Shown here: positions 1 to 64,000 of the stretch, piece by piece | How positions within the stretch are numbered: position 1 is the stretch's first letter | How the letters are laid out: the number at the start of each line of letters is the position of its first letter | Source of the DNA: Saccharothrix sp. | GTDB lineage: Bacteria > Actinomycetota > Actinomycetes > Mycobacteriales > Pseudonocardiaceae | Direction of reading: 5' to 3' | Length of the DNA: 64,000 nucleotides | Assembly: GCF_031180885.1 (NCBI RefSeq) | Contig: NZ_JAPSLK010000024.1 | Location: forward strand, 1 to 64,000 | Translations under genes and position numbers: made by a program | Notes under the pieces: generated by a model | What the model was told of the DNA's origin: nothing | The model's input: only the letters and a program-made list of their open reading frames with translations | The model's database searches: none

Positions 1-299
1 CAGGTCAGGATCGCGTCGGTCGACGGGCGGCCTTCGCGGCGGAAGAACGAGCCGGGGATGCGGCCCGCGGCGTACATGCGCTCCTCGACGTCCACCGTGA
101 GGGGGAAGAAGTCGAAGTGCTCCTTGGGGTGCTTCGACGCCGTGGTCGCCGACAGCAGCATGGTCTCGTCGTCCAGGTAGGCGACGACGGTGCCCGCCGC
201 CTGGCGGGCGAGTCGACCGGTCTCGAACCGGATGGTGCGGGTGCCGAAGCGCCCGTTGTCGATCACGGCGGAAGTCTCGTGGACCTCGTTATCCGTCAT
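1..299 (-). CDS. pnp: Polyribonucleotide nucleotidyltransferase, N-terminal part (cut by window edge)
   Basis: First 99 codons of PNPase, the phosphate-dependent 3'-5' exoribonuclease of bulk mRNA decay. The ATG at 297-299 opens [16 protein letters not shown]. The stretches [28 protein letters not shown] and [16 protein letters not shown] match the start of the first RNase PH-like domain. The rest lies beyond the left edge. It follows rpsO on the same strand, the usual rpsO-pnp order, with a terminator-like hairpin and a second hairpin between them. In many bacteria PNPase controls its own leader after RNase III cleavage; whether that happens here is not visible. Confidence 0.96.
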
Positions 300-385
300 G
301 TGTTCGTCAAACTCCTCGTCATGCGGGCCGCAGCGCGTACGGGCGCGGGGTCGCGGTCCGGACGAGGCCGGTCTTCGATCGAAGT

Positions 386-410
386 CCCCTGGTCTTTCCT
401 CTGCCAGGGG
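386..410 (-). promoter_or_regulatory. Hairpin in the pnp leader
   Basis: Seven-base inverted repeat, cccctgg at 386-392 and ccagggg at 404-410, with an 11-base loop, about 90 bases upstream of the pnp start. A leader hairpin at this place is the site of RNase III processing and autocontrol in enterobacterial pnp. The role here is inferred from position only. Confidence 0.4.
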
Positions 411-507
411 GCCACTACCGAGGACCGGCGAACTGTCGTCCCGTGCGCCGCGCGTGCGTTGCGTCCCTATCCTCTTTGTTCCTCGTTGTTCAGTTGTACT
501 GCTGCAC

Positions 508-541
508 CGAGGGGGAGCGACCGGACGGTCACTCCCCCTCG
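508..541 (-). terminator. Terminator-like hairpin after rpsO
   Basis: Arms at 508-523 and 526-541 pair over 16 positions with one mismatch; the innermost pairs must open to give a loop. It starts 8 bases past the rpsO stop codon. There is no U-tract, as is common for actinobacterial terminators. It may lower read-through from rpsO into pnp. Confidence 0.65.
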
Positions 542-548
542 GCGGTGG

Positions 549-818
549 TCACCGGCGCAGGCCGAGCCGCGAGATCAGCGACCGGTAGCGCTGGATGTCG
601 ACCTTCTGCAGGTAGTTGAGCAGCCGGCGGCGACGGCCGACCAGCAGCAGCAGACCACGACGCGAGTGGTGGTCGTGCTTGTGCTGCTTGAGGTGCTCGG
701 TCAGGTCCGCGATGCGCTTGCTCAGCAGCGCGACCTGGGCCTCGGCGGAGCCGGTGTCCTTGTCGTGGACGCCGTACTCGGCGAGGATGGTCTTCTTCTG
801 CTCGGTGGTCAGTGCCAC
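549..818 (-). CDS. rpsO: 30S ribosomal protein S15
   Basis: Complete 89-residue S15, which binds the central domain of 16S rRNA early in small-subunit assembly. [36 protein letters not shown] and the C-terminal [13 protein letters not shown] are the family signature, and the length is standard. The start is GTG at 816-818, with the Shine-Dalgarno AAGGAG at 829-834, ten bases upstream. It lies between thpR and pnp; rpsO-pnp adjacency is conserved. S15 often represses its own mRNA, and the hairpin at 859-874 lies in the right place for such a control. Confidence 0.98.
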
Positions 819-858
819 GTTCCCGCTACTCCTTGTACCTTGATGATGTTCCGTGCGG

Positions 859-874
859 CCCCCGTCGCCGGGGG
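859..874 (-). promoter_or_regulatory. Hairpin in the rpsO leader
   Basis: Arms cccccg (859-864) and cggggg (869-874) enclose a four-base loop, about 40 bases upstream of the rpsO GTG. S15 autoregulatory elements sit in this region in other bacteria, but no specific S15-binding fold is recognised. Confidence 0.25.
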
Positions 875-935
875 TAGTCGGTCATGGCCGCCACGGACCG
901 CAGCCAGACCCAACTGTCGAGGTTACCAGTAGTTG

Positions 936-1412
936 CTAGGAGCGGGCGTTCGGCGTGCTCAAGGGCACCCGGTCGAGCACCCGGTACCCGGTCCCCGGGC
1001 CGCTCTGGACCAGCACCACCTCGCGCACGGTCCACTCACGACCGGTGAACTCCACGTGCGGCCAACGGATCCGCCGTCCGCGCGCGCGGGCGACCGTCAG
1101 ATGTGGACGCCACGTGTCCATGGGCGCACCGGCCGCGACGGCCAGCGGCTCCAGCGGACCCTCCACCCCGATCCACAGCACGCCGCGGAACGTGCCGCAG
1201 CCCGCGAGGCGCACGGTGGGCGCGGGCAACCCGGCCAGCCCGTCGAGCTGCCCACCGGGTTCCGCGTCGTCGCCGTGGAAGCGCAGCGTGACGTGCAGGC
1301 GACCCGGGGCGACCCACCGCAGCTCGCGGTGTTCGGCGCGGACCGGCGCGAGCGCCGCGGTCAGCTCCTGCACCACCTCGTCGGGCGGGAAGACGCCGGT
1401 GAACAGGCGCAC
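936..1412 (-). CDS. thpR: RNA 2',3'-cyclic phosphodiesterase (2'-5' RNA ligase family)
   Basis: 158-residue 2H phosphoesterase. The two catalytic HxT motifs are visible: HVT in RLHVTLRF near residue 40 and HLT in WRPHLTVARA near residue 103. Family members hydrolyse 2',3'-cyclic phosphate ends of RNA and ligate 2'-5' tRNA halves in vitro; the cellular role is not settled. The GTG start at 1410-1412 follows the stop codon of the HTH gene by one base, so the two are probably translationally coupled. Its place next to RNA-processing genes fits an RNA substrate. Confidence 0.85.
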   Translation of the reverse strand: MRLFTGVFPPDEVVQELTAALAPVRAEHRELRWVAPGRLHVTLRFHGDDAEPGGQLDGLAGLPAPTVRLAGCGTFRGVLWIGVEGPLEPLAVAAGAPMDTWRPHLTVARARGRRIRWPHVEFTGREWTVREVVLVQSGPGTGYRVLDRVPLSTPNARS

Positions 1413-1413
1413 G

Positions 1414-1938
1414 TCAGCCGTCGCGCCCCTTGCCCGCGCGGCGCAGCAGGTCGGCCAGCGCCGGGAAGTCGTCGCGCAGCATGTCCGCGGCCTGGGACAG
1501 CTCCCGCCGGTCGGCCACCCGGCGCAGGAACGGGAACACCACGGCCTCGTCGTCCGCGCCGTTGACCGGCAGCGAGTCGCGGCTCACCGTGGGCTTGGAG
1601 TCGCGCACCTCGTCCAGCGCGCGCTGGAGCGCCTCGGGCGCGCCGGTGGCCACGTCCGGGGTGAGGACCTTGCGCTCCAGCATGATCATCCGGGCGAGCA
1701 CGGACGGGTTGCCGATCTTGGCCCGGCGACCGCTCATCACCTGGCTGAGCATGGGCGCGCTGATCCCCAGCACGTCGGCGAGCTGGGCCTGGGACACGTT
1801 GAAGGCGACCACCAACCGGCGCACCCGGTCCCCCAGGGGCTCCCCGTACCACTCGCGCTGCAGCGCGAGGTTGCGCTGGACGATCTTGTGGTCCTCCACC
1901 TTCGCCTCTCCCCTGACCGGCTTGGACGTGACAGGCAT
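1414..1938 (-). CDS. XRE-like helix-turn-helix protein
   Basis: 174-residue protein with one recognisable domain, a Cro/CI-type HTH at about residues 42-72 (VSQAQLADVLGISAPMLSQV followed by MSGRRAKIGNPSVLARM). The rest is acidic and unassigned, ending in a helical segment (LSQAADMLRDDFPALADLLR). ATG at 1936-1938 is used; there is no strong Shine-Dalgarno. It is followed one base later by thpR. Probably a DNA-binding regulator, but its target cannot be told from sequence. Confidence 0.8.
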   Translation of the reverse strand: MPVTSKPVRGEAKVEDHKIVQRNLALQREWYGEPLGDRVRRLVVAFNVSQAQLADVLGISAPMLSQVMSGRRAKIGNPSVLARMIMLERKVLTPDVATGAPEALQRALDEVRDSKPTVSRDSLPVNGADDEAVVFPFLRRVADRRELSQAADMLRDDFPALADLLRRAGKGRDG

Positions 1939-1993
1939 CTTGCCAGGTGGACCCCGGCCGCACGGGCGGTTCCACCCTGCTGGCCCAAAGCCC

Positions 1994-2920
1994 TCACGCC
2001 AGCAGCCCGCGGGTTTCCTCCACGTCCTTGTGCATCTGGACCAGCAGCTCGTCGACCGAGTCGAACCTCTCCATGCCGCGCAGCCGCTCGACGAAGTCCA
2101 GCGCGACCCGCTGGCCGTAGAAGTCCTCGTCCACGTCGAGCACGAACGCCTCGACCCGCCGCTCCCGACCGCTGAACGTCGGGTTGGTGCCCACCGACAC
2201 CGCCGCCTTCAGCCGCCGGCCGTCGGCGTGGATGAACCAACACGCGTAGACGCCGTCGGCCGGGACCGCGGCGAACCGCGGGGTCGACAGGTTCGCGGTG
2301 GGGAACCCCAGCTCCTTGCCGCGCCCGTCGCCGCGCACCACGATGCCCTCCAGCCGGTGCGGCCGGCCCAGGGCGTGCGCCGCGGCCTTCACGTCACCGG
2401 CGTCGATGCACGCCCGGATGTAGGTCGACGAGTACGTCACACCGTCGTCGGTCACCAGGTCCGCCCCCTCGGTCACGAAACCGAACCGCTGCCCGAGCCG
2501 CCGCAGCAGCTCGACGTTGCCCGCGGCCTTGCTGCCGAACGTGAAGTTCTCCCCCACCACGACGGCCGCCACGTGCAACTGCTCCACCAGCACCTCGTGC
2601 ACGAACTCGTCCGCCGGCATCCGCGACACCTCCAGGGTGAAGGGGATGACGCAGAACACGTCCACGCCCAGCTGCTCGACCAGCTCGCTGCGCCGGCGCA
2701 GGGTGGACAGCTGGGCGGGGTGGCTGCCGGGGCGGACGACCTCGGACGGGTGCGGGTCGAACGTCATGAGGACGCACGGCACCCGCTTCTCGCGGGCGAT
2801 CTCCACGGCCCGGCCGATGAGCGCCTGGTGCCCGCGGTGCACGCCGTCGAACACGCCGATCGTAACGACACAGCGACCCCAGCCGCCCGGAAGGTTCTCC
2901 AGCCCTCGCCACCGTTGCAC
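1994..2920 (-). CDS. ribF: Bifunctional riboflavin kinase / FAD synthetase
   Basis: 308 residues, the usual length for prokaryotic RibF, which makes FMN and then FAD from riboflavin. The N-terminal nucleotidyltransferase domain shows TIGVFDGVHRGHQALIGRA and the YSSTYIR signature near residue 160. The C-terminal flavokinase domain shows RGKELGFPTANL and SVGTNPTFSG. GTG at 2918-2920 is chosen because it puts the conserved GVFDGVHRGH at about residue 22. It is downstream of truB, as in many bacteria, but a small membrane-protein gene is interposed here. Confidence 0.97.
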   Translation of the reverse strand: MQRWRGLENLPGGWGRCVVTIGVFDGVHRGHQALIGRAVEIAREKRVPCVLMTFDPHPSEVVRPGSHPAQLSTLRRRSELVEQLGVDVFCVIPFTLEVSRMPADEFVHEVLVEQLHVAAVVVGENFTFGSKAAGNVELLRRLGQRFGFVTEGADLVTDDGVTYSSTYIRACIDAGDVKAAAHALGRPHRLEGIVVRGDGRGKELGFPTANLSTPRFAAVPADGVYACWFIHADGRRLKAAVSVGTNPTFSGRERRVEAFVLDVDEDFYGQRVALDFVERLRGMERFDSVDELLVQMHKDVEETRGLLA

Positions 2921-2962
2921 GCGTGAAGCCTAGCCGCGGGTGCGCGGTGGTGAGGGGCGGAC

Positions 2963-3505
2963 TCAGCGGTCCCGGTCGAGGCGCACGTCACGGCCGGCCT
3001 GGTGGACCGTGCCGCCGTCGTGGGCGGTGGCGGACTGGTTGACGCTGTTGCCGTTGTTGACGTTGCCGTGCACGTAACCCACCTGGATGACGGGGCCGAC
3101 CGTGTTGCCCTTGTGCACGTTGTGCACGCTCCTGGGCACCACCGGCTGCTCCTGCGGCTGGGCGGACTGCGGCTGAGCGGCGTGCGGCTGAGCGCTCTGC
3201 ACCGGCGGGGCGGCGGGAGGCTCGGCGACGGCCGGCGCAGCGGCAGCCGACCCGGCGGCGGCAGGCGGAGCGGCGGCGAGCGGCGGGGTGGCGGGGATCG
3301 CGTCTCGTTGTGCCCTCTGCGCAACCTCGCGGTGCCGCAGGTCCGCTCGTTGGGCCGCGATGCCGATCCCCACGCCGAGCGCGGTCAGCAGGACCACGCC
3401 CGCCCACGCCAGGACGCTGTCCGCCCGGTCGGTGGCCACGTTGATGACCACCCCGGTGGCCGAGGTCACGACGCCGGCCGCGGTGGGCCACACCCATCTC
3501 GCCAT
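2963..3505 (-). CDS. Small membrane protein with C-terminal RHIM-like amyloid motif
   Basis: Predicted 180-residue protein, not a known family. Residues 6-24 and 31-51 are two hydrophobic helices (GVVTSATGVVINVA; VLAWAGVVLLTALGVGIGIA). A charged helix follows (RADLRHREVAQRAQRD), then about 55 residues of Pro/Ala linker with a degenerate AQPQ repeat. The tail carries HKGNTVGPVIQVGYVHGNVN (131-150). Its core VIQVG at 139-143 fits the RHIM-type tetrad (I/V)Q(V/I/L/C)G seen in amyloid signalling motifs, and GGTVHQAGRD at 164-173 looks like a weaker second copy. ATG at 3503-3505 is chosen; longer readings would run into truB. It is inserted between truB and ribF. An amyloid-triggered membrane effector is an inference. 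Confidence 0.7.
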   Translation of the reverse strand: MARWVWPTAAGVVTSATGVVINVATDRADSVLAWAGVVLLTALGVGIGIAAQRADLRHREVAQRAQRDAIPATPPLAAAPPAAAGSAAAAPAVAEPPAAPPVQSAQPHAAQPQSAQPQEQPVVPRSVHNVHKGNTVGPVIQVGYVHGNVNNGNSVNQSATAHDGGTVHQAGRDVRLDRDR

Positions 3506-3606
3506 GCGACCCACCGTAAGCGGATCGCCCCGGTCCGAGTACCGCCAACGGCGGCTTCGGCACAACAAACCCGACCGAGCGCGGAACTCACCCGTCCGGG
3601 GGGAGG

Positions 3607-4503
3607 TCAGCCCGCCGGCGTGAGCACCACCAGCGGCTTGGCGATGGGGCCCTCGTCCTTCGCCAGCGCCACCACGTGCCCGTCCGGGCCGAACACGCCG
3701 TACGTCCCCTCCATGCCGCCCGCCGGCAGGCGCTGGCCGTGGGACAGCGCGACCGCCTCGCGCGGCGCGATCTCCCGGCGCGGGAACGCCTTCGCCACCG
3801 CCTCGTCCAGCGACAGCGACAGGCCCGGCTCCTCGGCCAACCGCTCCAGCGTCCGCGCCACCCGCAGGTCGAAGGGACCGACCCGGGTGCGCCGCAGAGC
3901 GGCCAGGTGACCGCCCACGCCCAGGTCCGCCCCGAGGTCGCGCGCGAGCGCCCGCACGTACGTGCCCGACGAGCACTCGACCATCACGTCCAACTCGGTC
4001 GCGGACTCCTCGCGCCGGATCGCCAGCACGTCGAACCGGTGCACGGTCACCGGCCGCGCCGGGATCTCCACCGCCTCACCGGCCCGCACCCGCGCGTAGG
4101 CCCGCTTGCCGTCGATCTTCACCGCCGACACCGCGCTGGGCACCTGCTGGATCGGCCCGGTCAGCTTGGCGACACCCGCGCGGATCGCGTCCTCCGGCAC
4201 CGCCGAAGCGTCCGAAGTGGACAGAACCTCGCCCTCGGCGTCGTCGGTGGTGGTGGCCGCGCCCAGGCGGATCGTGGACAGGTACGCCTTGCTGTCCAAC
4301 GCCAGGTGGCCCAGCAGCTTCGTCGCGCGCTCCACGCCGAGCACCAGGACGCCGGTCGCCATCGGGTCGAGCGTGCCCGCGTGCCCGACCTTGCGGGTGC
4401 CGAGGATGCGGCGGACCTTCGCCACGACGTCGTGCGACGTCATGCCCTCGGGTTTGTCGACGACGACGAGACCTGGCTGCACAGCGGAAGATGATGCGGA
4501 CAC
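3607..4503 (-). CDS. truB: tRNA pseudouridine-55 synthase
   Basis: 298-residue TruB, which makes pseudouridine 55 in the T-loop of tRNAs. The catalytic motif is HAGTLDPMATGVLVLGVERAT with the nucleophilic Asp; VVDKPEGMTSHDVV and SGTYVRALARDLG are also diagnostic. The C-terminal part (GQRLPAGG ... VVALAKDEG) is the actinobacterial extension. GTG at 4501-4503 is taken because it begins MSASSSAVQPGLVVVDKP; the frame stays open far upstream, but there it is antisense-like sequence under the MFS gene. The MFS stop codon is 11 bases upstream. Confidence 0.96.
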   Translation of the reverse strand: MSASSSAVQPGLVVVDKPEGMTSHDVVAKVRRILGTRKVGHAGTLDPMATGVLVLGVERATKLLGHLALDSKAYLSTIRLGAATTTDDAEGEVLSTSDASAVPEDAIRAGVAKLTGPIQQVPSAVSAVKIDGKRAYARVRAGEAVEIPARPVTVHRFDVLAIRREESATELDVMVECSSGTYVRALARDLGADLGVGGHLAALRRTRVGPFDLRVARTLERLAEEPGLSLSLDEAVAKAFPRREIAPREAVALSHGQRLPAGGMEGTYGVFGPDGHVVALAKDEGPIAKPLVVLTPAG

Positions 4504-4514
4504 GACCGGACATC

Positions 4515-5834
4515 TTAGGCCGACGCCAGCACGTCCCAACGCCGGCGACGGATCTGCACCGGGACCTGCTCGCCCCGGTCCTCGGCGGCGAACACCGCGG
4601 CCCGCGCCCGGCGCCACCACACGGCCGTCCGCCACACCCCGAGCAGCAGGACCGCGACCACGGACAGGAACGCGATCCGGTAGGCCTGCGCGACCGGCAT
4701 CGCGGGCAGCACGTCCAGCACCACGCCCACCGCCAGCGCGGCGAACGTGATCGCGCCGAACCCGCCGACGTTGGCCACGCCGGTCGCCGTCGACACCCGG
4801 TGCAACGGGTTGTAGTCGCGCACCAGCGCGAACGCCACGCCGGACGCCGGGTTCCCGAACGCCAGCACCGCGAACACCGCGTACAGCACCGGTGTCGGCA
4901 GCACCCCGCCCGGCCACCCCAGCAGCACCGCCCAGCACACCAGGGCCGCCGCGAGGTACCAGACGACGATCGGCATCCGCCACTCCGGCTTGCGCGCGAT
5001 GACCGCGCCCATCACCGGCCCGGACCCGATGGCCACCAGCACCAGCACGCTGAGCACGGCGGACGCCTGCGGCCGGCTCAGCCCCTGCGCCTCGACCAGG
5101 TACGGGAAGCCCCACAGCAGCCCGAGCAGGGCGGGCGCGGACATGGACGTGAAGTGCACCCAGAACCCGAGCCGCGTGCCCGGCACCCGCCAGGCGGAGG
5201 CGACCCGCTTGGCCACGGTCCGCAGCGGAACCGCCTCCTGGACCGGCGGCGTCACCCCTTCGGGTACTTCTCGGACCCGCCACAGCACGACGGCGGAGTA
5301 GGCGGCCGTCGCCAGCCCCGCGACCAGGAAGGTGAGGGTCCAGCCAGCCCCCTTGAGCAACAGGGTCAGCGGAACGGTCGCCACCAGGTTGCCCGCGCCG
5401 CCCAGCGCGGCGGACAGCGTCATCACCACGCTGAACCTTCGCGGCGGGAAGTGCGCGGCGGCCAGGCGCAGCACGCTGACCCACGTCATCGCGTCACCCA
5501 CGCCGAGCACGGCCCGCGCGGCCAAGCCGAGCGGGTAGGACTCGGCGAGCGCGAACATGAGCTGGCCGGTGCCCATGAGCAGGGCGGCGGCGGTGAGCAC
5601 CCGGCGTGGCCCGAACCGGTCGACCAGCAGGCCGGTGGGGATCTGCATCAGGGCGTAGAGACCGATCTGGAGCACGGTGAACGTGCCGAGGGCGGCCGGT
5701 CCGACGTGGAACCGGTCGGCGGCCTCCAGCCCGGCGACGCCGAGCGAGGTGCGGTGGAAGAGGGCGGCGACGTAGACGACGACCGCGGTGGACCAGATCA
5801 GCCACGCTTGCTTCGTGGCACGATCGACCGGCAA
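4515..5834 (-). CDS. MFS transporter
   Basis: 439-residue major facilitator superfamily protein with about 12 hydrophobic segments, starting AWLIWSTAVVVYVAALFHR. The loop after helix 2 reads LVDRFGPRRVL, matching the MFS signature GxxxDRxGRR. The start is TTG at 5832-5834, preceded by GAGGAGC at a good distance; a longer reading would begin upstream of that ribosome-binding site. Substrate unknown. It lies between the MATE exporter gene and truB and may be cotranscribed with truB (11-base gap). Confidence 0.88.
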   Translation of the reverse strand: MPVDRATKQAWLIWSTAVVVYVAALFHRTSLGVAGLEAADRFHVGPAALGTFTVLQIGLYALMQIPTGLLVDRFGPRRVLTAAALLMGTGQLMFALAESYPLGLAARAVLGVGDAMTWVSVLRLAAAHFPPRRFSVVMTLSAALGGAGNLVATVPLTLLLKGAGWTLTFLVAGLATAAYSAVVLWRVREVPEGVTPPVQEAVPLRTVAKRVASAWRVPGTRLGFWVHFTSMSAPALLGLLWGFPYLVEAQGLSRPQASAVLSVLVLVAIGSGPVMGAVIARKPEWRMPIVVWYLAAALVCWAVLLGWPGGVLPTPVLYAVFAVLAFGNPASGVAFALVRDYNPLHRVSTATGVANVGGFGAITFAALAVGVVLDVLPAMPVAQAYRIAFLSVVAVLLLGVWRTAVWWRRARAAVFAAEDRGEQVPVQIRRRRWDVLASA

Positions 5835-5916
5835 GGTTTCAGCTCCTCGGGATTCGCGGCGGCACCCCGTCCATCGGAAACACTTGCCTGCTGTTAACAA
5901 TTCCGGTACGTGGGTC

Positions 5917-7215
5917 TCACCACACCGCGCCGACCCGCGCCCACCTGCCCGAACGGGTCCGCAGCAAGATCGTCACCAGGCGCAGCACCATGAACGCGGA
6001 CAGTCCCGCCCAGATCCCGGTGAGCCCCCAGCCGAAGGCCAGTGAGAGCCAGATCAACGGCAGGAAGCCGAGCGCCGCGGACAGGAGCGTCGCCGTCCGG
6101 AGGAACCTCGCGTCCCCCGCGCCCAGCAGGACCCCGTCCAGTGCGAACACCACTCCCGCGATCGGCTGCAACGCCACGAAGAACCACCACGCGTGCGGCA
6201 CCTCGGCCAACACCCCCGGGTCGGACGTGAACAGCCCCGGGACCACGCCCGCCAGCGCCGCGAACACCACGCCGAGCACGACCCCGAAGGCCAGCCCGTA
6301 CCCGGTGATCTGCCACGCGAACTTCTTGGCCTCGTCCTGCCTCGACGCCCCGAGCGCCTGCCCCACGATCGCCTGCGCCGCAATGGCCAACGAGTCCAAG
6401 ACCAACGCCAGGAACGTCCACAACTGCAACACGATCTGATGCGCCCCAACGGCCGCCACAGATGTGCGAGCGGCCACCGAGGCTGCGGAGATGAAGCAGG
6501 CCTGGAACGCCAGCCCGCGCAGCACGAGATCCCGCCCAAGCCCCAGTTGAGCCACCATCGACTTCGGCCGCGGCCTGAGTGGAACCCCTTCAACCTTCAG
6601 CGCCCGGAAGAACAACCCGGCTGACACCACTTGAGCGACCACGTTGGCCACCGCACTGCCCTCAAGCCCCCACCCGACCCCGTACACCAGGACCGGGCAC
6701 AAGACGGCGGACAACCCGTTGCCGAGCAGCACGTACCGCAGCGGCCGAACGGTGTCCTCCACCCCGCGCATCCACCCGTTGCCGGCCATGGTCACCAGCA
6801 CGAACGGCGCTCCGAGCACCGCGATCCGCAACCAGTCGACCGCCTGCCCGGCAACGTCGTCCCCGCCGAGCACCCGCGCAACGGGCCAGGCGATCACCTG
6901 CAAGAGCAGCATCGCGAGCACTCCGGCGACCAGCGCCAACCAGGTCGCTTGGACGCCTTCCTGAACGGCATCAGCCCGGCGGCCGGCGCCGAACAGCCGG
7001 GCAGCGCGGGCGGTGGTGCCGTAGGAGAGGAAGGTCAACTGGGTGGCGACCTGCGTGAACAGCACGCCACCCAGGGCGAGCCCGGCGAGCGGGAGGGCTC
7101 CGAGGTGCCCGACGACGGCGGTGTCGACCAGCACGTACAGCGGCTCGGCCGCCAGCACCCCCAACGCGGGCACCGCCAGCCCCACCACCCGCTTAGCGGA
7201 CACCCGCTCGCTCAC
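5917..7215 (-). CDS. MATE family efflux transporter (DinF-like)
   Basis: 432-residue multidrug and toxin extrusion protein with about 12 membrane helices. VVGLAVPALGVLAAEPLYVLVDTAVVGHLG is the typical first helix pair, and VEGVPLRPRPK lies in the central loop. These exporters are driven by Na+ or H+. The GTG at 7213-7215 is preferred to the ATG 18 bases upstream because the strong Shine-Dalgarno GGAGGAGG overlaps the sequence between them. DinF-like genes follow nrnA in this cluster in many actinobacteria, as here. Confidence 0.9.
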   Translation of the reverse strand: MSERVSAKRVVGLAVPALGVLAAEPLYVLVDTAVVGHLGALPLAGLALGGVLFTQVATQLTFLSYGTTARAARLFGAGRRADAVQEGVQATWLALVAGVLAMLLLQVIAWPVARVLGGDDVAGQAVDWLRIAVLGAPFVLVTMAGNGWMRGVEDTVRPLRYVLLGNGLSAVLCPVLVYGVGWGLEGSAVANVVAQVVSAGLFFRALKVEGVPLRPRPKSMVAQLGLGRDLVLRGLAFQACFISAASVAARTSVAAVGAHQIVLQLWTFLALVLDSLAIAAQAIVGQALGASRQDEAKKFAWQITGYGLAFGVVLGVVFAALAGVVPGLFTSDPGVLAEVPHAWWFFVALQPIAGVVFALDGVLLGAGDARFLRTATLLSAALGFLPLIWLSLAFGWGLTGIWAGLSAFMVLRLVTILLRTRSGRWARVGAVW

Positions 7216-7274
7216 AGCACCTCCTCCGGTCATCCCACCTTCTCACGCCCCACCGACAATCCGAGATCCCAGCC

Positions 7275-7432
7275 GCGCTTTCGCCGCGCCAGCGGCGCCT
7301 ATGGGCTATCAGCCACAGGAAGGGGCCTCCAGGCCCGCTTTTAAGCTTTTGGCTTTTGATCTTGAGAGCGCGCAGTGCGTCGATCTTGGGAGCGCGAAGC
7401 ATTCCTCCAGCAGCGCGAAGCGCACGGCGTGG
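7275..7432. repeat. Extragenic GC-rich repeat, copy 1
   Basis: Gene-free spacer between nrnA and the MATE gene. The segment from 7323, ggggcctccaggcccgcttt, then ggcttttgatcttg and agcgcgaagcg, recurs almost unchanged at 25387-25530. Both copies lie outside genes and contain short arms of gcgcg-type palindromes. No coding sequence is supported. Confidence 0.7.
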
Positions 7433-8419
7433 CTAGGAGCCGGCGACGGTTTCGAGGGCTTCCCGGAGCTTGACCAAGACGTCGTCCGCCTCGCCGCGAG
7501 CGGTGAAGCCCGCTGCCAACCGGTGTCCACCGCCACCCAGCAGCTGCGCCACCTCGCGCACGTCCACCTTCGACACGGCCCGCAGCGACACCGACCAGTA
7601 AGCGGGCCGCAGTTCCTTCAGCACCGCCGCGACCTCGGCCTCCGCCGTAGTCCGCACCAGGTCCACCACGCTCTCGACCTCTTCCGGACGCAACCCCTCC
7701 GCGTCCTCCAAGGTCACCACGGCGTGCACGAACCCCAAACCACCCGCACCAGCAGGCTCCAGACAAGCCCGGGACAGGACCTTCGCCAGCATCCCCAAGT
7801 ACCCGAACGGGTGCGAGTCCATCAACGGCCGCGCGACCGCCTCCGCGTCCACCCCCGCGTCCAACAACCGCGCCGCGACCAGGTGGGTCTCCGAAGACGC
7901 GTGGCGGAACGACCGCGTATCGGTCACCAAGCCCGCGTACACGCACCGCGCCACGGGCTCGTCCAACTCGACACCCAGCTCGTCCAGCAGCCGCAGCACC
8001 ACCAACGCGGTCGCCTCGGCGGTGTCGTCGACGACGTTCACCGTCCCGTACCCCGGGTTGGACACGTGGTGGTCCAGCACCACGACCGCGCCGGCCGACT
8101 CGACCCGGTCGGCCAACGGCCCCAGCCGCTTCACCGAACCGGTGTCCAGGGCGACCAGCACCTCCGGCGCGGCCGGCACGGCGGAGGCCGGGACCAGCAA
8201 CCCCTCGACGTCGAGGTCGCGCAAGGTCTCCGGGACGTCGTCGGGCGCGCCGAACGACACGCGCACCTCTTTGCCCATCCGGTGCAGGACCAGGCCCAGG
8301 GCCAGGGCGCTGCCCAGCGCGTCGGCGTCCGGGTTCACGTGGGCCAGCAGGGTCACGTCGGTGGCGTCGGTCAAGGTCCGGGCGGCGGCCCGCAGGGAGG
8401 CGTTCAGGTCAGTGGACAC
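7433..8419 (-). CDS. nrnA: DHH/DHHA1 nanoRNase / pAp phosphatase (NrnA-like)
   Basis: 328-residue DHH-family phosphoesterase. The DHH domain shows HVNPDADALGSALAL, ALDTGSVKRLG and VVLDHHVSNPGYG; the DHHA1 domain ends with GGGGHRLAAGF. Relatives degrade 2-5 nt RNA and dephosphorylate pAp, and some act on cyclic dinucleotides. GTG at 8417-8419 is chosen, 10 bases after the rbfA stop; a longer reading would overlap rbfA. The rbfA-nrnA-dinF order is standard in actinobacteria. Confidence 0.93.
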   Translation of the reverse strand: MSTDLNASLRAAARTLTDATDVTLLAHVNPDADALGSALALGLVLHRMGKEVRVSFGAPDDVPETLRDLDVEGLLVPASAVPAAPEVLVALDTGSVKRLGPLADRVESAGAVVVLDHHVSNPGYGTVNVVDDTAEATALVVLRLLDELGVELDEPVARCVYAGLVTDTRSFRHASSETHLVAARLLDAGVDAEAVARPLMDSHPFGYLGMLAKVLSRACLEPAGAGGLGFVHAVVTLEDAEGLRPEEVESVVDLVRTTAEAEVAAVLKELRPAYWSVSLRAVSKVDVREVAQLLGGGGHRLAAGFTARGEADDVLVKLREALETVAGS

Positions 8420-8429
8420 GACAGGAACG

Positions 8430-8879
8430 CTAGTCGGCTTCCTCGGCTTCGCGAGGGGCCTTGTACGGGTCCGCCTCGCCCGCGGGTTCGGCACCCGAAG
8501 CCAGTCGGGCCACTTCGGCGTCCGCCTCGCGGGCCCGGGCCAGCAGTTCGTCCATGTGCCGGGCCGCGTCGGGGACGGTGTCGGTCACGAACGACAGGGT
8601 CGGCGTGAACCGCACCCCGGTCTGCTGGCCGACCATCGTCCGCAGCACGCCCTTGGCCTTCTCCAGGGCCGCCGCGGCGCCCGCGAAGTCCGGTTCCGCG
8701 TCGAGCTTCTCGCCCAGCACGGTGTAGTAGACCGTCGCGTCGTGCAGGTCGCCGGTCACCCGCGTGTCGGTGATCGTCACGCGCGCCAGGCGCGGGTCCT
8801 TCACCTCGTGTTCCAGCGCGGAGGCCACGATCTGCGAGATCCGCTTGGCCAGCTTGCGCGCACGTGCCTGGTCGGCCAC
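8430..8879 (-). CDS. rbfA: 30S ribosome-binding factor A
   Basis: 149-residue RbfA, a KH-fold cold-shock factor that matures the 5' end of 16S r[23 protein letters not shown] and [20 protein letters not shown] are the diagnostic N-terminal helix and strand region, and [20 protein letters not shown] the C-terminal part. GTG at 8877-8879 has AAGGAGGGAG upstream and is preferred to a longer start. The tail ([15 protein letters not shown]) is acidic, typical of the actinobacterial form. Confidence 0.96.
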
Positions 8880-8924
8880 GGCGCTCCCTCCTTCACACCC
8901 CGGCGGTCGAGCGAACAACCGCCG

Positions 8925-9221
8925 CTAGTCGTCCTCCGGCCCGACCAGGCGGTGGCGGGCGGAGAGAAGTTCGAGTTCGGGGCGTCCCGCGACGAGCCGC
9001 TCGCACGCGGCCAGGACGTCCCTGACATGTTCGGCATCGGCGGCCACGGCCGCCACTCCGATCAGCGCTCGGCGGTGCAGGTCCAGGTGGCCCGCCTCGG
9101 CGGCGGACACCTCGAACCTGCGCCGCAGTTCGGCCACGACGGGCCGCACCACGGACCGCTTCTGCTTCAACGAGTGGACGTCGCCGAGCAGCACGTCCAG
9201 CTCAAGGGCACCTACGTACAA
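8925..9221 (-). CDS. DUF503 protein (YlxP-like)
   Basis: 98-residue small protein of the DUF503/YlxP family, always found between infB and rbfA in Gram-positive bacteria; function not established, though linked to ribosome assembly by context. MYVGALELDVLLGDVHSLKQ and KRSVVRPVVAELRRRFEVSAAE match the family start. TTG at 9219-9221 is the only fitting start. An 11-bp stem hairpin lies just upstream, after infB. Confidence 0.9.
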   Translation of the reverse strand: MYVGALELDVLLGDVHSLKQKRSVVRPVVAELRRRFEVSAAEAGHLDLHRRALIGVAAVAADAEHVRDVLAACERLVAGRPELELLSARHRLVGPEDD

Positions 9222-9242
9222 AGCCTCATCACCGTGGGTGGT

Positions 9243-9274
9243 GCCGGGGGCTCCCCTCGCGGAGAGCCCCCGGC
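9243..9274 (-). terminator. Hairpin between infB and ylxP
   Basis: Perfect 11-base arms, gccgggggctc (9243-9253) and gagcccccggc (9264-9274), with a 10-base loop, 13 bases after the infB stop. It looks like an intrinsic terminator or attenuator without U-tract inside the nusA-rbfA operon. Confidence 0.7.
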
Positions 9275-9287
9275 GGCCGGGAGAACA

Positions 9288-12359
<3,072 letters not shown>

Positions 12360-12445
12360 TGCACTCCTCTGGTGATGAGGCCGGCGGCAGTCCCGTCGAC
12401 CTCGTCTTAACGTCGCGCGTTCATGTCTTCAGCTTCACGGCTGAC

Positions 12446-12790
12446 TCATGACGGGTCGACCTGCTTCCTTGCTTCCTGGCGGCCCCGGGGCGATCCCGTG
12501 ACCTGGTGCTCCTGCTGTGCGAGGTGCCCGCGCACGCGTTCCACGTCGAGCGGCCCCGGGACCTTGAAGGCCCGCGGGAACGCCCGCCGCTTCTCGGCGT
12601 CGCGGAGGCAGCTCGGATCGGGGTGCAGCCATGCGCCCCGACCGGGCAGCCGTCGACGCGTGTCCGGGACCACGGCCCCGTCCACGACCACGACGCGCAG
12701 CAACTCGGAGGGCAACGTCCGGGCGCGGCATCCTATGCACGTACGAACCGGGCCGTTGTGCGTGAAAACCGATCCCCGACGTTGAACCAC
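12446..12790 (-). CDS. ylxR: YlxR family RNA-binding protein (DUF448)
   Basis: 114-residue protein of the YlxR/DUF448 family, which sits between nusA and infB across Gram-positives and has been reported as an RNA/RNase P or nucleoid-associated factor. The signature PVRTCIGCRARTLPSELLRV and GRGAWLHPDPSCLRDAEKRR is clear, with LDVERVRGHL near the end. GTG at 12788-12790, 22 bases after the nusA stop, is the likely start. The last 15 residues are charged and not conserved. Confidence 0.9.
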   Translation of the reverse strand: MVQRRGSVFTHNGPVRTCIGCRARTLPSELLRVVVVDGAVVPDTRRRLPGRGAWLHPDPSCLRDAEKRRAFPRAFKVPGPLDVERVRGHLAQQEHQVTGSPRGRQEARKQVDPS

Positions 12791-12812
12791 TGAGAAGTCT
12801 ATCTCCTGACGC

Positions 12813-13826
12813 TCAATCAGCCGAACCGGATGTGGTCGCACCCGTGGGGGCGCCCGCCACATCGCTGCGGATGTCGATCTTCCACCCGGTGAGCCGGGCG
12901 GCCAAGCGGGCGTTCTGGCCCTCCTTGCCGATGGCGAGGGAGAGCTGGAAGTCCGGCACGACGACGCGCGCCGTCTTGGCCCGCTCGTCGACCACCCGCA
13001 CGGACACAACCTTCGCAGGTGACAGGGCATTCCCGACGAACGTGGCCGGGTCCTCGGAGAAGTCGATGATGTCGATCTTCTCGCCCGCCAGCTCGCTCAT
13101 GACGTTGCGCACACGGGCGCCCATCGGGCCGATGCACGCCCCCTTGGCGTTGACGCCGGGGACCGTGGAACGGACCGCGATCTTGGAACGGTGACCTGCC
13201 TCACGTGCCACCGCGGGGATCTCCACGGTGCCGTCCGCGATCTCCGGGACCTCCAGCGCGAACAGCTTGCGCACCAGGTTCGGGTGGGTCCGGGACAGGG
13301 TGATCTGCGGGCCGCGCGCGCCGCGGGAGACGCCCACGACGTAGCACTTGATCCGCGAGCCGTGCTCGTAGGCCTCGCCGGGCACCTGTTCGGCGGGCGG
13401 CAGGACGCCCTCTGTGTCGCCGATCTGCACCACGACCATGCCGCGGGCGTTGGCCCGGGCGTCGCGCTGCACGACACCGCCGATGATCTCGCCCTCCTTG
13501 GCGGAGAACTCGCCGAAGGTGCGCTCGTGCTCGGCGTCGCGCAGGCGCTGGAGGATGACCTGGCGGGCGGTGGTGGCGGCGATGCGGCCGAAGCCCTCGG
13601 GCGTGTCGTCCCACTCCTCCAGGACCTGGCCGTCCTGGCCGATCTCCTGGGCGAGCACGCGCACGACACCGGTCTTGCGGTCGATCTCCACGCGCGAGTG
13701 CGAGTGGTGGCCCTCGGTGTGCTTGTAAGCGGTCAGCAGGGCGGTCTCGATGGCTTCCAGGACGGTGTCGAAGGGGATGTCCTTGTCCCGTTCGATCGCC
13801 CGCAGTGCGGCGATGTCGACGTTCAC
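12813..13826 (-). CDS. nusA: Transcription termination/antitermination protein NusA
   Basis: 337-residue NusA, binding RNA polymerase and nascent RNA. It has the N-terminal domain ([20 protein letters not shown]), an S1 domain ([23 protein letters not shown]) and two KH domains ([39 protein letters not shown]). The acidic C-terminal repeats of enterobacteria are absent, normal for actinobacteria. GTG at 13824-13826 overlaps the rimP stop (GTGA), and AAGGAGGAG precedes it. Confidence 0.97.
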
Positions 13827-14347
13827 TCCGACTCCTCCTTCGGCGCGCGGCCCTCCAGGAGCGCCAGCTCCTCGACGGGCGGCTGCTTGAACTCCACTTC
13901 GACGACGGCGCGCTCGATCGTCCGGTACTCGACGCGGCGCAGCTCGCCCTTGACCAGCAGCACGACGCCCGTGTCGTCGGCCTCGCCGACGCGGCCGAAC
14001 CACTCCACCTGGTCGGGCTGCTTGACCTTGACCAGGCGCAGCTTGGCACGCTTCCAGTGGCGCGGCTTGGTGAGGGGGCGGTCGGCGCCCGGCGACGTGA
14101 CCTCGAGCGTGTACGGACCCGCGATGAGGTGCTCGTGCGCGTCGAGGGCGGCGGACACGGCGCGGCTGGCCTGCGCCACCTCGTCCAGGCCGACCCCGTC
14201 GTCGCCGTCCACGACGACCTTCACCAGCCGGCGACGCCCAGCCTGGTTCACGTCGAGCGTCTCGAGGTCGAAGCCGATGGCCTCGACCGCTTCCCGCACG
14301 ACGGGTGCTAGCTGCGCGGCGAGATCTCCGCGCGGCGGGCTGGACAC
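13823..14347 (-). CDS. rimP: Ribosome maturation factor RimP
   Basis: 174-residue RimP, needed for 30S maturation. [38 protein letters not shown] and [20 protein letters not shown] are the family motifs, and the C-terminal half is an SH3-like barrel. GTG at 14345-14347 has AAGGAG upstream and is preferred to a longer reading. It is the first gene of the rimP-nusA-ylxR-infB operon and is divergent from the lipoprotein gene. Confidence 0.96.
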
Positions 14348-14493
14348 GTGGTGACTCCTTGGCTTCGAGTGCAGAGGGCACGGCGACCCCGGCCGACGCT
14401 GCACTCGCCGGCCGTGGTCGCCCAGACTATCTCGTCTCCGGGCTCCCGCACGCCGCAGAGGCGATCACGACGTCTCTGGCAGGATCGGGACGC

Positions 14494-14937
14494 GTGATCG
14501 GAAGAACGGCGCTCAGCAGGCGCGGCGTGCTGCTGGCGGTGGCGACCGCGCCGCTGGCAGTCGCGTGCACCACACCCCCGCCTCCCCCTCCCCCACCGGA
14601 CGTCCTGGAGGACCTGGTCCGCGCGGCCCGCTCGGATGCCGCGTTGGCCACGGCGGTGGGTGCAGTGGAGACGGCGGCGGCACGCACCGAGCACGCGACG
14701 CGCCTGGCCGCCGAGGTGGACCGGGCAACCCCGAAGGTCCCCACGACGTCCTCTTCCTCGGCCACCCCGACGTCGGTGGCACCGCCTGCCGGCGCGACCC
14801 GGGAGCAGTTGGTCATGGCGCTGCGGGCGGCGCAGAAGCAGGCGGCCGACCTGGTGCCGACCGTGCCGACGCACCGGGCGGGGTTGGTGGCGTCGGTGTC
14901 GGCCGGGTGCGCGAGCTTGCTGGAGGCCTTGTCTTGA
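14494..14937 (+). CDS. Tat-type lipoprotein, unknown function
   Basis: 147 residues. The N-terminus ALSRRGVLLAVATAPLAVAC has a twin-arginine, a hydrophobic core and a lipobox Cys, followed by a poly-Pro spacer; it should be exported and lipidated. The mature part is Ala-rich helix with a Thr/Ser-rich linker. GTG at 14494-14496 is chosen; there is no clear Shine-Dalgarno and it may be leaderless. It overlaps the next gene by 4 bases, so the two probably work together. No named family is recognised. Confidence 0.75.
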   Translation: MIGRTALSRRGVLLAVATAPLAVACTTPPPPPPPPDVLEDLVRAARSDAALATAVGAVETAAARTEHATRLAAEVDRATPKVPTTSSSSATPTSVAPPAGATREQLVMALRAAQKQAADLVPTVPTHRAGLVASVSAGCASLLEALS

Positions 14938-15362
14938 GTGTGGATGCCGTTCAGGACGCTTTGGCGGCCGAGCACGCGGCGGTGTGGACGTACGGGCTGG
15001 TCAGCGCGTTCATCGAGCAGCAGGCGGCAGCCGTGGGGGAGGGTGCTCTCGCGCACAGGTCGCGCAGGGACACCACGGAGCGCTGGCTGCGCGACAAGTC
15101 CGCCACGCCCCGCCCGCCGGCCCCGGCTTACCTGCCCCCGCAGCCGGTGGACAGCGCGGCGTCGGCCATCGCGGCGTTGATCGCGGTGGAGACGGACGCG
15201 TGTGTGGCGTGGCGCGGGGTGTTGGAGCGGACGGACGACGCCGAGCTGCGCAAGTCGTCGCTGGATGCATTGACGACGTCGGCGGTCCGGGCGACCCGGT
15301 GGCGCAAGATCGCCGGCGTGACCCCGGTGTCGATCGCCCTCCCCGGCACGGCCGTCGGCTGA
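14934..15362 (+). CDS. DUF4439 ferritin-like protein
   Basis: 142-residue helical protein resembling DUF4439, a ferritin-like four-helix domain common beside rimP and proS in actinobacteria. DALAAEHAAVWTYGLVSAFI carries the first Glu/His pair, and ALIAVETDACVAWRGVLER a second acidic helix, as expected for a metal site. Function unknown. TTG at 14934 overlaps the preceding stop codon (TTGA) with GGAGG upstream; GTG at 14940 is the alternative. Confidence 0.8.
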   Translation: MSVDAVQDALAAEHAAVWTYGLVSAFIEQQAAAVGEGALAHRSRRDTTERWLRDKSATPRPPAPAYLPPQPVDSAASAIAALIAVETDACVAWRGVLERTDDAELRKSSLDALTTSAVRATRWRKIAGVTPVSIALPGTAVG

Positions 15363-15406
15363 TGTCGTACCCGCGTGGGATGATCGAGACGGGGGCCGGA
15401 GGCCGC
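15363..15406 (+). repeat. Dispersed promoter-like repeat, copy 1
   Basis: Reads tgtcgtac, eight bases, gatgat, cgagac, then gggggccggaggcc. Same layout as copies at 25002, 39852 and 47200. It lies directly after the DUF4439 stop codon, with no gene immediately downstream on this strand. Confidence 0.75.
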
Positions 15407-15477
15407 ACCTGGGCTCTCGTCTCGTTCCCCCAAGCGCCTTCGTCCGCAGGCTTTCCGCACCGCGGCGCCCGGCGCCG

Positions 15478-15572
15478 GCTGGGCGGGCGCGCCGGCTGGG
15501 CGGGCGCGCCGCGCGCCCGACATGAGCTGGGCGGGCGCGCCGCACGACCGGCACGAGTCGGGCGGGCGCGCC
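15478..15572. repeat. Short tandem GC-rich repeat
   Basis: Four copies of a 16-17 base unit, consensus gctgggcgggcgcgcc, the first two adjacent and the last two spaced by divergent bases. Extragenic, between DUF4439 and the next minus-strand gene. No coding role seen. Confidence 0.7.
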
Positions 15573-15583
15573 GCGCGACAGAG

Positions 15584-16324
15584 CTACGAAGCCAGGCGCA
15601 GGGCGTCGTTGCTGATCCGGTCCAACAGCTTCCGGTCGCGTTCCGACGACTTCGCCGCGCCGTAGAAGTCCGATTCGACGATGACCAGCTCACGCCCCTG
15701 CAACTTGGACGCGTACTCCCCGTGCGCCACCCAGTCCGGGCCGCCCGGCACCTTCGCCACGCCCTCCCGCGAAAGGTCGTAGACGTTGCCGGTGTTGTCG
15801 CCGTCCAGGAACTTCTTCAGGTCGGCCGCCGCCTTGTCGTCGGCCATCTTCACCACCACCACCGACACCAGCACCTGCTTGCCGCTCGCGCTCACCGTGT
15901 ACAGCGACCGCGACAACTGCTGGCACGGCGTGGTCGTGAAGTACTCCTTCGCCTTGCCGTAGGCGTGCGGCGCGCACGAGCTGTCCAGGACCGGCTCCGG
16001 GGCCTGAGGGGCGCGGGCGAACGAGAATTCACCCGTCGGGGCCGTAGAGGTGGTGGTCGGTGGCGGCTCGGGGTCGCCCTTCGGCATCACCACGAGCCAC
16101 ACCAGGCCGGACGCCACGGCCACACCGACCAAGCCCAGCCCCTTCAGCAGCCAGCCTTGCGGGAGCTGACGACGAGGGGGTGCGGGTGGGGGCGGCGCAC
16201 CCATCAGGGAGTCGAGCTGCCCGATCTCCGACCGCCACAGCGGCGCGGTGTCCGACGGTCGCGTCGGCGGGACGCGCGGTAACCGTTGGGTCACCTCTTC
16301 AGGTGATTCGGGAGGAACCGACAC
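15584..16324 (-). CDS. Single-pass membrane protein, unknown function
   Basis: 246 residues. A cytoplasmic Pro-rich N-terminus (about 55 residues) is followed by one transmembrane helix (WLLKGLGLVGVAVASGLVWL), a Pro/Thr linker and an extracytoplasmic domain of about 140 residues with two Cys (SSCAPHAYGKAKEYFTTTPC) that may pair. Topology resembles the proteins at 20196-21927 but the sequence is not clearly homologous. GTG at 16322-16324. Confidence 0.75.
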   Translation of the reverse strand: MSVPPESPEEVTQRLPRVPPTRPSDTAPLWRSEIGQLDSLMGAPPPPAPPRRQLPQGWLLKGLGLVGVAVASGLVWLVVMPKGDPEPPPTTTSTAPTGEFSFARAPQAPEPVLDSSCAPHAYGKAKEYFTTTPCQQLSRSLYTVSASGKQVLVSVVVVKMADDKAAADLKKFLDGDNTGNVYDLSREGVAKVPGGPDWVAHGEYASKLQGRELVIVESDFYGAAKSSERDRKLLDRISNDALRLAS

Positions 16325-16349
16325 AAACCGTCACGGTAACGGACGGGCG

Positions 16350-17369
16350 CTACGCGAGCGCTTCGAGCACTAGATCGACGTCGGCCGCCGTGTTGTACAG
16401 GTGGAAGCCGAGCCGGGTCCGGCCGGCGCGGGTCGCCGAGCGCACGCCCGCCGCCGCCAGGCGATCTGCCTGCTCCTGGGTCAGTTCCAGGGAGACGATC
16501 GCGCTGCCCCGGGTGGGCAGGCCCAGGGAGGACAGCAGGGAGTCGGCCAAAGCCACGTTGTGGTCGCGGACGGCGGCCAGGTCCAGGGAGGCCAGGTACG
16601 GCAGGGCGACCGCGGCGCCGTACTGGGCCAGCCAGACCGGCGAGATGTCCAGGCGACGGGCGTCGCCCGCCAGGCGGAGGGGGAGGCCGTAGACGGAGTC
16701 CCACGGGTCCTCGCCCGCCCACCAGTTGGCGGCGACGGGCTCCGCGCGCTCGACACCGACCGGGGAGCAGGCCAGCCACGCCGAGCCGCGTGGCGACATC
16801 AGCCACTTGTAGCCGGCCGCGACGACGTAGTCCGCCCAGTCCAGGGTCAGGGGCAGCCAGCCGACGGCCTGGGTGGCGTCCAGGAGCACGGGCACGCCGG
16901 CCTCGCGCAAGCCGTCCAGGTCCACGATCCGGCCGTCGGCGGACTGCACGACGCTGACCGCGACCAGGTCGTGCCCGGCCGCTGCGGTGGGGACGTCTGC
17001 CAGGTCGACTTCGGTGATCTCGCAGCCGCGCGCGGCGAAGGGGAACGTGAGGGACGTGAAGTCGCCGCGCGCCACCAGGACCCGCGAACCGGGGCGCATG
17101 CCCGCCGCCACGTTGGCCACCAGCTGCGAGACGGAAGCACCGCTCGCCACCTGCGACACCGGGGCGCCGACGAGCTTGCCGAAGGCCTCGCGCGCGGTGG
17201 TCACGGCGGGTTCGGCGCTGGTGGGGCCGTCGAGGCCGGCGGCCCACCGGCGGACGGCGTCGGCGACCTCGGCGGCCACGGGCGCCGGCGGGATGCCGAT
17301 GCTCGCGGTGTTCAGGTAGCCGGCGGGGACGTCGAAGGCGGAGCCGAAAGCGGTGCGCATGACCATCAT
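16350..17369 (-). CDS. Class V aminotransferase-like PLP enzyme
   Basis: About 339 residues, fold-type I PLP enzyme of the cysteine desulfurase/isopenicillin N epimerase-like group. AFDVPAGYLNTASIGIPP at the start, GDFTSLTFPFAARG, DATQAVGWLPL and YVVAAGYKWLMSPRGSAWL (Schiff-base Lys in GYKWL) are visible. Substrate not predictable; no catalytic Cys loop of SufS is seen. The start lies among several codons at 17358-17372; ATG at 17367-17369 is used here and ATG at 17358-17360 is equally possible. Confidence 0.85.
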   Translation of the reverse strand: MMVMRTAFGSAFDVPAGYLNTASIGIPPAPVAAEVADAVRRWAAGLDGPTSAEPAVTTAREAFGKLVGAPVSQVASGASVSQLVANVAAGMRPGSRVLVARGDFTSLTFPFAARGCEITEVDLADVPTAAAGHDLVAVSVVQSADGRIVDLDGLREAGVPVLLDATQAVGWLPLTLDWADYVVAAGYKWLMSPRGSAWLACSPVGVERAEPVAANWWAGEDPWDSVYGLPLRLAGDARRLDISPVWLAQYGAAVALPYLASLDLAAVRDHNVALADSLLSSLGLPTRGSAIVSLELTQEQADRLAAAGVRSATRAGRTRLGFHLYNTAADVDLVLEALA

Positions 17370-17415
17370 CACTACCGTGAAAGCTTCACCCAGTCCAGCA
17401 TTTGGCCGATGGATC

Positions 17416-17907
17416 TCAGGCTTTGAGCGCCTCAGACGCCCGTTCGTCCGGTCGCGAGTCCTTGCGGCGGGCGTAGACCTGCTTGCGGACACGGGCCACC
17501 ACGGTGCCGTCCTCGGCCACCACGTCCACCGGGAACCACAGCAGTGCCCGGCCGCCGTCCGCCGCCTGCCTCCGCAGCTCGTCGAGGTGCTCGTCGGTCA
17601 GCTTGAACTCGGCGCAGACGGTTCCGCGACCCGGCTTCACGAAGTCGATCTCGCCCGCCCGGTCCCACACCACGTGGTCACGGCCCAGGTGGCGCAGCAC
17701 CAGCAGCATCCAGAACGGGTCGGTCATCGCGAACAGCGAGCCGCCGAAGTGGGTGCCCACGTAGTTGCGGTTGTACCAGCGCAGGCGCATCCGCACCTTG
17801 GCGTACCGGTAGTCGTCGGACAGGGCGACGACCCGGATGCCGGCGAACAGGAACGGCGGCCACAGGTTCATGCCCCGCCGCAGACGAGAAGCCTTCACGC
17901 GAGCCAT
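17416..17907 (-). CDS. DUF4442 hotdog-fold protein (thioesterase-like)
   Basis: 163 residues. NLWPPFLFAGIRVVALSDD, RLRWYNRNYVGTHFGGSLFA and AEFKLTDEHLDELRRQAADG match DUF4442, a hotdog fold related to acyl-CoA thioesterases. The NYVGTHFGGS turn is the equivalent of the thioesterase catalytic loop. Substrate unknown. The ATG at 17905-17907 is chosen; upstream readings run into the SDR gene, whose stop is 17 bases away. Confidence 0.85.
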   Translation of the reverse strand: MARVKASRLRRGMNLWPPFLFAGIRVVALSDDYRYAKVRMRLRWYNRNYVGTHFGGSLFAMTDPFWMLLVLRHLGRDHVVWDRAGEIDFVKPGRGTVCAEFKLTDEHLDELRRQAADGGRALLWFPVDVVAEDGTVVARVRKQVYARRKDSRPDERASEALKA

Positions 17908-17924
17908 GTTACTCGCCAGTAAGG

Positions 17925-18701
17925 TCAGTGCAGCCGGATGATGTTGCCGGTCACACGCTTCGCGGCGGGCGAGCACAGGAACGCGATCACGTCCGCCACG
18001 TCTTCGGGCGTGCCGACCTTGTGCTGCGCGCGGACGGCGTCGTTCACCCAGCCGGTGTCGGTGACGCCGGGGTTGACCACGTTCGCGGTCACGCCGTGCG
18101 GGCCGAGTTCGGCGGCGGCGGACATGGTGAAGTTGTCGATGGCCGCCTTCGCCGCGCCGTAGGACACCTCGCTGGGGAACCCGTTCGGCCCGCCCGAGGT
18201 GAGCGAGACGATCCGGCCCCAGTTGCCGCCGCGCGCCAGGTGCCGGCGGGCGAACTCGGCGATCAGCAGCGCGCCGGCGCGGGCGTCCACGGCGAACTGG
18301 GCGTCGAACGTCTGCGGCGTGACCGCCTTGAGGACGCGGCCGAACTGGTCGGTGTCGGTGGCCAGGAACGTGTCCTGCACCCACCCGGAGGCGTTGTTGA
18401 CCAGCACGTCCACCGGCCCGAACAGGCGCTCGGCGGTGTCGAACAGCAGGGCGGGCGCGGTGGTCTCGGTCAGGTCGACCTCGATCGCGTGCGCCTTGCC
18501 GCCGGCCTCGGTGATCGCGGCCACCACGGCGTCCGCGCCGGCCTCGCGGGCGGTGAAGTACTCCTCGGGCACGCTCGGGTCGGGCGCGGGCGCGAACCGG
18601 AGGAACGTGATCAGGACCTGGACGCCCTGCGCGGCGAGGGCCTTCGCGGTCGCGGCCCCGATGCCCTGGTTGGCGCCGGTGACGATGGCGGTGTGCTGCA
18701 C
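17925..18701 (-). CDS. SDR family oxidoreductase
   Basis: 258-residue classical short-chain dehydrogenase. It shows the cofactor motif TGANQGIG, the NNAS motif (VLVNNASGWVQ) and the catalytic Ser with YxxxK (SLTSGG; VSYGAAKAAIDNF). The motif VVNPGVTDTGWVND follows. An insertion of about 15 residues after strand 2 (FLRFAPAPDPSVPEEYFTAR) is typical of the 3-oxoacyl-ACP reductase-like group that keeps NADP. GTG start at 18699-18701. Divergent from yjbQ with only 26 bases between them. Confidence 0.93.
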   Translation of the reverse strand: MQHTAIVTGANQGIGAATAKALAAQGVQVLITFLRFAPAPDPSVPEEYFTAREAGADAVVAAITEAGGKAHAIEVDLTETTAPALLFDTAERLFGPVDVLVNNASGWVQDTFLATDTDQFGRVLKAVTPQTFDAQFAVDARAGALLIAEFARRHLARGGNWGRIVSLTSGGPNGFPSEVSYGAAKAAIDNFTMSAAAELGPHGVTANVVNPGVTDTGWVNDAVRAQHKVGTPEDVADVIAFLCSPAAKRVTGNIIRLH

Positions 18702-18727
18702 AAGACCGGATCCTGCACGATTGATCC

Positions 18728-19135
18728 ATGCGCAGCGAGGAAATTGAGATCCGGACCGGCGGGCAGGAGGTCGTCCACGACCTGACCCGCGTGTGCGAGG
18801 ACTTCCTGCGGGACGAGGACGGCGACGGCCTGCTGCACGTGTGGGTCCCGCACGCCACGGCAGGCCTCGCGGTGCTGGAGACCGGCGCGGGCAGCGACGA
18901 CGACCTGCTCGCCGCCCTGCGCGACCTGCTGCCCAAGGACGACCGCTGGCGGCACCGGCACGGCAGCCCCGGTCACGGCCGTGACCACGTGCTGCCCGCG
19001 CTGGTGCCGCCGTACGCGACGATCCCGGTGCTAGGCGGTGCGCTGGTGCTGGGCACCTGGCAGTCGGTCTGCCTGGTCGACACGAACGTCGACAACCCCG
19101 TCCGCAAGGTCAGGCTGAGCTTCCTTCGCGGGTAG
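18728..19135 (+). CDS. yjbQ: YjbQ family protein (UPF0047)
   Basis: 135-residue UPF0047 protein; E. coli YjbQ has weak thiamin phosphate synthase activity but its real role is unclear. HVWVPHATAGLAVLETGAGS carries the conserved His-Ala-Thr-Ala, and HRHGSPGHGRDHVLPALVPP and GTWQSVCLVDTN complete the signature. The ATG comes 26 bases from the divergent SDR start and probably works with a very short leader. Its 3' end overlaps the convergent membrane-protein gene by 105 bases. Confidence 0.92.
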   Translation: MRSEEIEIRTGGQEVVHDLTRVCEDFLRDEDGDGLLHVWVPHATAGLAVLETGAGSDDDLLAALRDLLPKDDRWRHRHGSPGHGRDHVLPALVPPYATIPVLGGALVLGTWQSVCLVDTNVDNPVRKVRLSFLRG

Positions 19136-20068
19136 CAGGAGGATCAGGAGGCCGGCTAGCGCGAGGCCGACGAACACCCAGACCTGGGCGGCTTCGAGGG
19201 TGCCGTTCTGGAGCAGGGCGCGCAGGCCCTCGGTGGAGAAGCGGAACGGGGTCCACGACCACAGCAGGGCCCGGTACGCGGGGTTGAGCAGTTCGGGGAC
19301 CTGGCCCGCGACCGCGGGTGCCATCAGGTACAGCGGGGCCAGGACGGCCATCGCGCGCAGGCCCAGCAGGCGGAGCAGGCCGGCCTGGAGCAGTGCGAAG
19401 GACAGCGCGACCAGGGCCAGGTAGCTCAAGACGTCCCAGCCCAGGGGCAGGGTCGAGTCCCACCACGCGAAGAAACCGGCGACCACGGCCACCGCCGGCA
19501 CGGCGGCGGTGGTCGCGCCGAGGAGTCGGGTGCCGAGGCCGGTCTTGTTCCGGGTGGACAGCAGGGTGAAGGCGGCGCAGGCGACCAGGCCGCCGATCCA
19601 CAGCAGGGCGCTCGCGGCCAGCGGCGCGGTCCGGCCGGCGGCCGAGGCAGGGTCGAGGGTGACGACCTTCGCGGGCAGGCCCGCGCCCTGCGCGACGCCG
19701 CTGAGCACCTGCTGGGCCACCTGCGTGCCGGACGGGTTCACCGCGCCCGACAGGACGACCGTCGCACTCCCCGGCGCGAGTTCGAGCACGCCGTAGACGT
19801 CCTGGGACTTCAGCAGGTCCCGGGCCTCGGCGGGCGCGGCGACCCGCCACGACACCTCCGCGGAGTCGGTGCCCGCGAGCTTGTCCGCCACCGCGCGCAA
19901 CTGCGGCGGGGCGTCCGCGCCGACCGCGACGGCCAGCGGGACGTCGGCGGGGTGGACCGTCGCCTGCACGCCGAACGTGACCAGCCCGAGCACGAGCGCC
20001 ACGAGCGCGCCGACGACGGCGGTGGCCACCGCGACGACGGCCGGCGGCCGGTCCTGTGGTGTGGCCAT
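19031..20068 (-). CDS. Multi-pass membrane protein, ABC-2/YhgE-like topology
   Basis: 345 residues. One N-terminal helix (VVAVATAVVGALVALVLGLV), an external domain of about 130 residues, then five or six helices (LLWIGGLVACAAFTLL to FVGLALAGLLILLLP). This N-TM, ectodomain, C-terminal helix bundle layout is like ABC-2/YhgE-Pip membrane proteins, but no nucleotide-binding partner is nearby, so the assignment is by topology only. ATG at 20066-20068 has GGAGGC upstream. The last 34 codons are antisense to the 3' end of yjbQ. Confidence 0.72.
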   Translation of the reverse strand: MATPQDRPPAVVAVATAVVGALVALVLGLVTFGVQATVHPADVPLAVAVGADAPPQLRAVADKLAGTDSAEVSWRVAAPAEARDLLKSQDVYGVLELAPGSATVVLSGAVNPSGTQVAQQVLSGVAQGAGLPAKVVTLDPASAAGRTAPLAASALLWIGGLVACAAFTLLSTRNKTGLGTRLLGATTAAVPAVAVVAGFFAWWDSTLPLGWDVLSYLALVALSFALLQAGLLRLLGLRAMAVLAPLYLMAPAVAGQVPELLNPAYRALLWSWTPFRFSTEGLRALLQNGTLEAAQVWVFVGLALAGLLILLLPAKEAQPDLADGVVDVRVDQADRLPGAQHQRTA

Positions 20069-20195
20069 GAGTGCCTCCAGAACTTGTTCATCACCTGTTG
20101 AATTCGGAGCGTACGACCGCGCCGCACGCAAGTCAACGAGTGCTGAATTAGCCGGGTCGGCCCGGTCGCCGGAGTCGGCGGGGTACGGTTTGCCG

Positions 20196-21230
20196 GTGAC
20201 TTACCCAGGTGACGGGCAGAGCAACTGGGGAGGCCAGTCCGGCCAGGGCGACTGGGGGCAGCAGAACCAGGGCTACCCGCAGCAGGGGTACGGCGGCTCC
20301 TACGACCCGCAACAGCAGCAGTACGGCCAACAGCAGCAGTACGGGCAGCAGCCGGGCTACAACGCGCCTTACGGCGACCCGTACGGCCAACAGCAGGGCT
20401 ACCCCCAGCAGCAACAGCAGTTCGGGGGCTACGGCGGCCTCGGCGTGTTCTCCGGTGGCGAGGAGCCGCCGAAGAAGAGCAACGCCAAGGTGTGGATCGC
20501 GGTCGGCGCGGCGGTGGCGGTGCTGGTGGCGGGCGGTCTCGCCGCGTACTTCCTGACCCGGCCCGACGACAAGCAGAACACGGTCGCCCAGACCTCGTCG
20601 TCCGAGCCCAAGGCGACGACCACCACCAAGCCGAGCACCACCGCCACCAAGCCCAGTGCCCCGGCCGAGGCGTGCAAGGCGTCGAAGGCGGACTGGAACT
20701 GCCTGGCCGTGGAGAGCCTGCACTACAGCTACGACGTGCCCAAGACGTGGTCGCCCAGCTCCGGGTCGGCCAGGTTCCAGACCATCCCGGACTTCGCGCT
20801 CACCGGGCTGACCCTGTTCGGCAAGTACGACTGCCAGGGCGGCGGCTACAACCGGGGCGCGACCGGCGGCGCGGTGCTGCCGGCCGGCGACATGGCGGCG
20901 GTGGCCAAGGACCTCGCGGAGAAGATCACCACCGAGTACTACAGCTCGGGCAAGACCCGCGACATCAAGCTCACCGAGCCCAAGGCGCTGAAGATCCCGA
21001 ACAACAACGGCGGCCAGATCGACGCCGTCCAGGTCGACGCCACGGTCACCACCTCCGGCAACGAGTGCCTGGCCACCAAGGGCATGGTGAAGATCCTGAT
21101 CCTCAAGAGCAGCAAGGGTCTGCACGTGTTCATGGCCAACGGCGACCTGGAAGGCGGCCCGGCCGACCCGAAGCCGCCGACGGAGGCCGACCTGCAGGCG
21201 ATGGTCGACTCCGTGAAGCCGCTGGGCTGA
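20196..21230 (+). CDS. Membrane-anchored protein with Q/G/Y-rich cytoplasmic tail
   Basis: 344 residues. Residues 1-85 are rich in Gln, Gly, Tyr, Asn and Pro (repeats like YGQQ and GYPQQ), a prion-like low-complexity tail. One transmembrane helix follows (VWIAVGAAVAVLVAGGLAAY), then a Thr/Lys/Pro linker and an external domain of about 200 residues with Cys pairs (CKASKADWNC, YDCQG, NECLA). Paralogue of the next gene. GTG at 20196-20198. Function unknown. Confidence 0.82.
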   Translation: MTYPGDGQSNWGGQSGQGDWGQQNQGYPQQGYGGSYDPQQQQYGQQQQYGQQPGYNAPYGDPYGQQQGYPQQQQQFGGYGGLGVFSGGEEPPKKSNAKVWIAVGAAVAVLVAGGLAAYFLTRPDDKQNTVAQTSSSEPKATTTTKPSTTATKPSAPAEACKASKADWNCLAVESLHYSYDVPKTWSPSSGSARFQTIPDFALTGLTLFGKYDCQGGGYNRGATGGAVLPAGDMAAVAKDLAEKITTEYYSSGKTRDIKLTEPKALKIPNNNGGQIDAVQVDATVTTSGNECLATKGMVKILILKSSKGLHVFMANGDLEGGPADPKPPTEADLQAMVDSVKPLG

Positions 21231-21234
21231 CGCC

Positions 21235-21927
21235 ATGACCTACTCCGGACTCGGCTACTACCAGCCCCCGCCGCCGCCCAAGCCGAACCGCCGTCCACTG
21301 TGGATCGCGTTGTCGATCATCGGTGTGCTGGTGGTCGCGGGCGGTGTGGTCGCGGCGATCGTCCTCAACCAGGGCGACTCCCGGGCCACGCCGACGACCT
21401 CCGCGCAGCCCGCGAAGCAGACCAAGTGGCAGACGGTCGAGGACACCCAGTCCGGCGTCTCCTACGAGCTGCCGGAGTCGTGGGAGACGTCCGGCGGCGG
21501 CGTGGCGGGCCGGGTCCGGCTGGCGAAGTCCGCGGTGTCGCGGCCGTTCGAGTGCCAGGGGCGCAACATGATCCAGGCGCAGATCGGGTCCGGGTCGGTG
21601 GCGTCCGACTCCCCCGTCGACATCGCCACCGAGGTCGCGACCGGCATCGCCAAGGGCGGTTACACCGTGGACCGCAAGGAGCCCCGGCTCGGGGAGCCGA
21701 AGGTCGAGTCGGAGAGCGACGACCGGGCCGTGGTGAGCGTCAAGGCCGAACCGAACGCGGTGAACCCGTGCTTCGCGCCCAAGGCGACCGTCACCGCGAT
21801 CGCGATGCGCGACGGCAACAAGGTGGCCGTGGTCGTGCTCAACGTCGCAGAGGGCGGCCCGCACGTCGCTGAGGGGCCCAGCGCGGACGAGGTGGAGCAC
21901 ATCCTGGAGAGCGTGCAGAAGCTGTGA
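21235..21927 (+). CDS. Membrane-anchored protein, paralogue of the preceding gene
   Basis: 230 residues with the same plan but a short Pro-rich tail (YYQPPPPPKPNRR), one transmembrane helix (LWIALSIIGVLVVAGGVVAA), a linker and an external domain. Shared features with the neighbour are the YELPESWE / YDVPKTWS element after the linker, a Cys near PFECQGRN / YDCQGGGYN, and the closing DEVEHILESVQKL / ADLQAMVDSVKPL. Begins 4 bases after the neighbour's stop and overlaps the HAD gene by 4 bases. Confidence 0.82.
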   Translation: MTYSGLGYYQPPPPPKPNRRPLWIALSIIGVLVVAGGVVAAIVLNQGDSRATPTTSAQPAKQTKWQTVEDTQSGVSYELPESWETSGGGVAGRVRLAKSAVSRPFECQGRNMIQAQIGSGSVASDSPVDIATEVATGIAKGGYTVDRKEPRLGEPKVESESDDRAVVSVKAEPNAVNPCFAPKATVTAIAMRDGNKVAVVVLNVAEGGPHVAEGPSADEVEHILESVQKL

Positions 21928-22607
21928 ACACGTTGGTGCTGTGGGACATCGACCTGACCCTGATCGACGCGCGGGGCCTGGGCCACACCTGGTACCGGAC
22001 CGCGTTGCAGGCCGTCACCGGGCAGGACCTGGTGCACGTGCCGTCGTTCCCGGGGCGCACCGAGCGGGCCATCACGCTGGAACTGCTGGCGCTGCACGAC
22101 ATCGAGCCCACCGACGAGATGGTGGACCGGCTGCACGCCGAGCTGGTCGCGGTCGCCACCCGGGAGGCCGACCTGCTGCCCACCCACGGCCACGCCCTGC
22201 CCGGTGCGGCGACCGTGCTTTCGGCGTTGGCGGGGCACGAGAACGTGGTGCAGTCGCTGGTCACCGGGAACCTGGTGGAGATCGCCCGGTTCAAGCTGGC
22301 CGCATTCGGCCTGGACACCCACCTGGACTTCGAGATCGGCGGGTACGGGACCGTGTCGGAGCACCGGCCGGAGCTGGTGCTGGAGGCCGTGCGGCTGGCC
22401 GGGGCCAAGCACGGCAAGGAGTTCTCGGCGGTGGTCGTCGGCGACACCCCGCACGACGTGGACGCGGCGCTGCACCACGGCGCCCTGGCGATCGGCGTGG
22501 CGACCGGCCGCAGCAGTGTCGCCGAGCTGGAGGAAGCCGGCGCGCACGTGGTCCTCAAGGACCTCTCGGACACCGAGGCCGCACTGGCCGCCATCCTCCG
22601 CCACTGA
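21924..22607 (+). CDS. HAD family hydrolase
   Basis: 227-residue haloacid-dehalogenase phosphatase of the phosphoglycolate phosphatase type. Motif I LVLWDIDLTLIDARG with nucleophile Asp8 and Asp10; motif II Thr in LVTGN; motif IV VVVGDTPHDVDAALHHGA. The cap is the C1 alpha-helical type. Substrate unknown. GTG at 21924 overlaps the previous stop codon (GTGA), so it is cotranscribed with the two membrane-anchored proteins. Confidence 0.9.
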   Translation: MNTLVLWDIDLTLIDARGLGHTWYRTALQAVTGQDLVHVPSFPGRTERAITLELLALHDIEPTDEMVDRLHAELVAVATREADLLPTHGHALPGAATVLSALAGHENVVQSLVTGNLVEIARFKLAAFGLDTHLDFEIGGYGTVSEHRPELVLEAVRLAGAKHGKEFSAVVVGDTPHDVDAALHHGALAIGVATGRSSVAELEEAGAHVVLKDLSDTEAALAAILRH

Positions 22608-22639
22608 TCAAATTCACCCGCTGGTGTGAACCACTCGCG

Positions 22640-23045
22640 GGCAGCATGGACGTTGTGCGGGAGTGGCGGCGGTCGGTCCGAAGCTGCCCGTCGAGCCGGG
22701 GGCGTGCTGCCCCGGTCGACGGGCAGCTCGACGTGCTGGCCAAGGCCGGGGTGGGCGGCTGGCACCGGTGCTCGCGCTGGTCGGGCTCGGGCTGGCGTGA
22801 GAGGTCCACCAGCGGCGCGAGTCCACAGTGGACGAACCGGCCGCGGACGACGGCCGGGTGCGCCGGGCGCTGCTGGAGTCGGTGCGGGCGCAGTGGGTGT
22901 CCGGTGCGCTGGACCGGTCGCTGGAGGCGGTCGCTGGAGGCGGTCGCGCGGATCGAGGTGGGCCTTCCTGCTGCGCCGGACCGGCGGCGGGCACGCGTTC
23001 GTGCACCGCATGCTCCTGGACCACTTCGCGGGGAAGGGCCCCGGC
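22640..23045 (+). pseudogene. Remnant of a NACHT/STAND NTPase gene
   Basis: No intact frame, but three pieces of a membrane-anchored NACHT-type protein appear in order in different frames. First a hydrophobic helix VLALVGLGLA ends in a stop codon where Trp is expected. Then 22829-22943 reads RVRRALLESVRAQWVSGALD and RSLEAVARIE, resembling the segment before the NACHT domain. Last, 22993-23030 reads FVHRMLLDHFAG, like the end of these proteins. A 13-base tandem duplication (22921-22933 and 22934-22946) causes a frameshift, and the NTPase core is deleted. The assignment rests on remembered motif similarity. Confidence 0.55.
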
Positions 23046-23073
23046 GGCCCCGAAGCCCTCCCCACGCCCAGGC

Positions 23074-24822
23074 TCAGCCCCGGACCAACGCCCGGAGGTG
23101 CTCCACGACCTCGTCCACCGCGACCTCGACCCGCTCGCCCGAGCGGCGGTCCTTGACCTCGACGACCCCGTTGGCCAGGCCGCGGCCCACGACCACGATC
23201 GTCGGCACGCCGATCAGCTCGGCGTCCGCGAACTTCACGCCGGGGCTGGCCTTGCGGTCGTCCAGCAGCACCTTCAGCCCGGCCGCCGACAGCTCGCCCG
23301 CCAGCTTCTCGCCGCCCGCCGCCAGCGCCTCGTCCTTGCCCGCGACCACCACGTGCAGGTCGAACGGCGAGACGTTGCGGGGCCAGATCAGGCCGCGGTC
23401 GTCGTGGCTCTGCTCGGCGATGGCCGCGACCAGGCGGGACACGCCGATGCCGTAGGAGCCCATGGTGACCCGGATGGGCTTGCTGTCCGGGCCCAGGGCG
23501 TCCAGCGCGAACGCGTCCGCGTACTTGCGGCCGAGCTGGAAGATGTGCCCGATCTCGATGCCGCGCGCCGCGACCAGCACACCCTTGCCGTCCGGCGACG
23601 GGTCGCCCTCGCGGACCTCCGCCACGTCGATCACGCCGTCCGGGGTGAAGTCGCGGCCCTGGACCAGGTCCACCACGTGGTGGTCGGCCTTGTCCGCGCC
23701 GGTCACCCACGCCGTGCCGCGCACGACCCGCGGGTCGACCAGGTAGCGCACCCCGTTGGCCTGCAGCGCGCCCGGCCCGATGTAGCCCTTGACCAGGAAG
23801 GAGTTCTTCGTGAAGTCGGACTCCTCCAGCATCGACACCTCGGCGGGCGACACGGCGGCTTCGAGGCGCTTGAAGTCCACCTCGCGGTCGCCGGGGACGC
23901 CGATCGCCAGCAGCGTCGACTCCTTCGCGCCCGGCTGGGTGAGCTTGACCAGGACGTTCTTCAGCGTGTCCGCCGCGGTGAAGGTCCGGCCGAGGCCGGC
24001 GGCGTTGAGGAAGTCGACCAGCGACTCGATGGTCGGCGTGTTCGGCGTGTGGTGGACCTGCGCGTCGGGCTTGTCCTCGATCGACTGCTCCGGCGGCGCG
24101 GGCGTCGCCACGGCCTCGACGTTGGCGGCGTAGTCGGACTCGGTGCTCCGGACGAACGTGTCCTCACCGGTCGGCGCGACGGCCAGGAACTCCTCCGACG
24201 CCGACCCGCCCATCGCGCCGGACGTGGCGGAGACGATCACGTACTGCATGCCCAGGCGGTCGAAGATGCGGATGTAGGCGTCGCGGTGCTGCTGGTAGGA
24301 GTGCGACAGCCCCTCGTCGGTGAGGTCGAAGGAGTAGGAGTCCTTCATGACGAACTCACGCCCGCGCAGGATGCCCGCGCGGGGCCGCGCCTCGTCCCGG
24401 TACTTGGTCTGGATCTGGTAGAGCGTGACCGGGTAGTCCTTGTACGAGGAGTACTCGCCCTTCACGGTGAGCGCGAACAGCTCCTCGTGGGTGGGTCCGA
24501 GCAGGTAGTCGGCGCCCTTGCGGTCCTTGAGCCGGAAGATGTTGGGGCCGTACTCGGTCCACCGGTTGGTGGCCTCGTAGGGCTCCTTGGGCAGCAGGGC
24601 CGGGAACTGGATCTCCTGCGCCCCGAACGCGTCCATCTCCTCGCGCACGACCTGCTCGATGTTGCGCAGCACCCGCAACCCGAGCGGCAGCCACGAGTAC
24701 CCACCCGGCGCGACCCGCCGGACGTAGCCGGCGCGGACCAGCAGCTTGTGGCTGGGAACTTCGGCGTCGGCCGGGTCCTCGCGCAGGGTGCGCAGGAACA
24801 GCGACGACATCCTCGTGATCAC
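23074..24822 (-). CDS. proS: Prolyl-tRNA synthetase
   Basis: 582-residue class II ProRS of the bacterial type with an editing (INS) domain of about 180 residues between motifs 2 and 3. [20 protein letters not shown] and [20 protein letters not shown] begin the protein; motif 2 includes [20 protein letters not shown]; motif 3 is [17 protein letters not shown]; the anticodon-binding domain follows. GTG at 24820-24822 has GAGGAG upstream and gives the family N-terminus; the frame is open further upstream. Confidence 0.97.
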
Positions 24823-25001
24823 GGTGGGTGCTCCTCGTGGCGCGGGTTGTCCCAGGAAGGGTAGTGAACAGCCGCCAGTCGGTTCCAACCGGTTGTCGGC
24901 CGGGGTGTCGGTGGGTCGCCGGGCAGGGTGGCGCGGGTTGCCCGGCGGGGTGGCGGGGTTGTCCGGCGGGCGGGATGGCGGCGGTTGTCCGGCGGGCGGG
25001 A

Positions 25002-25046
25002 TTGTCGGTGGTTCGTGGGATCATGGAAGCGGGGGCCGGAGGCCGG
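25002..25046 (+). repeat. Dispersed promoter-like repeat, copy 2
   Basis: ttgtcggtg, eight bases, gatcat, ggaagc, then gggggccggaggcc. The head matches the -35-like half of the RecA-NDp motif exactly, with the second half at the correct spacing but not the consensus TA. No gene follows. Confidence 0.75.
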
Positions 25047-25091
25047 CGCGAGTGCGGTCAGCGGGCCGGCTCAATCCACGATCCGGAGGCA

Positions 25092-25212
25092 GCGCAGCGG
25101 CTGCTTTTCGCCGCGCAGCGGCTGCTTTTCGCCGCGCAGCGGCTGCTTTTCGCCGCGCAGCGGCTGCTTTTGCGCCGTAGGCGCTGCTTCGCGCCGCAGG
25201 CGCTGCTTTTGC
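25092..25212. repeat. 21-base tandem repeat array
   Basis: Unit gcgcagcggctgcttttcgcc, three exact copies at 25092-25112, 25113-25133 and 25134-25154, a near copy at 25155-25176, then two looser copies (gtaggcgctgcttcgcgcc; gcaggcgctgctttt). Because the unit is seven codons, both strands show repetitive peptides, which are not thought to be made. Confidence 0.85.
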
Positions 25213-25240
25213 TCGGACTTGCCAAGCCACAGCGGGGCCT

Positions 25241-25368
25241 CGGTTCGTCCCCCGTACGGCCTGGGCGCAGCCCAACCACGCTTCGGTCCTTTCCGCAACC
25301 ACGCTTTACCGGTTGCGGAAAGGGCCGAAGCGTGGTTGCCTCCGGCAGGTCGTACGGGGGACGAACCG
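25241..25368. repeat. Large imperfect inverted repeat
   Basis: Left arm 25241-25300 and right arm 25311-25368 around the loop acgctttacc. The inner 25 bases pair with one G-T position, and the outer gttcgtcccccgtacg pairs perfectly with its counterpart; the middle is interrupted. Could be a bidirectional terminator or a MITE-like element. Confidence 0.8.
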
Positions 25369-25386
25369 ACGCCCTTCCTCCCCCCG

Positions 25387-25530
25387 GGGGCCTCCAGGCC
25401 CGCTTTTGGCTTTTGATCTTGCGAGCGCGTCAGCGCGTTCAGCTTGCGAGCGCGTCAGCGCGGTTCAAGAGCGCGAAGCGCGTTCCTCCTCCAGCAGCGC
25501 GGAGCGCGTTGCGTTGAGCCCCGCGCAGCG
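25387..25530. repeat. Extragenic GC-rich repeat, copy 2
   Basis: Contains ggcctccaggcccgctttt, ggcttttgatcttg, then gagcgcgtcagcgcgttc repeats and cctccagcagcgcgg. Matches the spacer at 7323-7432. Extragenic in both places. Confidence 0.7.
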
Positions 25531-25617
25531 TGGACTTGAGCGCGTAAGCGCAATTTCAAAGATTAAAAGAGCCTCGCCGGCGGGCGAGCCGCCAAGGATG
25601 ACACACTACAACGGCGG

Positions 25618-25786
25618 GGGCTTCTTGCTTGTGTCATCCCCGCATGACCCGGCAAAGCCGACCACATTTTTGGTCGGGTGCCGCTAAAAATTTTGCTCGT
25701 TCCTCACAAAATTTTCGGCCGCACCCGACCAAAAATGTGGTAGCCCTTCGGGCGGGCCATACGGGGATGACACAAGCAAGAAGCCC
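25618..25786. repeat. Nested perfect inverted repeat, 169 bp
   Basis: Outer arms of 25 bases are perfect (25618-25642 and 25762-25786). Inner arms of 21 bases are also perfect (25661-25681 and 25721-25741). A third pair, aaaattttg and caaaatttt, lies near 25687-25715. The spacers between arms do not pair. The innermost part is AT-rich in an otherwise GC-rich region, a sign of foreign or mobile origin. Confidence 0.85.
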
Positions 25787-25914
25787 GAGTTGAGGTGTGT
25801 GCCCCGGCGGCACTGCCCGACGGCGCTGCGCGCCCAAAGCAGGCGCTGCGCGCCGAAAAGCGGGGCGCAGCGCGCCGAAGAGCAAGGTGCTGCGCGCGAT
25901 GAGCGCGATGGCGG

Positions 25915-26643
25915 TTAGACGACCAGTTCGAAGTGGCGGTCGCCGGCGGGTTCGAGGCGTAGGCCGGCGTTGGTGGCGATCTTCACCAGGTTCCGCACCT
26001 GCGGCACCGCTCGCGAACGCACGATCGCGCGCGCCAGCAGCCCCTTGTGCGCCTTGTTGAAGTGGCTCACCGCCTGGCGCCGGCCCGATCCGTCCTCCGT
26101 CACCACCTTCACGGTGATCGCGTGCGGGATCTTCGCCAGTGACGAGTACGGGGCCGAGCGCAGGTCGATGATCTCCCGGCCTGCCAGTGCGGGGGTCAGA
26201 ACCGGTCGCCACAGAGTGCCCAATGGGCCGACAGAAGGCAGGACGTTGCCGCCCGAAAGCCGGTAAGCGGGGATCGGGTCGGCGCCTTGAACAACGCCGA
26301 ACAAAGCCGACGCCACGGCCAGTCGCTCGGCGGCTCGTCCCCGCTCGACGCGGGTCAGGCTCGCCATGTCCAGGGCGTCGTAGAGGACGCCGGTGTACCG
26401 GGACAGAGCCGGCAGGGTCGGGGACGTTCGCAAAGCGGCGTTGCGGGCCACCTCGTCGGACTGGCGTTCGGACAGGCCGAGCACGGCCAGGCTCGCCGGC
26501 ACGTCACCCGCCAGGTCCGCCAAGGCGTCGACCAGCTTCGCCCGCACGGGGTTCAGCTCGGGCATGGACAGCGCCTCGAACGACAACGGCGGACCGTCGC
26601 CGCCGGCCGCCTTGGTCTCCGACGGGGGAAGCAGCACCAGCAC
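25915..26643 (-). CDS. yaaA: Peroxide stress protein YaaA family (DUF328)
   Basis: 242 residues. The family signature LVLLPPSETK at the N-terminus and the DNA-binding-like loop SHFNKAHKGLLARA near residue 200 are present. YaaA limits free iron during hydrogen peroxide stress in E. coli and binds DNA. GTG at 26641-26643 is chosen because the family begins MLVLLPPSETK; TAGGCT about seven bases upstream suggests a leaderless transcript, though the frame is open to 26697. Confidence 0.88.
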   Translation of the reverse strand: MLVLLPPSETKAAGGDGPPLSFEALSMPELNPVRAKLVDALADLAGDVPASLAVLGLSERQSDEVARNAALRTSPTLPALSRYTGVLYDALDMASLTRVERGRAAERLAVASALFGVVQGADPIPAYRLSGGNVLPSVGPLGTLWRPVLTPALAGREIIDLRSAPYSSLAKIPHAITVKVVTEDGSGRRQAVSHFNKAHKGLLARAIVRSRAVPQVRNLVKIATNAGLRLEPAGDRHFELVV

Positions 26644-26693
26644 GAACGGGCAGCCTAGTCCGGCGACGCCCCCGCGCCGCCGGACCACCGCCT

Positions 26694-27038
26694 TCACCCG
26701 GCCTGGCCCACGCAGAACTGATTGCCGTCCGGGTCGGCCAGCACGGTCCAGGTCAGGCCGGGGACGGTGTGCTCCGCCACCTCCGTGGCGCCCAGTGCGA
26801 TCAGCCGGGAGACCTCGGTGGCGCGGTCCTCCACGACGGCGTCGAAGTGGAGGCGGTTCTTGCCCGGGACCGCGTCGTCCACGCGTTGGAGGCCCACTTG
26901 CGGGCCGCCCTCGGTGGCCGGGGCCAGGAGCAGGAACTCGCCCCAGTCGTGCGAGACCTCGGTGTTCAGGGCCTTGGTCCAGAAGTCGGCCAGCTTGCGC
27001 GGGTCGGCGGTGTCGATGGTGATCATGGCGATGTTCAT
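26694..27038 (-). CDS. VOC/glyoxalase-like domain protein
   Basis: 114-residue single-domain vicinal-oxygen-chelate protein. IDTADPRKLADFWTKALNTE begins the fold, RLHFDAVVEDRATEVSRLIA and WTVLADPDGNQFCVGQAG close it, with Glu/His metal-ligand positions partly kept. Not clearly a glyoxalase I; may be a resistance or isomerase-type member. ATG at 27036-27038 has TAGCGT eight bases upstream, fitting leaderless transcription. Confidence 0.85.
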   Translation of the reverse strand: MNIAMITIDTADPRKLADFWTKALNTEVSHDWGEFLLLAPATEGGPQVGLQRVDDAVPGKNRLHFDAVVEDRATEVSRLIALGATEVAEHTVPGLTWTVLADPDGNQFCVGQAG

Positions 27039-27078
27039 GACGGGGGACGCTAGTGACGACCCCGACAAAACCTGCCGG

Positions 27079-27300
27079 TCAGACCGAGCGGGGCGTGAAG
27101 CGGGCGTGCATCGGGGCCTGGCGGACGGTGGTGTGGTCGGCGGCGGCGTGGAGTTCGGTCTCCACGCGGGCCAGGTCGCGGTCGTCCACGTCGTAGCTGC
27201 CGGCCAGGCGGGAGCCGTAGCGGGACTGGCGGTGGTGGTTGCGTTCCAAGCCGTAGACCACCAGCGCGAGAACGGTCAGGGCGATGAGCAGTGCGGTCAT
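27079..27300 (-). CDS. Small single-pass membrane protein
   Basis: 73 residues: an N-terminal helix (LLIALTVLALVVYGLE) then a charged hydrophilic tail (HHRQSRYGSRLAGSYDVDDR). No family recognised. CATAGT lies close upstream of the ATG, which would suit a short or absent leader. Divergent from the AraC-type regulator. Could be a chance frame, but codon bias agrees with a real gene. Confidence 0.55.
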   Translation of the reverse strand: MTALLIALTVLALVVYGLERNHHRQSRYGSRLAGSYDVDDRDLARVETELHAAADHTTVRQAPMHARFTPRSV

Positions 27301-27386
27301 GGCACCAACTATGCGACCGCCAAGAACCTGCCACCATTGGCAGCTTTGCCGTTGTGCGTCAAAATCCAGCCAGCTACGCTTCCCCC

Positions 27387-28322
27387 ATGCTCAGATCCGT
27401 CGCCGTCCCCGTCATCGACGGGGTCACGCCGTTCGAGTTCGGCGTCATCTGCGAGGTCTTCGGGATCGACCGGACCGACGAAGGCGTGCCGCCCATCGAC
27501 TTCAAGGTGTGCGGCGAGCGGCCCGGTGAACCGGTCCGGACCAGCGTCGGCGCCTCCCTGGTCGCCGACCACGGGTTCGAAGCCCTGGAGACCGCCGACC
27601 TGGTCGCGGTGGCCGCGTGCAAGGTCCGCGACGGCTACCCGCAGGCCCTGCTCGACGCGGTCGCCAGCGCCAAGACCGTGCTGTCCGTGTGCAGCGGCGC
27701 GTTCGTGCTGGGCGCGGCGGGCCGCCTCGACGGACGGCCCTGCACCACGCACTGGCGGTACGTGGACGAGCTGGCCGAGCGCTTCCCCAAGGCTCAAGTG
27801 GACCCGGACGTGCTGTTCGTGGACGACGGCGACGTCATCACCAGCGCGGGCACGGCGGCGGGCATCGACGCGTGCCTGCACGTGGCCCGCCGGGAACTCG
27901 GTGCGACCGCCGCCAACGCCATCGCGCGCCGCATGGTCGTCGCCCCGCAGCGGGAAGGCGGGCAACGCCAGTTCATCGTCCAGCCGACCGTGCACGAGGC
28001 GGACAGCCTCCAGCCGACCCTGGCCTGGATGATGGAGAACCTCACCACCGAGCACACCGTGAGCAGCCTCGCCCGGCAGGCCCGCATGTCCGAACGGACG
28101 TTCGCCCGCCGGTTCTCCGCCGAGACCGGCACCACCCCGCACCGCTGGCTCACCACCCAGCGCGTCCTGCGCGCCCGCCAGCTCCTGGAGGAGACGAACC
28201 TCGGCATCGAGGCCATCGCCCACCAGTGCGGCTTCGGCACGGCCGCCCTCCTGCGCCACCACTTCAACTCCGTCGTGGGCGTCGCGCCCAAGGACTACCG
28301 ACGGTCGTTCGCACACCGGTGA
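27387..28322 (+). CDS. GATase1/DJ-1-like AraC family regulator (FtrA/GlxA type)
   Basis: 311 residues. The N-terminal DJ-1/PfpI-like domain reads VAVPVIDGVTPFEFGVICEV and SVCSGAFVLGAAGRLDGR, with Cys at the nucleophile elbow. The C-terminal AraC domain has two HTHs (TVSSLARQARMSERTFARRF; LGIEAIAHQCGFGTAALLRH). Such regulators control catabolic or stress genes through a small ligand. ATG at 27387 with TACGCT at 27375-27380 gives a leaderless promoter. Confidence 0.93.
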   Translation: MLRSVAVPVIDGVTPFEFGVICEVFGIDRTDEGVPPIDFKVCGERPGEPVRTSVGASLVADHGFEALETADLVAVAACKVRDGYPQALLDAVASAKTVLSVCSGAFVLGAAGRLDGRPCTTHWRYVDELAERFPKAQVDPDVLFVDDGDVITSAGTAAGIDACLHVARRELGATAANAIARRMVVAPQREGGQRQFIVQPTVHEADSLQPTLAWMMENLTTEHTVSSLARQARMSERTFARRFSAETGTTPHRWLTTQRVLRARQLLEETNLGIEAIAHQCGFGTAALLRHHFNSVVGVAPKDYRRSFAHR

Positions 28323-28389
28323 GCGGCCAAAAGCGTGACTGACCGCAGCGAGCTGTCACCTCTCGTTACGCTGCTGATTCAATAAGCGC

Positions 28390-28875
28390 GTGAGCCTCGA
28401 CACACCCGCCGATGACTCCGCCACACCGAAGGGCCTGCGCGGCGTCATCGAAGACCTGCGGACCGACGCCATGGACGCGCCGGAGACGTTGAAGCGCGTC
28501 TGGTGCGGACTGGTCCAGGCCCGACTGCTCGGCCTGCGCCTGGCGACCGACACCCGGTTCCGCCGGCTCCAGGTCAACGCCGAGTCCGTCGAGCACCAAC
28601 TGGCCCGCGACCTGGGCACCTCCGCCGCCTTCGCGGGCGAACGGCTCACCCTGCCCACGAGCTGCGCTCCCACGCCGCTGCCGCCGGAGGAAGTCCAGGA
28701 CGCGGTGGACGTCCTGGTGGAGTTCAGCGCGACCGCCCGCCGCACCATGCTCGCCGCCGCGCCGAGCGCGACCCAGTGGGACGACGAGCGCGTGCTCCGC
28801 CACGACTCCAAGGTCATGGGCGAACTCGGGGCCGCCTGGCTGGGCCGGCGCACCAGCTACCGCGTCGATCATTAA
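28390..28875 (+). CDS. Hypothetical helical protein
   Basis: 161 residues, mostly helical and soluble, no signal peptide and no recognised domain. ETLKRVWCGLVQARLLGLRL and EVQDAVDVLVEFSATARRTM are its main amphipathic segments. Third-position GC is high as in its neighbours, supporting a real gene. GTG start at 28390. It is 67 bases downstream of the AraC-type gene and may be cotranscribed with it. Confidence 0.6.
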   Translation: MSLDTPADDSATPKGLRGVIEDLRTDAMDAPETLKRVWCGLVQARLLGLRLATDTRFRRLQVNAESVEHQLARDLGTSAAFAGERLTLPTSCAPTPLPPEEVQDAVDVLVEFSATARRTMLAAAPSATQWDDERVLRHDSKVMGELGAAWLGRRTSYRVDH

Positions 28876-28961
28876 TTCGCTTGCGCCGGGCGTCGCCCGC
28901 CCGGCACCCTGCACCGCGAACGCAAGCGCCGGGTGATCCGGTGGACCCGAGGAGGTGCCAG

Positions 28962-29018
28962 ATGGCTATCGCTGTCCGGGACGTGGCACCGACCCGTCCA
29001 CTCGCCCCGCAGGCCTAG
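28962..29018 (+). CDS. Possible 18-residue leader peptide upstream of the RIO kinase
   Basis: ATG at 28962 preceded by a near-perfect Shine-Dalgarno (aggaggtgcc), encoding MAIAVRDVAPTRPLAPQA and ending TAG, 60 bases before the kinase start. The strong ribosome-binding site in an otherwise gene-free 200-base spacer is the only evidence. It could be a regulatory leader peptide; no terminator or anti-Shine-Dalgarno hairpin is obvious. Confidence 0.4.
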   Translation: MAIAVRDVAPTRPLAPQA

Positions 29019-29078
29019 CGCGCCGACCACACGCGCCGGCTGGGGCGACCACCTCCTTCCTCTTTGGAGATCACCCCA

Positions 29079-30062
29079 GTGCGCAAGCACAAGTTCAACC
29101 TGCACTCCGACGACCTCGACGACGACTTCGAGGACGCTTTCGAGCACGCCGACGACCTGACCTGGGGCGCCAAGCGCCGCCGGACCGAGGACGACGTCGA
29201 GCCGACCCGCCGGGGCCGGCTCACCGAGGAGGCCCGCGACCGCCTGGCGCAGCAGCGCGAGGAGGCCGAGGACGCCGACGTCCCCGAGGACGGCGACCGC
29301 TGGACCACCTGGGACACCGCCGACCGGGGCCCCGAGCCGTGGCCGGGGTGGCTGGTCACCGACCTGTCCGCGGTGGACCGGGAGCTGGGCGTGCTCAAGA
29401 CCGGCAAGGAAGCGGACGTCTTCCTGCTGGAACGGGCCGTCCCCGGCACGGACCGGTCGTGCGTGCTGGCCGCGAAGCGGTACCGCGGCAACGACCACCG
29501 CATGTTCCACCGGGACGCGGGCTACCTCGAAGGTCGCCGCATGAAGAAGTCCCGCGAGACCCGGGCCATCGCCAACCGCACGGCGTTCGGGCGCAACCTG
29601 ATCGCCGAGCAGTGGGCGGTGGCCGAGTTCGCCGCGCTCAGCGTCCTGTGGCAGCGGGGCGCGCCGGTGCCCTACCCGGTGCAGCGGGCGGGCACGGAAC
29701 TGCTGCTGGAGTTCATCGGCACGGACGGCGCCGCCGCACCTCGGCTCGCCCAGTTGCGGCCGGAGCCCGACGAGCTGCTGGACCTGTGGCGGCAGCTGGT
29801 GGACGCCCTGGGCATGCTCGCCTCGGCGGGCTACGCGCACGGCGACCTCTCGGCGTACAACCTGATGGTGCACGACGGCCGGCTGGTCGTGATCGACCTG
29901 CCCCAGGTGGTGGACCTCGCGGCCAACCCGCGCGGGCCGGAGTTCCTGGAGCGGGACGTGCGCAACATCGTCGGCTGGTTCAGCCAGCGCGGCCTGCCCG
30001 TGGAGATGGCCGACCCGATGGAGTTGACGGCATCGCTGCTCGATCTGGCCGGATTGCGCTGA
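29079..30062 (+). CDS. RIO family atypical serine kinase/ATPase
   Basis: 327 residues. An acidic and basic N-terminal 80 residues, then a RIO1 domain: GVLKTGKEADVFLLERAV (flexible loop and Gly region), VLAAKRYRGND (ATP Lys), AHGDLSAYNLMVHDGRLVVI (catalytic loop HGD) and IDLPQVVD (metal Asp). RIO proteins act in small-subunit maturation in archaea and eukaryotes; the bacterial role is little known. GTG at 29079 with GGAG eight bases upstream is preferred to ATG at 29064. The DEAD-box helicase is 0.7 kb downstream. Confidence 0.92.
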   Translation: MRKHKFNLHSDDLDDDFEDAFEHADDLTWGAKRRRTEDDVEPTRRGRLTEEARDRLAQQREEAEDADVPEDGDRWTTWDTADRGPEPWPGWLVTDLSAVDRELGVLKTGKEADVFLLERAVPGTDRSCVLAAKRYRGNDHRMFHRDAGYLEGRRMKKSRETRAIANRTAFGRNLIAEQWAVAEFAALSVLWQRGAPVPYPVQRAGTELLLEFIGTDGAAAPRLAQLRPEPDELLDLWRQLVDALGMLASAGYAHGDLSAYNLMVHDGRLVVIDLPQVVDLAANPRGPEFLERDVRNIVGWFSQRGLPVEMADPMELTASLLDLAGLR

Positions 30063-30069
30063 GCAGCGA

Positions 30070-30135
30070 GGTCGCGTCGGCTTGTCGCGGCTTTCAGGCG
30101 ACCTCGCCGCGCGACGGAGTCGCGCCATTCAACAC
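30070..30135 (-). repeat. VLNG-type dispersed repeat, copy 1
   Basis: On the minus strand it runs gtgttgaatggcgcgact, cgtcgcgcggc, then cgcctgaaag and a palindrome. The same order appears at 37009-37080 (plus) and in shorter form at 43360-43399 (minus). It forms the last codons (VLNGATPSRGEVA) and stop of the TetR fragment. Confidence 0.65.
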
Positions 30136-30456
30136 CGGCCAGATCAAGGTGAACACGTCCTCTGCCGGCCGGCGGCGGTCTGTGGCCAGCCAGTGGTAGA
30201 CCAGCGGGCCGAACAGGAGATCGCGCACCAGCTCCGGGTCGATGTCGGCCCGGAGCTGGCCGCGCGCCACGCCCCGCCGCACCACCTCGGCGACCATCGC
30301 GTGCCGTTCGGCGAGGAACCCGTCCACCAGACCCGGCACCCGCCGGGCCTCGGCGTGCACGGCCAGCGCCACCCACGACAGGCCGTCGACCAGGGCGTTC
30401 GCGAGAGCCAGCAGGTCCTCGCGGGCGTCGTCGGTGTCCGGATCGGACATCGGCAC
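30094..30456 (-). pseudogene. TetR-family regulator, C-terminal domain only
   Basis: 120 codons matching the ligand-binding half of a TetR/AcrR repressor: EARRVPGLVDGFLAERHAMV, RGVARGQLRADIDPELVRDL and LLFGPLVYHWLATDRR. No helix-turn-helix is encoded in frame upstream, nor in other frames of the preceding 300 bases, so the DNA-binding half is gone. The 3' end is part of a dispersed repeat. Unlikely to regulate anything. Confidence 0.65.
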
Positions 30457-30799
30457 GCTCGACAGGGCCGCGTGGGGTGGGCACTACGTCAACTCCGTCG
30501 CGAGGGGATCGCCACGCACACGTCGCCACGTGCGCTGATGTGGTTCCCGATCGCCGTGGGAACCGTGCACGGAATCGCGCATTTGGCGACCCGTGTGCGC
30601 GAGAACACCGCGGGGGTGCGACGCGCACGACATTGATCGGCTAGACTGAGTGGCGCACCGCCCGGTGACGCGAATCAGCGGTTCCTTCCACCGCGGTGCT
30701 CCCCAACCACGATCGGCGCGCAACCGCGCCGGGCTCGTCCTTGCGATCCGCGGCTACACAGGCAGATCCCCGAGACGTGCCATGTCCCGGAGGTTTGTT
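30457..30799 (+). promoter_or_regulatory. Gene-free stretch and long leader of the DEAD-box gene
   Basis: No gene in this 343-base stretch. TAGACT at 30642-30647, with an upstream GGC, is a plausible extended -10, but no good -35 is present. If used, the helicase mRNA would have an untranslated leader of about 145 bases, long for this genome, where many genes look leaderless; long leaders are typical of cold-induced helicase mRNAs. Confidence 0.4.
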
Positions 30800-32266
30800 T
30801 TGCCACCACTGTCCCACGGCCGTTCCGAGCGCCCGCAGCACCGCAAACCGCGTACGCGGCGCCCGTCAGGCCAGGGCAACCGCCGTCCCCAGCCCGTGCT
30901 GGAGACGACCGTTCCGGACCACGTCGAGAGCACCGTGCCGGAAGGCCCGCTGCCCTCGTTCGCCGAACTCGGCCTGGCCGACGAGCTGCTCAAGGCGCTC
31001 GCGCAGGCCGGCATCACCGAGCCGTTCCCCATCCAGGCCGCCACGCTGCCCGACTCGCTGGCCGGCCGCGACATCCTCGGCCGGGGCCAGACCGGCTCCG
31101 GCAAGACGCTGGCGTTCGGCCTGGCCCTGCTGTCCCGCCTCGCGGGCGGCCGGGCGAAGCCGTTGAAGCCGCGCGCGCTGGTGCTGGTGCCCACGCGTGA
31201 GCTGGCCATGCAGGTCGAAGAGGCGCTCTCGCCGTTCGCGCGGGCGCTGGGCCTGTGGTGCCGCACGGTCGTCGGCGGCACGTCGTTCCCGCGGCAGATC
31301 GACGCGCTGCGGCGCGGGGTCGACCTGCTGATCGCGACGCCGGGCCGGCTGTCCGACCACGTCCGGCAGGGCACGGCCGACCTGTCCGAGGTGCGGTTCA
31401 CCGCGCTGGACGAGGCCGACCAGATGGCCGACATGGGCTTCATGCCGCAGGTCCGCGCCATCCTCGACCTGACCCCGCAGGACGGGCAGCGGCTGCTGTT
31501 CTCGGCGACGCTGGACGGCGACGTCGACAAGCTGGTCCGCCAGTACCTGCACGACCCGGTGGTCCACTCGGTCGCGCCGCCGACCGGCAGCGTGACCACG
31601 ATGGAGCACCACCTGCTGTTCGTGTCCGCCGAGGACAAGCAGAACGTGGTGACCGAGGTCGCCGCCCGCGAGGGCCGGACGATCATGTTCGTGCGCACCA
31701 AGCACCACGTGGACCGGCTGGCCAAGAAGCTGCGGTCGGTCGGCGTCCAGGCGGGCGCGCTGCACGGCGGCAAGGCGCAGAGCGCCCGGACCCGCGTGCT
31801 CGGCCAGTTCCGCGAGGGCACCACGCCGGTCCTGATCGCCACCGACGTGGCCGCGCGCGGCATCCACGTGGACGACGTCTCGCTCGTCGTGCACGTCGAC
31901 CCGCCGGCCGACCCGAAGGACTACCTGCACCGCGCCGGCCGCACGGCGCGCGCGGGCCAGTCGGGCACCGTGGTGACCCTGGTGACGCACGACCAGAAGC
32001 GCGCCGTGCAGGGCCTGACGGCTCGGGCGGGCATCCGTCCGGCGACGTCGAAGGTCCGCCCCGGTGACGACGAGCTGGTCCGCATCACGGGCGCGCGCGT
32101 GCCCAGCGGCATCCCGGTGACCGAGCCGGAGGTGCCGGTGCGCACCCCGCGTCGCGGCGGCGCTCCGCGTCGCGGCGGCAACGGCGGTGGCTTCCGCGGC
32201 GGCCGTCCGGACCGCGACCGCGCCGATCGGGGCTTCCGCCCGCGCCGGAGCGCGCAGCACTCCTGA
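30800..32266 (+). CDS. DEAD-box ATP-dependent RNA helicase
   Basis: 488 residues with all core motifs: Q motif (PFPIQ), GQTGSGKT, PTRELA, TPGRL, DEAD-like Walker B DEADQMADMGF, SATLDG, then GRTIMFVRTKHH, RGIHVDDV and HRAGRTARAG. The C-terminus is basic and Gly/Arg-rich (RRGGNGGGFRGGRPDR), an RNA-binding tail. It unwinds short RNA duplexes in ribosome assembly or decay. TTG at 30800-30802 has GGAGG six bases upstream; ATG at 30782 is in frame but overlaps that site poorly. Confidence 0.94.
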   Translation: MPPLSHGRSERPQHRKPRTRRPSGQGNRRPQPVLETTVPDHVESTVPEGPLPSFAELGLADELLKALAQAGITEPFPIQAATLPDSLAGRDILGRGQTGSGKTLAFGLALLSRLAGGRAKPLKPRALVLVPTRELAMQVEEALSPFARALGLWCRTVVGGTSFPRQIDALRRGVDLLIATPGRLSDHVRQGTADLSEVRFTALDEADQMADMGFMPQVRAILDLTPQDGQRLLFSATLDGDVDKLVRQYLHDPVVHSVAPPTGSVTTMEHHLLFVSAEDKQNVVTEVAAREGRTIMFVRTKHHVDRLAKKLRSVGVQAGALHGGKAQSARTRVLGQFREGTTPVLIATDVAARGIHVDDVSLVVHVDPPADPKDYLHRAGRTARAGQSGTVVTLVTHDQKRAVQGLTARAGIRPATSKVRPGDDELVRITGARVPSGIPVTEPEVPVRTPRRGGAPRRGGNGGGFRGGRPDRDRADRGFRPRRSAQHS

Positions 32267-32279
32267 GGTAACTCCTGAC

Positions 32280-32310
32280 GAGGCCGCCCGCACTTCGTGT
32301 GGGCGGCCTC
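32280..32310. terminator. Bidirectional terminator hairpin
   Basis: Arms 32280-32293 and 32297-32310 pair over 14 positions with one G-T, three-base loop. It lies 14 bases after the helicase stop and 32 bases beyond the convergent gene's end, so it can serve both. Confidence 0.85.
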
Positions 32311-32341
32311 GCCTTGTTCCCGGAGGCCGTTGGAGACGTTT

Positions 32342-33346
32342 CTAGAGGCCGTTGGAGACCTGCCGGACTTCCTTGTGCGGGAAGCGCCGGCGGACGTGGT
32401 CCTCGGCTTTCGACCCGGGCACCACGTAGACCGGTTCCTCCTTGTCCTGCAGCGGTTTCACCACGTCGGCCAGGAAGCCCTTGCGGTCGGCCAGGAACGG
32501 CCCGATGACGTCCGACCCGGCCGGGCACGCGGCCATGCAGTAGGCCGCCTTGTAGTTGGGCTTGTAGGCCAGGCTCTGCCACATCGACGCCGTCTCCCCC
32601 GCCGTGACGCGCTTGCGGTAGTCCTCGCGGTCGGTGCTCTCCACCACGGTCTCCACCCAGTCGGTGAAGCCGCTCATGAACTCGCGGTAGTTGTGGGTGT
32701 AGCAGGCCAGGAAGTCGAACGAACCCTCCTTGGAGATCGCCCCGACCGGGCACGCCGCCACGCACAGCTTGCACTCCAGGCACGGGTTGAAGTCCGTCGG
32801 ACCGGTCGGCTCGTCGACCTCGAAGTCCGCGACGACCGTGCCGAGCAGGATGAAGTTGCCGAAGCGCGGGTGGATCACGTTGCGGTGGATGCCGATCCGG
32901 CCCAGGCCCGCCGCCTGCGCGACCAGCTTGTGCGAGATCACCCAGCCCCGGGCCGGGAAGGCGTCCATCTCCTGCGGGAACGCCGAGGCCGGGTGCACGA
33001 CCCGGTGGCCCGCGTCCTGCAACGCCAGCGCGAGGCGGTGGCCGACCTCCTCCGCGCCGTCCAGGGCCTGGTGGAACTCGGTGTTGGCGACGCTGCGCAA
33101 GGGGCTGCGGACGTTGTCCCGGTTCATCCGCACGCAGAACGCGACGTACGTGCGGGCGCGCGGCAGGGCGGTGCGGGCGTGCGCCAGGTCCACTTCCAGG
33201 CCCGGGGTGTCGACGGGCACGAACCCGACGTCGTCCGCGCCCGCCCGGAACGCCACCTCCCGCAGCCAGGCCGCCGACACCCGGGTCTGCGGGGTCGCGG
33301 GAGGGTTGGCGCGGACCTCGCGCACGGTCGGGTGGTCGTCACGCAT
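32342..33346 (-). CDS. 4Fe-4S protein related to epoxyqueuosine reductase
   Basis: 334 residues. It contains one canonical [4Fe-4S] motif, CLECKLCVAACPVGA near residue 190, and a later CMAACPAGS near residue 275, with a lone Cys (LACYTHN) between; QueG normally has two full motifs. RNVIHPRFGNFILLGTVVAD resembles the QueG middle domain. A cobalamin-dependent reductase is possible, but true QueG activity is doubtful. ATG at 33344-33346 has CGGAGG upstream. Divergent from an HxlR regulator sharing the promoter region, so probably under its control. Confidence 0.78.
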   Translation of the reverse strand: MRDDHPTVREVRANPPATPQTRVSAAWLREVAFRAGADDVGFVPVDTPGLEVDLAHARTALPRARTYVAFCVRMNRDNVRSPLRSVANTEFHQALDGAEEVGHRLALALQDAGHRVVHPASAFPQEMDAFPARGWVISHKLVAQAAGLGRIGIHRNVIHPRFGNFILLGTVVADFEVDEPTGPTDFNPCLECKLCVAACPVGAISKEGSFDFLACYTHNYREFMSGFTDWVETVVESTDREDYRKRVTAGETASMWQSLAYKPNYKAAYCMAACPAGSDVIGPFLADRKGFLADVVKPLQDKEEPVYVVPGSKAEDHVRRRFPHKEVRQVSNGL

Positions 33347-33382
33347 GGCTTGCCTCCGCTTGCAGGCTGAGTTTTGCTCAGC

Positions 33383-33417
33383 AACCTAGCCTGGCTGGGT
33401 TCCGTTTGACAACCCAG
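33383..33417 (-). promoter_or_regulatory. Promoter of the Fe-S protein gene with overlapping inverted repeat
   Basis: On the minus strand TTGTCA (33407-33412) and TAGGTT (33383-33388) are separated by 18 bases, a good vegetative promoter. The inverted repeat ctgggtt (33395-33401) / aacccag (33411-33417) covers the -35 and is the likely HxlR operator. Confidence 0.6.
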
Positions 33418-33425
33418 GGAGTACC

Positions 33426-33878
33426 GTGGGAGGGGTGCGAGGAGTCGTCATCGACAACGACCGGTGCTCGATCGCGCGTGCCCTGGGCGTCCTGGGCGAG
33501 CGCTGGTCGCTGCAGATCGTGCGCGACGTGTTCAACGGCGTGCGCCGCTTCGACGCGCTCCAGCAGCACCTGGCCATCGCCCGCAACGTGCTGACCAACC
33601 GCCTGCACGGCCTGGTCGAGGCCGGTCTGCTGGAGCGCAGGCCGTACCAGGAGTTCGGCAGCCGGGTCCGCTACGAGTACGACCTGACCCCGGCGGGCCG
33701 CGACCTGTGGCCGGTCCTGATGTCCCTGATGGCGTGGGGCGACCGCCACCTGGCCGACGGCCCGCCCCCGGTCGAGCCGGAACACGTGGACTGCGGTGGC
33801 CGGGTCAAGTTGGTGCCGGTGTGCGAGCACGGCCACACGGTCGACCCCAAGCAGCTCGGGCTGCGGCTCAGTCGATGA
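33426..33878 (+). CDS. HxlR family transcriptional regulator
   Basis: 150-residue winged-helix HxlR protein. It has the starting Cys-Ser (DNDRCSIARALGVLGERWSL), the recognition region (FDALQQHLAIARNVLTNRLH) and the wing (LLERRPYQEFGSRVRYEYDL). A Cys close to the N-terminus can sense redox or electrophiles in this family. The GTG at 33426 is chosen, with TACCGT just upstream suggesting a leaderless mRNA; GTG at 33435 is an alternative. It lies opposite the Fe-S protein gene. Confidence 0.9.
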   Translation: MGGVRGVVIDNDRCSIARALGVLGERWSLQIVRDVFNGVRRFDALQQHLAIARNVLTNRLHGLVEAGLLERRPYQEFGSRVRYEYDLTPAGRDLWPVLMSLMAWGDRHLADGPPPVEPEHVDCGGRVKLVPVCEHGHTVDPKQLGLRLSR

Positions 33879-34740
33879 GCGCGTCGGCGCGGGCGGTGCG
33901 CATGTGGAGCACGGCTCGGCCCTCGCGGCGAGTCGTGACCAGGCGGGCCGCGCGGAGCACGGCCACGTGCTGGGACACCGCGCCCGCCGTCACGCCCAGC
34001 CGGGACGCGAGTTGTGTGGTCGACATCGGGGCCGACAGCAGGCCCAGCAGCGCCGCCCGGGTGCGGCCGATCAGGGCCGCCAGCTCGTCACCGACCACCG
34101 GCGCCGGGTCCTCCCACAGCGTCCCGATCCCGCGCGCCGGGTAGCGCACGACGCCCGGACCGACCGGGTCCACCGCCGCCCACGCTTTGGGCCAGCAGAA
34201 CACGCTCGGCGACAGCACCAGGCCGTCCTCGGACAGGTCCACCCGGTGCGGCTGGTCCGCCCGCCGGTCCGCGTACAGCACCAGCTCGCCGCCCGACCAG
34301 CTCACCTCCGGGTGCAGGTCGCCGAACACCGCCTCCACCCCGCGGTCGGCGAGCACCGAGGCCCGGAACGCGATGTCCGCCTCCAGCACGGCCGTGATCC
34401 GCGCCCAGAACGGCGCCACCAGCACCTCGTGGCACGCCCGCACGACGTCCGCCACCCGCGCCGGCACGCCGGCCAGCTCCGCCTCCAGGTCCGGCATCCG
34501 CACGTCCGGCACCGGCATCAGCACCGCGGGCTTCACCGGCCCCGCGACCAGGTCCAGCAGCACGTCGAGGTCTTGAATGGACTCCGCCCGCTCGCGCGCC
34601 CAGGACACCCACGGCAGGTGCACGGCGTGCGCACCGGGCACGCGCAGCCCGTCCACCGCCATCACCGTCTCGAACACCGGCGAGTACGCGAACCGCACCC
34701 TGGCCAGGCCCACGCCCGCCAACGAGATCCGCACGGCCAC
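33868..34740 (-). CDS. ArsR-type regulator with large N-terminal domain
   Basis: 290 residues. The winged helix is at the C-terminus (LSAPMSTTQLASRLGVTAGA VSQHVAVLRAARLVTTRR), preceded by about 220 residues without known fold, an arrangement (DUF5937-like) common in actinobacteria. No ArsR metal Cys motif is present, so the ligand is unknown. Starts GTG at 34738-34740. The 3' ends of this gene and HxlR overlap by 11 bases. Confidence 0.87.
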   Translation of the reverse strand: MAVRISLAGVGLARVRFAYSPVFETVMAVDGLRVPGAHAVHLPWVSWARERAESIQDLDVLLDLVAGPVKPAVLMPVPDVRMPDLEAELAGVPARVADVVRACHEVLVAPFWARITAVLEADIAFRASVLADRGVEAVFGDLHPEVSWSGGELVLYADRRADQPHRVDLSEDGLVLSPSVFCWPKAWAAVDPVGPGVVRYPARGIGTLWEDPAPVVGDELAALIGRTRAALLGLLSAPMSTTQLASRLGVTAGAVSQHVAVLRAARLVTTRREGRAVLHMRTARADALID

Positions 34741-34836
34741 CGGGCCAACCCTCCCTCGCGGCGGGGGACAGCCCTACCCCGGACTCGCCTGCCGACACCA
34801 GTGATCGCCACGGTACAACCGAGCAGGCTCTGCGGC

Positions 34837-35790
34837 ATGACCAAGACCTGGCACCGCCCCTCCCTGTGGGTCGCCGTCGCGATCGCCGTCCTGTCGCTGG
34901 TCCCGCTGGTCGGGCTGGTGGTGGACGACCGCGTCCTGAACGGCGAACCGGTGTGGCTCAAGCCGTTGAAGTTCGGCCTCTCCCTGGCGATCTACTCGGC
35001 CACCCTGTCGTGGATGCTCTCCTTGCCGCACAAGGGGAAGCGGTGGACGTCGGGGCTGGCCACGGCGATCACGTGGATCTTGTTCGCGGACGTGGCGCTG
35101 GTCGGGGTGCAGGCCGCGCGCGGCACGTTCAGCCATTTCAACAGCACCAAGGGCGACCCGTACAACCAGGTCGTCCAGTTCATGTTCGGCACGTCGATCC
35201 CGTTGATGTTCCTGGCCAACGTGGTGCTCGCGGTGTTCCTGTCGGTGCAGAGACTGGGCGACCGGTCGACCACCTGGTCCATCCGCACCGGCCTGTACCT
35301 CGCGATCCTGGGCATGGCGTCGGGCTACCTGATGGTCTTCCAGGGCAAGAACAAGAAGTCCGTCGTGACCGACGCGGCCGGGAACAACATCAAGCTCGGC
35401 GGCGGGCACGCGGTGGGCGTGCCGGACGGCGGCCCCGGCATGCCGGTGACCACGTGGAGCACGACCGGCGGCGACCTGCGCATCCCGCACTTCTTCGGCA
35501 TGCACGGCCTCCAGGTCCTGATCCTGCTGGGCCTGGGGCTTGCCGCGCTGGGCCTGGCCGAGCGGACCCGCCTGCGCCTGGTCGTGGTCGCGGCGCTCGG
35601 CTACACCGGGGTGTTCGTCGTGCTGACCTGGCAGGCGCTGCGCGGTGAGCCCCTGGTGCACCCGGGACCCACCACGCTCGCCTCGCTGCTGGCCGTGCTC
35701 ACCGCCGTCGTGCTGGGTGTGGCGTGGGCGTTCAGGAAGACCGGAACGGCAACTCCTGCGCCAGTCCGGCGACCGGTCCCACAACGATGA
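34837..35790 (+). CDS. Multi-pass membrane protein, unknown function
   Basis: 317 residues with about seven or eight hydrophobic helices (SLWVAVAIAVLSLVPLVGLV; WILFADVALVGVQAAR; TSIPLMFLANVVLAVFL; FFGMHGLQVLILLGLGLAAL; SLLAVLTAVVLGVAWAF). His and Tyr near helix ends (FFGMHGLQ) could be functional. No family named. The ATG at 34837 is chosen. It is convergent with cobA and overlaps it by 59 bases. Confidence 0.78.
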   Translation: MTKTWHRPSLWVAVAIAVLSLVPLVGLVVDDRVLNGEPVWLKPLKFGLSLAIYSATLSWMLSLPHKGKRWTSGLATAITWILFADVALVGVQAARGTFSHFNSTKGDPYNQVVQFMFGTSIPLMFLANVVLAVFLSVQRLGDRSTTWSIRTGLYLAILGMASGYLMVFQGKNKKSVVTDAAGNNIKLGGGHAVGVPDGGPGMPVTTWSTTGGDLRIPHFFGMHGLQVLILLGLGLAALGLAERTRLRLVVVAALGYTGVFVVLTWQALRGEPLVHPGPTTLASLLAVLTAVVLGVAWAFRKTGTATPAPVRRPVPQR

Positions 35791-36952
35791 TCGCGGGCGG
35801 GCGGATCGCGTGCTCGACCACGTCGGCGGCCAGGGTGTCCAAAGTGGACCGCACGACGCGCTGGGTCCGCGTGCTGCCCTCCTGCACGACCGCGACCGGG
35901 GTGTCACCGGGCCGGCCGGCGCCCAACGCTTCGGCGAACGCGCCGGCCCGTTCCACGCCCATCAGGATGACGACCGTGCCGCGCAGCCGGGCCAGGGCGT
36001 CCCAGTCGACCAGGGACCGCTCGTCGTCGGGGGCCACGTGCCCGGAGACCACGACCACCTCGTGCGCCACGCCCCGGTGCGTCACCGGCACGTCGGCCAG
36101 CGCCGGCACGCCGAACGCGCTGGTCACGCCGGGCACCACGGTCACCGGGACACCGGCCTCGGCGCACGCGATCAACTCCTCGAAGCCGCGCCCGAACACG
36201 TACGGGTCGCCGCCCTTGAGCCGCACCACGAACTTGCCGGCCTTGGCGTTGTCGACCAGCGTGGTGTTGATGAACTCCTGCGACGCCGCCCGGCCGTACG
36301 GGATCTTCGCCGCGTCCACGACCTCGACGTGCTGCGGCAGCTCGTCCAACAGCTCCTGCGGGGCCAGCCGGTCGGCCACGACGACGTCCGCGCGGGCCAG
36401 CAGCCGCCGCCCGCGCACGGTGATCAGGTCCGGGTCGCCCGGGCCGCCGCCGACCAGCGCCACCCCGGCGAGCTGCTCGTGCTGGTCGTTGAGGGACCCG
36501 TCGCGCAGGGCGGAGAGCAACCCGTCCCGCACCGCCGCCGACCGCCGGTGCTGCCCGCCCGCGAGGACGCCGAGCAGCAGCCCGTCGTGCTCGCCGACCG
36601 CCGGCGTGACCGCGGTCCCCTGCACGGCTACGTCCGCCCGCACGCAGAACACCCGCTGGGCGGTGGCCTCGGCGGTGACCCGGGCGTTGACCTCCGGGTC
36701 GGACGTGCAGGCCAGCACGTACCAGGCGCCGTCGAGGTCGCCGTCCGCGTAGCGGCGCCGGTGCCACACCGCGTCCCCGGCGTCGACGATCCCCTGGACC
36801 GCGGGCGTCACCTCGGGCGAGACGACCTCGACCCGGGCGCCCGCGGCGACCAGGCGCGGCAACCGCCGCTGGGCGACCGTCCCGCCACCCACGACGACGA
36901 CCTTCCGGCCCGTCAGGTCGAGGCCCACAAGGTAGTGCTGTTCACCGTGCAT
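35732..36952 (-). CDS. cobA: Uroporphyrinogen-III C-methyltransferase with siroheme-synthase N-domain
   Basis: 406 residues. The N-terminal third resembles precorrin-2 dehydrogenase/ferrochelatase (VVVVGGGTVAQRRLPRLVAA). The C-terminal SUMT domain starts VALVGGGPGDPDLITVRGRR and has VVRLKGGDPYVFGRGFEE and VVPGVTSAFGVPALADVPVT. It methylates uroporphyrinogen III at C2 and C7 to precorrin-2, the entry to cobalamin and siroheme. ATG at 36950-36952. A small palindrome lies 20 bases upstream. It is separated from the other cob genes by 3 kb of unrelated genes. Confidence 0.94.
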   Translation of the reverse strand: MHGEQHYLVGLDLTGRKVVVVGGGTVAQRRLPRLVAAGARVEVVSPEVTPAVQGIVDAGDAVWHRRRYADGDLDGAWYVLACTSDPEVNARVTAEATAQRVFCVRADVAVQGTAVTPAVGEHDGLLLGVLAGGQHRRSAAVRDGLLSALRDGSLNDQHEQLAGVALVGGGPGDPDLITVRGRRLLARADVVVADRLAPQELLDELPQHVEVVDAAKIPYGRAASQEFINTTLVDNAKAGKFVVRLKGGDPYVFGRGFEELIACAEAGVPVTVVPGVTSAFGVPALADVPVTHRGVAHEVVVVSGHVAPDDERSLVDWDALARLRGTVVILMGVERAGAFAEALGAGRPGDTPVAVVQEGSTRTQRVVRSTLDTLAADVVEHAIRPPAIIVVGPVAGLAQELPFRSS

Positions 36953-36972
36953 GGGTAGAAGCATCCACACCA

Positions 36973-36985
36973 GACATGTCATGTC
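36973..36985. promoter_or_regulatory. Palindrome upstream of cobA
   Basis: gacatg (36973-36978), one base, catgtc (36980-36985): a perfect 6+1+6 palindrome 20 bases before the cobA ATG. It may be a regulator site; the protein that would bind it is not known. Confidence 0.35.
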
Positions 36986-37008
36986 CAATCTGGGTGGGTC
37001 ACATCACT

Positions 37009-37126
37009 GTGTTGAACGGCGCGACTGGCGTCGCGCGGCTCGGGCCGCCTGAAAGTCGGCTCGTCGCGCCGCGTTTCCCGCCGATCGAAAAGCTGATCGT
37101 CGGGGAAGGCGGCGCGACAAGCCGAC
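37009..37126 (+). repeat. VLNG-type dispersed repeat with long hairpin, copy 2
   Basis: Begins gtgttgaacggcgcgact as in the 30-kb copy, then a 32-base stem with a few mismatches: 37055-37086 against 37095-37126, loop gaaaagct. It lies between the cobA start and the PIG-L gene, in no gene, and may also act as a terminator. Confidence 0.7.
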
Positions 37127-37148
37127 GCGGCCCTCGCGGGATCCGGCG

Positions 37149-37865
37149 CTACATCGCCAGCAGCTCGAAAGGTGAGGCGAGGCGGCCGCCGAAGCGCTGG
37201 GCGGCGGACTCGGCCATCCGGCGCAGGAACACCTCGGGGTCGGCCATGTCTCCGCCGCCGAGACCTTCCAGGTAGGCGGCGTGTGCGCGGAGCGAGGCGA
37301 TGCCCAGGTCGAGGGTGTCGGTGACGTCCACGGCGTGCGCGGATTCCGGTGAGGCGGCGAGGGCGACGTGGCGGACGCCGTTCCACGGTTCGAGACCGAG
37401 GTCGCGGAACACCCACCGGTTGCCGGCGTCGCGCACCGCGTCCACGACGGCCCGGCCGACGACCTTGTGGTCGGCCATGTTCAGGAACCCGCCCGGGTAG
37501 GTGTCGCGGAAGTTGTTGGTGATGATCAGCCGCGGCCGGTGGCGGCGGATCGCGGCGGCGAGGTCGCGGCGCAGCGGCAGGCCGTACTCGATGGTCCCGT
37601 CGGGGTGGTCGAGGAACTCCACCTCGGAGACGCCGACCACGTTCGCACTGGCCACCTGCTCCCTCATGCGGACCGGACCGGCCTCCTCGGGCGGCATCGA
37701 GTCGATCCCCGCCTCGCCCTTGGTGACCAGCAGGTACGCGACGGACCTGCCCTGCCCGGTCCAGCGGGCGACGGCGGCGGCGCCCCCGTACTCGAGGTCG
37801 TCGGGGTGGGCCACGATCGCGAGGGCGCGGTCCCAGTCCTCGGGCAGCGGCAGGTAGTCGTCCAC
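37149..37865 (-). CDS. PIG-L family LmbE-like deacetylase
   Basis: 238-residue PIG-L/MshB-type zinc deacetylase. ALAIVAHPDDLEYGGAAAV carries the HPDD zinc motif; YLLVTKGEAGID and NMADHKVVGRAVVDA supply the rest, with the late His (DHKVVG). Substrates are usually GlcNAc-containing; MshB or Mca for mycothiol are relatives, but neither can be named here. GTG at 37863-37865 is chosen; a longer reading would overlap the small secreted protein gene. Confidence 0.88.
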   Translation of the reverse strand: MDDYLPLPEDWDRALAIVAHPDDLEYGGAAAVARWTGQGRSVAYLLVTKGEAGIDSMPPEEAGPVRMREQVASANVVGVSEVEFLDHPDGTIEYGLPLRRDLAAAIRRHRPRLIITNNFRDTYPGGFLNMADHKVVGRAVVDAVRDAGNRWVFRDLGLEPWNGVRHVALAASPESAHAVDVTDTLDLGIASLRAHAAYLEGLGGGDMADPEVFLRRMAESAAQRFGGRLASPFELLAM

Positions 37866-37876
37866 GGCCCGGGAGG

Positions 37877-38161
37877 CTACTTCATCTCGATCTCGGCGCC
37901 GACGGCCTTGGCGTTGGTGCAGGAGATGCCGACGGTGCCCTGGCCGGTGTGGATGGTCATCCACTGGCTGCGCGCGAACTTGCCGTCGTCGCACGCCACG
38001 ACCAGGCGGAAGGTGCCGGAGCCGGAGCACCACCCGTTCCCGGTCGACCCGCTGACCGAGGTGCCGCAGCCGTAGAGGCCGGGCTCGGCGTGAGCGGTGG
38101 CGGCGGTGGCGGTGGCGGCTGACGCGGCGAGCATGACGAGGGCGGCGGTGAGCAGTCGCAT
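37877..38161 (-). CDS. Small secreted protein
   Basis: 94 residues with a clear signal peptide (RLLTAALVMLAASAATATA, cleavage probably near AHA|EP) and a mature part of about 70 residues with four Cys (YGCGTSV, GWCSGSG, VACDDG, ISCTNA), likely two disulfides. No family recognised. Next to the serine protease gene (69 bases), also minus strand. It may be a secreted inhibitor or accessory, which is only a guess. Confidence 0.72.
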   Translation of the reverse strand: MRLLTAALVMLAASAATATAATAHAEPGLYGCGTSVSGSTGNGWCSGSGTFRLVVACDDGKFARSQWMTIHTGQGTVGISCTNAKAVGAEIEMK

Positions 38162-38230
38162 GGCCTCGATCGGACCACGCGGGCCGTGCCCACGCCCGGT
38201 GAATCACCCGGACGTGGGCACGGCGTCGGG

Positions 38231-39013
38231 TCACGAGTTGATCTGCTGGGTGAGCGCGGAGTAGTAGGACGAGATGCGGGCGTAGACGCCCGGGTACCCG
38301 GCGAGCGCGCACCCACGGCCCCACGAGGTGGCGCCGATCAGCTTGCCGCCGGCGACCATCGGGCCGCCGGAGTCACCCTGGCAGGTGTCGACACCGCCCT
38401 GCGGGTAGCCCGCGCACACCATCGTGGTGGCGCTGTACTGGGAGTACGCGGACTTGCAGGTCGCGTCGGAGGTGACCGGGACGGTGGCCTTCAGGAGGTA
38501 GCGCGAGGCGGAGCCGCCGGAGGAGGTCGTGCCCCAGCCGAGGATGGTGGCGTTGGTGCCGGCGGCGTAGAGGGCGGTGTCGGAGGGGGTGGCGAGGGGG
38601 AGGTAGGCGGAGGAGATGGAGCGGTCGAGGGTCAGGACGGAGACGTCGTAGCCCGAGGTGGCGGAGCGGTAGCTCGGGTGGATCCAGATGCGGGTGACGT
38701 TGGCGACGATGCCGGCCGTGCTCTGCTTGTCCTCACGCCCCCAGACGACCTTGGTGCTCGCCGGCGTCCGGCCGCTGGTGCAGTGCGCGGCGGTGACGAC
38801 CTTGTTCGCGGAGACGAGGGTGCCACCGCAGAACTGCCCACCGCTGGAGGTGGCGAGGTAGACGGTCCAGGGGTACTGGCTGATCGAGGCCCGCGTACCA
38901 CCGACGATGTACGGCTCGACGGTGTCCGCTTGCGCAGGTGCGACGGTGAGCAACCCGACCGCGGCGATGGCTGCGGCGAGAGCGGTGATCAGGCGATGCA
39001 GGGTTTTCGCCAT
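38231..39013 (-). CDS. Secreted trypsin-like serine protease (S1)
   Basis: 260 residues: signal peptide (RLITALAAAIAAVGLLTVAP), short propeptide, then the chymotrypsin fold starting IVGGTRAS. Catalytic triad His in VVTAAHC, Asp in YDVSVLTL, Ser in CQGDSGGP. The residue six before the catalytic Ser is Asp (VDTCQGDSGGP), which predicts trypsin-like cleavage after Lys/Arg. Three disulfides are likely. ATG at 39011-39013 has GGAAGGA upstream. Close relatives are the proteases at 52037-55076. Confidence 0.95.
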   Translation of the reverse strand: MAKTLHRLITALAAAIAAVGLLTVAPAQADTVEPYIVGGTRASISQYPWTVYLATSSGGQFCGGTLVSANKVVTAAHCTSGRTPASTKVVWGREDKQSTAGIVANVTRIWIHPSYRSATSGYDVSVLTLDRSISSAYLPLATPSDTALYAAGTNATILGWGTTSSGGSASRYLLKATVPVTSDATCKSAYSQYSATTMVCAGYPQGGVDTCQGDSGGPMVAGGKLIGATSWGRGCALAGYPGVYARISSYYSALTQQINS

Positions 39014-39120
39014 GGCGCTCTGTCCTTCCGGCAGGGATTGGGTCGGCGGCGTCCTTTCAGCTAGGCGGAAAGTTGGAGGTGCGACAAGCACCAGAACCGG
39101 CTTCACACTTGACGACCTGG

Positions 39121-39210
39121 GTGGGCGGGGTGCGTGGGTGTGGGTTGGGTGGGCGTGGGTTGGGCGGGCGTGGGTTGGGCGGGCGTGGGTTGGGCGGGCG
39201 TGGGTTGGGC
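39121..39210. repeat. 15-base tandem repeat
   Basis: Four perfect units gggcgtgggttgggc at 39151-39210, with degenerate units from 39121. G-rich on the plus strand. In the promoter-proximal spacer of the S1 protease gene, about 140 bases from its start. Confidence 0.85.
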
Positions 39211-39255
39211 GGGACCGGGCGGGCGGATCAAGGCGGGTCGGCGCGCGCGAGGCGA

Positions 39256-39385
39256 GGCACGCGGGGCCGGGCGGGGCACGCGGGGCCGGGCGGGGCACGC
39301 GGGGCCAGGCGGGGCACGCGGGATGAGGCCGGGCGGGGCACGCGGGGCAGGGTGGGGCACGCGGGATGAGGCCGGGCGGGGCATC
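39256..39385. repeat. 18-base tandem repeat
   Basis: Units ggcacgcggggccgggcg, two exact, then variants with ccagg or atgagg insertions, continuing to about 39385. Extragenic. Confidence 0.8.
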
Positions 39386-39642
39386 CAGGGCGAGGCCGGG
39401 GACGCGGATCGGGCGGGTCGAGGTAGGCGGGTCAGGCGGAGCGGGCGTCGGCGGAGCGGGCGTCGAGGTGGGGGCGTCGGGGGGCTGAAGGGTGGGTCTG
39501 GCTCGGGTTCGCCGGGTGCCGGTGTGGAGTGGTCGGCGGTGGGATCGGCTGTCTCACGTCGGGCGTTCCGCCCGCCCACCCCCACCCAGGCCACCTGGCA
39601 CAAGCCAGGCGCGCGGTGCGCGCCAAGCGCGCTTCGCGCGCA

Positions 39643-39693
39643 GACCCGAGCGCTGCGCGCTCGGGTCGCACGGCCCGGCGAAGCCGGGCCGTG
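39643..39693. repeat. Two short perfect hairpins
   Basis: Arms 39643-39653 / 39657-39667 (11 bases, loop tgc) and 39669-39679 / 39683-39693 (11 bases, loop gaa). Adjacent palindromes in an extragenic GC-rich block; could terminate transcription of the flanking genes. Confidence 0.75.
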
Positions 39694-39851
39694 TCGGCCG
39701 CCGCAGGCAGCCCCGCCGCAGGCGGGTGCAGTTGGGGCTCTTGCGGGGATGGCCTGGGTGGGGGTGGGTGGGTGAGTGGAACGCAAAAGCCGCCGAAGCC
39801 ACCTGTCGTACCCCGCCGGCAGAATGGACCCCAGGGGGCGCTTCGACCGAA

Positions 39852-39893
39852 TTGTCGTACCCCCGTGGGACAATGGAACCGGGGCCGGAGGCC
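39852..39893 (+). repeat. Dispersed promoter-like repeat, copy 3
   Basis: ttgtcgtac, eight bases, gacaat, ggaacc, then ggggccggaggcc. A partial copy lies 49 bases upstream at 39803-39830 (ctgtcgtac, eight bases, cagaat, ggacc), lacking the tail. Neither precedes a gene on this strand. Confidence 0.75.
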
Positions 39894-40028
39894 AAGCAAC
39901 CGCAGACCGAAGTTGAAGTAAGCGCGGGGCTGAAGACCAGGCAGTGCGGGCTGGAGGCCGGGCGCGGCGCCCTGAAGGCCAAGCCCGGCGAGCACGGGGC
40001 GTTGGTCGGCGTCGGAAGAGAGTGTGGG

Positions 40029-41291
40029 TCAGCGGTTGGGGTTGAGGGTGATCCCTGGTACCCGCACGACCTCCGCGCGCACCGGGCCCGTCACCTCCGG
40101 ACCAAAATCGCGGCCCACGTAAGCCACCGCCGCACCCGCCTCGGCCAACTCGACCGCACCCTCCGACACCACCCGCGTCCCCGGCCGCAGCAGATGTCGG
40201 ACCTGGGCCACGCACTCCTCCGTCCCCACCACCACCGAAGCCCGCCGCAACTCGGCCTCCGCCCGCGGCGTCCGCTCGTCGGCCCCGCCGGGACCCAAGC
40301 CCACCAAGGCCAACCGGCCGCGAGGCAGCACCCGGGCCGCCGCCACCGTCACCGCGGCGCCCTTCACCTTCTCCACCGCGATCTCGACCCGGCCGCCGCC
40401 CGAGAGTTCCATCGCACCGCGCAGTGCCGCCGCCTCCGCCACCGAAGGAATCCCGATCGCCAGCTCCGCCGGGTTCGGCACCGGCACGACCGCCAGTTCC
40501 TCCGCCGGGTACACCAACAGCGGCGCGACGCCGGAGTGCCAGAAGCCCCAGTCCTCTACGGCATCAGTGATCCCCTGCTCGGACAGCTTGCGGTCCACCG
40601 TGGCGAAGGCTCGCACCGCGCGCAGGTCCAAGCCCCGCGCCTCCAGCTCGCCCAGCACGTCGGACACGGCCTGCGCCGACACACCGGTGCTCGACCCGAT
40701 TCCCACCACCAGCGAACGCGGCACCAAGCGGACGACGTTCTCGCGTGGCCGGCCCGGTGGGATGCGGTCATCAAGCAACACAGTCCAGGTCGCCGGGAGA
40801 TCCGCGTGGCCGACCACGACGTTGTCCGGCAGGGCAGGCAGGGGGAAGCCCAGCGGGTTGGCCAGCACCACCTGTTCGCCCTCGCGCAGGGCCGCGCCGC
40901 ACGCCGCGAGGTCGCCCTCGACGGACACGTCCAGCAGCTCCACCAACTCGTCCAACGGCGAGATGTCCGTCGACGTCAGGACCGGGGTGTTGTCCAACAG
41001 GTCGGCGACCTGCACCGCGAGTGCATCGGCACCGCCCAGCAGCGACACCGTGAAACCGCCGTCCACGCACACGACCCCGGGGTCGGAACGCTCGTCCCGC
41101 AGCAGCGGCGCGACCAGTCGGACAGTCGCCTCGGTGCCCAGGAAGAACACCGCGGAACCCAGCCGCGGCCACAGTCGGCGCAGCGCGGGGCGGACCGGGC
41201 CGTCCGGGACCACGGCGTCCGGACCCAGCCGCTTGGCCAGCTCCACCGCGGCCCGGCGCGCGGGTTCGTCCGCGGCGAAGACACCGATCAC
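40029..41291 (-). CDS. cbiG: Cobalt-precorrin-5A hydrolase fused to a truncated CobJ domain
   Basis: 420 residues. Residues 1-325 are a full CbiG: N-domain (VIGVFAADEPARRAAVELAK), middle (DISPLDELVELLDVSVEGDL) and C-domain (VVGIGSSTGVSAQAVSDVLG, ATVDRKLSEQGI). The rest begins like CobJ/CbiH (RLALVGLGPGGADERTPRAE, ASVVVGTEECVAQVRHLL) but stops after about 95 residues, whereas this methyltransferase needs about 240. The C17-methylation step may thus be missing from this protein. GTG at 41289-41291 overlaps the cobL stop (GTGA). Confidence 0.85.
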   Translation of the reverse strand: MIGVFAADEPARRAAVELAKRLGPDAVVPDGPVRPALRRLWPRLGSAVFFLGTEATVRLVAPLLRDERSDPGVVCVDGGFTVSLLGGADALAVQVADLLDNTPVLTSTDISPLDELVELLDVSVEGDLAACGAALREGEQVVLANPLGFPLPALPDNVVVGHADLPATWTVLLDDRIPPGRPRENVVRLVPRSLVVGIGSSTGVSAQAVSDVLGELEARGLDLRAVRAFATVDRKLSEQGITDAVEDWGFWHSGVAPLLVYPAEELAVVPVPNPAELAIGIPSVAEAAALRGAMELSGGGRVEIAVEKVKGAAVTVAAARVLPRGRLALVGLGPGGADERTPRAEAELRRASVVVGTEECVAQVRHLLRPGTRVVSEGAVELAEAGAAVAYVGRDFGPEVTGPVRAEVVRVPGITLNPNR

Positions 41292-42130
41292 GACTTCCTC
41301 GTCCCCCACAGCACGGTCACCGGGTTCGCCGCGAGCAGCGTCCCGCCGGTCAGCCGCGCCGCCGACAGCTGGCTGCCCTCGACCTCGTACCCGGCCCGCA
41401 CGAGCGCGTCCCGCGCGGGCAGCACCCGGTCCAGGTCGGCGGTGGCCACGACGATCCGGCCGGCGCCGACGCGCGCGCACTGCCGCACCACGTCCGCGCC
41501 ACCGCCACCGACGAACACGGCGTCGGGTCGGGGCAGGTCGGCGGCCTCGGCCAGCGGTGACTCGACCACCCGCACGTCCACGCCGTGCGCGGAGGCGTTG
41601 GCGATGATCCGCACGCACTGCACGGGGTCCTGCTCGACCGCGATCACCGCCGCGCCCAGCCGGGCGCACTCGACGCCGACGGCACCGGGTCCCGCGCCGA
41701 CGTCCCAGACCAGCACGCCGGGGCGCGGGGCCAGGCGGGACAGCGCGAGTGCGCGCACCTCGGCGGTGGCGACCATGCCGTCCCGGTGGGCGAAATCGTC
41801 ATCCGGCAGCGCCCAGCCACCCGAAACCGGCGGGAAGGCGTTTTCCGCCACGCACAGCACGAAATCCGGCGCAGACCAACGTCGTACGACAGCATCAGCC
41901 GGGTCCACACTGGACAGTTCGCCGCCGTCGGACACGGTCAGCGACCGCCGCCACCCGGCCAGGCCGGCGGCCAGTTCGGCCGGGTCCGCCCCATGTACGA
42001 CGACCGCGGACCGGGCGCGGCACACGTTGAGGGCGTGGCGGGCGCCGACCACGGCGGCGTCCACGACGGTCACCGAGTCCCACGACCGGCCGGTCGCGGT
42101 GAGGAACCCGTGCAGTGCGGCGACGTCCAT
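41288..42130 (-). CDS. cobL: Precorrin-6Y methyltransferase/decarboxylase, N-terminally short
   Basis: 280 residues. The C-terminal CbiT part is intact: FAHRDGMVATAEVRALALSR, VLVWDVGAGPGAVGVECARL (SAM motif) and DAVFVGGGGADVV, catalysing C15 methylation and C12 decarboxylation. The CbiE part (C5 methylation) is only about 85 residues and begins in its middle (FLTATGRSWDSVTVVDAAVV). The N-terminal half with the glycine-rich GxGxDG start is absent, and cobM coding occupies the space upstream. ATG at 42128-42130, one base after the cobM stop codon. Confidence 0.85.
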   Translation of the reverse strand: MDVAALHGFLTATGRSWDSVTVVDAAVVGARHALNVCRARSAVVVHGADPAELAAGLAGWRRSLTVSDGGELSSVDPADAVVRRWSAPDFVLCVAENAFPPVSGGWALPDDDFAHRDGMVATAEVRALALSRLAPRPGVLVWDVGAGPGAVGVECARLGAAVIAVEQDPVQCVRIIANASAHGVDVRVVESPLAEAADLPRPDAVFVGGGGADVVRQCARVGAGRIVVATADLDRVLPARDALVRAGYEVEGSQLSAARLTGGTLLAANPVTVLWGTRKS

Positions 42131-42131
42131 G

Positions 42132-43166
42132 TCAGTTGGCGCGCTTGGGCTTCTTGGCGGTGCGCGAGGCAGCCGGCTTGCGCGGGCGCGGGGTCGTGCT
42201 CGCCTGGACCGACGCGGGCTTCTTCTTGGCCGCGGCGGCGACGGCCGCCTTGGGCTTCAGAGCTTCCTCGACGGGCGCTTCCTCTTGCACCTCAACGGGT
42301 TCCGGTACGAGAGCGAGCACCGGTTCGGCGGGCTTCGCCTTCGGCGCCGGGCGGTTCGCCCGCGCGGTCTCCTGCCAGTCGTGCACCATCGACCACGCCG
42401 TCGCGGACGGCGACTCCCGGCGCTTGCCCCACTTCGACGCCCGCGACCGCCGCACCGGCTCGTCCGCCGACCGCCGCCCGGACGCCTTCAGCACGTCGCC
42501 CACCAGGAACAGCGTGGTCCGGTACAGCTTGTGCTCCTTGACGCACGCCTCCAGCTCGCCCAACGTGGTCTGCACGACCGTCTCGTCGGGCAGGGAAACC
42601 TTGTACGCCACCACAACCGGCGTGTCGTCGGCGCAGCCACCCGCGCGCAACTGCTCCACGATCCGCGCGGTGCGCGCCCCGGACGCGGAGATCGCCAACG
42701 TCGTGCCGTGCGCGGCGAAGTCCTTGAGGTGCTCGGCGCCCTCCGGCCCGGCCAGCACCAGCGACCGCGCCACGTCGGACGAGGTCAGCTCCCGCCCCAC
42801 CGCCGCACCCGCCGCCGACACGGCCGACACACCCGGCACCACCTCGACCGCGAGCCCCAGCCGCTGGCACGCCTCGTACTGCTCGCGCAGCCCGCCCCAC
42901 AGCGACGGGTCGCCCGCGTGCAGCCGCACCACCTTGAGCTGCCCCGCCGACGCGCGGCGGTAGACGTCCAGCACCTCGGACTCGGACACGCGGGAGAAGT
43001 CGACCAGTTCGGCGTCGGGACGGACGTGCTCGCGCACGCACTCGATCTCCACGACGCTGGGCGCCCAGATCACCACGTCGGCCTCGGCTATGCGTTTGGC
43101 GCCCCGGAGGGTGATGAGATCGGCGGCACCGGGACCGGCGCCCACGAAGGAGACCCGACCAGTCAT
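42132..43166 (-). CDS. cobM: Precorrin-4 C11-methyltransferase with basic tail
   Basis: 344 residues. Residues 1-245 are a complete CobM: VSFVGAGPGAADLITLRGAK, VVRLHAGDPSLWGGLREQYE, VVPGVSAVSAAGAAVGRELT. Normal length is about 250. The remaining 100 residues are a Lys/Ala/Pro/Glu-rich tail (KAAVAAAAKKKPASVQ; PRPRKPAASRTAKKPKRAN), histone H1-like and likely disordered. ATG at 43164-43166 with GGGGAG upstream; this start gives the usual N-terminus MTGRVSFVGAGPG. Confidence 0.92.
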   Translation of the reverse strand: MTGRVSFVGAGPGAADLITLRGAKRIAEADVVIWAPSVVEIECVREHVRPDAELVDFSRVSESEVLDVYRRASAGQLKVVRLHAGDPSLWGGLREQYEACQRLGLAVEVVPGVSAVSAAGAAVGRELTSSDVARSLVLAGPEGAEHLKDFAAHGTTLAISASGARTARIVEQLRAGGCADDTPVVVAYKVSLPDETVVQTTLGELEACVKEHKLYRTTLFLVGDVLKASGRRSADEPVRRSRASKWGKRRESPSATAWSMVHDWQETARANRPAPKAKPAEPVLALVPEPVEVQEEAPVEEALKPKAAVAAAAKKKPASVQASTTPRPRKPAASRTAKKPKRAN

Positions 43167-43270
43167 CACAACTGCTCCCCACGACGTGTTCGGCTGCTTG
43201 GTGGGCAACGACCGTACCGCGCCCGGGCGATCCACTATCGAGTGGCCTCGACCCGAACCTGCTTCGATTC

Positions 43271-43369
43271 GCGGAGTCGCGTCGGTCGTCCGGCGCTGAT
43301 CCCGCTCCGGCCGCGCCTTTGGCCGGAGCGGGATCAGCGCCGGACGACCGACTCCCCGGGCGACTCCGC
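43271..43369. repeat. Long perfect hairpin at the cobB-cobM junction
   Basis: Inner arms of 32 bases are perfect (43281-43312 / 43321-43352, loop gcgccttt). Outer arms of 10 bases are also perfect (43271-43280 / 43360-43369). The right half encodes the last residues of cobB. Extending to 43399 it includes the gtgttgaatggc start seen in the two other VLNG-type repeats. It should form a very strong RNA hairpin between cobB and cobM. Confidence 0.88.
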
Positions 43370-44734
43370 CGCCCTGCCGGAGGCAGGGCCATTCAACACA
43401 GCCCGCACAAAGCGGGTGATGGCGTCAGGGGCGGAGGCCGGGTGGGTGTGCAGATAGGACGCATGCACCCCACCAAGGACGTAACCCTCGGCCACCGGGC
43501 GCAGGTCGTAACCGCGCCACTGCCAGGCCGGCTTCGCGCCCGCCGGCACGCTCAACGTCGTCCGGTGGAACTCGTGCCCGGTGATCCGCGTCCCGGCGCG
43601 GGCCAGCACGGAGTCCACCGGGGCGACGGCGTCCCGGTAACCCAGGGTGAGCCGGGGTGTCATCGAGCCGTCCGCGTCGAGCACCCCGCACATCGGCACG
43701 CCGTCCAGCGACTTCGCCAGGTACAGCAACCCGCCGCACTCGGCGTGCACGGGCGCGCCGGACCGGGCCAGTGCCGCGACCGCGTCCCGCAGCCCGACGT
43801 TGGCCGACAACTCAGCCGCGTGCTGCTCGGGGAAACCGCCGGGCAGGACCAGCCCCGACGTGCCCTCCGGCAGGTCCTCGTCGCGCAGCGGGTCCACGGT
43901 CACCACGTCCGCGCCGGCCGCCCGCAACAGCTCCACGTGCTCGGCGTAGCCGAACGTGAACGCCGCCCCGCCCGCGACCGCGACGACCGGTGCGCCCGTC
44001 ACGGCCGTGACCTCCTCCGCCGGGTCCCACGCGGGCACCGCCATGGCCGGCACCCCGGCCGCGAGCCGCCGCACCGCGTCCAGGTCGACGTGGGCCGCGA
44101 CCGCCTCGGCGACGGCGTCCACCGCCTCGACGGCGGCCGAACCGTGCTCGGCGGCGGTGACCAGGCCCAGGTGGCGGGACGGCAGCGCGAACCGGTCGTC
44201 CCGGGGCAGCACGCCCAGCACCTCCAGCCCGACCTCGGCGCACGCGCCGCGCAACACGTGCTCGTGCCGCGCCGACCCGACCTGGTTGAGCACCACGCCG
44301 CCCAGCCGCACGGTCGGGTCGTAACCCCGGAACCCGTGCAGCAGCGCCGCCAGGCTGCGGCTCTGGCCGCGCGCGTCGACCACGAACAGCACGGGCGCGG
44401 ACAGCAGCTTGGCGACGTGCGCGGTGGACCCGATGCCCTCGGTGTCCACCCGCCCGTCGAACAGCCCCATCACGCCTTCCACCACGGCGATGTCGCAGCC
44501 GCGCGACCCGTGCGCGAACAGCGACGCCACGCGGTGTTCGCCGACCATCACCGGGTCGAGGTTGCGGCCGGGACGGCCGGTGGCGAGCCCGTGGTAGCCG
44601 GGGTCGATGTAGTCCGGCCCGACCTTGAAGGGGGCCACCCGGTCCCCCGCGCGGCGCAGCGCCGCCATCAGGCCGGTGGCCACGGTGGTCTTGCCGCTGC
44701 CCGACGCGGGCGCGGCGACCACCAGGCGGTTCAC
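43334..44734 (-). CDS. cobB: Cobyrinate a,c-diamide synthase
   Basis: 466 residues. Dethiobiotin-synthetase-like domain with P-loop VAAPASGSGKTTVATG, GPDYIDPGYH and EGVMGLFDG, followed by a class I amidotransferase domain with nucleophile Cys in HAECGGLLYLAK and a C-terminal His (GHEFHRTTL, GVHASYLHTH). It amidates the a and c side chains using Gln and ATP. The start GTG at 44732-44734 overlaps the cobO stop. The last 22 codons (VLNGPASGRAAESPGESVVR) come from a dispersed hairpin repeat and are not conserved. Confidence 0.95.
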   Translation of the reverse strand: MNRLVVAAPASGSGKTTVATGLMAALRRAGDRVAPFKVGPDYIDPGYHGLATGRPGRNLDPVMVGEHRVASLFAHGSRGCDIAVVEGVMGLFDGRVDTEGIGSTAHVAKLLSAPVLFVVDARGQSRSLAALLHGFRGYDPTVRLGGVVLNQVGSARHEHVLRGACAEVGLEVLGVLPRDDRFALPSRHLGLVTAAEHGSAAVEAVDAVAEAVAAHVDLDAVRRLAAGVPAMAVPAWDPAEEVTAVTGAPVVAVAGGAAFTFGYAEHVELLRAAGADVVTVDPLRDEDLPEGTSGLVLPGGFPEQHAAELSANVGLRDAVAALARSGAPVHAECGGLLYLAKSLDGVPMCGVLDADGSMTPRLTLGYRDAVAPVDSVLARAGTRITGHEFHRTTLSVPAGAKPAWQWRGYDLRPVAEGYVLGGVHASYLHTHPASAPDAITRFVRAVLNGPASGRAAESPGESVVRR

Positions 44735-45345
44735 CACTCGATCCCCTTCTGGCCCTTCTGCCCCGCGTCCATCGGGTGCTTGACCTTGGTCATCTCGACC
44801 ACCAGGTCGGCGGCGTCGACCAGGGCCTGCGGCGCGTACCGGCCGGTGATGACGACGTGCTGGTGGCCGGGCCGCTCGCGCAGCGCCGTGACCACCTCGT
44901 CCACGTCGATCCAGCCCCAGTGCAGCGGGTAGGTGAACTCGTCGAGCACGTACAGGCCGTGCTGCTCAGCGGCGAGCCTGCGGGAGATCTCCTGCCAGCC
45001 CTCGCGCGCGGCGGCGGCGTGGTCCTCCTCGGTGCCCTGCTTGCGCGACCAGGACCAGCCCTCGCCCATCTTGTGCCACTCGACGGGCCCGCCCTCGCCG
45101 GTCTGCTCGTGCAACCGACCCAGCGCGCGGAAGGCGTTCTCCTCGCCGACCTTCCACTTGGCCGACTTCACGAACTGGAAGACGCCGATCGACCAGCCCT
45201 GGTTCCAGCCGCGCAGCGCGAGGCCGAACGCGGCGGTGGACTTGCCCTTCATCTCCCCCGTGTGGAGGACGACCAGCGGCCGGTTGCGCCGCTGCCTGGT
45301 GGTGAGCCCGTCGGTGGGCACGACGGACGGCTGTCCCTGGGGCAC
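44731..45345 (-). CDS. cobO: Cob(I)yrinic acid a,c-diamide adenosyltransferase (CobA/CobO type)
   Basis: 204 residues. The P-loop VVLHTGEMKGKSTAAFGLAL, the SKxxK-like VFQFVKSAKWKVGEENAF, and YVLDEFTYPLHWGWID are family hallmarks. It adds the adenosyl ligand to corrinoid. GTG at 45343-45345 has AAGGAG upstream. Cobalamin genes cobO and cobB overlap by 4 bases (GTGA), so this is one operon with the chelatase 11 bases upstream. Confidence 0.95.
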   Translation of the reverse strand: MPQGQPSVVPTDGLTTRQRRNRPLVVLHTGEMKGKSTAAFGLALRGWNQGWSIGVFQFVKSAKWKVGEENAFRALGRLHEQTGEGGPVEWHKMGEGWSWSRKQGTEEDHAAAAREGWQEISRRLAAEQHGLYVLDEFTYPLHWGWIDVDEVVTALRERPGHQHVVITGRYAPQALVDAADLVVEMTKVKHPMDAGQKGQKGIEW

Positions 45346-45356
45346 TGCGGGCTCCT

Positions 45357-47483
45357 TTACGCGGCGCGTGCGGCGCGCACGACGCCGGCGACCTGGTCGG
45401 CGGACAGTTCTTCGAGGCGCAGGCACACCGCGTCCAGCGCTTGGGCGACGCGGGCGGCGAGGCCCAGCCGGATGTGGCCGGACTCGCAGTCGACGACCAC
45501 GGACGCCACCTCGTCGGCGGCCAGCAGACCGGCGGCGCGCAGGGCGTCGCGCATCGGGTCGCCGCCGGTGCTGGTGGCGGTGGCGCGGCCGTCGGTGAGC
45601 AGGACCAGCAGCGGGCGGCGGCGCGGGTCGCGGACCCGTTCGGTCTGGAGCACCCGGCGGGCCTTCAGGAGGCCGTCGGCCAACGGGGTGCGTCCGCCGG
45701 TCCGGAGTTGGCGCAGCCGGGCGGCGGCGGCGTCCACCGAGTTCGTCGGCGGCAGGGCGGTCTCGGCGGCGGCGCCCCGGAACGTGATCACACCGACCTT
45801 GTCGCGCCGCTGGTAGGCGTCGCGCAGCAGGGAGATCACCGCGCCGCTGACCGCCGACATGCGCTGCCGGGCGGCCATCGAGCCGGACGCGTCGACCACG
45901 AACAGGACGAGGTTGCTCTCCTTGCCCTCCCGGACCGCCTTCCGCAGGTCAGAGCCCCGCAGCACCAGTCCCGGACCGCTGCGCCCGCGCGCGGCCTGGT
46001 GCGGGGCCGCCGCGCCCAGCGTGCCCACCAGGTGCAGCCCACTTCCATCCACAGTGGACGAACGGACGACCCGCCCGGTGCGGGCGCGCGCCCGGGACCT
46101 CTTGCCCGGCGCGCCCTCCCCCACTCCCGGCACTTCGAGCAGGCGGGTGCGGAACGACGGGGCGGGCGCGTGGGTGCGCTCCGGCGCGGTCCCACGACCG
46201 TCCGAAGTGGACTGTGCTTCCTCTTGTCCGGGCGGAAGTCCGCCGTCTTCGGGCAGGCCGCCACCGTCCGGCCCATCCGGATCGGGTTCCGGTTCCGGTT
46301 CGGCGGCGTGCTCGGCGCCCTGCTTCATGGCGTCTTCGAGCTGCTCTTCTTCGAGGCCGGGCTCGTCGAACGGGTCCCGCCGCTTGCGGTGCGGCAGCGC
46401 GAGCCGAACAGCGGCCTCGACGTCGGCCTCGGCGACCTCGTCCGCACCGCGCCAGGCTGCGTGCGCGACGGCCGTCCGGGCGACGACCAGGTCGGCCCGC
46501 ATGCCGTCCACTTCGAAGGCCGCGCACACGGCGGCGATCCGGCGCAGTTCGGCGTCGGGCAGCACGACGGTGGGCAGGCGGTCTCGGGCGTCGACGATCC
46601 GGGCGGCCAGCTCGGCGTCCTGCTCGGCCCACCGCGCGGCGAATCCGGCGGGGTCGGCCTCGTAGGCGAGGCGGCGGCGGATGACCTCGGTGCGGGTGGC
46701 GACGTCCCGCGCGGCCTTGACGGAGACGGTGAGGCCGAAGCGGTCCAGGAGCTGCGGGCGGAGTTCTCCTTCTTCCGGGTTCATCGTGCCGACGAGGAGG
46801 AACGAGGCCGCGTGCGAGACGGAGACCCCTTCGCGCTCGACGTGCGCGCGGCCCATGGCGGCGGCGTCGAGGAGGAGGTCGACCAGGTGGTCGTGGAGGA
46901 GGTTGACCTCGTCGACGTACAGCACCCCACGGTGAGCGGCGGCGAGCAACCCCGGCTGGTAGGCGCGGACGCCCTCGGTCAACGCGCGCTCAAGGTCGAG
47001 GGACCCGATCAACCGGTCCTCGGTGGCCCCGACCGGCAACTCCACCAACCGCGCCGGCCGCCGCTCAACAGCCCCGCCCGCGCCACCACCGCCCGAAGCC
47101 CCGCTTGCGCCGCCACCGCCCGAAGCCCCGCTTGCGCCGCCACCGCCCGAAGCCCCGCCCGCACTGGCAGCGCCGCCCGAGACGCCGGAAGCGCCGGAAT
47201 TGTCGGTGGTCCGTGAGACGATGGAGACGGGGGCCGGAGGCCGCCCGTGCGGACCATCGGGGCAGTCGACCTCCACCGCCGGGTCGCACGCGAACCGGCA
47301 CCCGGGCACCACGTCCAGCTCCGGCAGGAGCGCCGCCAGCGCCCGGACCACGGTCGACTTCGCGGTCCCCTTCTCGCCCCGCACCAGCACACCGCCGATC
47401 CCGGGGTGCACGGCGTTCAACAGCAGGGCCAAGCGGAGGTCGTCATGTCCGACGACGGCGGAAAAGGGGAAACGCGCGCCCAT
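45357..47483 (-). CDS. Magnesium/cobalt chelatase ChlI-ChlD fusion
   Basis: 708 residues. AAA+ ChlI-like part: [20 protein letters not shown], Walker [10 protein letters not shown], Walker [40 protein letters not shown]. An acidic/Pro linker follows, then a VWA integrin-I domain with the MIDAS motif [14 protein letters not shown]. Such proteins serve CobN-type cobaltochelatase; CobN is not in the window. About 55 residues are inserted in the AAA+ part after Walker A: a dispersed promoter-like repeat in frame ([16 protein letters not shown]) and a Gly/Ala/Ser repeat. ATG at 47481-47483. Confidence 0.92.
47096..47172. repeat. Short tandem repeat inside the chelatase gene
   Basis: The unit gaagccccgcttgcgccgcc accaccgccc... 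recurs about three times, coding for the peptide ASGGGG with variations on the minus strand. It adjoins the promoter-like repeat and shows expansion of a linker. Confidence 0.7.
47200..47243 (+). repeat. Dispersed promoter-like repeat, copy 4, inside the chelatase gene
   Basis: ttgtcggtg, eight bases, gacgat, ggagac, then gggggccggaggcc. Orientation is opposite to the gene. Read on the minus strand it adds about 15 codons without breaking the frame. Confidence 0.8.
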
Positions 47484-47499
47484 GCGGCGGTGTCCTTCC

Positions 47500-47622
47500 T
47501 CGGGTGTCCACGCCCGTGTCCGGTCGAGTGGTTCCGGGGGCCGAGTTCCTGACTCCCGGAAACGACCTCCGGTCACAGTGGCGGGACCGTGCCGGATTCG
47601 CACCGGCTTCCTCGCGCACCCC
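47500..47622 (-). promoter_or_regulatory. Cobalamin riboswitch
   Basis: On the minus strand the sequence shows gaagccggtgcgaatccggc, the core cggtcccgccactgtgaccg with the B12-box element gccactg (47576-47582), then gagtcaggaactc (47543-47555), all in the order and spacing of the cobalamin aptamer. It begins within a few bases of the TetR stop codon and ends about 17-35 bases before the chelatase ATG. Expected role: adenosylcobalamin binding reduces expression of the chelatase-cobO-cobB operon. The expression platform is not resolved by eye. Confidence 0.92.
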
Positions 47623-48224
47623 TACAGCGGAGGCATCGTCGCATCCCGGCCGGCGCCGACCAAGTCCCCGGTCAGCACGGCCCGCGCGAGCGCGATCACA
47701 CCCAGCCGCACCTGCTGCACCGGCAGCCCGACCCGGTGGACCAGGTGGTGCAGGTGCTCGCCGCGCAGGTTGGCCAGCAGCGCGTGCGCCAGGAAATCCG
47801 CGTCCTCGTACGGCCTGACCTGCGCGATCAGTGCCGACAACCGCGAGTGCGTGAGGTCGAAGTTCGCATCGCACCCGCTGCCCCGCGCGGACACCTGCTC
47901 CAGCGCCCGGACCACCGGCAGGTGGGCCATCACGTGGTCGAACAGGGTGGCCACGAACGTGATCACCCTCTCGTCCGGCGGCCGGTCGGTGGACGTCACC
48001 AGCACTTCGGACTCGGCCTTCCACGCTTCGGCGCTCTCCGCCACGACCGCCTGGATCAACCCCTCCCGGTCGCCGAACCTGCGGAACACCGTCCCCTTGC
48101 CGACGCCCGCCGCGACCGCCACGTCCTCCATGTTCACCGCGTCGAGCCCGCGCTCCCCGATCAGCCGCGAGGCGGCGGCGAGGATCGCGGCCCGGTTGCG
48201 GGCGGCGTCGCGACGTTCGGGCAC
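47622..48224 (-). CDS. TetR family regulator
   Basis: 200 residues. The N-terminal HTH is complete: RNRAAILAAASRLIGERGLD followed by VNMEDVAVAAGVGKGTVFRR FG. The ligand domain has LFDHVMAHLPVVRALEQVSA. The second of two GTGs (48222-48224) is chosen because GGAGG sits six bases before it; the first overlaps this ribosome-binding site. Divergent from the oxidoreductase gene, with inverted repeats between them that are probable operators. Its stop codon touches the downstream riboswitch. Confidence 0.92.
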   Translation of the reverse strand: MPERRDAARNRAAILAAASRLIGERGLDAVNMEDVAVAAGVGKGTVFRRFGDREGLIQAVVAESAEAWKAESEVLVTSTDRPPDERVITFVATLFDHVMAHLPVVRALEQVSARGSGCDANFDLTHSRLSALIAQVRPYEDADFLAHALLANLRGEHLHHLVHRVGLPVQQVRLGVIALARAVLTGDLVGAGRDATMPPL

Positions 48225-48242
48225 GGGCACCTCCGAAGGAAC

Positions 48243-48304
48243 TTGACAAAACCGGACCGGCAGTCCGTATCGTAGCGGACAGCAAAGCGGACCGCCGGTC
48301 CGCT
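48243..48304. promoter_or_regulatory. Promoter and TetR-type operators
   Basis: TTGACA at 48243-48248 and TATCGT at 48268-48273 (19-base spacing) form a promoter towards the oxidoreductase. Between them is cggac-5-gtccg (48253-48267). Downstream is the perfect repeat agcggacc-3-ggtccgct (48286-48304). Both share cggac half-sites and are likely bound by the adjacent TetR protein. Confidence 0.6.
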
Positions 48305-48322
48305 TCATGGGAGGACGAAGAC

Positions 48323-49228
48323 ATGCGCGCAGTGCGGTTCACCGAATTCGGCCCGGCCGACGTCCTGGAGGTCGTGGAGGTGCCGGACCCGGTGCCCGGC
48401 CCCGGCGAGGAGTTGGTCCGCGTCACCGCTATCGGCGTGAACTACGGCGAGACGGTCATCCGCTCGGGCAAGGGCCGCAAGCTCTTCCCGTGGTACCCGG
48501 CGGCCCTCACGCCCACCGGTCAGCTCGGCACCGAAGTCGTCGGCACCACCGAGGACGGCCGCCGGATCATCGGCGTCCCGTCCGGCGACGGCTACGCCGA
48601 GCTGGCCGCCGTGAAGGACGGCGTCGAGGTGCCCGACCACATCACCGACCACGAGGCCCTCGCCCTGCTGCTCCAGGGCTCGACGGCGGTCCAGGCCGTC
48701 GAACGCGCCCGGGTCGCGCCCGGTGACCGGGTCCTGGTCGAGGCGGCCGGCGGCGGGGTCGGCGGCCTGCTGGTGCAGCTCGCCGCCCGCGCCGGGGCCA
48801 CCGTGGTCGCCGCCGCGAGCAGCGCGGAGAAGCTGGCGCACGCCCGCGAGCTGGGCGCGCACGAGACCGTCGACTACAGCGCCGAGGGTTGGACCGAGCA
48901 GGTCGGCGAGGTGGACGTCGTCTTCTCGTCGGTCGGCGGCACGACCGCCCGCCAGTCGTTCGACCTGCTCCGCCCCGGCACCGGCCGGCTGGTGGTGTTC
49001 GGCTTCGCCAGTGGCGAGCCGCTGGACGTCACCGCGTCGGACGTCTTCGCCAAGGGCGTCTCGCTGATCGGCCTGGGCAACCCGCTCACCCCGGACAACG
49101 TGCGCAAGGTGTTCGAGCTGGACCTGAAGACGACCCTCGGCGACGCGCTACCGCTGGCCGACGCCGCCCGCGCCCACGAGGCCCTGGAGTCCCGCGCCAC
49201 CACCGGCAAGCTCATCCTCGTCCCCTAG
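48323..49228 (+). CDS. Zinc-independent MDR oxidoreductase (quinone oxidoreductase-like)
   Basis: 301-residue medium-chain dehydrogenase. VRFTEFGPADVLEVVEVPDP and VNYGETVIRSGKG start the GroES-like part; no structural or catalytic zinc Cys cluster is present. The Rossmann motif is AGGGVGGLLVQLAARAGATV. It should reduce quinones or enones with NADPH. Promoter and operators lie directly upstream, and its 3' end overlaps the P450 gene by 81 bases. Likely controlled by the divergent TetR gene. Confidence 0.92.
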   Translation: MRAVRFTEFGPADVLEVVEVPDPVPGPGEELVRVTAIGVNYGETVIRSGKGRKLFPWYPAALTPTGQLGTEVVGTTEDGRRIIGVPSGDGYAELAAVKDGVEVPDHITDHEALALLLQGSTAVQAVERARVAPGDRVLVEAAGGGVGGLLVQLAARAGATVVAAASSAEKLAHARELGAHETVDYSAEGWTEQVGEVDVVFSSVGGTTARQSFDLLRPGTGRLVVFGFASGEPLDVTASDVFAKGVSLIGLGNPLTPDNVRKVFELDLKTTLGDALPLADAARAHEALESRATTGKLILVP

Positions 49229-50383
49229 TAGCTCGACGAGCACGCTCAGCGGCGCCCGGAACGACAGCAGCCCCAGCATCGGCGGCGGCTCGGTGGAGGC
49301 CGGGCGGAGGTTCGGGAACCGCGCGAAGGTCTCCCGCAGCACCACCTCCGCCTCCAGCCGGGCCAGGCCCGCGCCCAGGCAGAAGTGCCGGCCGAACCCG
49401 AACGCGAGGTGCTTGCGCGCGTTGGGCCGCGCGGGGCACAGCCGTTCCGGGTCGTCGAACACCTCCGGGTCGGACCCGGTGCCCGCGAGCATCAGCAGCA
49501 ACTGGGCGCCCTTCGGCACCTCCACGCCGGAGATCGTCACGTCCCGCGCCGCCACCCGCCGCCACGTGTTGACCGGCGGGTCGCGGCGCAGCACCTCCTC
49601 GACGCACCGCTCCGCCATGCCGGGCTCGCCCAGCCGGTCCCACAGGTCGCCGTGCCGCAGCACCGCGTCGAACACCGCGCACAGCAGCTGGGTGGTGGTC
49701 TCCTGGCCCGCGATCAGCAGGAAGTAGCACAGGCCGGCGGCGTCCCGGATCGGCACCTCCTCGCGGCGCAGGGCGGAGAACAGGTCGTCACCGGCGGGGT
49801 CGGCGGCCTTGATCCGCGAGGTCAGCCACTGGTGGAACTCGGCGGCGGGGCCGGCCAGCTCGTGCTGCCGCTCGACGGTCACGTCACCCCAGAACAGCTC
49901 CAACGAGGCCGTGCTCCACGCCTTGAGCTTGTCGACGTCCACGTCCCGGATGCCCATGACCTCCAGCAACACGATCGCCGGCAGGTCCCGGGCCAGCGCG
50001 GGGTGCAGGTCGACGGTCCCGCTCAACCCGCCCAAGCGTTCGCTTGCCAGCTCGGCGATCCTCGGGCGCATGGCGGCGACCCGCGAAGGCGTGAGGAAAG
50101 CGGCCACCAACCGGCGCAGGCCCGTGTGGGTGTCGGTGCCGTTGTTGGCCAAGGTCGGCGGCAGGGAGAAGCCCGACCGGGCGAGGGTCCGCAGCACCGG
50201 GGACGGGATCGGCGTCACCGCGGTCAGCGCGTTGTCCGGGTGGAACGTCCTCGGGTCCGCCAGCACGGCCTTCACGTCCGCGTACCGGCTGACCAGCCAC
50301 AACCCGGTCCGCTCGTCGCGGTGGACCGGCGCGTCCACGCGCAGCGACCGCAGGTCGTCCCGCCCGAGCTGGAAGAGGTCCAC
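49148..50383 (-). CDS. Cytochrome P450
   Basis: 411-residue bacterial class I P450. The I-helix AGQETTTQ, K-helix EVLRRDPP (ExxR), and heme ligand FGFGRHFCLGAGLARLE are all present. It needs a ferredoxin and reductase, not encoded nearby. GTG at 50381-50383 is the start (MDLFQLGRDDLRSLRVDAPV), with TACCGT about nine bases upstream hinting at leaderless mRNA. It is divergent from bioF, 36 bases apart. A BioI-like role in pimelate supply is possible but not shown by sequence. Confidence 0.93.
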   Translation of the reverse strand: MDLFQLGRDDLRSLRVDAPVHRDERTGLWLVSRYADVKAVLADPRTFHPDNALTAVTPIPSPVLRTLARSGFSLPPTLANNGTDTHTGLRRLVAAFLTPSRVAAMRPRIAELASERLGGLSGTVDLHPALARDLPAIVLLEVMGIRDVDVDKLKAWSTASLELFWGDVTVERQHELAGPAAEFHQWLTSRIKAADPAGDDLFSALRREEVPIRDAAGLCYFLLIAGQETTTQLLCAVFDAVLRHGDLWDRLGEPGMAERCVEEVLRRDPPVNTWRRVAARDVTISGVEVPKGAQLLLMLAGTGSDPEVFDDPERLCPARPNARKHLAFGFGRHFCLGAGLARLEAEVVLRETFARFPNLRPASTEPPPMLGLLSFRAPLSVLVELLGDEDELAGGGAGLQGLVGAGGVGQR

Positions 50384-50419
50384 GCGGGGACGGTATCCGC
50401 CGGATGCGACACTGCCGGC

Positions 50420-51610
50420 GTGAGTGTGAGCACAGGGGTGTCCGCGCCGGAGTCGGTCTTCGACTGGATCGACACGCGTGCCGAGGCGCGTGCGAAGGCG
50501 GGCCTGGCCCGCCGGGTCCGTCCGCGCCCGGCCGACTCGACCGACCTCGACCTCGCGTCCAACGACTACCTGGGCCTGGCCCGGGACAAGCGGGTCGCGG
50601 GCGCCGCCGCGGCGGCCTCGCTGCGCTGGGGCGCCGGGTCCACCGGGTCCCGCCTGGTCACCGGCTCCACCGAGCTGCACACCGAGCTGGAGTACGAACT
50701 CGCGAACTTCTGCGGCACCCAGTCCGCGCTGGTGTTCTCCTCCGGCTACGCGGCCAACCTGGGCGTGCTCACCGCCCTGTCCGGCCCCGGCACCGCGATC
50801 GTCGCCGACCAGCACATCCACGCCTCGCTGATCGACGGGACCCGGCTGTCCAAGGCGGACGTCGTGGTCGCGGGCCACTGCGACGTGCCGAAGGTCGCGC
50901 ACGCCCTGGCCACCCGCGGCAAGCGGCGCGCGCTGGTGGTGACCGACTCGATCTTCTCCGTCGACGGCGACCTGGCCCCGCTGGCCGAACTCGCCGCGAC
51001 CTGCCGCGAGCACGGGTCGGCGCTGGTCGTGGACGACGCGCACGGCCTGGGCGTGGTGGGCGACGGCGGGCGGGGCGCGGTGCACGCCGCCGGGCTGGCG
51101 AAAGCACCCGACGTGGTGACGACGGTGACGTTGTCCAAGTCGCTGGGCGCGCAGGGCGGCGCGGTGCTCGGGCCGAGCCGGGTGATCAAGCACCTGGTGG
51201 ACACCGCGCGCACGTTCATCTTCGACACCGGTCTGGCCCCGAGCAGCGCCGCCGCCGCGCTGGCCGCGTTGAAGGTGCTGCGGGAGGAGCCGGACCGTCC
51301 CGCGCGGGCGCTGGACGTGGCGCAGGACTTGGCGTTCCGGTTGAAGGAGAAGGGTTTCCGGGTCAGCAACCCGACGGCCGCCGTGGTGTCGGTGCAGGCC
51401 CCCTCGCCGGAGGCGGCGGTCGCCTGGGCGGAGGGGTGCCGGGCGCGGGGCGTCGTGGTGGGCTGCTTCCGGCCGCCGTCGGTGCCCGACCAGATCTCCC
51501 GCATCCGGCTGACCGCCCGCGCCGACCTCACCGAGGCCGACGTCGAGCGGGCGGTGCGGGTGATCAGCGAGACCGGCGCATCCGCAGGTGCGGTATCCCG
51601 TCCTCGATGA
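50420..51610 (+). CDS. bioF: 8-amino-7-oxononanoate synthase
   Basis: 396-residue alpha-oxoamine synthase. LDLASNDYLGLARDKRV, GAGSTGSRLVTGSTELHTEL and DDAHGLGVVGDGGRG are typical; the PLP Lys is in TVTLSKSLGAQGG. The enzyme condenses pimeloyl thioester and alanine in biotin synthesis; other family members use glycine. No bioA, bioD or bioB lies in the window, so a different oxoamine synthase cannot be excluded. GTG start at 50420-50422. Confidence 0.88.
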   Translation: MSVSTGVSAPESVFDWIDTRAEARAKAGLARRVRPRPADSTDLDLASNDYLGLARDKRVAGAAAAASLRWGAGSTGSRLVTGSTELHTELEYELANFCGTQSALVFSSGYAANLGVLTALSGPGTAIVADQHIHASLIDGTRLSKADVVVAGHCDVPKVAHALATRGKRRALVVTDSIFSVDGDLAPLAELAATCREHGSALVVDDAHGLGVVGDGGRGAVHAAGLAKAPDVVTTVTLSKSLGAQGGAVLGPSRVIKHLVDTARTFIFDTGLAPSSAAAALAALKVLREEPDRPARALDVAQDLAFRLKEKGFRVSNPTAAVVSVQAPSPEAAVAWAEGCRARGVVVGCFRPPSVPDQISRIRLTARADLTEADVERAVRVISETGASAGAVSRPR

Positions 51611-52016
51611 ACTCCGCGCCCTCGGGCCGGAAGCCGAACGAGGCGTAGAAGTCGGCGACGTAGGTCTGGGCGTCCAGCACGCACTCGGTGCGCCCGACCT
51701 CGACCAGCGCCGCCTCCACCAGCCGCCGGCTGAACCCGAGGCCGCGCGCGGCGCGAGCGGTGCACACCCGCCCGATGCGGTAGGTGCCGTCGGGTTCCTC
51801 CAGCAGCCTCAGGTAGGCCTGCGGCGCGCCGTCGACCTCCAGCCAGAAGTGCCGGGTGGTGGGTTCGAGGTCACGCCCGTCGAGGTCGGCGTACGCGCAG
51901 TTCTGCTCGACCACGAACACGTCGTTGCGCAGCCTGAGCAGGTGGTAGACCTCCGCCGCGGTCAGGTCGGCGGACCACTTGCGGCGCAGGGTGGCCGGGA
52001 ACGGTTGCGAACGCAC
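51564..52016 (-). CDS. elaA: GNAT acetyltransferase, ElaA family
   Basis: 150 residues. ElaA hallmarks: LRNDVFVVEQNCAYADLDGR DLEPTTRHF, IGRVCTARAARGLGFSRRLV (acetyl-CoA loop RGxGxS) and VADFYASFGFRPEGAEFIED GIPHLRM. Substrate unknown. GTG at 52014-52016. The 3' end overlaps bioF by 47 bases. Confidence 0.87.
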   Translation of the reverse strand: MRSQPFPATLRRKWSADLTAAEVYHLLRLRNDVFVVEQNCAYADLDGRDLEPTTRHFWLEVDGAPQAYLRLLEEPDGTYRIGRVCTARAARGLGFSRRLVEAALVEVGRTECVLDAQTYVADFYASFGFRPEGAEFIEDGIPHLRMRRSR

Positions 52017-52036
52017 CCCGCGTTGGTACCACAGGC

Positions 52037-52756
52037 TCAGATCCGGTCGAGGTACCGGCTCACCCTGGTGTAGGCGCCGGGCAGCCCGACCCGCGCGCAC
52101 CCCTTGCCGTACGAGACGACCCCGACCAGCGCGCCGCGCACGGTCATCGGCCCGCCGGAGTCGCCCTCGCAGGCGTCCTTGCCGCCCTCCGGATAACCCG
52201 CGCACATCATCGCGTCGGACCGGAAACCCTCCAGCACCCGTTCACAGGCCTGGTCGCTCAGGATCGGCAGGTCGACCTCGCGCAGCGTCGCGCTCGGCGG
52301 GGCCAGTTCGTCGGTGCGGCCCCACCCGAACACGGTGCCCATGTCCCCCGGCCCGGCCTCCCCCAGCGGGATCGGCCGGTACGGCAGCCGCTGGACGAGG
52401 GTGAGCGTGGCGATGTCGTCCCCCTCGGCGGCGGTCCGGAAGTCGGGGTGCCGCCACACCGCGGCCACCCGGACCTCGCGCCCGTCCGAACTGTCGAGGT
52501 CCCGCCGCCCGGCGACCACCCGCAGGTCGCCCACCAGCCGTTCCCGGGTGCCCAGGGCCGACCGCTCGACCGTGCAGTGCGCGGCGGTCAGCACCTTGTC
52601 CGGCGCGATCAAGGCGCCCCCGCAGAAGAACTGCCCCCACCGGTCGTAGAGCGCGACCACCCACGGCTGGTCGGCGGACTCGCGCCCGCCCACGACCGCG
52701 GCGGCCGGCGTGGCGGCGAGGACGAGCACGGCGAAGACCAGCGCAGTGATCCGCAT
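52037..52756 (-). CDS. Secreted trypsin-like serine protease (S1)
   Basis: 239 residues. Signal peptide (RITALVFAVLVLAATPAAA), then AVVGGRES. Triad His in VLTAAHC, Asp in DDIATLTL, Ser in CEGDSGGP, with Asp at the specificity site (KDACEGDSGGP). Four to six Cys. Related to the three other S1 proteases of the window. ATG at 52754-52756. Divergent from the LysE gene, with an intergenic CRP-like site. Confidence 0.94.
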   Translation of the reverse strand: MRITALVFAVLVLAATPAAAVVGGRESADQPWVVALYDRWGQFFCGGALIAPDKVLTAAHCTVERSALGTRERLVGDLRVVAGRRDLDSSDGREVRVAAVWRHPDFRTAAEGDDIATLTLVQRLPYRPIPLGEAGPGDMGTVFGWGRTDELAPPSATLREVDLPILSDQACERVLEGFRSDAMMCAGYPEGGKDACEGDSGGPMTVRGALVGVVSYGKGCARVGLPGAYTRVSRYLDRI

Positions 52757-52872
52757 GGAGCACCCCTCTACGACAGGTGGCCGAATGCGCACTGACAGTA
52801 GCGGTCGTGCTCACCGGTATCAAATCCGGAAATTTTGTTGTTAGGATGCCGTAGAGCCGAAGATTCCACGGT

Positions 52873-52890
52873 GCGTGAGCTAGATCACGC
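52873..52890. promoter_or_regulatory. CRP/GlxR-like palindrome
   Basis: gcgtga-gctaga-tcacgc, a perfect inverted repeat with a 6-base centre. The inner part GTGANNTANNTCAC fits the CRP/GlxR consensus TGTGANNTANNTCACA except for the outermost pair. It lies 33 bases before the LysE ATG and 117 bases from the protease ATG. Confidence 0.55.
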
Positions 52891-52922
52891 GCATCTGTCC
52901 GGCCATCGAGGGAGGGAAACAC

Positions 52923-53534
52923 ATGCACCTGGACTTCACCCAGCTACCGGCGTTCCTGATCGCGTGCGCGGTGGTCGTGCTGACGCCGGGCGTGGACGCC
53001 TTCCTCCTGCTCCGGACGTCGATGCGCGCCGGGACGAAGGCGGGCCTGTGGGCTCTCGCGGGCATCCACACCGCGGCGGCCGTGCAGGTCCTGCTGGTCA
53101 TCTCGGGGTTGGGCGTGGTGATCGCCCAGTACCCGCCGGTGCTCACCGCGCTGCGCTGGATCGGCGCGGCCTACCTGCTGTACCTGGCGGTGACCATCGC
53201 CCGGGGCCTGGTGCGCCGGACGGGTGTCGAGGACGGCGGGGAAGCCCTGTCGGCGCGCCCGTTCCGACAGGGGTTCCTGACCAACATCACCAACCCGAAG
53301 ATGCTGCTGTTCTCCCTGGCCTTCCTGCCCCAGTTCATCGGGACGGGGAGCCCCACGGCTCAACTGGCGCTGCTGGCGGTCGTGTTCCTGGGCCTGGCGG
53401 CGTTGTGGGAGCTGTTCATCGTCCTGGCCGCGAGCCGGATGGCGACCCGCCTGGGCCGCCCCGGCGTGACCACGGCGCTGGACGCGGTGTGCGCGGCGGT
53501 CTTCTTCACCATGTCCGTAGGCCTGGTCGTCTGA
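52923..53534 (+). CDS. LysE/RhtB family amino acid exporter
   Basis: 203 residues with about five or six helices. Start FTQLPAFLIACAVVVLTPGV DAFLLLRTSMRAG carries the family motif TPGxD and the basic loop; FLTNITNPKMLLFSLAFLPQ is the second motif. Probable exporter of an amino acid or derivative. GAGGGAGG is upstream of the ATG. Preceded by the CRP-like palindrome. Confidence 0.92.
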   Translation: MHLDFTQLPAFLIACAVVVLTPGVDAFLLLRTSMRAGTKAGLWALAGIHTAAAVQVLLVISGLGVVIAQYPPVLTALRWIGAAYLLYLAVTIARGLVRRTGVEDGGEALSARPFRQGFLTNITNPKMLLFSLAFLPQFIGTGSPTAQLALLAVVFLGLAALWELFIVLAASRMATRLGRPGVTTALDAVCAAVFFTMSVGLVV

Positions 53535-54272
53535 TCAGTCGGTCACGTACGACTTGACCCGCGTGTACATGCCCGGCTTGCCCGGCCTCGCGCAGCCCTC
53601 GCCCCACGAGACGAGGCCGGCCAGCTTGCCGTTCACGACGAACGGACCGCCCGAGTCGCCCTGGCACGAGTCCTTGCCGCCCTCCGGGAAGCCGGCGCAG
53701 AACATCGTGAGCCTGCTGTACTCGTCGTAGGACTCTTCGCAGTCCTTGTTGGACTGGATCGGCACGTCGACCTCGCGCAGCTCGTCACTGGCCTGGCCGC
53801 CCTCGGCGGTGCGGCCCCAGCCGAGCACGGTGCCCAGCGTGCCGGGCCGGTAGAGGACGTCCGCCGCCTCGGGCAGCTCGACCGGCTGGTAGCGGCCGGG
53901 GAACCGCTGCTCGGTGGTGATCCAGGCGATGTCGTCGCCCTTCTCCGCGGTTTCGTAGTCGGGGTGCAGCTTGATCTCCGTCACCTTGGACACCACGCCG
54001 GCGTCCGTGGTCAGGTCCAGCCGCCCGGCCACGACGCGGAGACCCTCCGGCTTCGCGTCGACCAGGCAGTGCGCCGCGGTCATGACCAGGTTGGGCTTGA
54101 TCAGCGCGCCGCCGCAGAACTGCCTCCCCTCGGCGGTCAGGAGGGCGACGACGAAGGGGTAGTCGTCGACGTCCTCGACGATCGTGCCGCCGACGATCTT
54201 CGGGTCCTCGGTCGCGGCGGCGGAGGGGGCGAGCGTCACCAGTGCCAGCAGTACGGCCACGAGAGTTCTCAT
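53535..54272 (-). CDS. Secreted trypsin-like serine protease (S1)
   Basis: 245 residues: signal peptide (RTLVAVLLALVTLAPSAAA), pro-region TEDP, then KIVGGTIV. Triad His in VMTAAHC, Asp in DDIAWITT, Ser in CQGDSGGP; specificity Asp in KDSCQGD. Sister of the next gene (42 bases away) and of 52037-52756. ATG at 54270-54272 with an alternative ATG 9 bases upstream. Confidence 0.94.
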   Translation of the reverse strand: MRTLVAVLLALVTLAPSAAATEDPKIVGGTIVEDVDDYPFVVALLTAEGRQFCGGALIKPNLVMTAAHCLVDAKPEGLRVVAGRLDLTTDAGVVSKVTEIKLHPDYETAEKGDDIAWITTEQRFPGRYQPVELPEAADVLYRPGTLGTVLGWGRTAEGGQASDELREVDVPIQSNKDCEESYDEYSRLTMFCAGFPEGGKDSCQGDSGGPFVVNGKLAGLVSWGEGCARPGKPGMYTRVKSYVTD

Positions 54273-54314
54273 GACCAGCACTGAAATGAGTCGCCCCCGG
54301 CCCCGCCACTCACG

Positions 54315-55076
54315 TCACTCGGAGGTGTTTCCCCCCGTCAGGGCGATCTGCTCGGACAGGATCGGCTGGTAGGCCACCACCCGCGAGTAGATGCCGTACT
54401 TGCCCGCGCGGGCGCAGCCCTCGCCCCACGACGTGATGCCGATCAGGGTGTCGCCGACCACCAGCGGGCCGCCGGAGTCGCCCTGGCAGGTGTCCTTGCC
54501 GCCCTCGGCGTAGCCGGCGCACACCATCGACCTGCCGTCGTACTGGAAATACGCGTTCTCGCAGTCCTCGTCGGAGACCACCGGCAGGGTCACGCCCATC
54601 AGATAGCGCGAAGCCGGGGACTGCTCGCCGGTGCGGCCCCAGCCCAACCCGAACGCCCCGGTGCCGGGCGCGTACAGCGCCGTGGAGTCGGCCAGGCGCG
54701 CCGGGCGTTCGGCCACCGGCTCGCGCAGGGTCAGGACCGCCACGTCGTCGCCCCGGTCGGCGGTGATGTAGTCCGGGTGCGTCCAGATCGAGGCGAGCCG
54801 CACGACCCGGCCCTCGTCGCTCTGCTTGTCCTCGCGGCCGACCACGACCCGGGTCGACCGCGCGGTGCGGCCGGCCGCGCAGTGCGCCGCCGTGACCACC
54901 TTGGTCGGCGCGACGAGGGTCCCGCCGCAGAACTGGTTGCCGCTCGCGTCCGTGATGTACACGACCCACGGGTGGTCGGCGATCTTCACCCGATCACCGC
55001 CCACCACGCGGGGTTCGGCCGCAGCCGTCCCCCCGAGCAGCACCGCCAACACCGCCACCAGCGCACCCAGCCGCAC
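54315..55076 (-). CDS. Secreted trypsin-like serine protease (S1)
   Basis: 253 residues. Signal peptide (RLGALVAVLAVLLGGTAAAE), mature PRVVGGDRV. Triad His in VVTAAHC, Asp in DDVAVLTL, Ser in CQGDSGGP; specificity Asp in KDTCQGD. GTG at 55074-55076 with GGAGGAGG just upstream is preferred to the TTG 18 bases earlier. Closest in detail to the protease at 38231 (both share GRTARSTRVVVGREDKQS-like and SRYLxxxxxPVxSD segments). Confidence 0.94.
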   Translation of the reverse strand: MRLGALVAVLAVLLGGTAAAEPRVVGGDRVKIADHPWVVYITDASGNQFCGGTLVAPTKVVTAAHCAAGRTARSTRVVVGREDKQSDEGRVVRLASIWTHPDYITADRGDDVAVLTLREPVAERPARLADSTALYAPGTGAFGLGWGRTGEQSPASRYLMGVTLPVVSDEDCENAYFQYDGRSMVCAGYAEGGKDTCQGDSGGPLVVGDTLIGITSWGEGCARAGKYGIYSRVVAYQPILSEQIALTGGNTSE

Positions 55077-55174
55077 AAGCCCTCCTCCGGTCAAAGGAAC
55101 GAACCAGAGGCTAGCCAGAACGACCGACAGCGCTACGCCAATCGGCGGAGTTGCGGTGCTGTCACACTTTCAGG

Positions 55175-56206
55175 TTATTCCTGATCACCGTTGTTGCCGC
55201 CGAACCGCGAACGCACCTTGTCCGCCGCGCCTGCCAGGACGTCGCCGACCTCGTTGAGCACCTTCATCAACGGGTCCTCCGAGCGGGCCGCGGACTCCTT
55301 GTACGAGCGGGCCGCGTTCTTGATGTCCTCGGTGAACGACGACGTCGGGCGGTCGTCCTCGCGGCGCGGGTAGGTGCCGGTCAGGATCTCCCGGTACTCC
55401 TCGCCGGCCGCCCACCGCTGGAGTTCCGCGGCGCGCACGACGGCCATCGGGTGCGTCCGCCGCCACGTGTTGGCCAGCTTGAGCACGCTGTCCCGCACGT
55501 CCTCGACCTGCTCGTACTCCTTGGCCTGCTTGAGGAACTCGGCCGTGTCGACCTGGGAGACGTCCATGCCGCCCGCCATCGCCACGTGCACGCGCAGCGC
55601 GGCGGCCGGGTCCTGGCCGACCAGCAGGCCGGCGCGGTCGCAGCTCAGCTCGGTCTTGCGGTACCACTCGGTGAGCGCCGCGATCACCGCGCGCACCGCC
55701 CAGTAGCCGGCGGGCATCCAGCCCAGGCTGTTCTGCAACTGCATCAGGCGGAACAGGATCGTGCGGTACAGGGCGTGGCCGGACAGCACGTGCCCCATCT
55801 CGTGGCCGATCGCGAACCGCAGGCCCTCGGTGTCCAGCAGCTCCACCAGGCCCGTGGTCAGCACGATGAACGGCTTGTCGATGCCCAGCGTCATCGCCTG
55901 CGGGTCCGGGTTGCGCTCGATGAAGACCTCCGGGACCGGGTCGAGGTCCAGCGCCGCCGCGGCCTCCCGCCGCAGCCCGTCGATCATCGGGTACTGGCGC
56001 GGTCCGACCCGGATCGCCGACGCCACGTACATCAACCGCTCACCGCGCTCGGTGAACGCCCCCGCCACCGCCTGCAACACCGGCCCGATGCCCGGCACCG
56101 CGCGCAAGACCGCCAACGCCCCCCGGTCGGCCGGGTGCTCGTAGGCCCGCGGGCTGATGCCGGGGAACCGCACGCGCGAACTCGACCGCTCGATCTCCTC
56201 GCTCAT
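55175..56206 (-). CDS. M48 family metalloprotease
   Basis: 343 residues. Zinc motif HEMGH in FAIGHEMGHVLSGHALYRT and the downstream Glu in TELSCDRAGLLVGQDP. Unlike HtpX it lacks four clear membrane helices; only moderately hydrophobic stretches occur, so it is probably soluble or peripheral. RHP-type segment TWRRTHPMAVVRAAELQRWA and a charged C-terminus (FTEDIKNAARSYKESAARSE) follow. ATG at 56204-56206 with GGAGGG upstream. Confidence 0.9.
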   Translation of the reverse strand: MSEEIERSSSRVRFPGISPRAYEHPADRGALAVLRAVPGIGPVLQAVAGAFTERGERLMYVASAIRVGPRQYPMIDGLRREAAAALDLDPVPEVFIERNPDPQAMTLGIDKPFIVLTTGLVELLDTEGLRFAIGHEMGHVLSGHALYRTILFRLMQLQNSLGWMPAGYWAVRAVIAALTEWYRKTELSCDRAGLLVGQDPAAALRVHVAMAGGMDVSQVDTAEFLKQAKEYEQVEDVRDSVLKLANTWRRTHPMAVVRAAELQRWAAGEEYREILTGTYPRREDDRPTSSFTEDIKNAARSYKESAARSEDPLMKVLNEVGDVLAGAADKVRSRFGGNNGDQE

Positions 56207-56261
56207 GCCCTCCACAGTGCCACGGGTGGGCAGTGTCATCTCCCCGAAACGGTGATTCCCG

Positions 56262-57209
56262 ATGCACACTGACGCGGTGAACGCAGACGTGCTCGGCACC
56301 GACTACGAGACCCGGACGCTGCCCCTGGGCGGAGTGGACCTGAGCGCGACCCTGGTCCGCCGGCGCGCCCGGCCCGCGTCCAGAGGTGCGGTGCTGTACG
56401 TCCACGGGTTCGCCGACTACTTCTTCCAGAAGCACGTGGCCGAGCACTTCACCGCGCGCGGCTTCGACTTCTACGCGCTGGACCTGCGCGCGTACGGCCG
56501 TTCGCTCAGGGCGGGCCAGACGGCGAACTTCGTGACCGACCTGGCCGAGCACTTCGAGGAGATCGACGCGGCGGTGCGGGTGGTCCGCGAGGAGGACGGG
56601 CACCGGAACCTGGTCGTCCTGGGCCATTCCACGGGCGGGCTGATCACCACGCTGTGGGCGCACGAGCGGCGTGCGGACGGGTTGTTCGACGCGTTGGTGC
56701 TCAACAGCCCGTGGCTGGACCTGGCTGAGCCGTGGATCACCCGGACCGTGGGCACGGCGTTGATCCGCGGCGTGGGCCGGATCGCGCCGAAGCTGGTGCT
56801 GAAGAAGGGCCTCGGCCCGGTGTACGGCCAGAGCATCCACTCCGACCACCACGGCGAGTGGGACTTCGACACGACGTGGAAGCCGATCGAGGCGTTCCCC
56901 GTGCTGGCGGGCTGGCTGCGGGCGATCCGCCGTGGTCACGCCACGGTCCACAAGGGCTTGGACGTGTCCGTGCCGGTGCTGCTGTTGCGGTCCGCGCGCA
57001 GCCACCTGCACGCCAAGAAGTGGACGCAGGAGGCGATGGGCGCGGACACCGTGCTGGACGTCGAGCACATGCAGCGGTGGGCGCCCAAGATCGGCTCGCG
57101 GGTGACGGTGGTGCAGGTGGAGAACGGGCTGCACGACCTGTTCCTGTCCGCCGAGCCGGTGCGCAACCGGGCGTTGGCGGAGATCGACGAGTTCCTCGAC
57201 TCGATCTGA
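56262..57209 (+). CDS. Alpha/beta hydrolase (serine aminopeptidase-S33-like)
   Basis: 315 residues. VLYVHGFADYFFQKHVAEHF sets the oxyanion hole, LGHSTGG carries the nucleophile, LRSARSHLHAKKW and the final His in ENGLHDLFLSAEPVRN complete the triad. Similar to monoacylglycerol lipase/lysophospholipase family. ATG at 56262; GTG at 56277 is possible. Divergent from the M48 gene. Confidence 0.9.
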   Translation: MHTDAVNADVLGTDYETRTLPLGGVDLSATLVRRRARPASRGAVLYVHGFADYFFQKHVAEHFTARGFDFYALDLRAYGRSLRAGQTANFVTDLAEHFEEIDAAVRVVREEDGHRNLVVLGHSTGGLITTLWAHERRADGLFDALVLNSPWLDLAEPWITRTVGTALIRGVGRIAPKLVLKKGLGPVYGQSIHSDHHGEWDFDTTWKPIEAFPVLAGWLRAIRRGHATVHKGLDVSVPVLLLRSARSHLHAKKWTQEAMGADTVLDVEHMQRWAPKIGSRVTVVQVENGLHDLFLSAEPVRNRALAEIDEFLDSI

Positions 57210-57232
57210 TTGTCGGTGGTCGTGGGTAGCGT
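57210..57232 (+). promoter_or_regulatory. RecA-NDp/PafBC-type DNA-damage promoter
   Basis: TTGTCGGTG (57210-57218), eight bases, TAGCGT (57227-57232). This is an exact fit to the published RecA-NDp motif TTGTCRGTG-N8-TANNNT that directs the LexA-independent damage response in actinobacteria. The ATG comes eight bases after the -10 end, so the mRNA is probably leaderless. Confidence 0.8.
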
Positions 57233-57240
57233 CCCGGGGC

Positions 57241-57714
57241 ATGGCGGAGATCTCCTACCTGGCCGGTGACGCGACGAGCCCGCAGGCCAAGGGGCCCAAG
57301 GTGGTCGCGCACGTCTGCAACGACCGCGGCGGTTGGGGGAAGGGTTTCGTCCTGGCCGTCTCCCGGCGGTGGCCGGAGCCCGAGGCCGCTTACCGGCGGT
57401 GGCACCGGGAGCGGGCGCGCAACGACTTCGGGTTGGGTGCGGTGCAGGTGGTGCAGGTGCAGCCGGACCTGTGGGTGGCCAACATGATCGGCCAGCACGG
57501 GACCAGACCCGGGCGGAGTTCGGGGCCACCGGTTCGGTACGACGCGATCCGGCAGTGCTTGGAGGCGTTGGCGGGCCACGCTGTGCGGCTGGGTGCGAGC
57601 GTCCACATGCCCCGGATCGGGACCGGCTTGGCCGGTGGCCGGTGGGACCGCGTGGAACCGCTGCTCGCCGTGCTCACCGACCGGGGTGTCGCGGTGTACG
57701 TCTACGACTACTAG
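57241..57714 (+). CDS. Macro-domain protein, TARG1/DarG-like ADP-ribose hydrolase
   Basis: 157 residues, one macro domain. ISYLAGDATSPQA starts the fold; VAHVCNDRGGWGKGFVLAVS is the ADP-ribose-binding loop; SVHMPRIGTGLAGGRWDRVE is the second loop as in TARG1 (OARD1)/ALC1-like proteins. TARG1 members remove ADP-ribose from acidic residues or DNA bases. No toxin partner with ADP-ribosyltransferase features is next to it, unlike DarTG. The promoter suggests induction by DNA damage. Confidence 0.9.
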   Translation: MAEISYLAGDATSPQAKGPKVVAHVCNDRGGWGKGFVLAVSRRWPEPEAAYRRWHRERARNDFGLGAVQVVQVQPDLWVANMIGQHGTRPGRSSGPPVRYDAIRQCLEALAGHAVRLGASVHMPRIGTGLAGGRWDRVEPLLAVLTDRGVAVYVYDY

Positions 57715-58554
57715 TCAGCGCAGGTGTTCGACCGCCAGGCGAGCGGCCGTTCCGATGACCGCGTCGGCGGCGGGCAGGGTGAAGGCGGTGCTTGCGCTGC
57801 GGGTGAAGACCGCCACCGCGTACCGGCCGCCGTCGGGGTAGGAGACCACGCCGACCTCGTTGCGCACGGTCGGCAGCGTCCCCGTTTTGCCCGCGACCCG
57901 GACGTCGTCGAACGGGAAGCCCGACGCCAGCCGGTGCGGCCACACCTGGAGGGCCATCGCGCGGCGGATCAGCTCGTACCGGTCGTCGGTGAAGACGTGG
58001 GTGAGCAAGGTGGTCAGTTCCCTGGCCGTGCCGCGGTTGGTGCGGGTCGGGTCCAGGGCGCGCAGGCGGGACAGGACGACCGGGTCGGCCAGGGCGGCGG
58101 GGAGTTCGGCGGGGGCGGCGTCCTCGGCCATCGAGTGCATGAAGTCCCGGGCGCGGTGGACGACCGTGGTCCTGGTCAGGCCCAGCTCGCGCAGCACCCG
58201 GTTCACCTCGTCCAGGCCGACGACGTCCACGAGCGCGTCGGCGGCGGCGTTGTCGGAGACCGTCATGGTCAGGAAAGCCAAGTCCCGCAACGACATCGTC
58301 ACCGGGTCGACCATGCCGCCGATGCCGGTCGGGCCGGTGCTGCGGCGGTCCGGGCGGAGGGTGACGCGGCGGGTCAGGTCGGCGCCGCCGCGCAGCAGGG
58401 CCACCAGCAGGGGCAGTTTGAAGACGCTGGCCAGCACCACGGGGTCGTCCGCGCCCACGGCCACCTCGCGGGTCGGGTCGGCCAGGTCGACCGCGTGCAG
58501 CCGGCCGGTGACCCCGGCGTCGGCGAACGCGGCGCGGATGCGGGCGGCGCTCAC
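57715..58554 (-). CDS. Class A beta-lactamase-like serine hydrolase
   Basis: 279 residues. SxxK motif ASVFKLPLL, SDN motif TVSDNAAADAL and KTG motif VAGKTGTLP are in order as in class A beta-lactamases. No Glu-x-x-Leu-Asn omega-loop is seen (the region reads LDPTRTNRGTAREL), so deacylation of beta-lactams by Glu166 is doubtful; a peptidase or esterase is an option. No signal peptide is visible with the chosen GTG (58552-58554), which also argues against a secreted lactamase. GTGA overlap with the LysR gene upstream. Confidence 0.82.
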   Translation of the reverse strand: MSAARIRAAFADAGVTGRLHAVDLADPTREVAVGADDPVVLASVFKLPLLVALLRGGADLTRRVTLRPDRRSTGPTGIGGMVDPVTMSLRDLAFLTMTVSDNAAADALVDVVGLDEVNRVLRELGLTRTTVVHRARDFMHSMAEDAAPAELPAALADPVVLSRLRALDPTRTNRGTARELTTLLTHVFTDDRYELIRRAMALQVWPHRLASGFPFDDVRVAGKTGTLPTVRNEVGVVSYPDGGRYAVAVFTRSASTAFTLPAADAVIGTAARLAVEHLR

Positions 58555-59492
58555 GACAGGTACTCCGCGGCCGGGCGCGGGTAGCGCGGGAGGGTGCCCT
58601 CGGCGGGCCGCATGCCTTGTGCCACCAGGACTTCCGCGACGGCGTCGGCGAACGCGGTGACCGCCGGCGTGTGCCGGCCGCGCGGCCACGCGGGCGCGGT
58701 CCGCCACAGCAGCGGGGTGCCGCGCAGGGGTCGCCACACCACGTCGGCGGGCGGCGAGACGCCGTCGTGCAACGCCACCGCGCCGCCCGCGAGCACCAGG
58801 CCCAGCGCGAACTCGGCGTTGCCCGCCTGGTGCACCTCGGTCGGCGTGTACCCGTGCCGGGCGCACGTCGTGAGCACTTCGTCATGCAACGCGGGCGCGG
58901 TGGCGCGCGGGAACAGCACGAGACCGAGGCCGTTCAGGTCGGCCAGCCGCACGTCGGGCGCGGCGGCCAGCGGGTGGTCCGGGCGCAGCAGCACGCCCAG
59001 CGGACTGGTCAGCACCTCGCCCAGGCTCAGCCACGACACGTCGAACGGCAGCCGCAGCACGCCGACGTCCAGCGTGCGGTCGGCCAGGGCGCGGAGTTGT
59101 TCGGCGGTGCCGATCTCGCGCAGCTTCAACGCCACCGGGCTGCGCACCCGGAACGCGGGCAGCAGCGCGGCGACCGCCCGCCCGCCGAGGTCCGGTGGCA
59201 CGCCCGCGCGCAGCGCCCCCGCCTCACCGCGCCGGAACCGGTCGGCCAGCGCGCGCAACCGGTCCTCGCCGGCCAGCACGTCCCGCGCCTCGGGCAGCAG
59301 TTGCCGGCCGGCGTCGGTGAGGGCGACCCGGCGGGCGTCCCGGTCGAACAGGCGGACCCCGAGTTCGCGTTCCAGCCGCTGGATGCTCTGCGACAGCGGC
59401 GGCTGGGACATGCGCAGCCGGGTGGCGGCCCGCCCGAAGTGCAGTTCCTCGGCGACCACGAGGAAGTACCGGAGGTGCCGCAGGAGGTCCAC
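58551..59492 (-). CDS. LysR family transcriptional regulator
   Basis: 313 residues. N-terminal wHTH (LLRHLRYFLVVAEELHFGRA ATRLRMSQPPLSQSIQRLE) and the substrate-binding domain (LRAGVPPDLGGRAVAALLPA). GTG at 59490-59492 gives the usual start; TATCAT is upstream at a leaderless distance. It is 4-base overlapped with the serine hydrolase gene, so it may be cotranscribed with it and also act on the divergent MBL gene through the palindrome at 59515-59537. Confidence 0.92.
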   Translation of the reverse strand: MDLLRHLRYFLVVAEELHFGRAATRLRMSQPPLSQSIQRLERELGVRLFDRDARRVALTDAGRQLLPEARDVLAGEDRLRALADRFRRGEAGALRAGVPPDLGGRAVAALLPAFRVRSPVALKLREIGTAEQLRALADRTLDVGVLRLPFDVSWLSLGEVLTSPLGVLLRPDHPLAAAPDVRLADLNGLGLVLFPRATAPALHDEVLTTCARHGYTPTEVHQAGNAEFALGLVLAGGAVALHDGVSPPADVVWRPLRGTPLLWRTAPAWPRGRHTPAVTAFADAVAEVLVAQGMRPAEGTLPRYPRPAAEYLS

Positions 59493-59514
59493 GAGCAGCG
59501 ATGATAGTGGTTCG

Positions 59515-59537
59515 AATATCGCTGTCCGCGCGATATT
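59515..59537. promoter_or_regulatory. Inverted repeat, probable LysR operator
   Basis: aatatcgc (59515-59522), seven bases, gcgatatt (59530-59537), perfect arms of eight. It contains the T-N11-A layout and lies between the divergent LysR and MBL genes. Confidence 0.6.
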
Positions 59538-59578
59538 GGTCTTGGACACGTCCGCACGAGCACTGCTGTCCTGGGGTC

Positions 59579-60508
59579 ATGTGCTTGAACAGACGACAGG
59601 TGTTGGTCGGGTCCGCGGCGGCGTTGGCGGGGGCGGCGGTCGCGGGATCGGCGGTGCCGGCGTTCGCCGAGGGCCGCAGCGGGGTGCGGCTGCGGTGGCT
59701 GGGTGTCGCGGGGTGGGAGCTGACCTTCGCCGGGCGGCGCGTGGTGATCGACCCGTACCTGACCCGGCTGCCGGTGTTCGACAAGGACGGCAAGTTCATC
59801 CCGGATTTCCCGCTGAACGTGCGGACGGACCTGGTCGACCGGCACCTGGCCGAGAAGCCCGAGTTGGTGCTGGTGTCGCACGGGCACTACGACCACATGC
59901 TGGAGGCGCCGTACCTGGTGGCGAAGCACGGTTGCCGGGTGATCGGGACCGAGACCCACCGCAATCTCCTGCTGGCACAAGGGGTTCCGGCGGGGAACAT
60001 CACACTGGCCTCCGGTGGCGAACACCTGGACTTCCACGGGTTCACCGTGCAGGCGTTCCGCAGCCTGCACTCGGTGTTCAAGGACTACGGCACCTTTGCG
60101 CCCGGCACCCTGACCGCCGTGCCGCCGCGCCCGCAGACGATCGCGGACCTGGTCGAGGGTGGGACGCTGGCCTACCTGGTGGACGTCGGCGGGTTCTCGG
60201 TGCTGTTCCTGTCCGGCACGGCGAACTTCGTCGAGCGCGAGGTCGCCGGGTTGCGGCCGGACGTGCTGGTGCTCGGGATGAGCGGGCACGCAAACGTTTT
60301 CGACTACACCGCGCGGGCGTTGCGCGCGACCCGGCCGCGGGTGGTCGTGCCCAGCCACCACGACGACATGGTGACCCAGCTCGACGACCCGAACCTCCCG
60401 CCGCGCGGCAACCCGGCGGCGGCTGCCGAACTGGCCGACACGGCGCGGCGGATCGGGCTGGCGACGCGCGTGCTCGACCCGGAAATCCTGCGCTGGTACG
60501 AGTTCTAG
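59579..60508 (+). CDS. Exported MBL-fold metallohydrolase
   Basis: 309 residues. Tat signal peptide (NRRQVLVGSAAALAGAAVAG, cleaved near AFA|EG). Metal motif VSHGHYDHMLEAP (HxHxDH), later Asp (VVIDPYLT is a substrate-facing part) and His residues (MSGHANVFDYTARALRAT, PSHHDDM). Related to the UlaG-like/romA group of MBL hydrolases, not a beta-lactamase. ATG at 59579 chosen because the Tat motif follows it at once. Divergent from LysR. Confidence 0.88.
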   Translation: MCLNRRQVLVGSAAALAGAAVAGSAVPAFAEGRSGVRLRWLGVAGWELTFAGRRVVIDPYLTRLPVFDKDGKFIPDFPLNVRTDLVDRHLAEKPELVLVSHGHYDHMLEAPYLVAKHGCRVIGTETHRNLLLAQGVPAGNITLASGGEHLDFHGFTVQAFRSLHSVFKDYGTFAPGTLTAVPPRPQTIADLVEGGTLAYLVDVGGFSVLFLSGTANFVEREVAGLRPDVLVLGMSGHANVFDYTARALRATRPRVVVPSHHDDMVTQLDDPNLPPRGNPAAAAELADTARRIGLATRVLDPEILRWYEF

Positions 60509-60618
60509 TCGCGGTCGAGCACCCCGGCCCGCGCGGCGGCCAGTGCCGCGCGGGCCGATCGCCGGGCGGTGTCGCGGTCGAGGGGTTCACCGGTGATGAA
60601 GATCCGGACCGGGCGTGC
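60505..60618 (-). pseudogene. C-terminal gene fragment (possibly TetR-like)
   Basis: Open minus-strand frame of about 37 codons ending [23 protein letters not shown] then RAALAAARAGVLDRD. The composition and ending resemble the last helix of a TetR-type protein or similar, with no start or rest of the gene. It abuts the acetyltransferase fragment on the other strand, which suggests debris of a rearrangement. Confidence 0.35.
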
Positions 60619-60869
60619 GCATCGGCGACGGGGCGATCATCGCGTCCGGCGCGGTGGTGACGTCGGACGTGCCGCCGTACACGGTGGTCGGCGGCAACCC
60701 GGCCAAGCCGGTGAAACAGCGCTACTCGCCGGCCGACGTGGACCGCCTGCTGCGCGCGGCGTGGTGGGACTGGCCGATCGCCCTGGTGACCGAGCACGTG
60801 CGCACGATCATGTCGGGAACCCCGGCGGAGATCGAGGCCATCGCCCGGGACCACGGCCTACTCGGATGA
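60615..60869 (+). pseudogene. Hexapeptide acetyltransferase (Vat/CatB type), 3' fragment
   Basis: 84 codons match the end of xenobiotic acetyltransferases: [35 protein letters not shown] and [15 protein letters not shown]. The N-terminal left-handed beta-helix that holds most of the active site is missing; the sequence starts in the penultimate coil. ATG at 60615 is by chance close to the junction. Not expected to be active. Confidence 0.75.
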
Positions 60870-60947
60870 GGGGCGGTCAAGCCTATTGGTCTAGCGACGG
60901 CTCCGGTCCGGTGGCGCGATCATTGAGCGCGCACGAGGGAGGTCGCC

Positions 60948-62885
60948 ATGGGCGATGACCGCGAGGAGTTCAACCGGTACTGCGACGTCACCATGCGGGG
61001 TGGGGCGGCCAGTGGGGTCGTGTACCCGTGGGCGGTCGTCGAGTTGGCTCGGCACTACCGGTTCCGGTCGTTGGGGGGCGCTTCGGCCGGGGCCATCGCC
61101 GCGGCCTTCACCGCCGCCGCCGAGAAGGGCCGGGACGACGGCGGGTTCGGCAAGCTGGAGGACGTCATCCGGTGGTTCGCCGCGCCGGACTGGCGGCTGG
61201 CCCAGCTCTTCCAGCCCAGCGAGCACACCCGCAAGCTCTACCGGATCGTCGCCGCCTCCATGCAGTCCCGCGACACCACCGGCCGCAGCGCCACCACCTG
61301 CCTCGTCCTCGCCCTCCTGGGCGCGATCGGGTTCCGGGCCAAGGTCGCGCTCGGCCTGGTGCTCGCGCTGTGGCTGGTCGGACCGTTCGCCTGGTTCCTC
61401 GCGCTGGACTGGGGAACCACGCCAACATGGGCACTGGTCGCGATCATCGTCACCGTGCTCCTCGTGGTCCCCAGCGTGCTCATTCGGGTCCGCCCCAAGC
61501 GCAGGACACGCAAGAACACCGCCCTGACCTGGCTGCGCCGCCTGGGCACCGCGGTACTGCTCGCCCTCCCGCTCATCCCGGTCTACCTGGCCACCCGCTG
61601 GACCACCCAGAGCCTGGCCTCCGCGGCCACCGCCACCGCCTGGTGGATGGTGCTCGCCTTCGCCTTCGTCAGCGCGGTCGCCACCACCTACCTCTTGGGC
61701 GCCAAGCGTTTCCTCACCACCAAGGCGCAGACCATCCACTTCGGACTGGTCCCCGGCACCGGCGAGTTCACCGCGAACTTCTGGGACCGCCGCTGCGGCG
61801 TCCCGCGCTCCACGGGCGTGCCGCCGATGAGCGACTGGTTCGCCGACCGCCTCGACGACCTGTCCGGCACGGAGAACCTGAGGTTCTCCCACCTCACCAC
61901 CAACCTCGTGCTGATGACGACCGACCTGTCCGAGGGCCGCCCCTACCGCCTGCCGTTCAGCGAGCCGTCGCCGGCCTGGCTCTACTGCACCAAGTGCCTC
62001 AACAACGTCGTCCCCCAGCGCATCACGGACACCCTCGACGGAACCGAAACCGAGCACACCTGCCCGTTGCACAAGGACAGCACCCTGCGCACCCTCCCGC
62101 AGGACCTGCCGGTGGCGCTGGCCGTGCGGATGAGCATGCCGATGCCGGGCCTGATCGCCGCCGTCCCGCTGTGTTGCGCGGAACCCGAGCCGCGCGTGCA
62201 CTGGTTCTCCGACGGCGGCGTCACCAGCAACTTCCCGATCCACTTCTTCGACAGCCTGCTGCCGCGCTGGCCCACGTTCGGCCTGACGCTCGGCCCGTTG
62301 CGGGACGGCGGGGACCCGGTGTGGCTGCCCGAACAGGACTCGTCCACCACCGGCACGCCCTACCGCGAGGTCTCCCGGCCGCTCCAGTTCGCCACCGCGA
62401 TCCTGGACACCATGCTGGACTGGCGCGACACCATGCAGTCCGCGCTGCCCGGCTACCGGGGCCGCATCGCGCACATCCGGCTGGCCGACGGCGAGGGCGG
62501 CACGAACCTGTTCATGACGCCCAAGACGATCCGCACCCTCGCCGAACGCGGCCGGCGCGCGGGCACGCTGCTGCGCGACCGGTTCACCGCCGACGACGCC
62601 GAGAAGACCGACCGCTACCGCTGGATCCGGATGCGGCTGGCCATGCGCGAGTACCAGCAGCTGGCCGCCCAGGCCAAGCAGCGCGCCGACCTGTACAAGG
62701 ACCTGGCCGACGACTACCCGATCCCCGAGGACCTGCACGAGTGGTTCGACACGCCGCCCGCCGGCGCCGACCCGCACGGCACCGACATCATCCTGACCCT
62801 GGACGGCCTGGCGGCGCTCAGGCCGGGCCCGTTCGACGGCGAACCGCCGGTGGACCCGGACCTGCGCCTCACGCCCCCGGAATAG
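60948..62885 (+). CDS. Patatin-like phospholipase with membrane insert
   Basis: 645 residues. Patatin elements: oxyanion loop RGGAASGVVYPWAV (17-30), nucleophile elbow GGASAG with Ser46, and catalytic Asp in FSDGGVTSNFPIHFF near residue 421. Between them residues about 113-255 form four hydrophobic helices, unusual for patatins. A CxxC/CxxH pair (CTKC near 346, CPLH near 371) may bind zinc. C-terminal 200 residues are helical. ATG has GAGGGAGG upstream. A membrane lipase effector is possible; no signalling partner gene is adjacent. Confidence 0.88.
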   Translation: MGDDREEFNRYCDVTMRGGAASGVVYPWAVVELARHYRFRSLGGASAGAIAAAFTAAAEKGRDDGGFGKLEDVIRWFAAPDWRLAQLFQPSEHTRKLYRIVAASMQSRDTTGRSATTCLVLALLGAIGFRAKVALGLVLALWLVGPFAWFLALDWGTTPTWALVAIIVTVLLVVPSVLIRVRPKRRTRKNTALTWLRRLGTAVLLALPLIPVYLATRWTTQSLASAATATAWWMVLAFAFVSAVATTYLLGAKRFLTTKAQTIHFGLVPGTGEFTANFWDRRCGVPRSTGVPPMSDWFADRLDDLSGTENLRFSHLTTNLVLMTTDLSEGRPYRLPFSEPSPAWLYCTKCLNNVVPQRITDTLDGTETEHTCPLHKDSTLRTLPQDLPVALAVRMSMPMPGLIAAVPLCCAEPEPRVHWFSDGGVTSNFPIHFFDSLLPRWPTFGLTLGPLRDGGDPVWLPEQDSSTTGTPYREVSRPLQFATAILDTMLDWRDTMQSALPGYRGRIAHIRLADGEGGTNLFMTPKTIRTLAERGRRAGTLLRDRFTADDAEKTDRYRWIRMRLAMREYQQLAAQAKQRADLYKDLADDYPIPEDLHEWFDTPPAGADPHGTDIILTLDGLAALRPGPFDGEPPVDPDLRLTPPE

Positions 62886-63675
62886 GCTTGCGGCCGACGC
62901 CGACGAACGCGCTGATGTAGGCGTCGTCGGAGTCCGGCCGCCACTCCGGCAGCGCCACCACGCCCGGCTCGACCACGTCGAACCCGGTGAAGAACGCCTC
63001 GATCTCGTCGTGCGACCGCAACGCCAGCGGGCTGTCGGTGCGGCGGTAGATCGCCTTGATGCGCTCGGTGTCCTGGAGGCCGTCCCGCGGCACCCCCTCC
63101 AGGCTGCCGTGCGACAGGGCTAGCCAACTGCCGGCCGGCAGGGCGTCGCGGTAGCGGGCCACCGCCTTGCCCGGCTCGTCCGAGTCCGGCACGAAGTGCA
63201 GCACCGCCACCATCAGCACCGCGATCGGCCGGTCGAAGTCGAGCACGTCCCGGGCGGCCTTGAGGACGGTGTCCACCTCGCGCAGGTCGGACTGGACCGC
63301 CGTGGCGAGGGGGTTGTCGGCCAGCAGGGCGTTGCTGTGCGCGACGGCGACCGGCTCGACGTCCACGTACAGCACGCGCGCCGAGGGGTTGGCCTGCTGG
63401 GCGATCTCGTGCACGTTGCCCACGGTCGGGATGCCCGAGCCGAGGTCGAGGAACTGGTCCACGCCCTGCTCCACCAGGTACCGCACGGCGCGGCGCAGGA
63501 AGGACCGGTTGGCACGGGCGGCGCCGGACATCCCGGGGTAGATCCGCTCCACCGACTGCGCGGCCTCGCGGTCCACCGCGAAGTTGTGCGACCCGCCCAG
63601 GAAGTAGTCGTACATCCGGGCCGCGCTCGGGCGGTCCAGGTCCACCGACGCCGGGACCCAGCTTGCCTGCTCCAT
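62869..63675 (-). CDS. SAM-dependent methyltransferase, DUF574 family
   Basis: 268 residues, the PF04672-type family abundant in actinomycetes. PSAARMYDYFLGGSHNFAVD and REAAQSVERIYPGMSGAARA are diagnostic; QFLDLGSGIPTVGNVHEIAQ is the SAM site; VDVEPVAVAHSNALL follows. Substrate unknown. ATG at 63673-63675, with GAGGGGAAG upstream. Convergent with the patatin gene, overlapping it by 17 bases. Confidence 0.93.
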   Translation of the reverse strand: MEQASWVPASVDLDRPSAARMYDYFLGGSHNFAVDREAAQSVERIYPGMSGAARANRSFLRRAVRYLVEQGVDQFLDLGSGIPTVGNVHEIAQQANPSARVLYVDVEPVAVAHSNALLADNPLATAVQSDLREVDTVLKAARDVLDFDRPIAVLMVAVLHFVPDSDEPGKAVARYRDALPAGSWLALSHGSLEGVPRDGLQDTERIKAIYRRTDSPLALRSHDEIEAFFTGFDVVEPGVVALPEWRPDSDDAYISAFVGVGRKPIPGA

Positions 63676-63748
63676 GCCACTTCCCCTCAACGATCGCGAC
63701 GCGCGTGATCGTCGCGGAGGGTCACACCGGGCACAACCCCTGAACGGG

Positions 63749-64000
63749 CTACGCCCCGGCTCGGAACGGGTTGGCGGGCTCGTCCGGTTGGCCGGTCAGC
63801 AGGCGGTCGACCAGGGCGGTCACCAGGTCGCGGCGCTGGTCGTCGGTGAGCAGGTCGGGCAGGGTCAGGCGCTCCACGATCAGCCAGTTGAGCGCCAGCC
63901 ACAGCAGGACGACCATCGTGCCGTCGCCGGGCAGGCCGGACTTCTCGTGGTAGTCGACGTTGAACTCCACGTCCTGGCGGATGCGGAGGGTGAGGACCTC
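63749..64000 (-). CDS. Unknown protein, 3' part (cut by window edge)
   Basis: 84 codons to the right edge, frame open throughout. MVVLLWLALNWLIVERLTLP is hydrophobic enough to be a buried or membrane helix; LTDDQRRDLVTALVDRLLTG and a short tail follow. It might be the end of a helical bacterial protein but no family is recognised. An internal GTG at 63970 is a possible but weakly supported start. Confidence 0.5.
   Translation of the reverse strand, partial: EVLTLRIRQDVEFNVDYHEKSGLPGDGTMVVLLWLALNWLIVERLTLPDLLTDDQRRDLVTALVDRLLTGQPDEPANPFRAGA

Follow-up and report, generated by a model that had tools for sequence, protein, structure and literature searches.

The window analysed here, 64,000 nucleotides of contig NZ_JAPSLK010000024.1 of Saccharothrix sp. 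(assembly GCF_031180885.1), harbours a gene for a small two-helix membrane protein (2TM gene) between truB and ribF, and raises the question of what such a protein does and with which partners. The gene is located on the reverse strand at 2963..3505, with its stop codon at 2963-2965, and is flanked on the same strand by truB upstream (3607..4504, start approximate) and ribF downstream (1994..2920). In the AlphaFold model of the encoded 180-aa protein, helices were predicted at residues 6-26 (3428..3490), in the conserved head, and at residues 31-69 (3299..3415; hydrophobic at about 31-50, then basic), and no confident structure was obtained for the tail. According to the alignment of orthologues, the helices are followed by a Pro/Ala-rich linker of varying length (residues 70-124, 3134..3298). 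Two motifs come next: type 1 (residues 127-151, 3053..3127, core VIQVG at 3077-3091), delimited by alignment, dN/dS and profile matches on NB-ARC N-termini, and type 2 (residues 155-174, 2984..3043, QAGRD at 2987-3001), delimited by dN/dS and co-occurrence with type-2 proteins elsewhere. The tail includes TVGPVIQVGYVHGNVN at residues 135-150 and GGTVHQAGRD at residues 164-173. The ORF, the predicted helices and the flanks bear out an earlier note on this DNA, which had described a two-helix membrane protein with a Pro/Ala linker and a motif tail inside the truB-ribF pair; the GPVIQVG stretch and GGTVHQAGRD that it named are both present.

The charges around the hairpin were compared in 22 orthologues. 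The N-terminus is net positive in 20/22, the loop is zero or negative in 22/22, and the segment after helix 2 is positive in 16/22. Since these charges fit such a topology, the tail of the 2TM protein is most likely cytoplasmic. This bears on a reading in which the tails, with their Gly/Asn/Gln-rich and beta-prone repeats, polymerise with themselves into a beta-solenoid-like structure, either at the membrane or extracellularly, and have nothing to do with any sensor. The hairpin charges argue against it, and we regard it as very improbable. Pfam could not assign the 2TM protein to a family even at E 10 (a short motif could escape the HMMER filters) and detected no cyclic-nucleotide-binding domain; matches in NCBIfam were all far below cut-off, and PADLOC gave no match.

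Orthologues of the 2TM gene were found in 21 of the 24 genomes of the same genus that were searched, which gives 22 with the home genome, all at the same site and with lengths of 107-180 aa. L024-L027, four whole-protein matches from other genera with E 3e-4 to 1e-3, were left out as non-orthologous. The fetched stretch contains truB at 22/22 loci and also ribF at 20/22; at the remaining two (L009 and L017) ribF lies beyond the fetched stretch, and a longer record from the genome of L017 (L112) places it about 1.8 kb further. The 2TM gene adjoins truB in two Umezawaea species as well. Three Saccharothrix genomes (G004, G011 and G013) have no 2TM ORF between truB and ribF, where the gap is 366-614 bp. 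The truB-ribF gap was measurable in 12 genomes of other genera; it is 11-145 bp in ten of them, and in the other two it measures 711 and 788 bp and holds unrelated ORFs. Judged from these gaps, the 2TM gene is an insertion of this lineage between truB and ribF, as the earlier note had said of an otherwise conserved housekeeping operon.

Selection on the protein was estimated by pooling eight orthologue pairs (16 of the 22 sequences). The head has a dN/dS of 0.29 and the linker (residues 56-124) one of 0.54; motif 1 reaches 0.90 (0.45-1.99) and motif 2 stands at 0.17 (0.11-0.26). The head and motif 2 are under purifying selection; motif 1, given its value, may be relaxed rather than diversifying. 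Residues V127, N129, G137, Q141 and QAGRD (169-173) are invariant in 22/22 orthologues, and in two of these (L021 and L023, from G014 and G008) the remainder of motif 2 is gone. GGTVHQAGRD, taken at first for the weaker copy, is the better conserved one, so that conservation reverses the earlier ranking of the two motif copies, though the first copy has an invariant Q. The high variability of the linker and of motif 1 would suit a motif that arose by chance on an ORF without real coding function or under no selection. That reading has practically no probability left, being already refuted by conservation: 22 orthologues occupy the same site, Q141 and QAGRD do not vary, and both the head and motif 2 are constrained.

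The RHIM tetrad is (I/V)Q(V/I/L/C)G, and the earlier note had read the core of the tail as RHIM-like. The tetrad is rare by chance in the open frames of the window (14 matches in 93,481 aa, or 0.027 per 180 aa). Among the orthologues, both the tetrad [IV]Q[VILC]G and the exact VIQVG occur in 2/22, and the commonest form is VVQAG, for which a literature search in connection with amyloid returned no match. The published BASS3 peptide scored 4.5 bits against the type-1 profile, which is not above its shuffles (best 9.0; 434 scored of 500). Identity with RHIM was rejected on the rarity of the tetrad in the orthologues, the lack of a match to a curated Pfam model up to E 10, and a BASS3 peptide no better than shuffles. 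Conservation of VIQVG had been set beforehand as a refuting test, and the result was divided, with the exact string confined to two orthologues and Q141 fixed in all 22.

Because a whole-protein search of the home genome found only the 2TM protein itself, partners were searched with short profiles. The signatures of the two tags are NxxSGTVxGxVVQAG for type 1 and VNQxAxAxxGGTVxQAGRD for type 2. Profile A1 was built from 2TM tails alone (16/22 orthologues; A3 uses 18/22) and gave 15 matches in the home genome at E <= 10, including the 2TM gene and eight others with E < 0.01. Three of the matched proteins (L048, L052 and L054) carry type 1 at the N-terminus of an NB-ARC-TPR protein, with NB-ARC and TPR above cut-off. 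Among the further A1 matches are proteins with weak STAND/AAA matches (L049, L050), a TPR protein (L055) and L047, which bears type 2, as well as membrane proteins and L051, whose kinase match is very weak. L045 and L046 look like chance matches among the A1 rows. The motif-bearing STAND-like protein of L050 (7399-10760, contig C84) appears to be split over two frames, through either a frameshift or a sequencing error. Searching the partners with PADLOC revealed weak matches only (TPR, Cas and mads_8 fragments), judged generic or due to chance.

A refined type-1 profile (A2; 18 rows) was applied to all Saccharothrix genomes, with counts taken from the table for each genome. In the genome searches as a whole, 27 to 150 first-look candidates were aligned per genome, so that a zero means none among those scored. 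At E 0.1, A2 gave 305 matches in 25/25 genomes, including 18 in the home genome, a count that is partly by construction because 12 of its rows come from that genome. The letter-reversed A2 gave two matches in the 25 genomes and none in the home genome; this near silence also argues against a chance ORF. The three genomes without the 2TM gene still possess 4-7 type-1 matches each, and the difference in type-1 count with 2TM gene presence is not significant (p 0.071); type-1 proteins can therefore do without the 2TM protein. In several Saccharothrix genomes the rows also include a different protein that stands alone and has type 1 in its tail (L087 and rows with 137- or 198-aa open frames), possibly a second effector type.

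Twelve home-genome loci of 10.7-15.5 kb around type-1 matches were inspected for a second motif ORF, and it was found at one only; most sensors of this genome therefore have no tagged neighbour visible to these profiles. The exception is an adjacent type-1 pair (L058:5090-7484, contig C94), in which an 89-aa two-helix protein with STVHGPNIQIGSAGGNVEVHEKP (NIQIG) at its C-terminus precedes a 707-aa TPR protein with a weak STAND match and MNRVSHSSIAGPNIQIGSVTGDLSIA (NIQIG) at its N-terminus. Its motif resembles the RHIM tetrad more closely than the motif of most 2TM orthologues does.

The type-2 profile (A6) consisted of ten Saccharothrix 2TM rows, one tail of a cyclase-like protein and four rows from other genera. 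It gave 88 matches in 20/25 Saccharothrix genomes: 20 are the 2TM protein, 20 are the cyclase-like tail, and 48 are others, distributed over 18 of the 20 genomes. Twenty of the 48 other loci were taken, and 17 of them were run against Pfam (L265, L266 and L267 were left out). NB-ARC, STAND/AAA or TPR matches, some below cut-off, were found in 11 of the 17; a GVGKS loop was recognised by eye in L257, L263 and L264, L262 encodes a periplasmic-binding-like protein, and L253 and L254 matched nothing in Pfam. No second type-2 ORF was present within about 3 kb at any of the 20 loci. Two type-2 carriers of the home genome, L249 and L250, are NB-ARC-TPR proteins, both domains being above cut-off. NB-ARC and TPR are thus above cut-off in L048, L052, L054, L249, L250 and the third gene of a Lentzea locus described below (L120); the remaining partners have weak matches or TPR alone. 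With both tags found on NB-ARC proteins of the home genome, at the N-terminus, the claim of a BASS-like motif shared between a membrane protein and NLR-like proteins holds. The earlier note had seen no intact motif-bearing partner in the window; motif-matched proteins lie outside it in the same genome. The presence of these tags at the start of NB-ARC/STAND proteins and at the end of a cyclase-fold protein speaks further against a homopolymer unrelated to sensors.

The cyclase-like protein is encoded in the home genome at L047:5773-7388 (contig C51), after a Crp-like gene. The protein gave no Pfam match and has a class III cyclase fold, and its tail ends in the type-2 tag. Residues D14, K56-D58 and R126, which we take to be the putative catalytic residues, are invariant in the 18 aligned sequences (A7, 18/20 orthologues). 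The Crp-like gene precedes the cyclase-like gene in 20/20 genomes, with 95-98% identity to that of the home genome. In many genomes a short, probably helical ORF comes next, at about 0.4 kb past the cyclase-like gene in L229 (further examples L286-L290). Tag 2 is also found on this short ORF in G018, and therefore the 2TM protein is not the sole possible tag-2 effector. In G022 a type-1 match is located 0.6 kb from the cyclase tag.

The strongest evidence for a connection is the exact co-occurrence of 2TM motif 2 and this distant gene. The 2TM protein has motif 2 in 20/25 genomes, and an orthologue of the cyclase-like gene, with 65-86% identity to that of the home genome, is present in exactly the same 20. 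Its tail matches type 2 in 20/20; A6 contained one of the 20 cyclase tails, and the absence of the gene elsewhere is independent of A6. In the five other genomes, three without the 2TM gene (G004, G011 and G013) and two with motif 2 deleted (G008 and G014), no type-2 match was present among the candidates scored and no orthologue of the cyclase-like gene was found, the best matches being untagged relatives of 32-40%. The two genes are 1.1-6.6 Mb apart in the ten genomes that hold both on one contig. Such a loss, correlated with a distant gene, likewise disfavours the homopolymer reading. The short ORF is present after the cyclase-like gene in 14/20 genomes and is kept in the five as well, the cyclase-like gene alone missing between. 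Replacement of the cyclase-like gene by another ORF in the five was rejected, since the short ORF also follows the gene in 14/20, and allele exchange at the locus was dropped because this ORF is common to 14/20 tag-bearing genomes too.

The Crp-like gene is kept in the same five genomes, with 89-97% identity. This weighs on the main rival explanation, namely that the 2TM protein is a membrane scaffold and not a killer, whose tags dock the STAND sensors and the cyclase-like protein by non-amyloid motif contacts, for example localising cyclic-nucleotide signalling that is read by the Crp-like regulator. Retention of Crp where both motif 2 and the cyclase-like gene have been lost counts against it, Crp being therefore independent of the 2TM protein, and we consider the scaffold unlikely.

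In the truB+ribF tree, G008 and G014 (support 100) are placed within a clade of support 100 that includes tag-bearing genomes, and G004, G011 and G013 (support 100) do not belong to that clade; support is low (53-74) at several of the deeper branches. If two losses are distributed according to branch length, the probability that they hit the same pair of branches is 0.0023, and only two independent losses were seen. Fisher tests, which ignore phylogeny, gave p 1.9e-5 with the cyclase-like gene and p 4e-4 with the remaining type-2 matches. Across 249 genomes of the family, another type-2 match was present in 18/23 with a type-2 2TM protein vs 5/226 without (read from rows, with descent ignored); in three of these five (G139, G196 and G240) the match lies in short open frames. 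The pattern is repeated in 3/3 Umezawaea-type genomes, in which both proteins are present. Type-2-tail 2TM proteins without a second type-2 match at E 0.001 were found in three genomes of g65 and two of g39 (34 candidates scored per genome).

Four of the 20 genomes (G005, G009, G012 and G016) have a type-2 sensor-like ORF (L257, L263, L264 and L265) on the ribF side of the 2TM gene, at a distance of 12-16 kb. Three of these ORFs are mutually 51-57% identical and the fourth is shorter. The home contig ends before this distance is reached on the ribF side. When the body of that sensor was used as query, clear orthologues at the same place were found in G005, G009 and G016 only; other genomes, among them four of the five that lack tag 2, have 37-48% relatives elsewhere. 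With these linked ORFs and the neighbours in G018 and G022, the tag network therefore has local and distant members.

Relatives of the hairpin were searched with a profile of the head, which matched in 47/249 genomes of the family (13/46 genera); 40 loci were taken for inspection. In Lentzea pudingi (L120), a homologous 2TM protein (54% identity over 41 residues, hhalign E 7.9e-19 against the window protein) is encoded between a 722-aa TPR protein and a 704-aa NB-ARC-TPR protein, and all three bear type 1. At L153, a 2TM protein with a type-2 tail is followed by an ORF with type 2 ahead of DUF4062 and NB-ARC. The two-helix genes of L058, L120 and L153 are thus adjacent to sensor-like genes and the window gene is not. 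Such tagged neighbours support the proposed shape of a membrane-acting effector, and their resemblance to published effector pairs is a second point against the scaffold. Stand-alone 2TM-plus-tag genes are also present: at polA in four genomes of g39 (L155, L158, L159 and L160; gene named by eye), near lnt- and dpm-like genes in three genomes of g56 (L154, L156, L157), and near an SDR gene in three of g65 (L162, L164, L167), these names too being given by eye. These loci beside housekeeping genes in several genera are what a structural polymer might also produce.

We conclude that the feature is real and is not a RHIM: it is probably bacterial amyloid-type signalling in a new form, backed by correlated loss between distant genes. 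The 2TM protein is probably a stand-alone membrane effector of this kind, or a membrane receptor platform, served by several motif-matched partners; the same tags on sensors and on a cyclase-like protein elsewhere in the genome suggest one shared membrane effector for several of them. The helical hairpin would sit in the membrane, with the two-tag tail most likely in the cytoplasm. Distant NB-ARC/STAND sensors with matching tags at their N-termini, and the Crp-linked class III cyclase-fold protein with tag 2 at its C-terminus, would be its partners. After oligomerisation of a sensor, its tags would contact those of the effector and template them into a beta-arch polymer, and the polymer would cluster the hairpins, so that the membrane is disturbed or a membrane signalling site is assembled. 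A role in defence or cell death may follow from such membrane damage. The amyloid seeding supposed in the earlier note would fit this scheme. Several results count against the reading: the tail has no confident structure in the AlphaFold model, motif 1 has a high dN/dS, type-1 matches persist in genomes without the 2TM gene, the g65 and g39 genomes gave no second type-2 match, type-2 ORFs are linked to the 2TM gene in four genomes, and a different short protein bears tag 2 in G018. A wider version, which we put forward only tentatively, is an amyloid hub in pieces: a core-genome 2TM effector, with tag 1 common to many STAND sensors and tag 2 to NB-ARC sensors and the cyclase-fold protein, on which immune inputs and a cyclic-nucleotide branch may converge in trans, tag 2 being kept only while its partners exist.

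The definition of bacterial amyloid signalling came from effector and NLR genes that are neighbours. According to the available part of the source, searches for it have been biased to such architectures (PMC7889193). Correlated loss ties a stand-alone effector to its partners and offers a route to find such networks. Concrete tag pairs are now available for cross-seeding tests, and a cyclase-fold protein is brought into the circle of bacterial amyloid signalling; a limited literature search found no earlier case of a tagged cyclase-fold protein there.

In the excerpts available of the published work, BASS1-10 with Bell effectors and NLRs are short Q/G motifs that end a small effector linked to the membrane and begin an NB-ARC/NACHT protein, motif repeats are reported in the effectors, and the hosts include filamentous actinobacteria (PMC7889193, PMC8086366, PMC9815663, PMC12261475). 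The sensor tags of these systems are described there as templating the effector tags via an amyloid fold (PMC7889193, PMC8086366, PMC9815663, PMC7885112), and BASS3 has been studied as a GFP fusion in Podospora anserina (PMC9815663). Similar to BASS, the present case has a tag on a 2TM C-terminus and an NB-ARC N-terminus in a filamentous actinobacterial host. It differs in that the 2TM gene of the window is not adjacent to its sensors, and two different motif types are present on one 2TM tail, one of which also occurs on a class III cyclase-fold protein. The head, a 55-residue two-helix hairpin with no Pfam match, has at most a putative relation to Bell. Compared with RHIM, fungal PP and BASS3, the VIQVG of the window protein and the NIQIG on both proteins of the linked pair in the same genome fit the RHIM tetrad, whereas most orthologues of the 2TM gene do not, VVQAG being their usual form, and the 2TM tail does not keep the spacing seen in the BASS3 peptide from Frankia (QVGxGNxxQ).

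Pycsar systems can use membrane effectors. The likeness of the present case to Pycsar, as far as the consulted section of the source goes, is that a cyclase-fold protein is functionally tied to another protein (PMC11224242). Here, however, the tie is a shared peptide tag to a 2TM protein without a detected cyclic-nucleotide-binding domain, and the cyclase activity is putative. For the unlinked NLR/effector sets of Basidiomycota, the accessible text reports many sensor-side and few effector-side motifs, and its authors raise, as speculation, the idea of a single effector controlled by many NLRs (PMC9815663). The same imbalance between motifs that are not co-located is seen in Saccharothrix; unlike the fungal sets, the present case is bacterial and is marked by correlated loss at distant loci.
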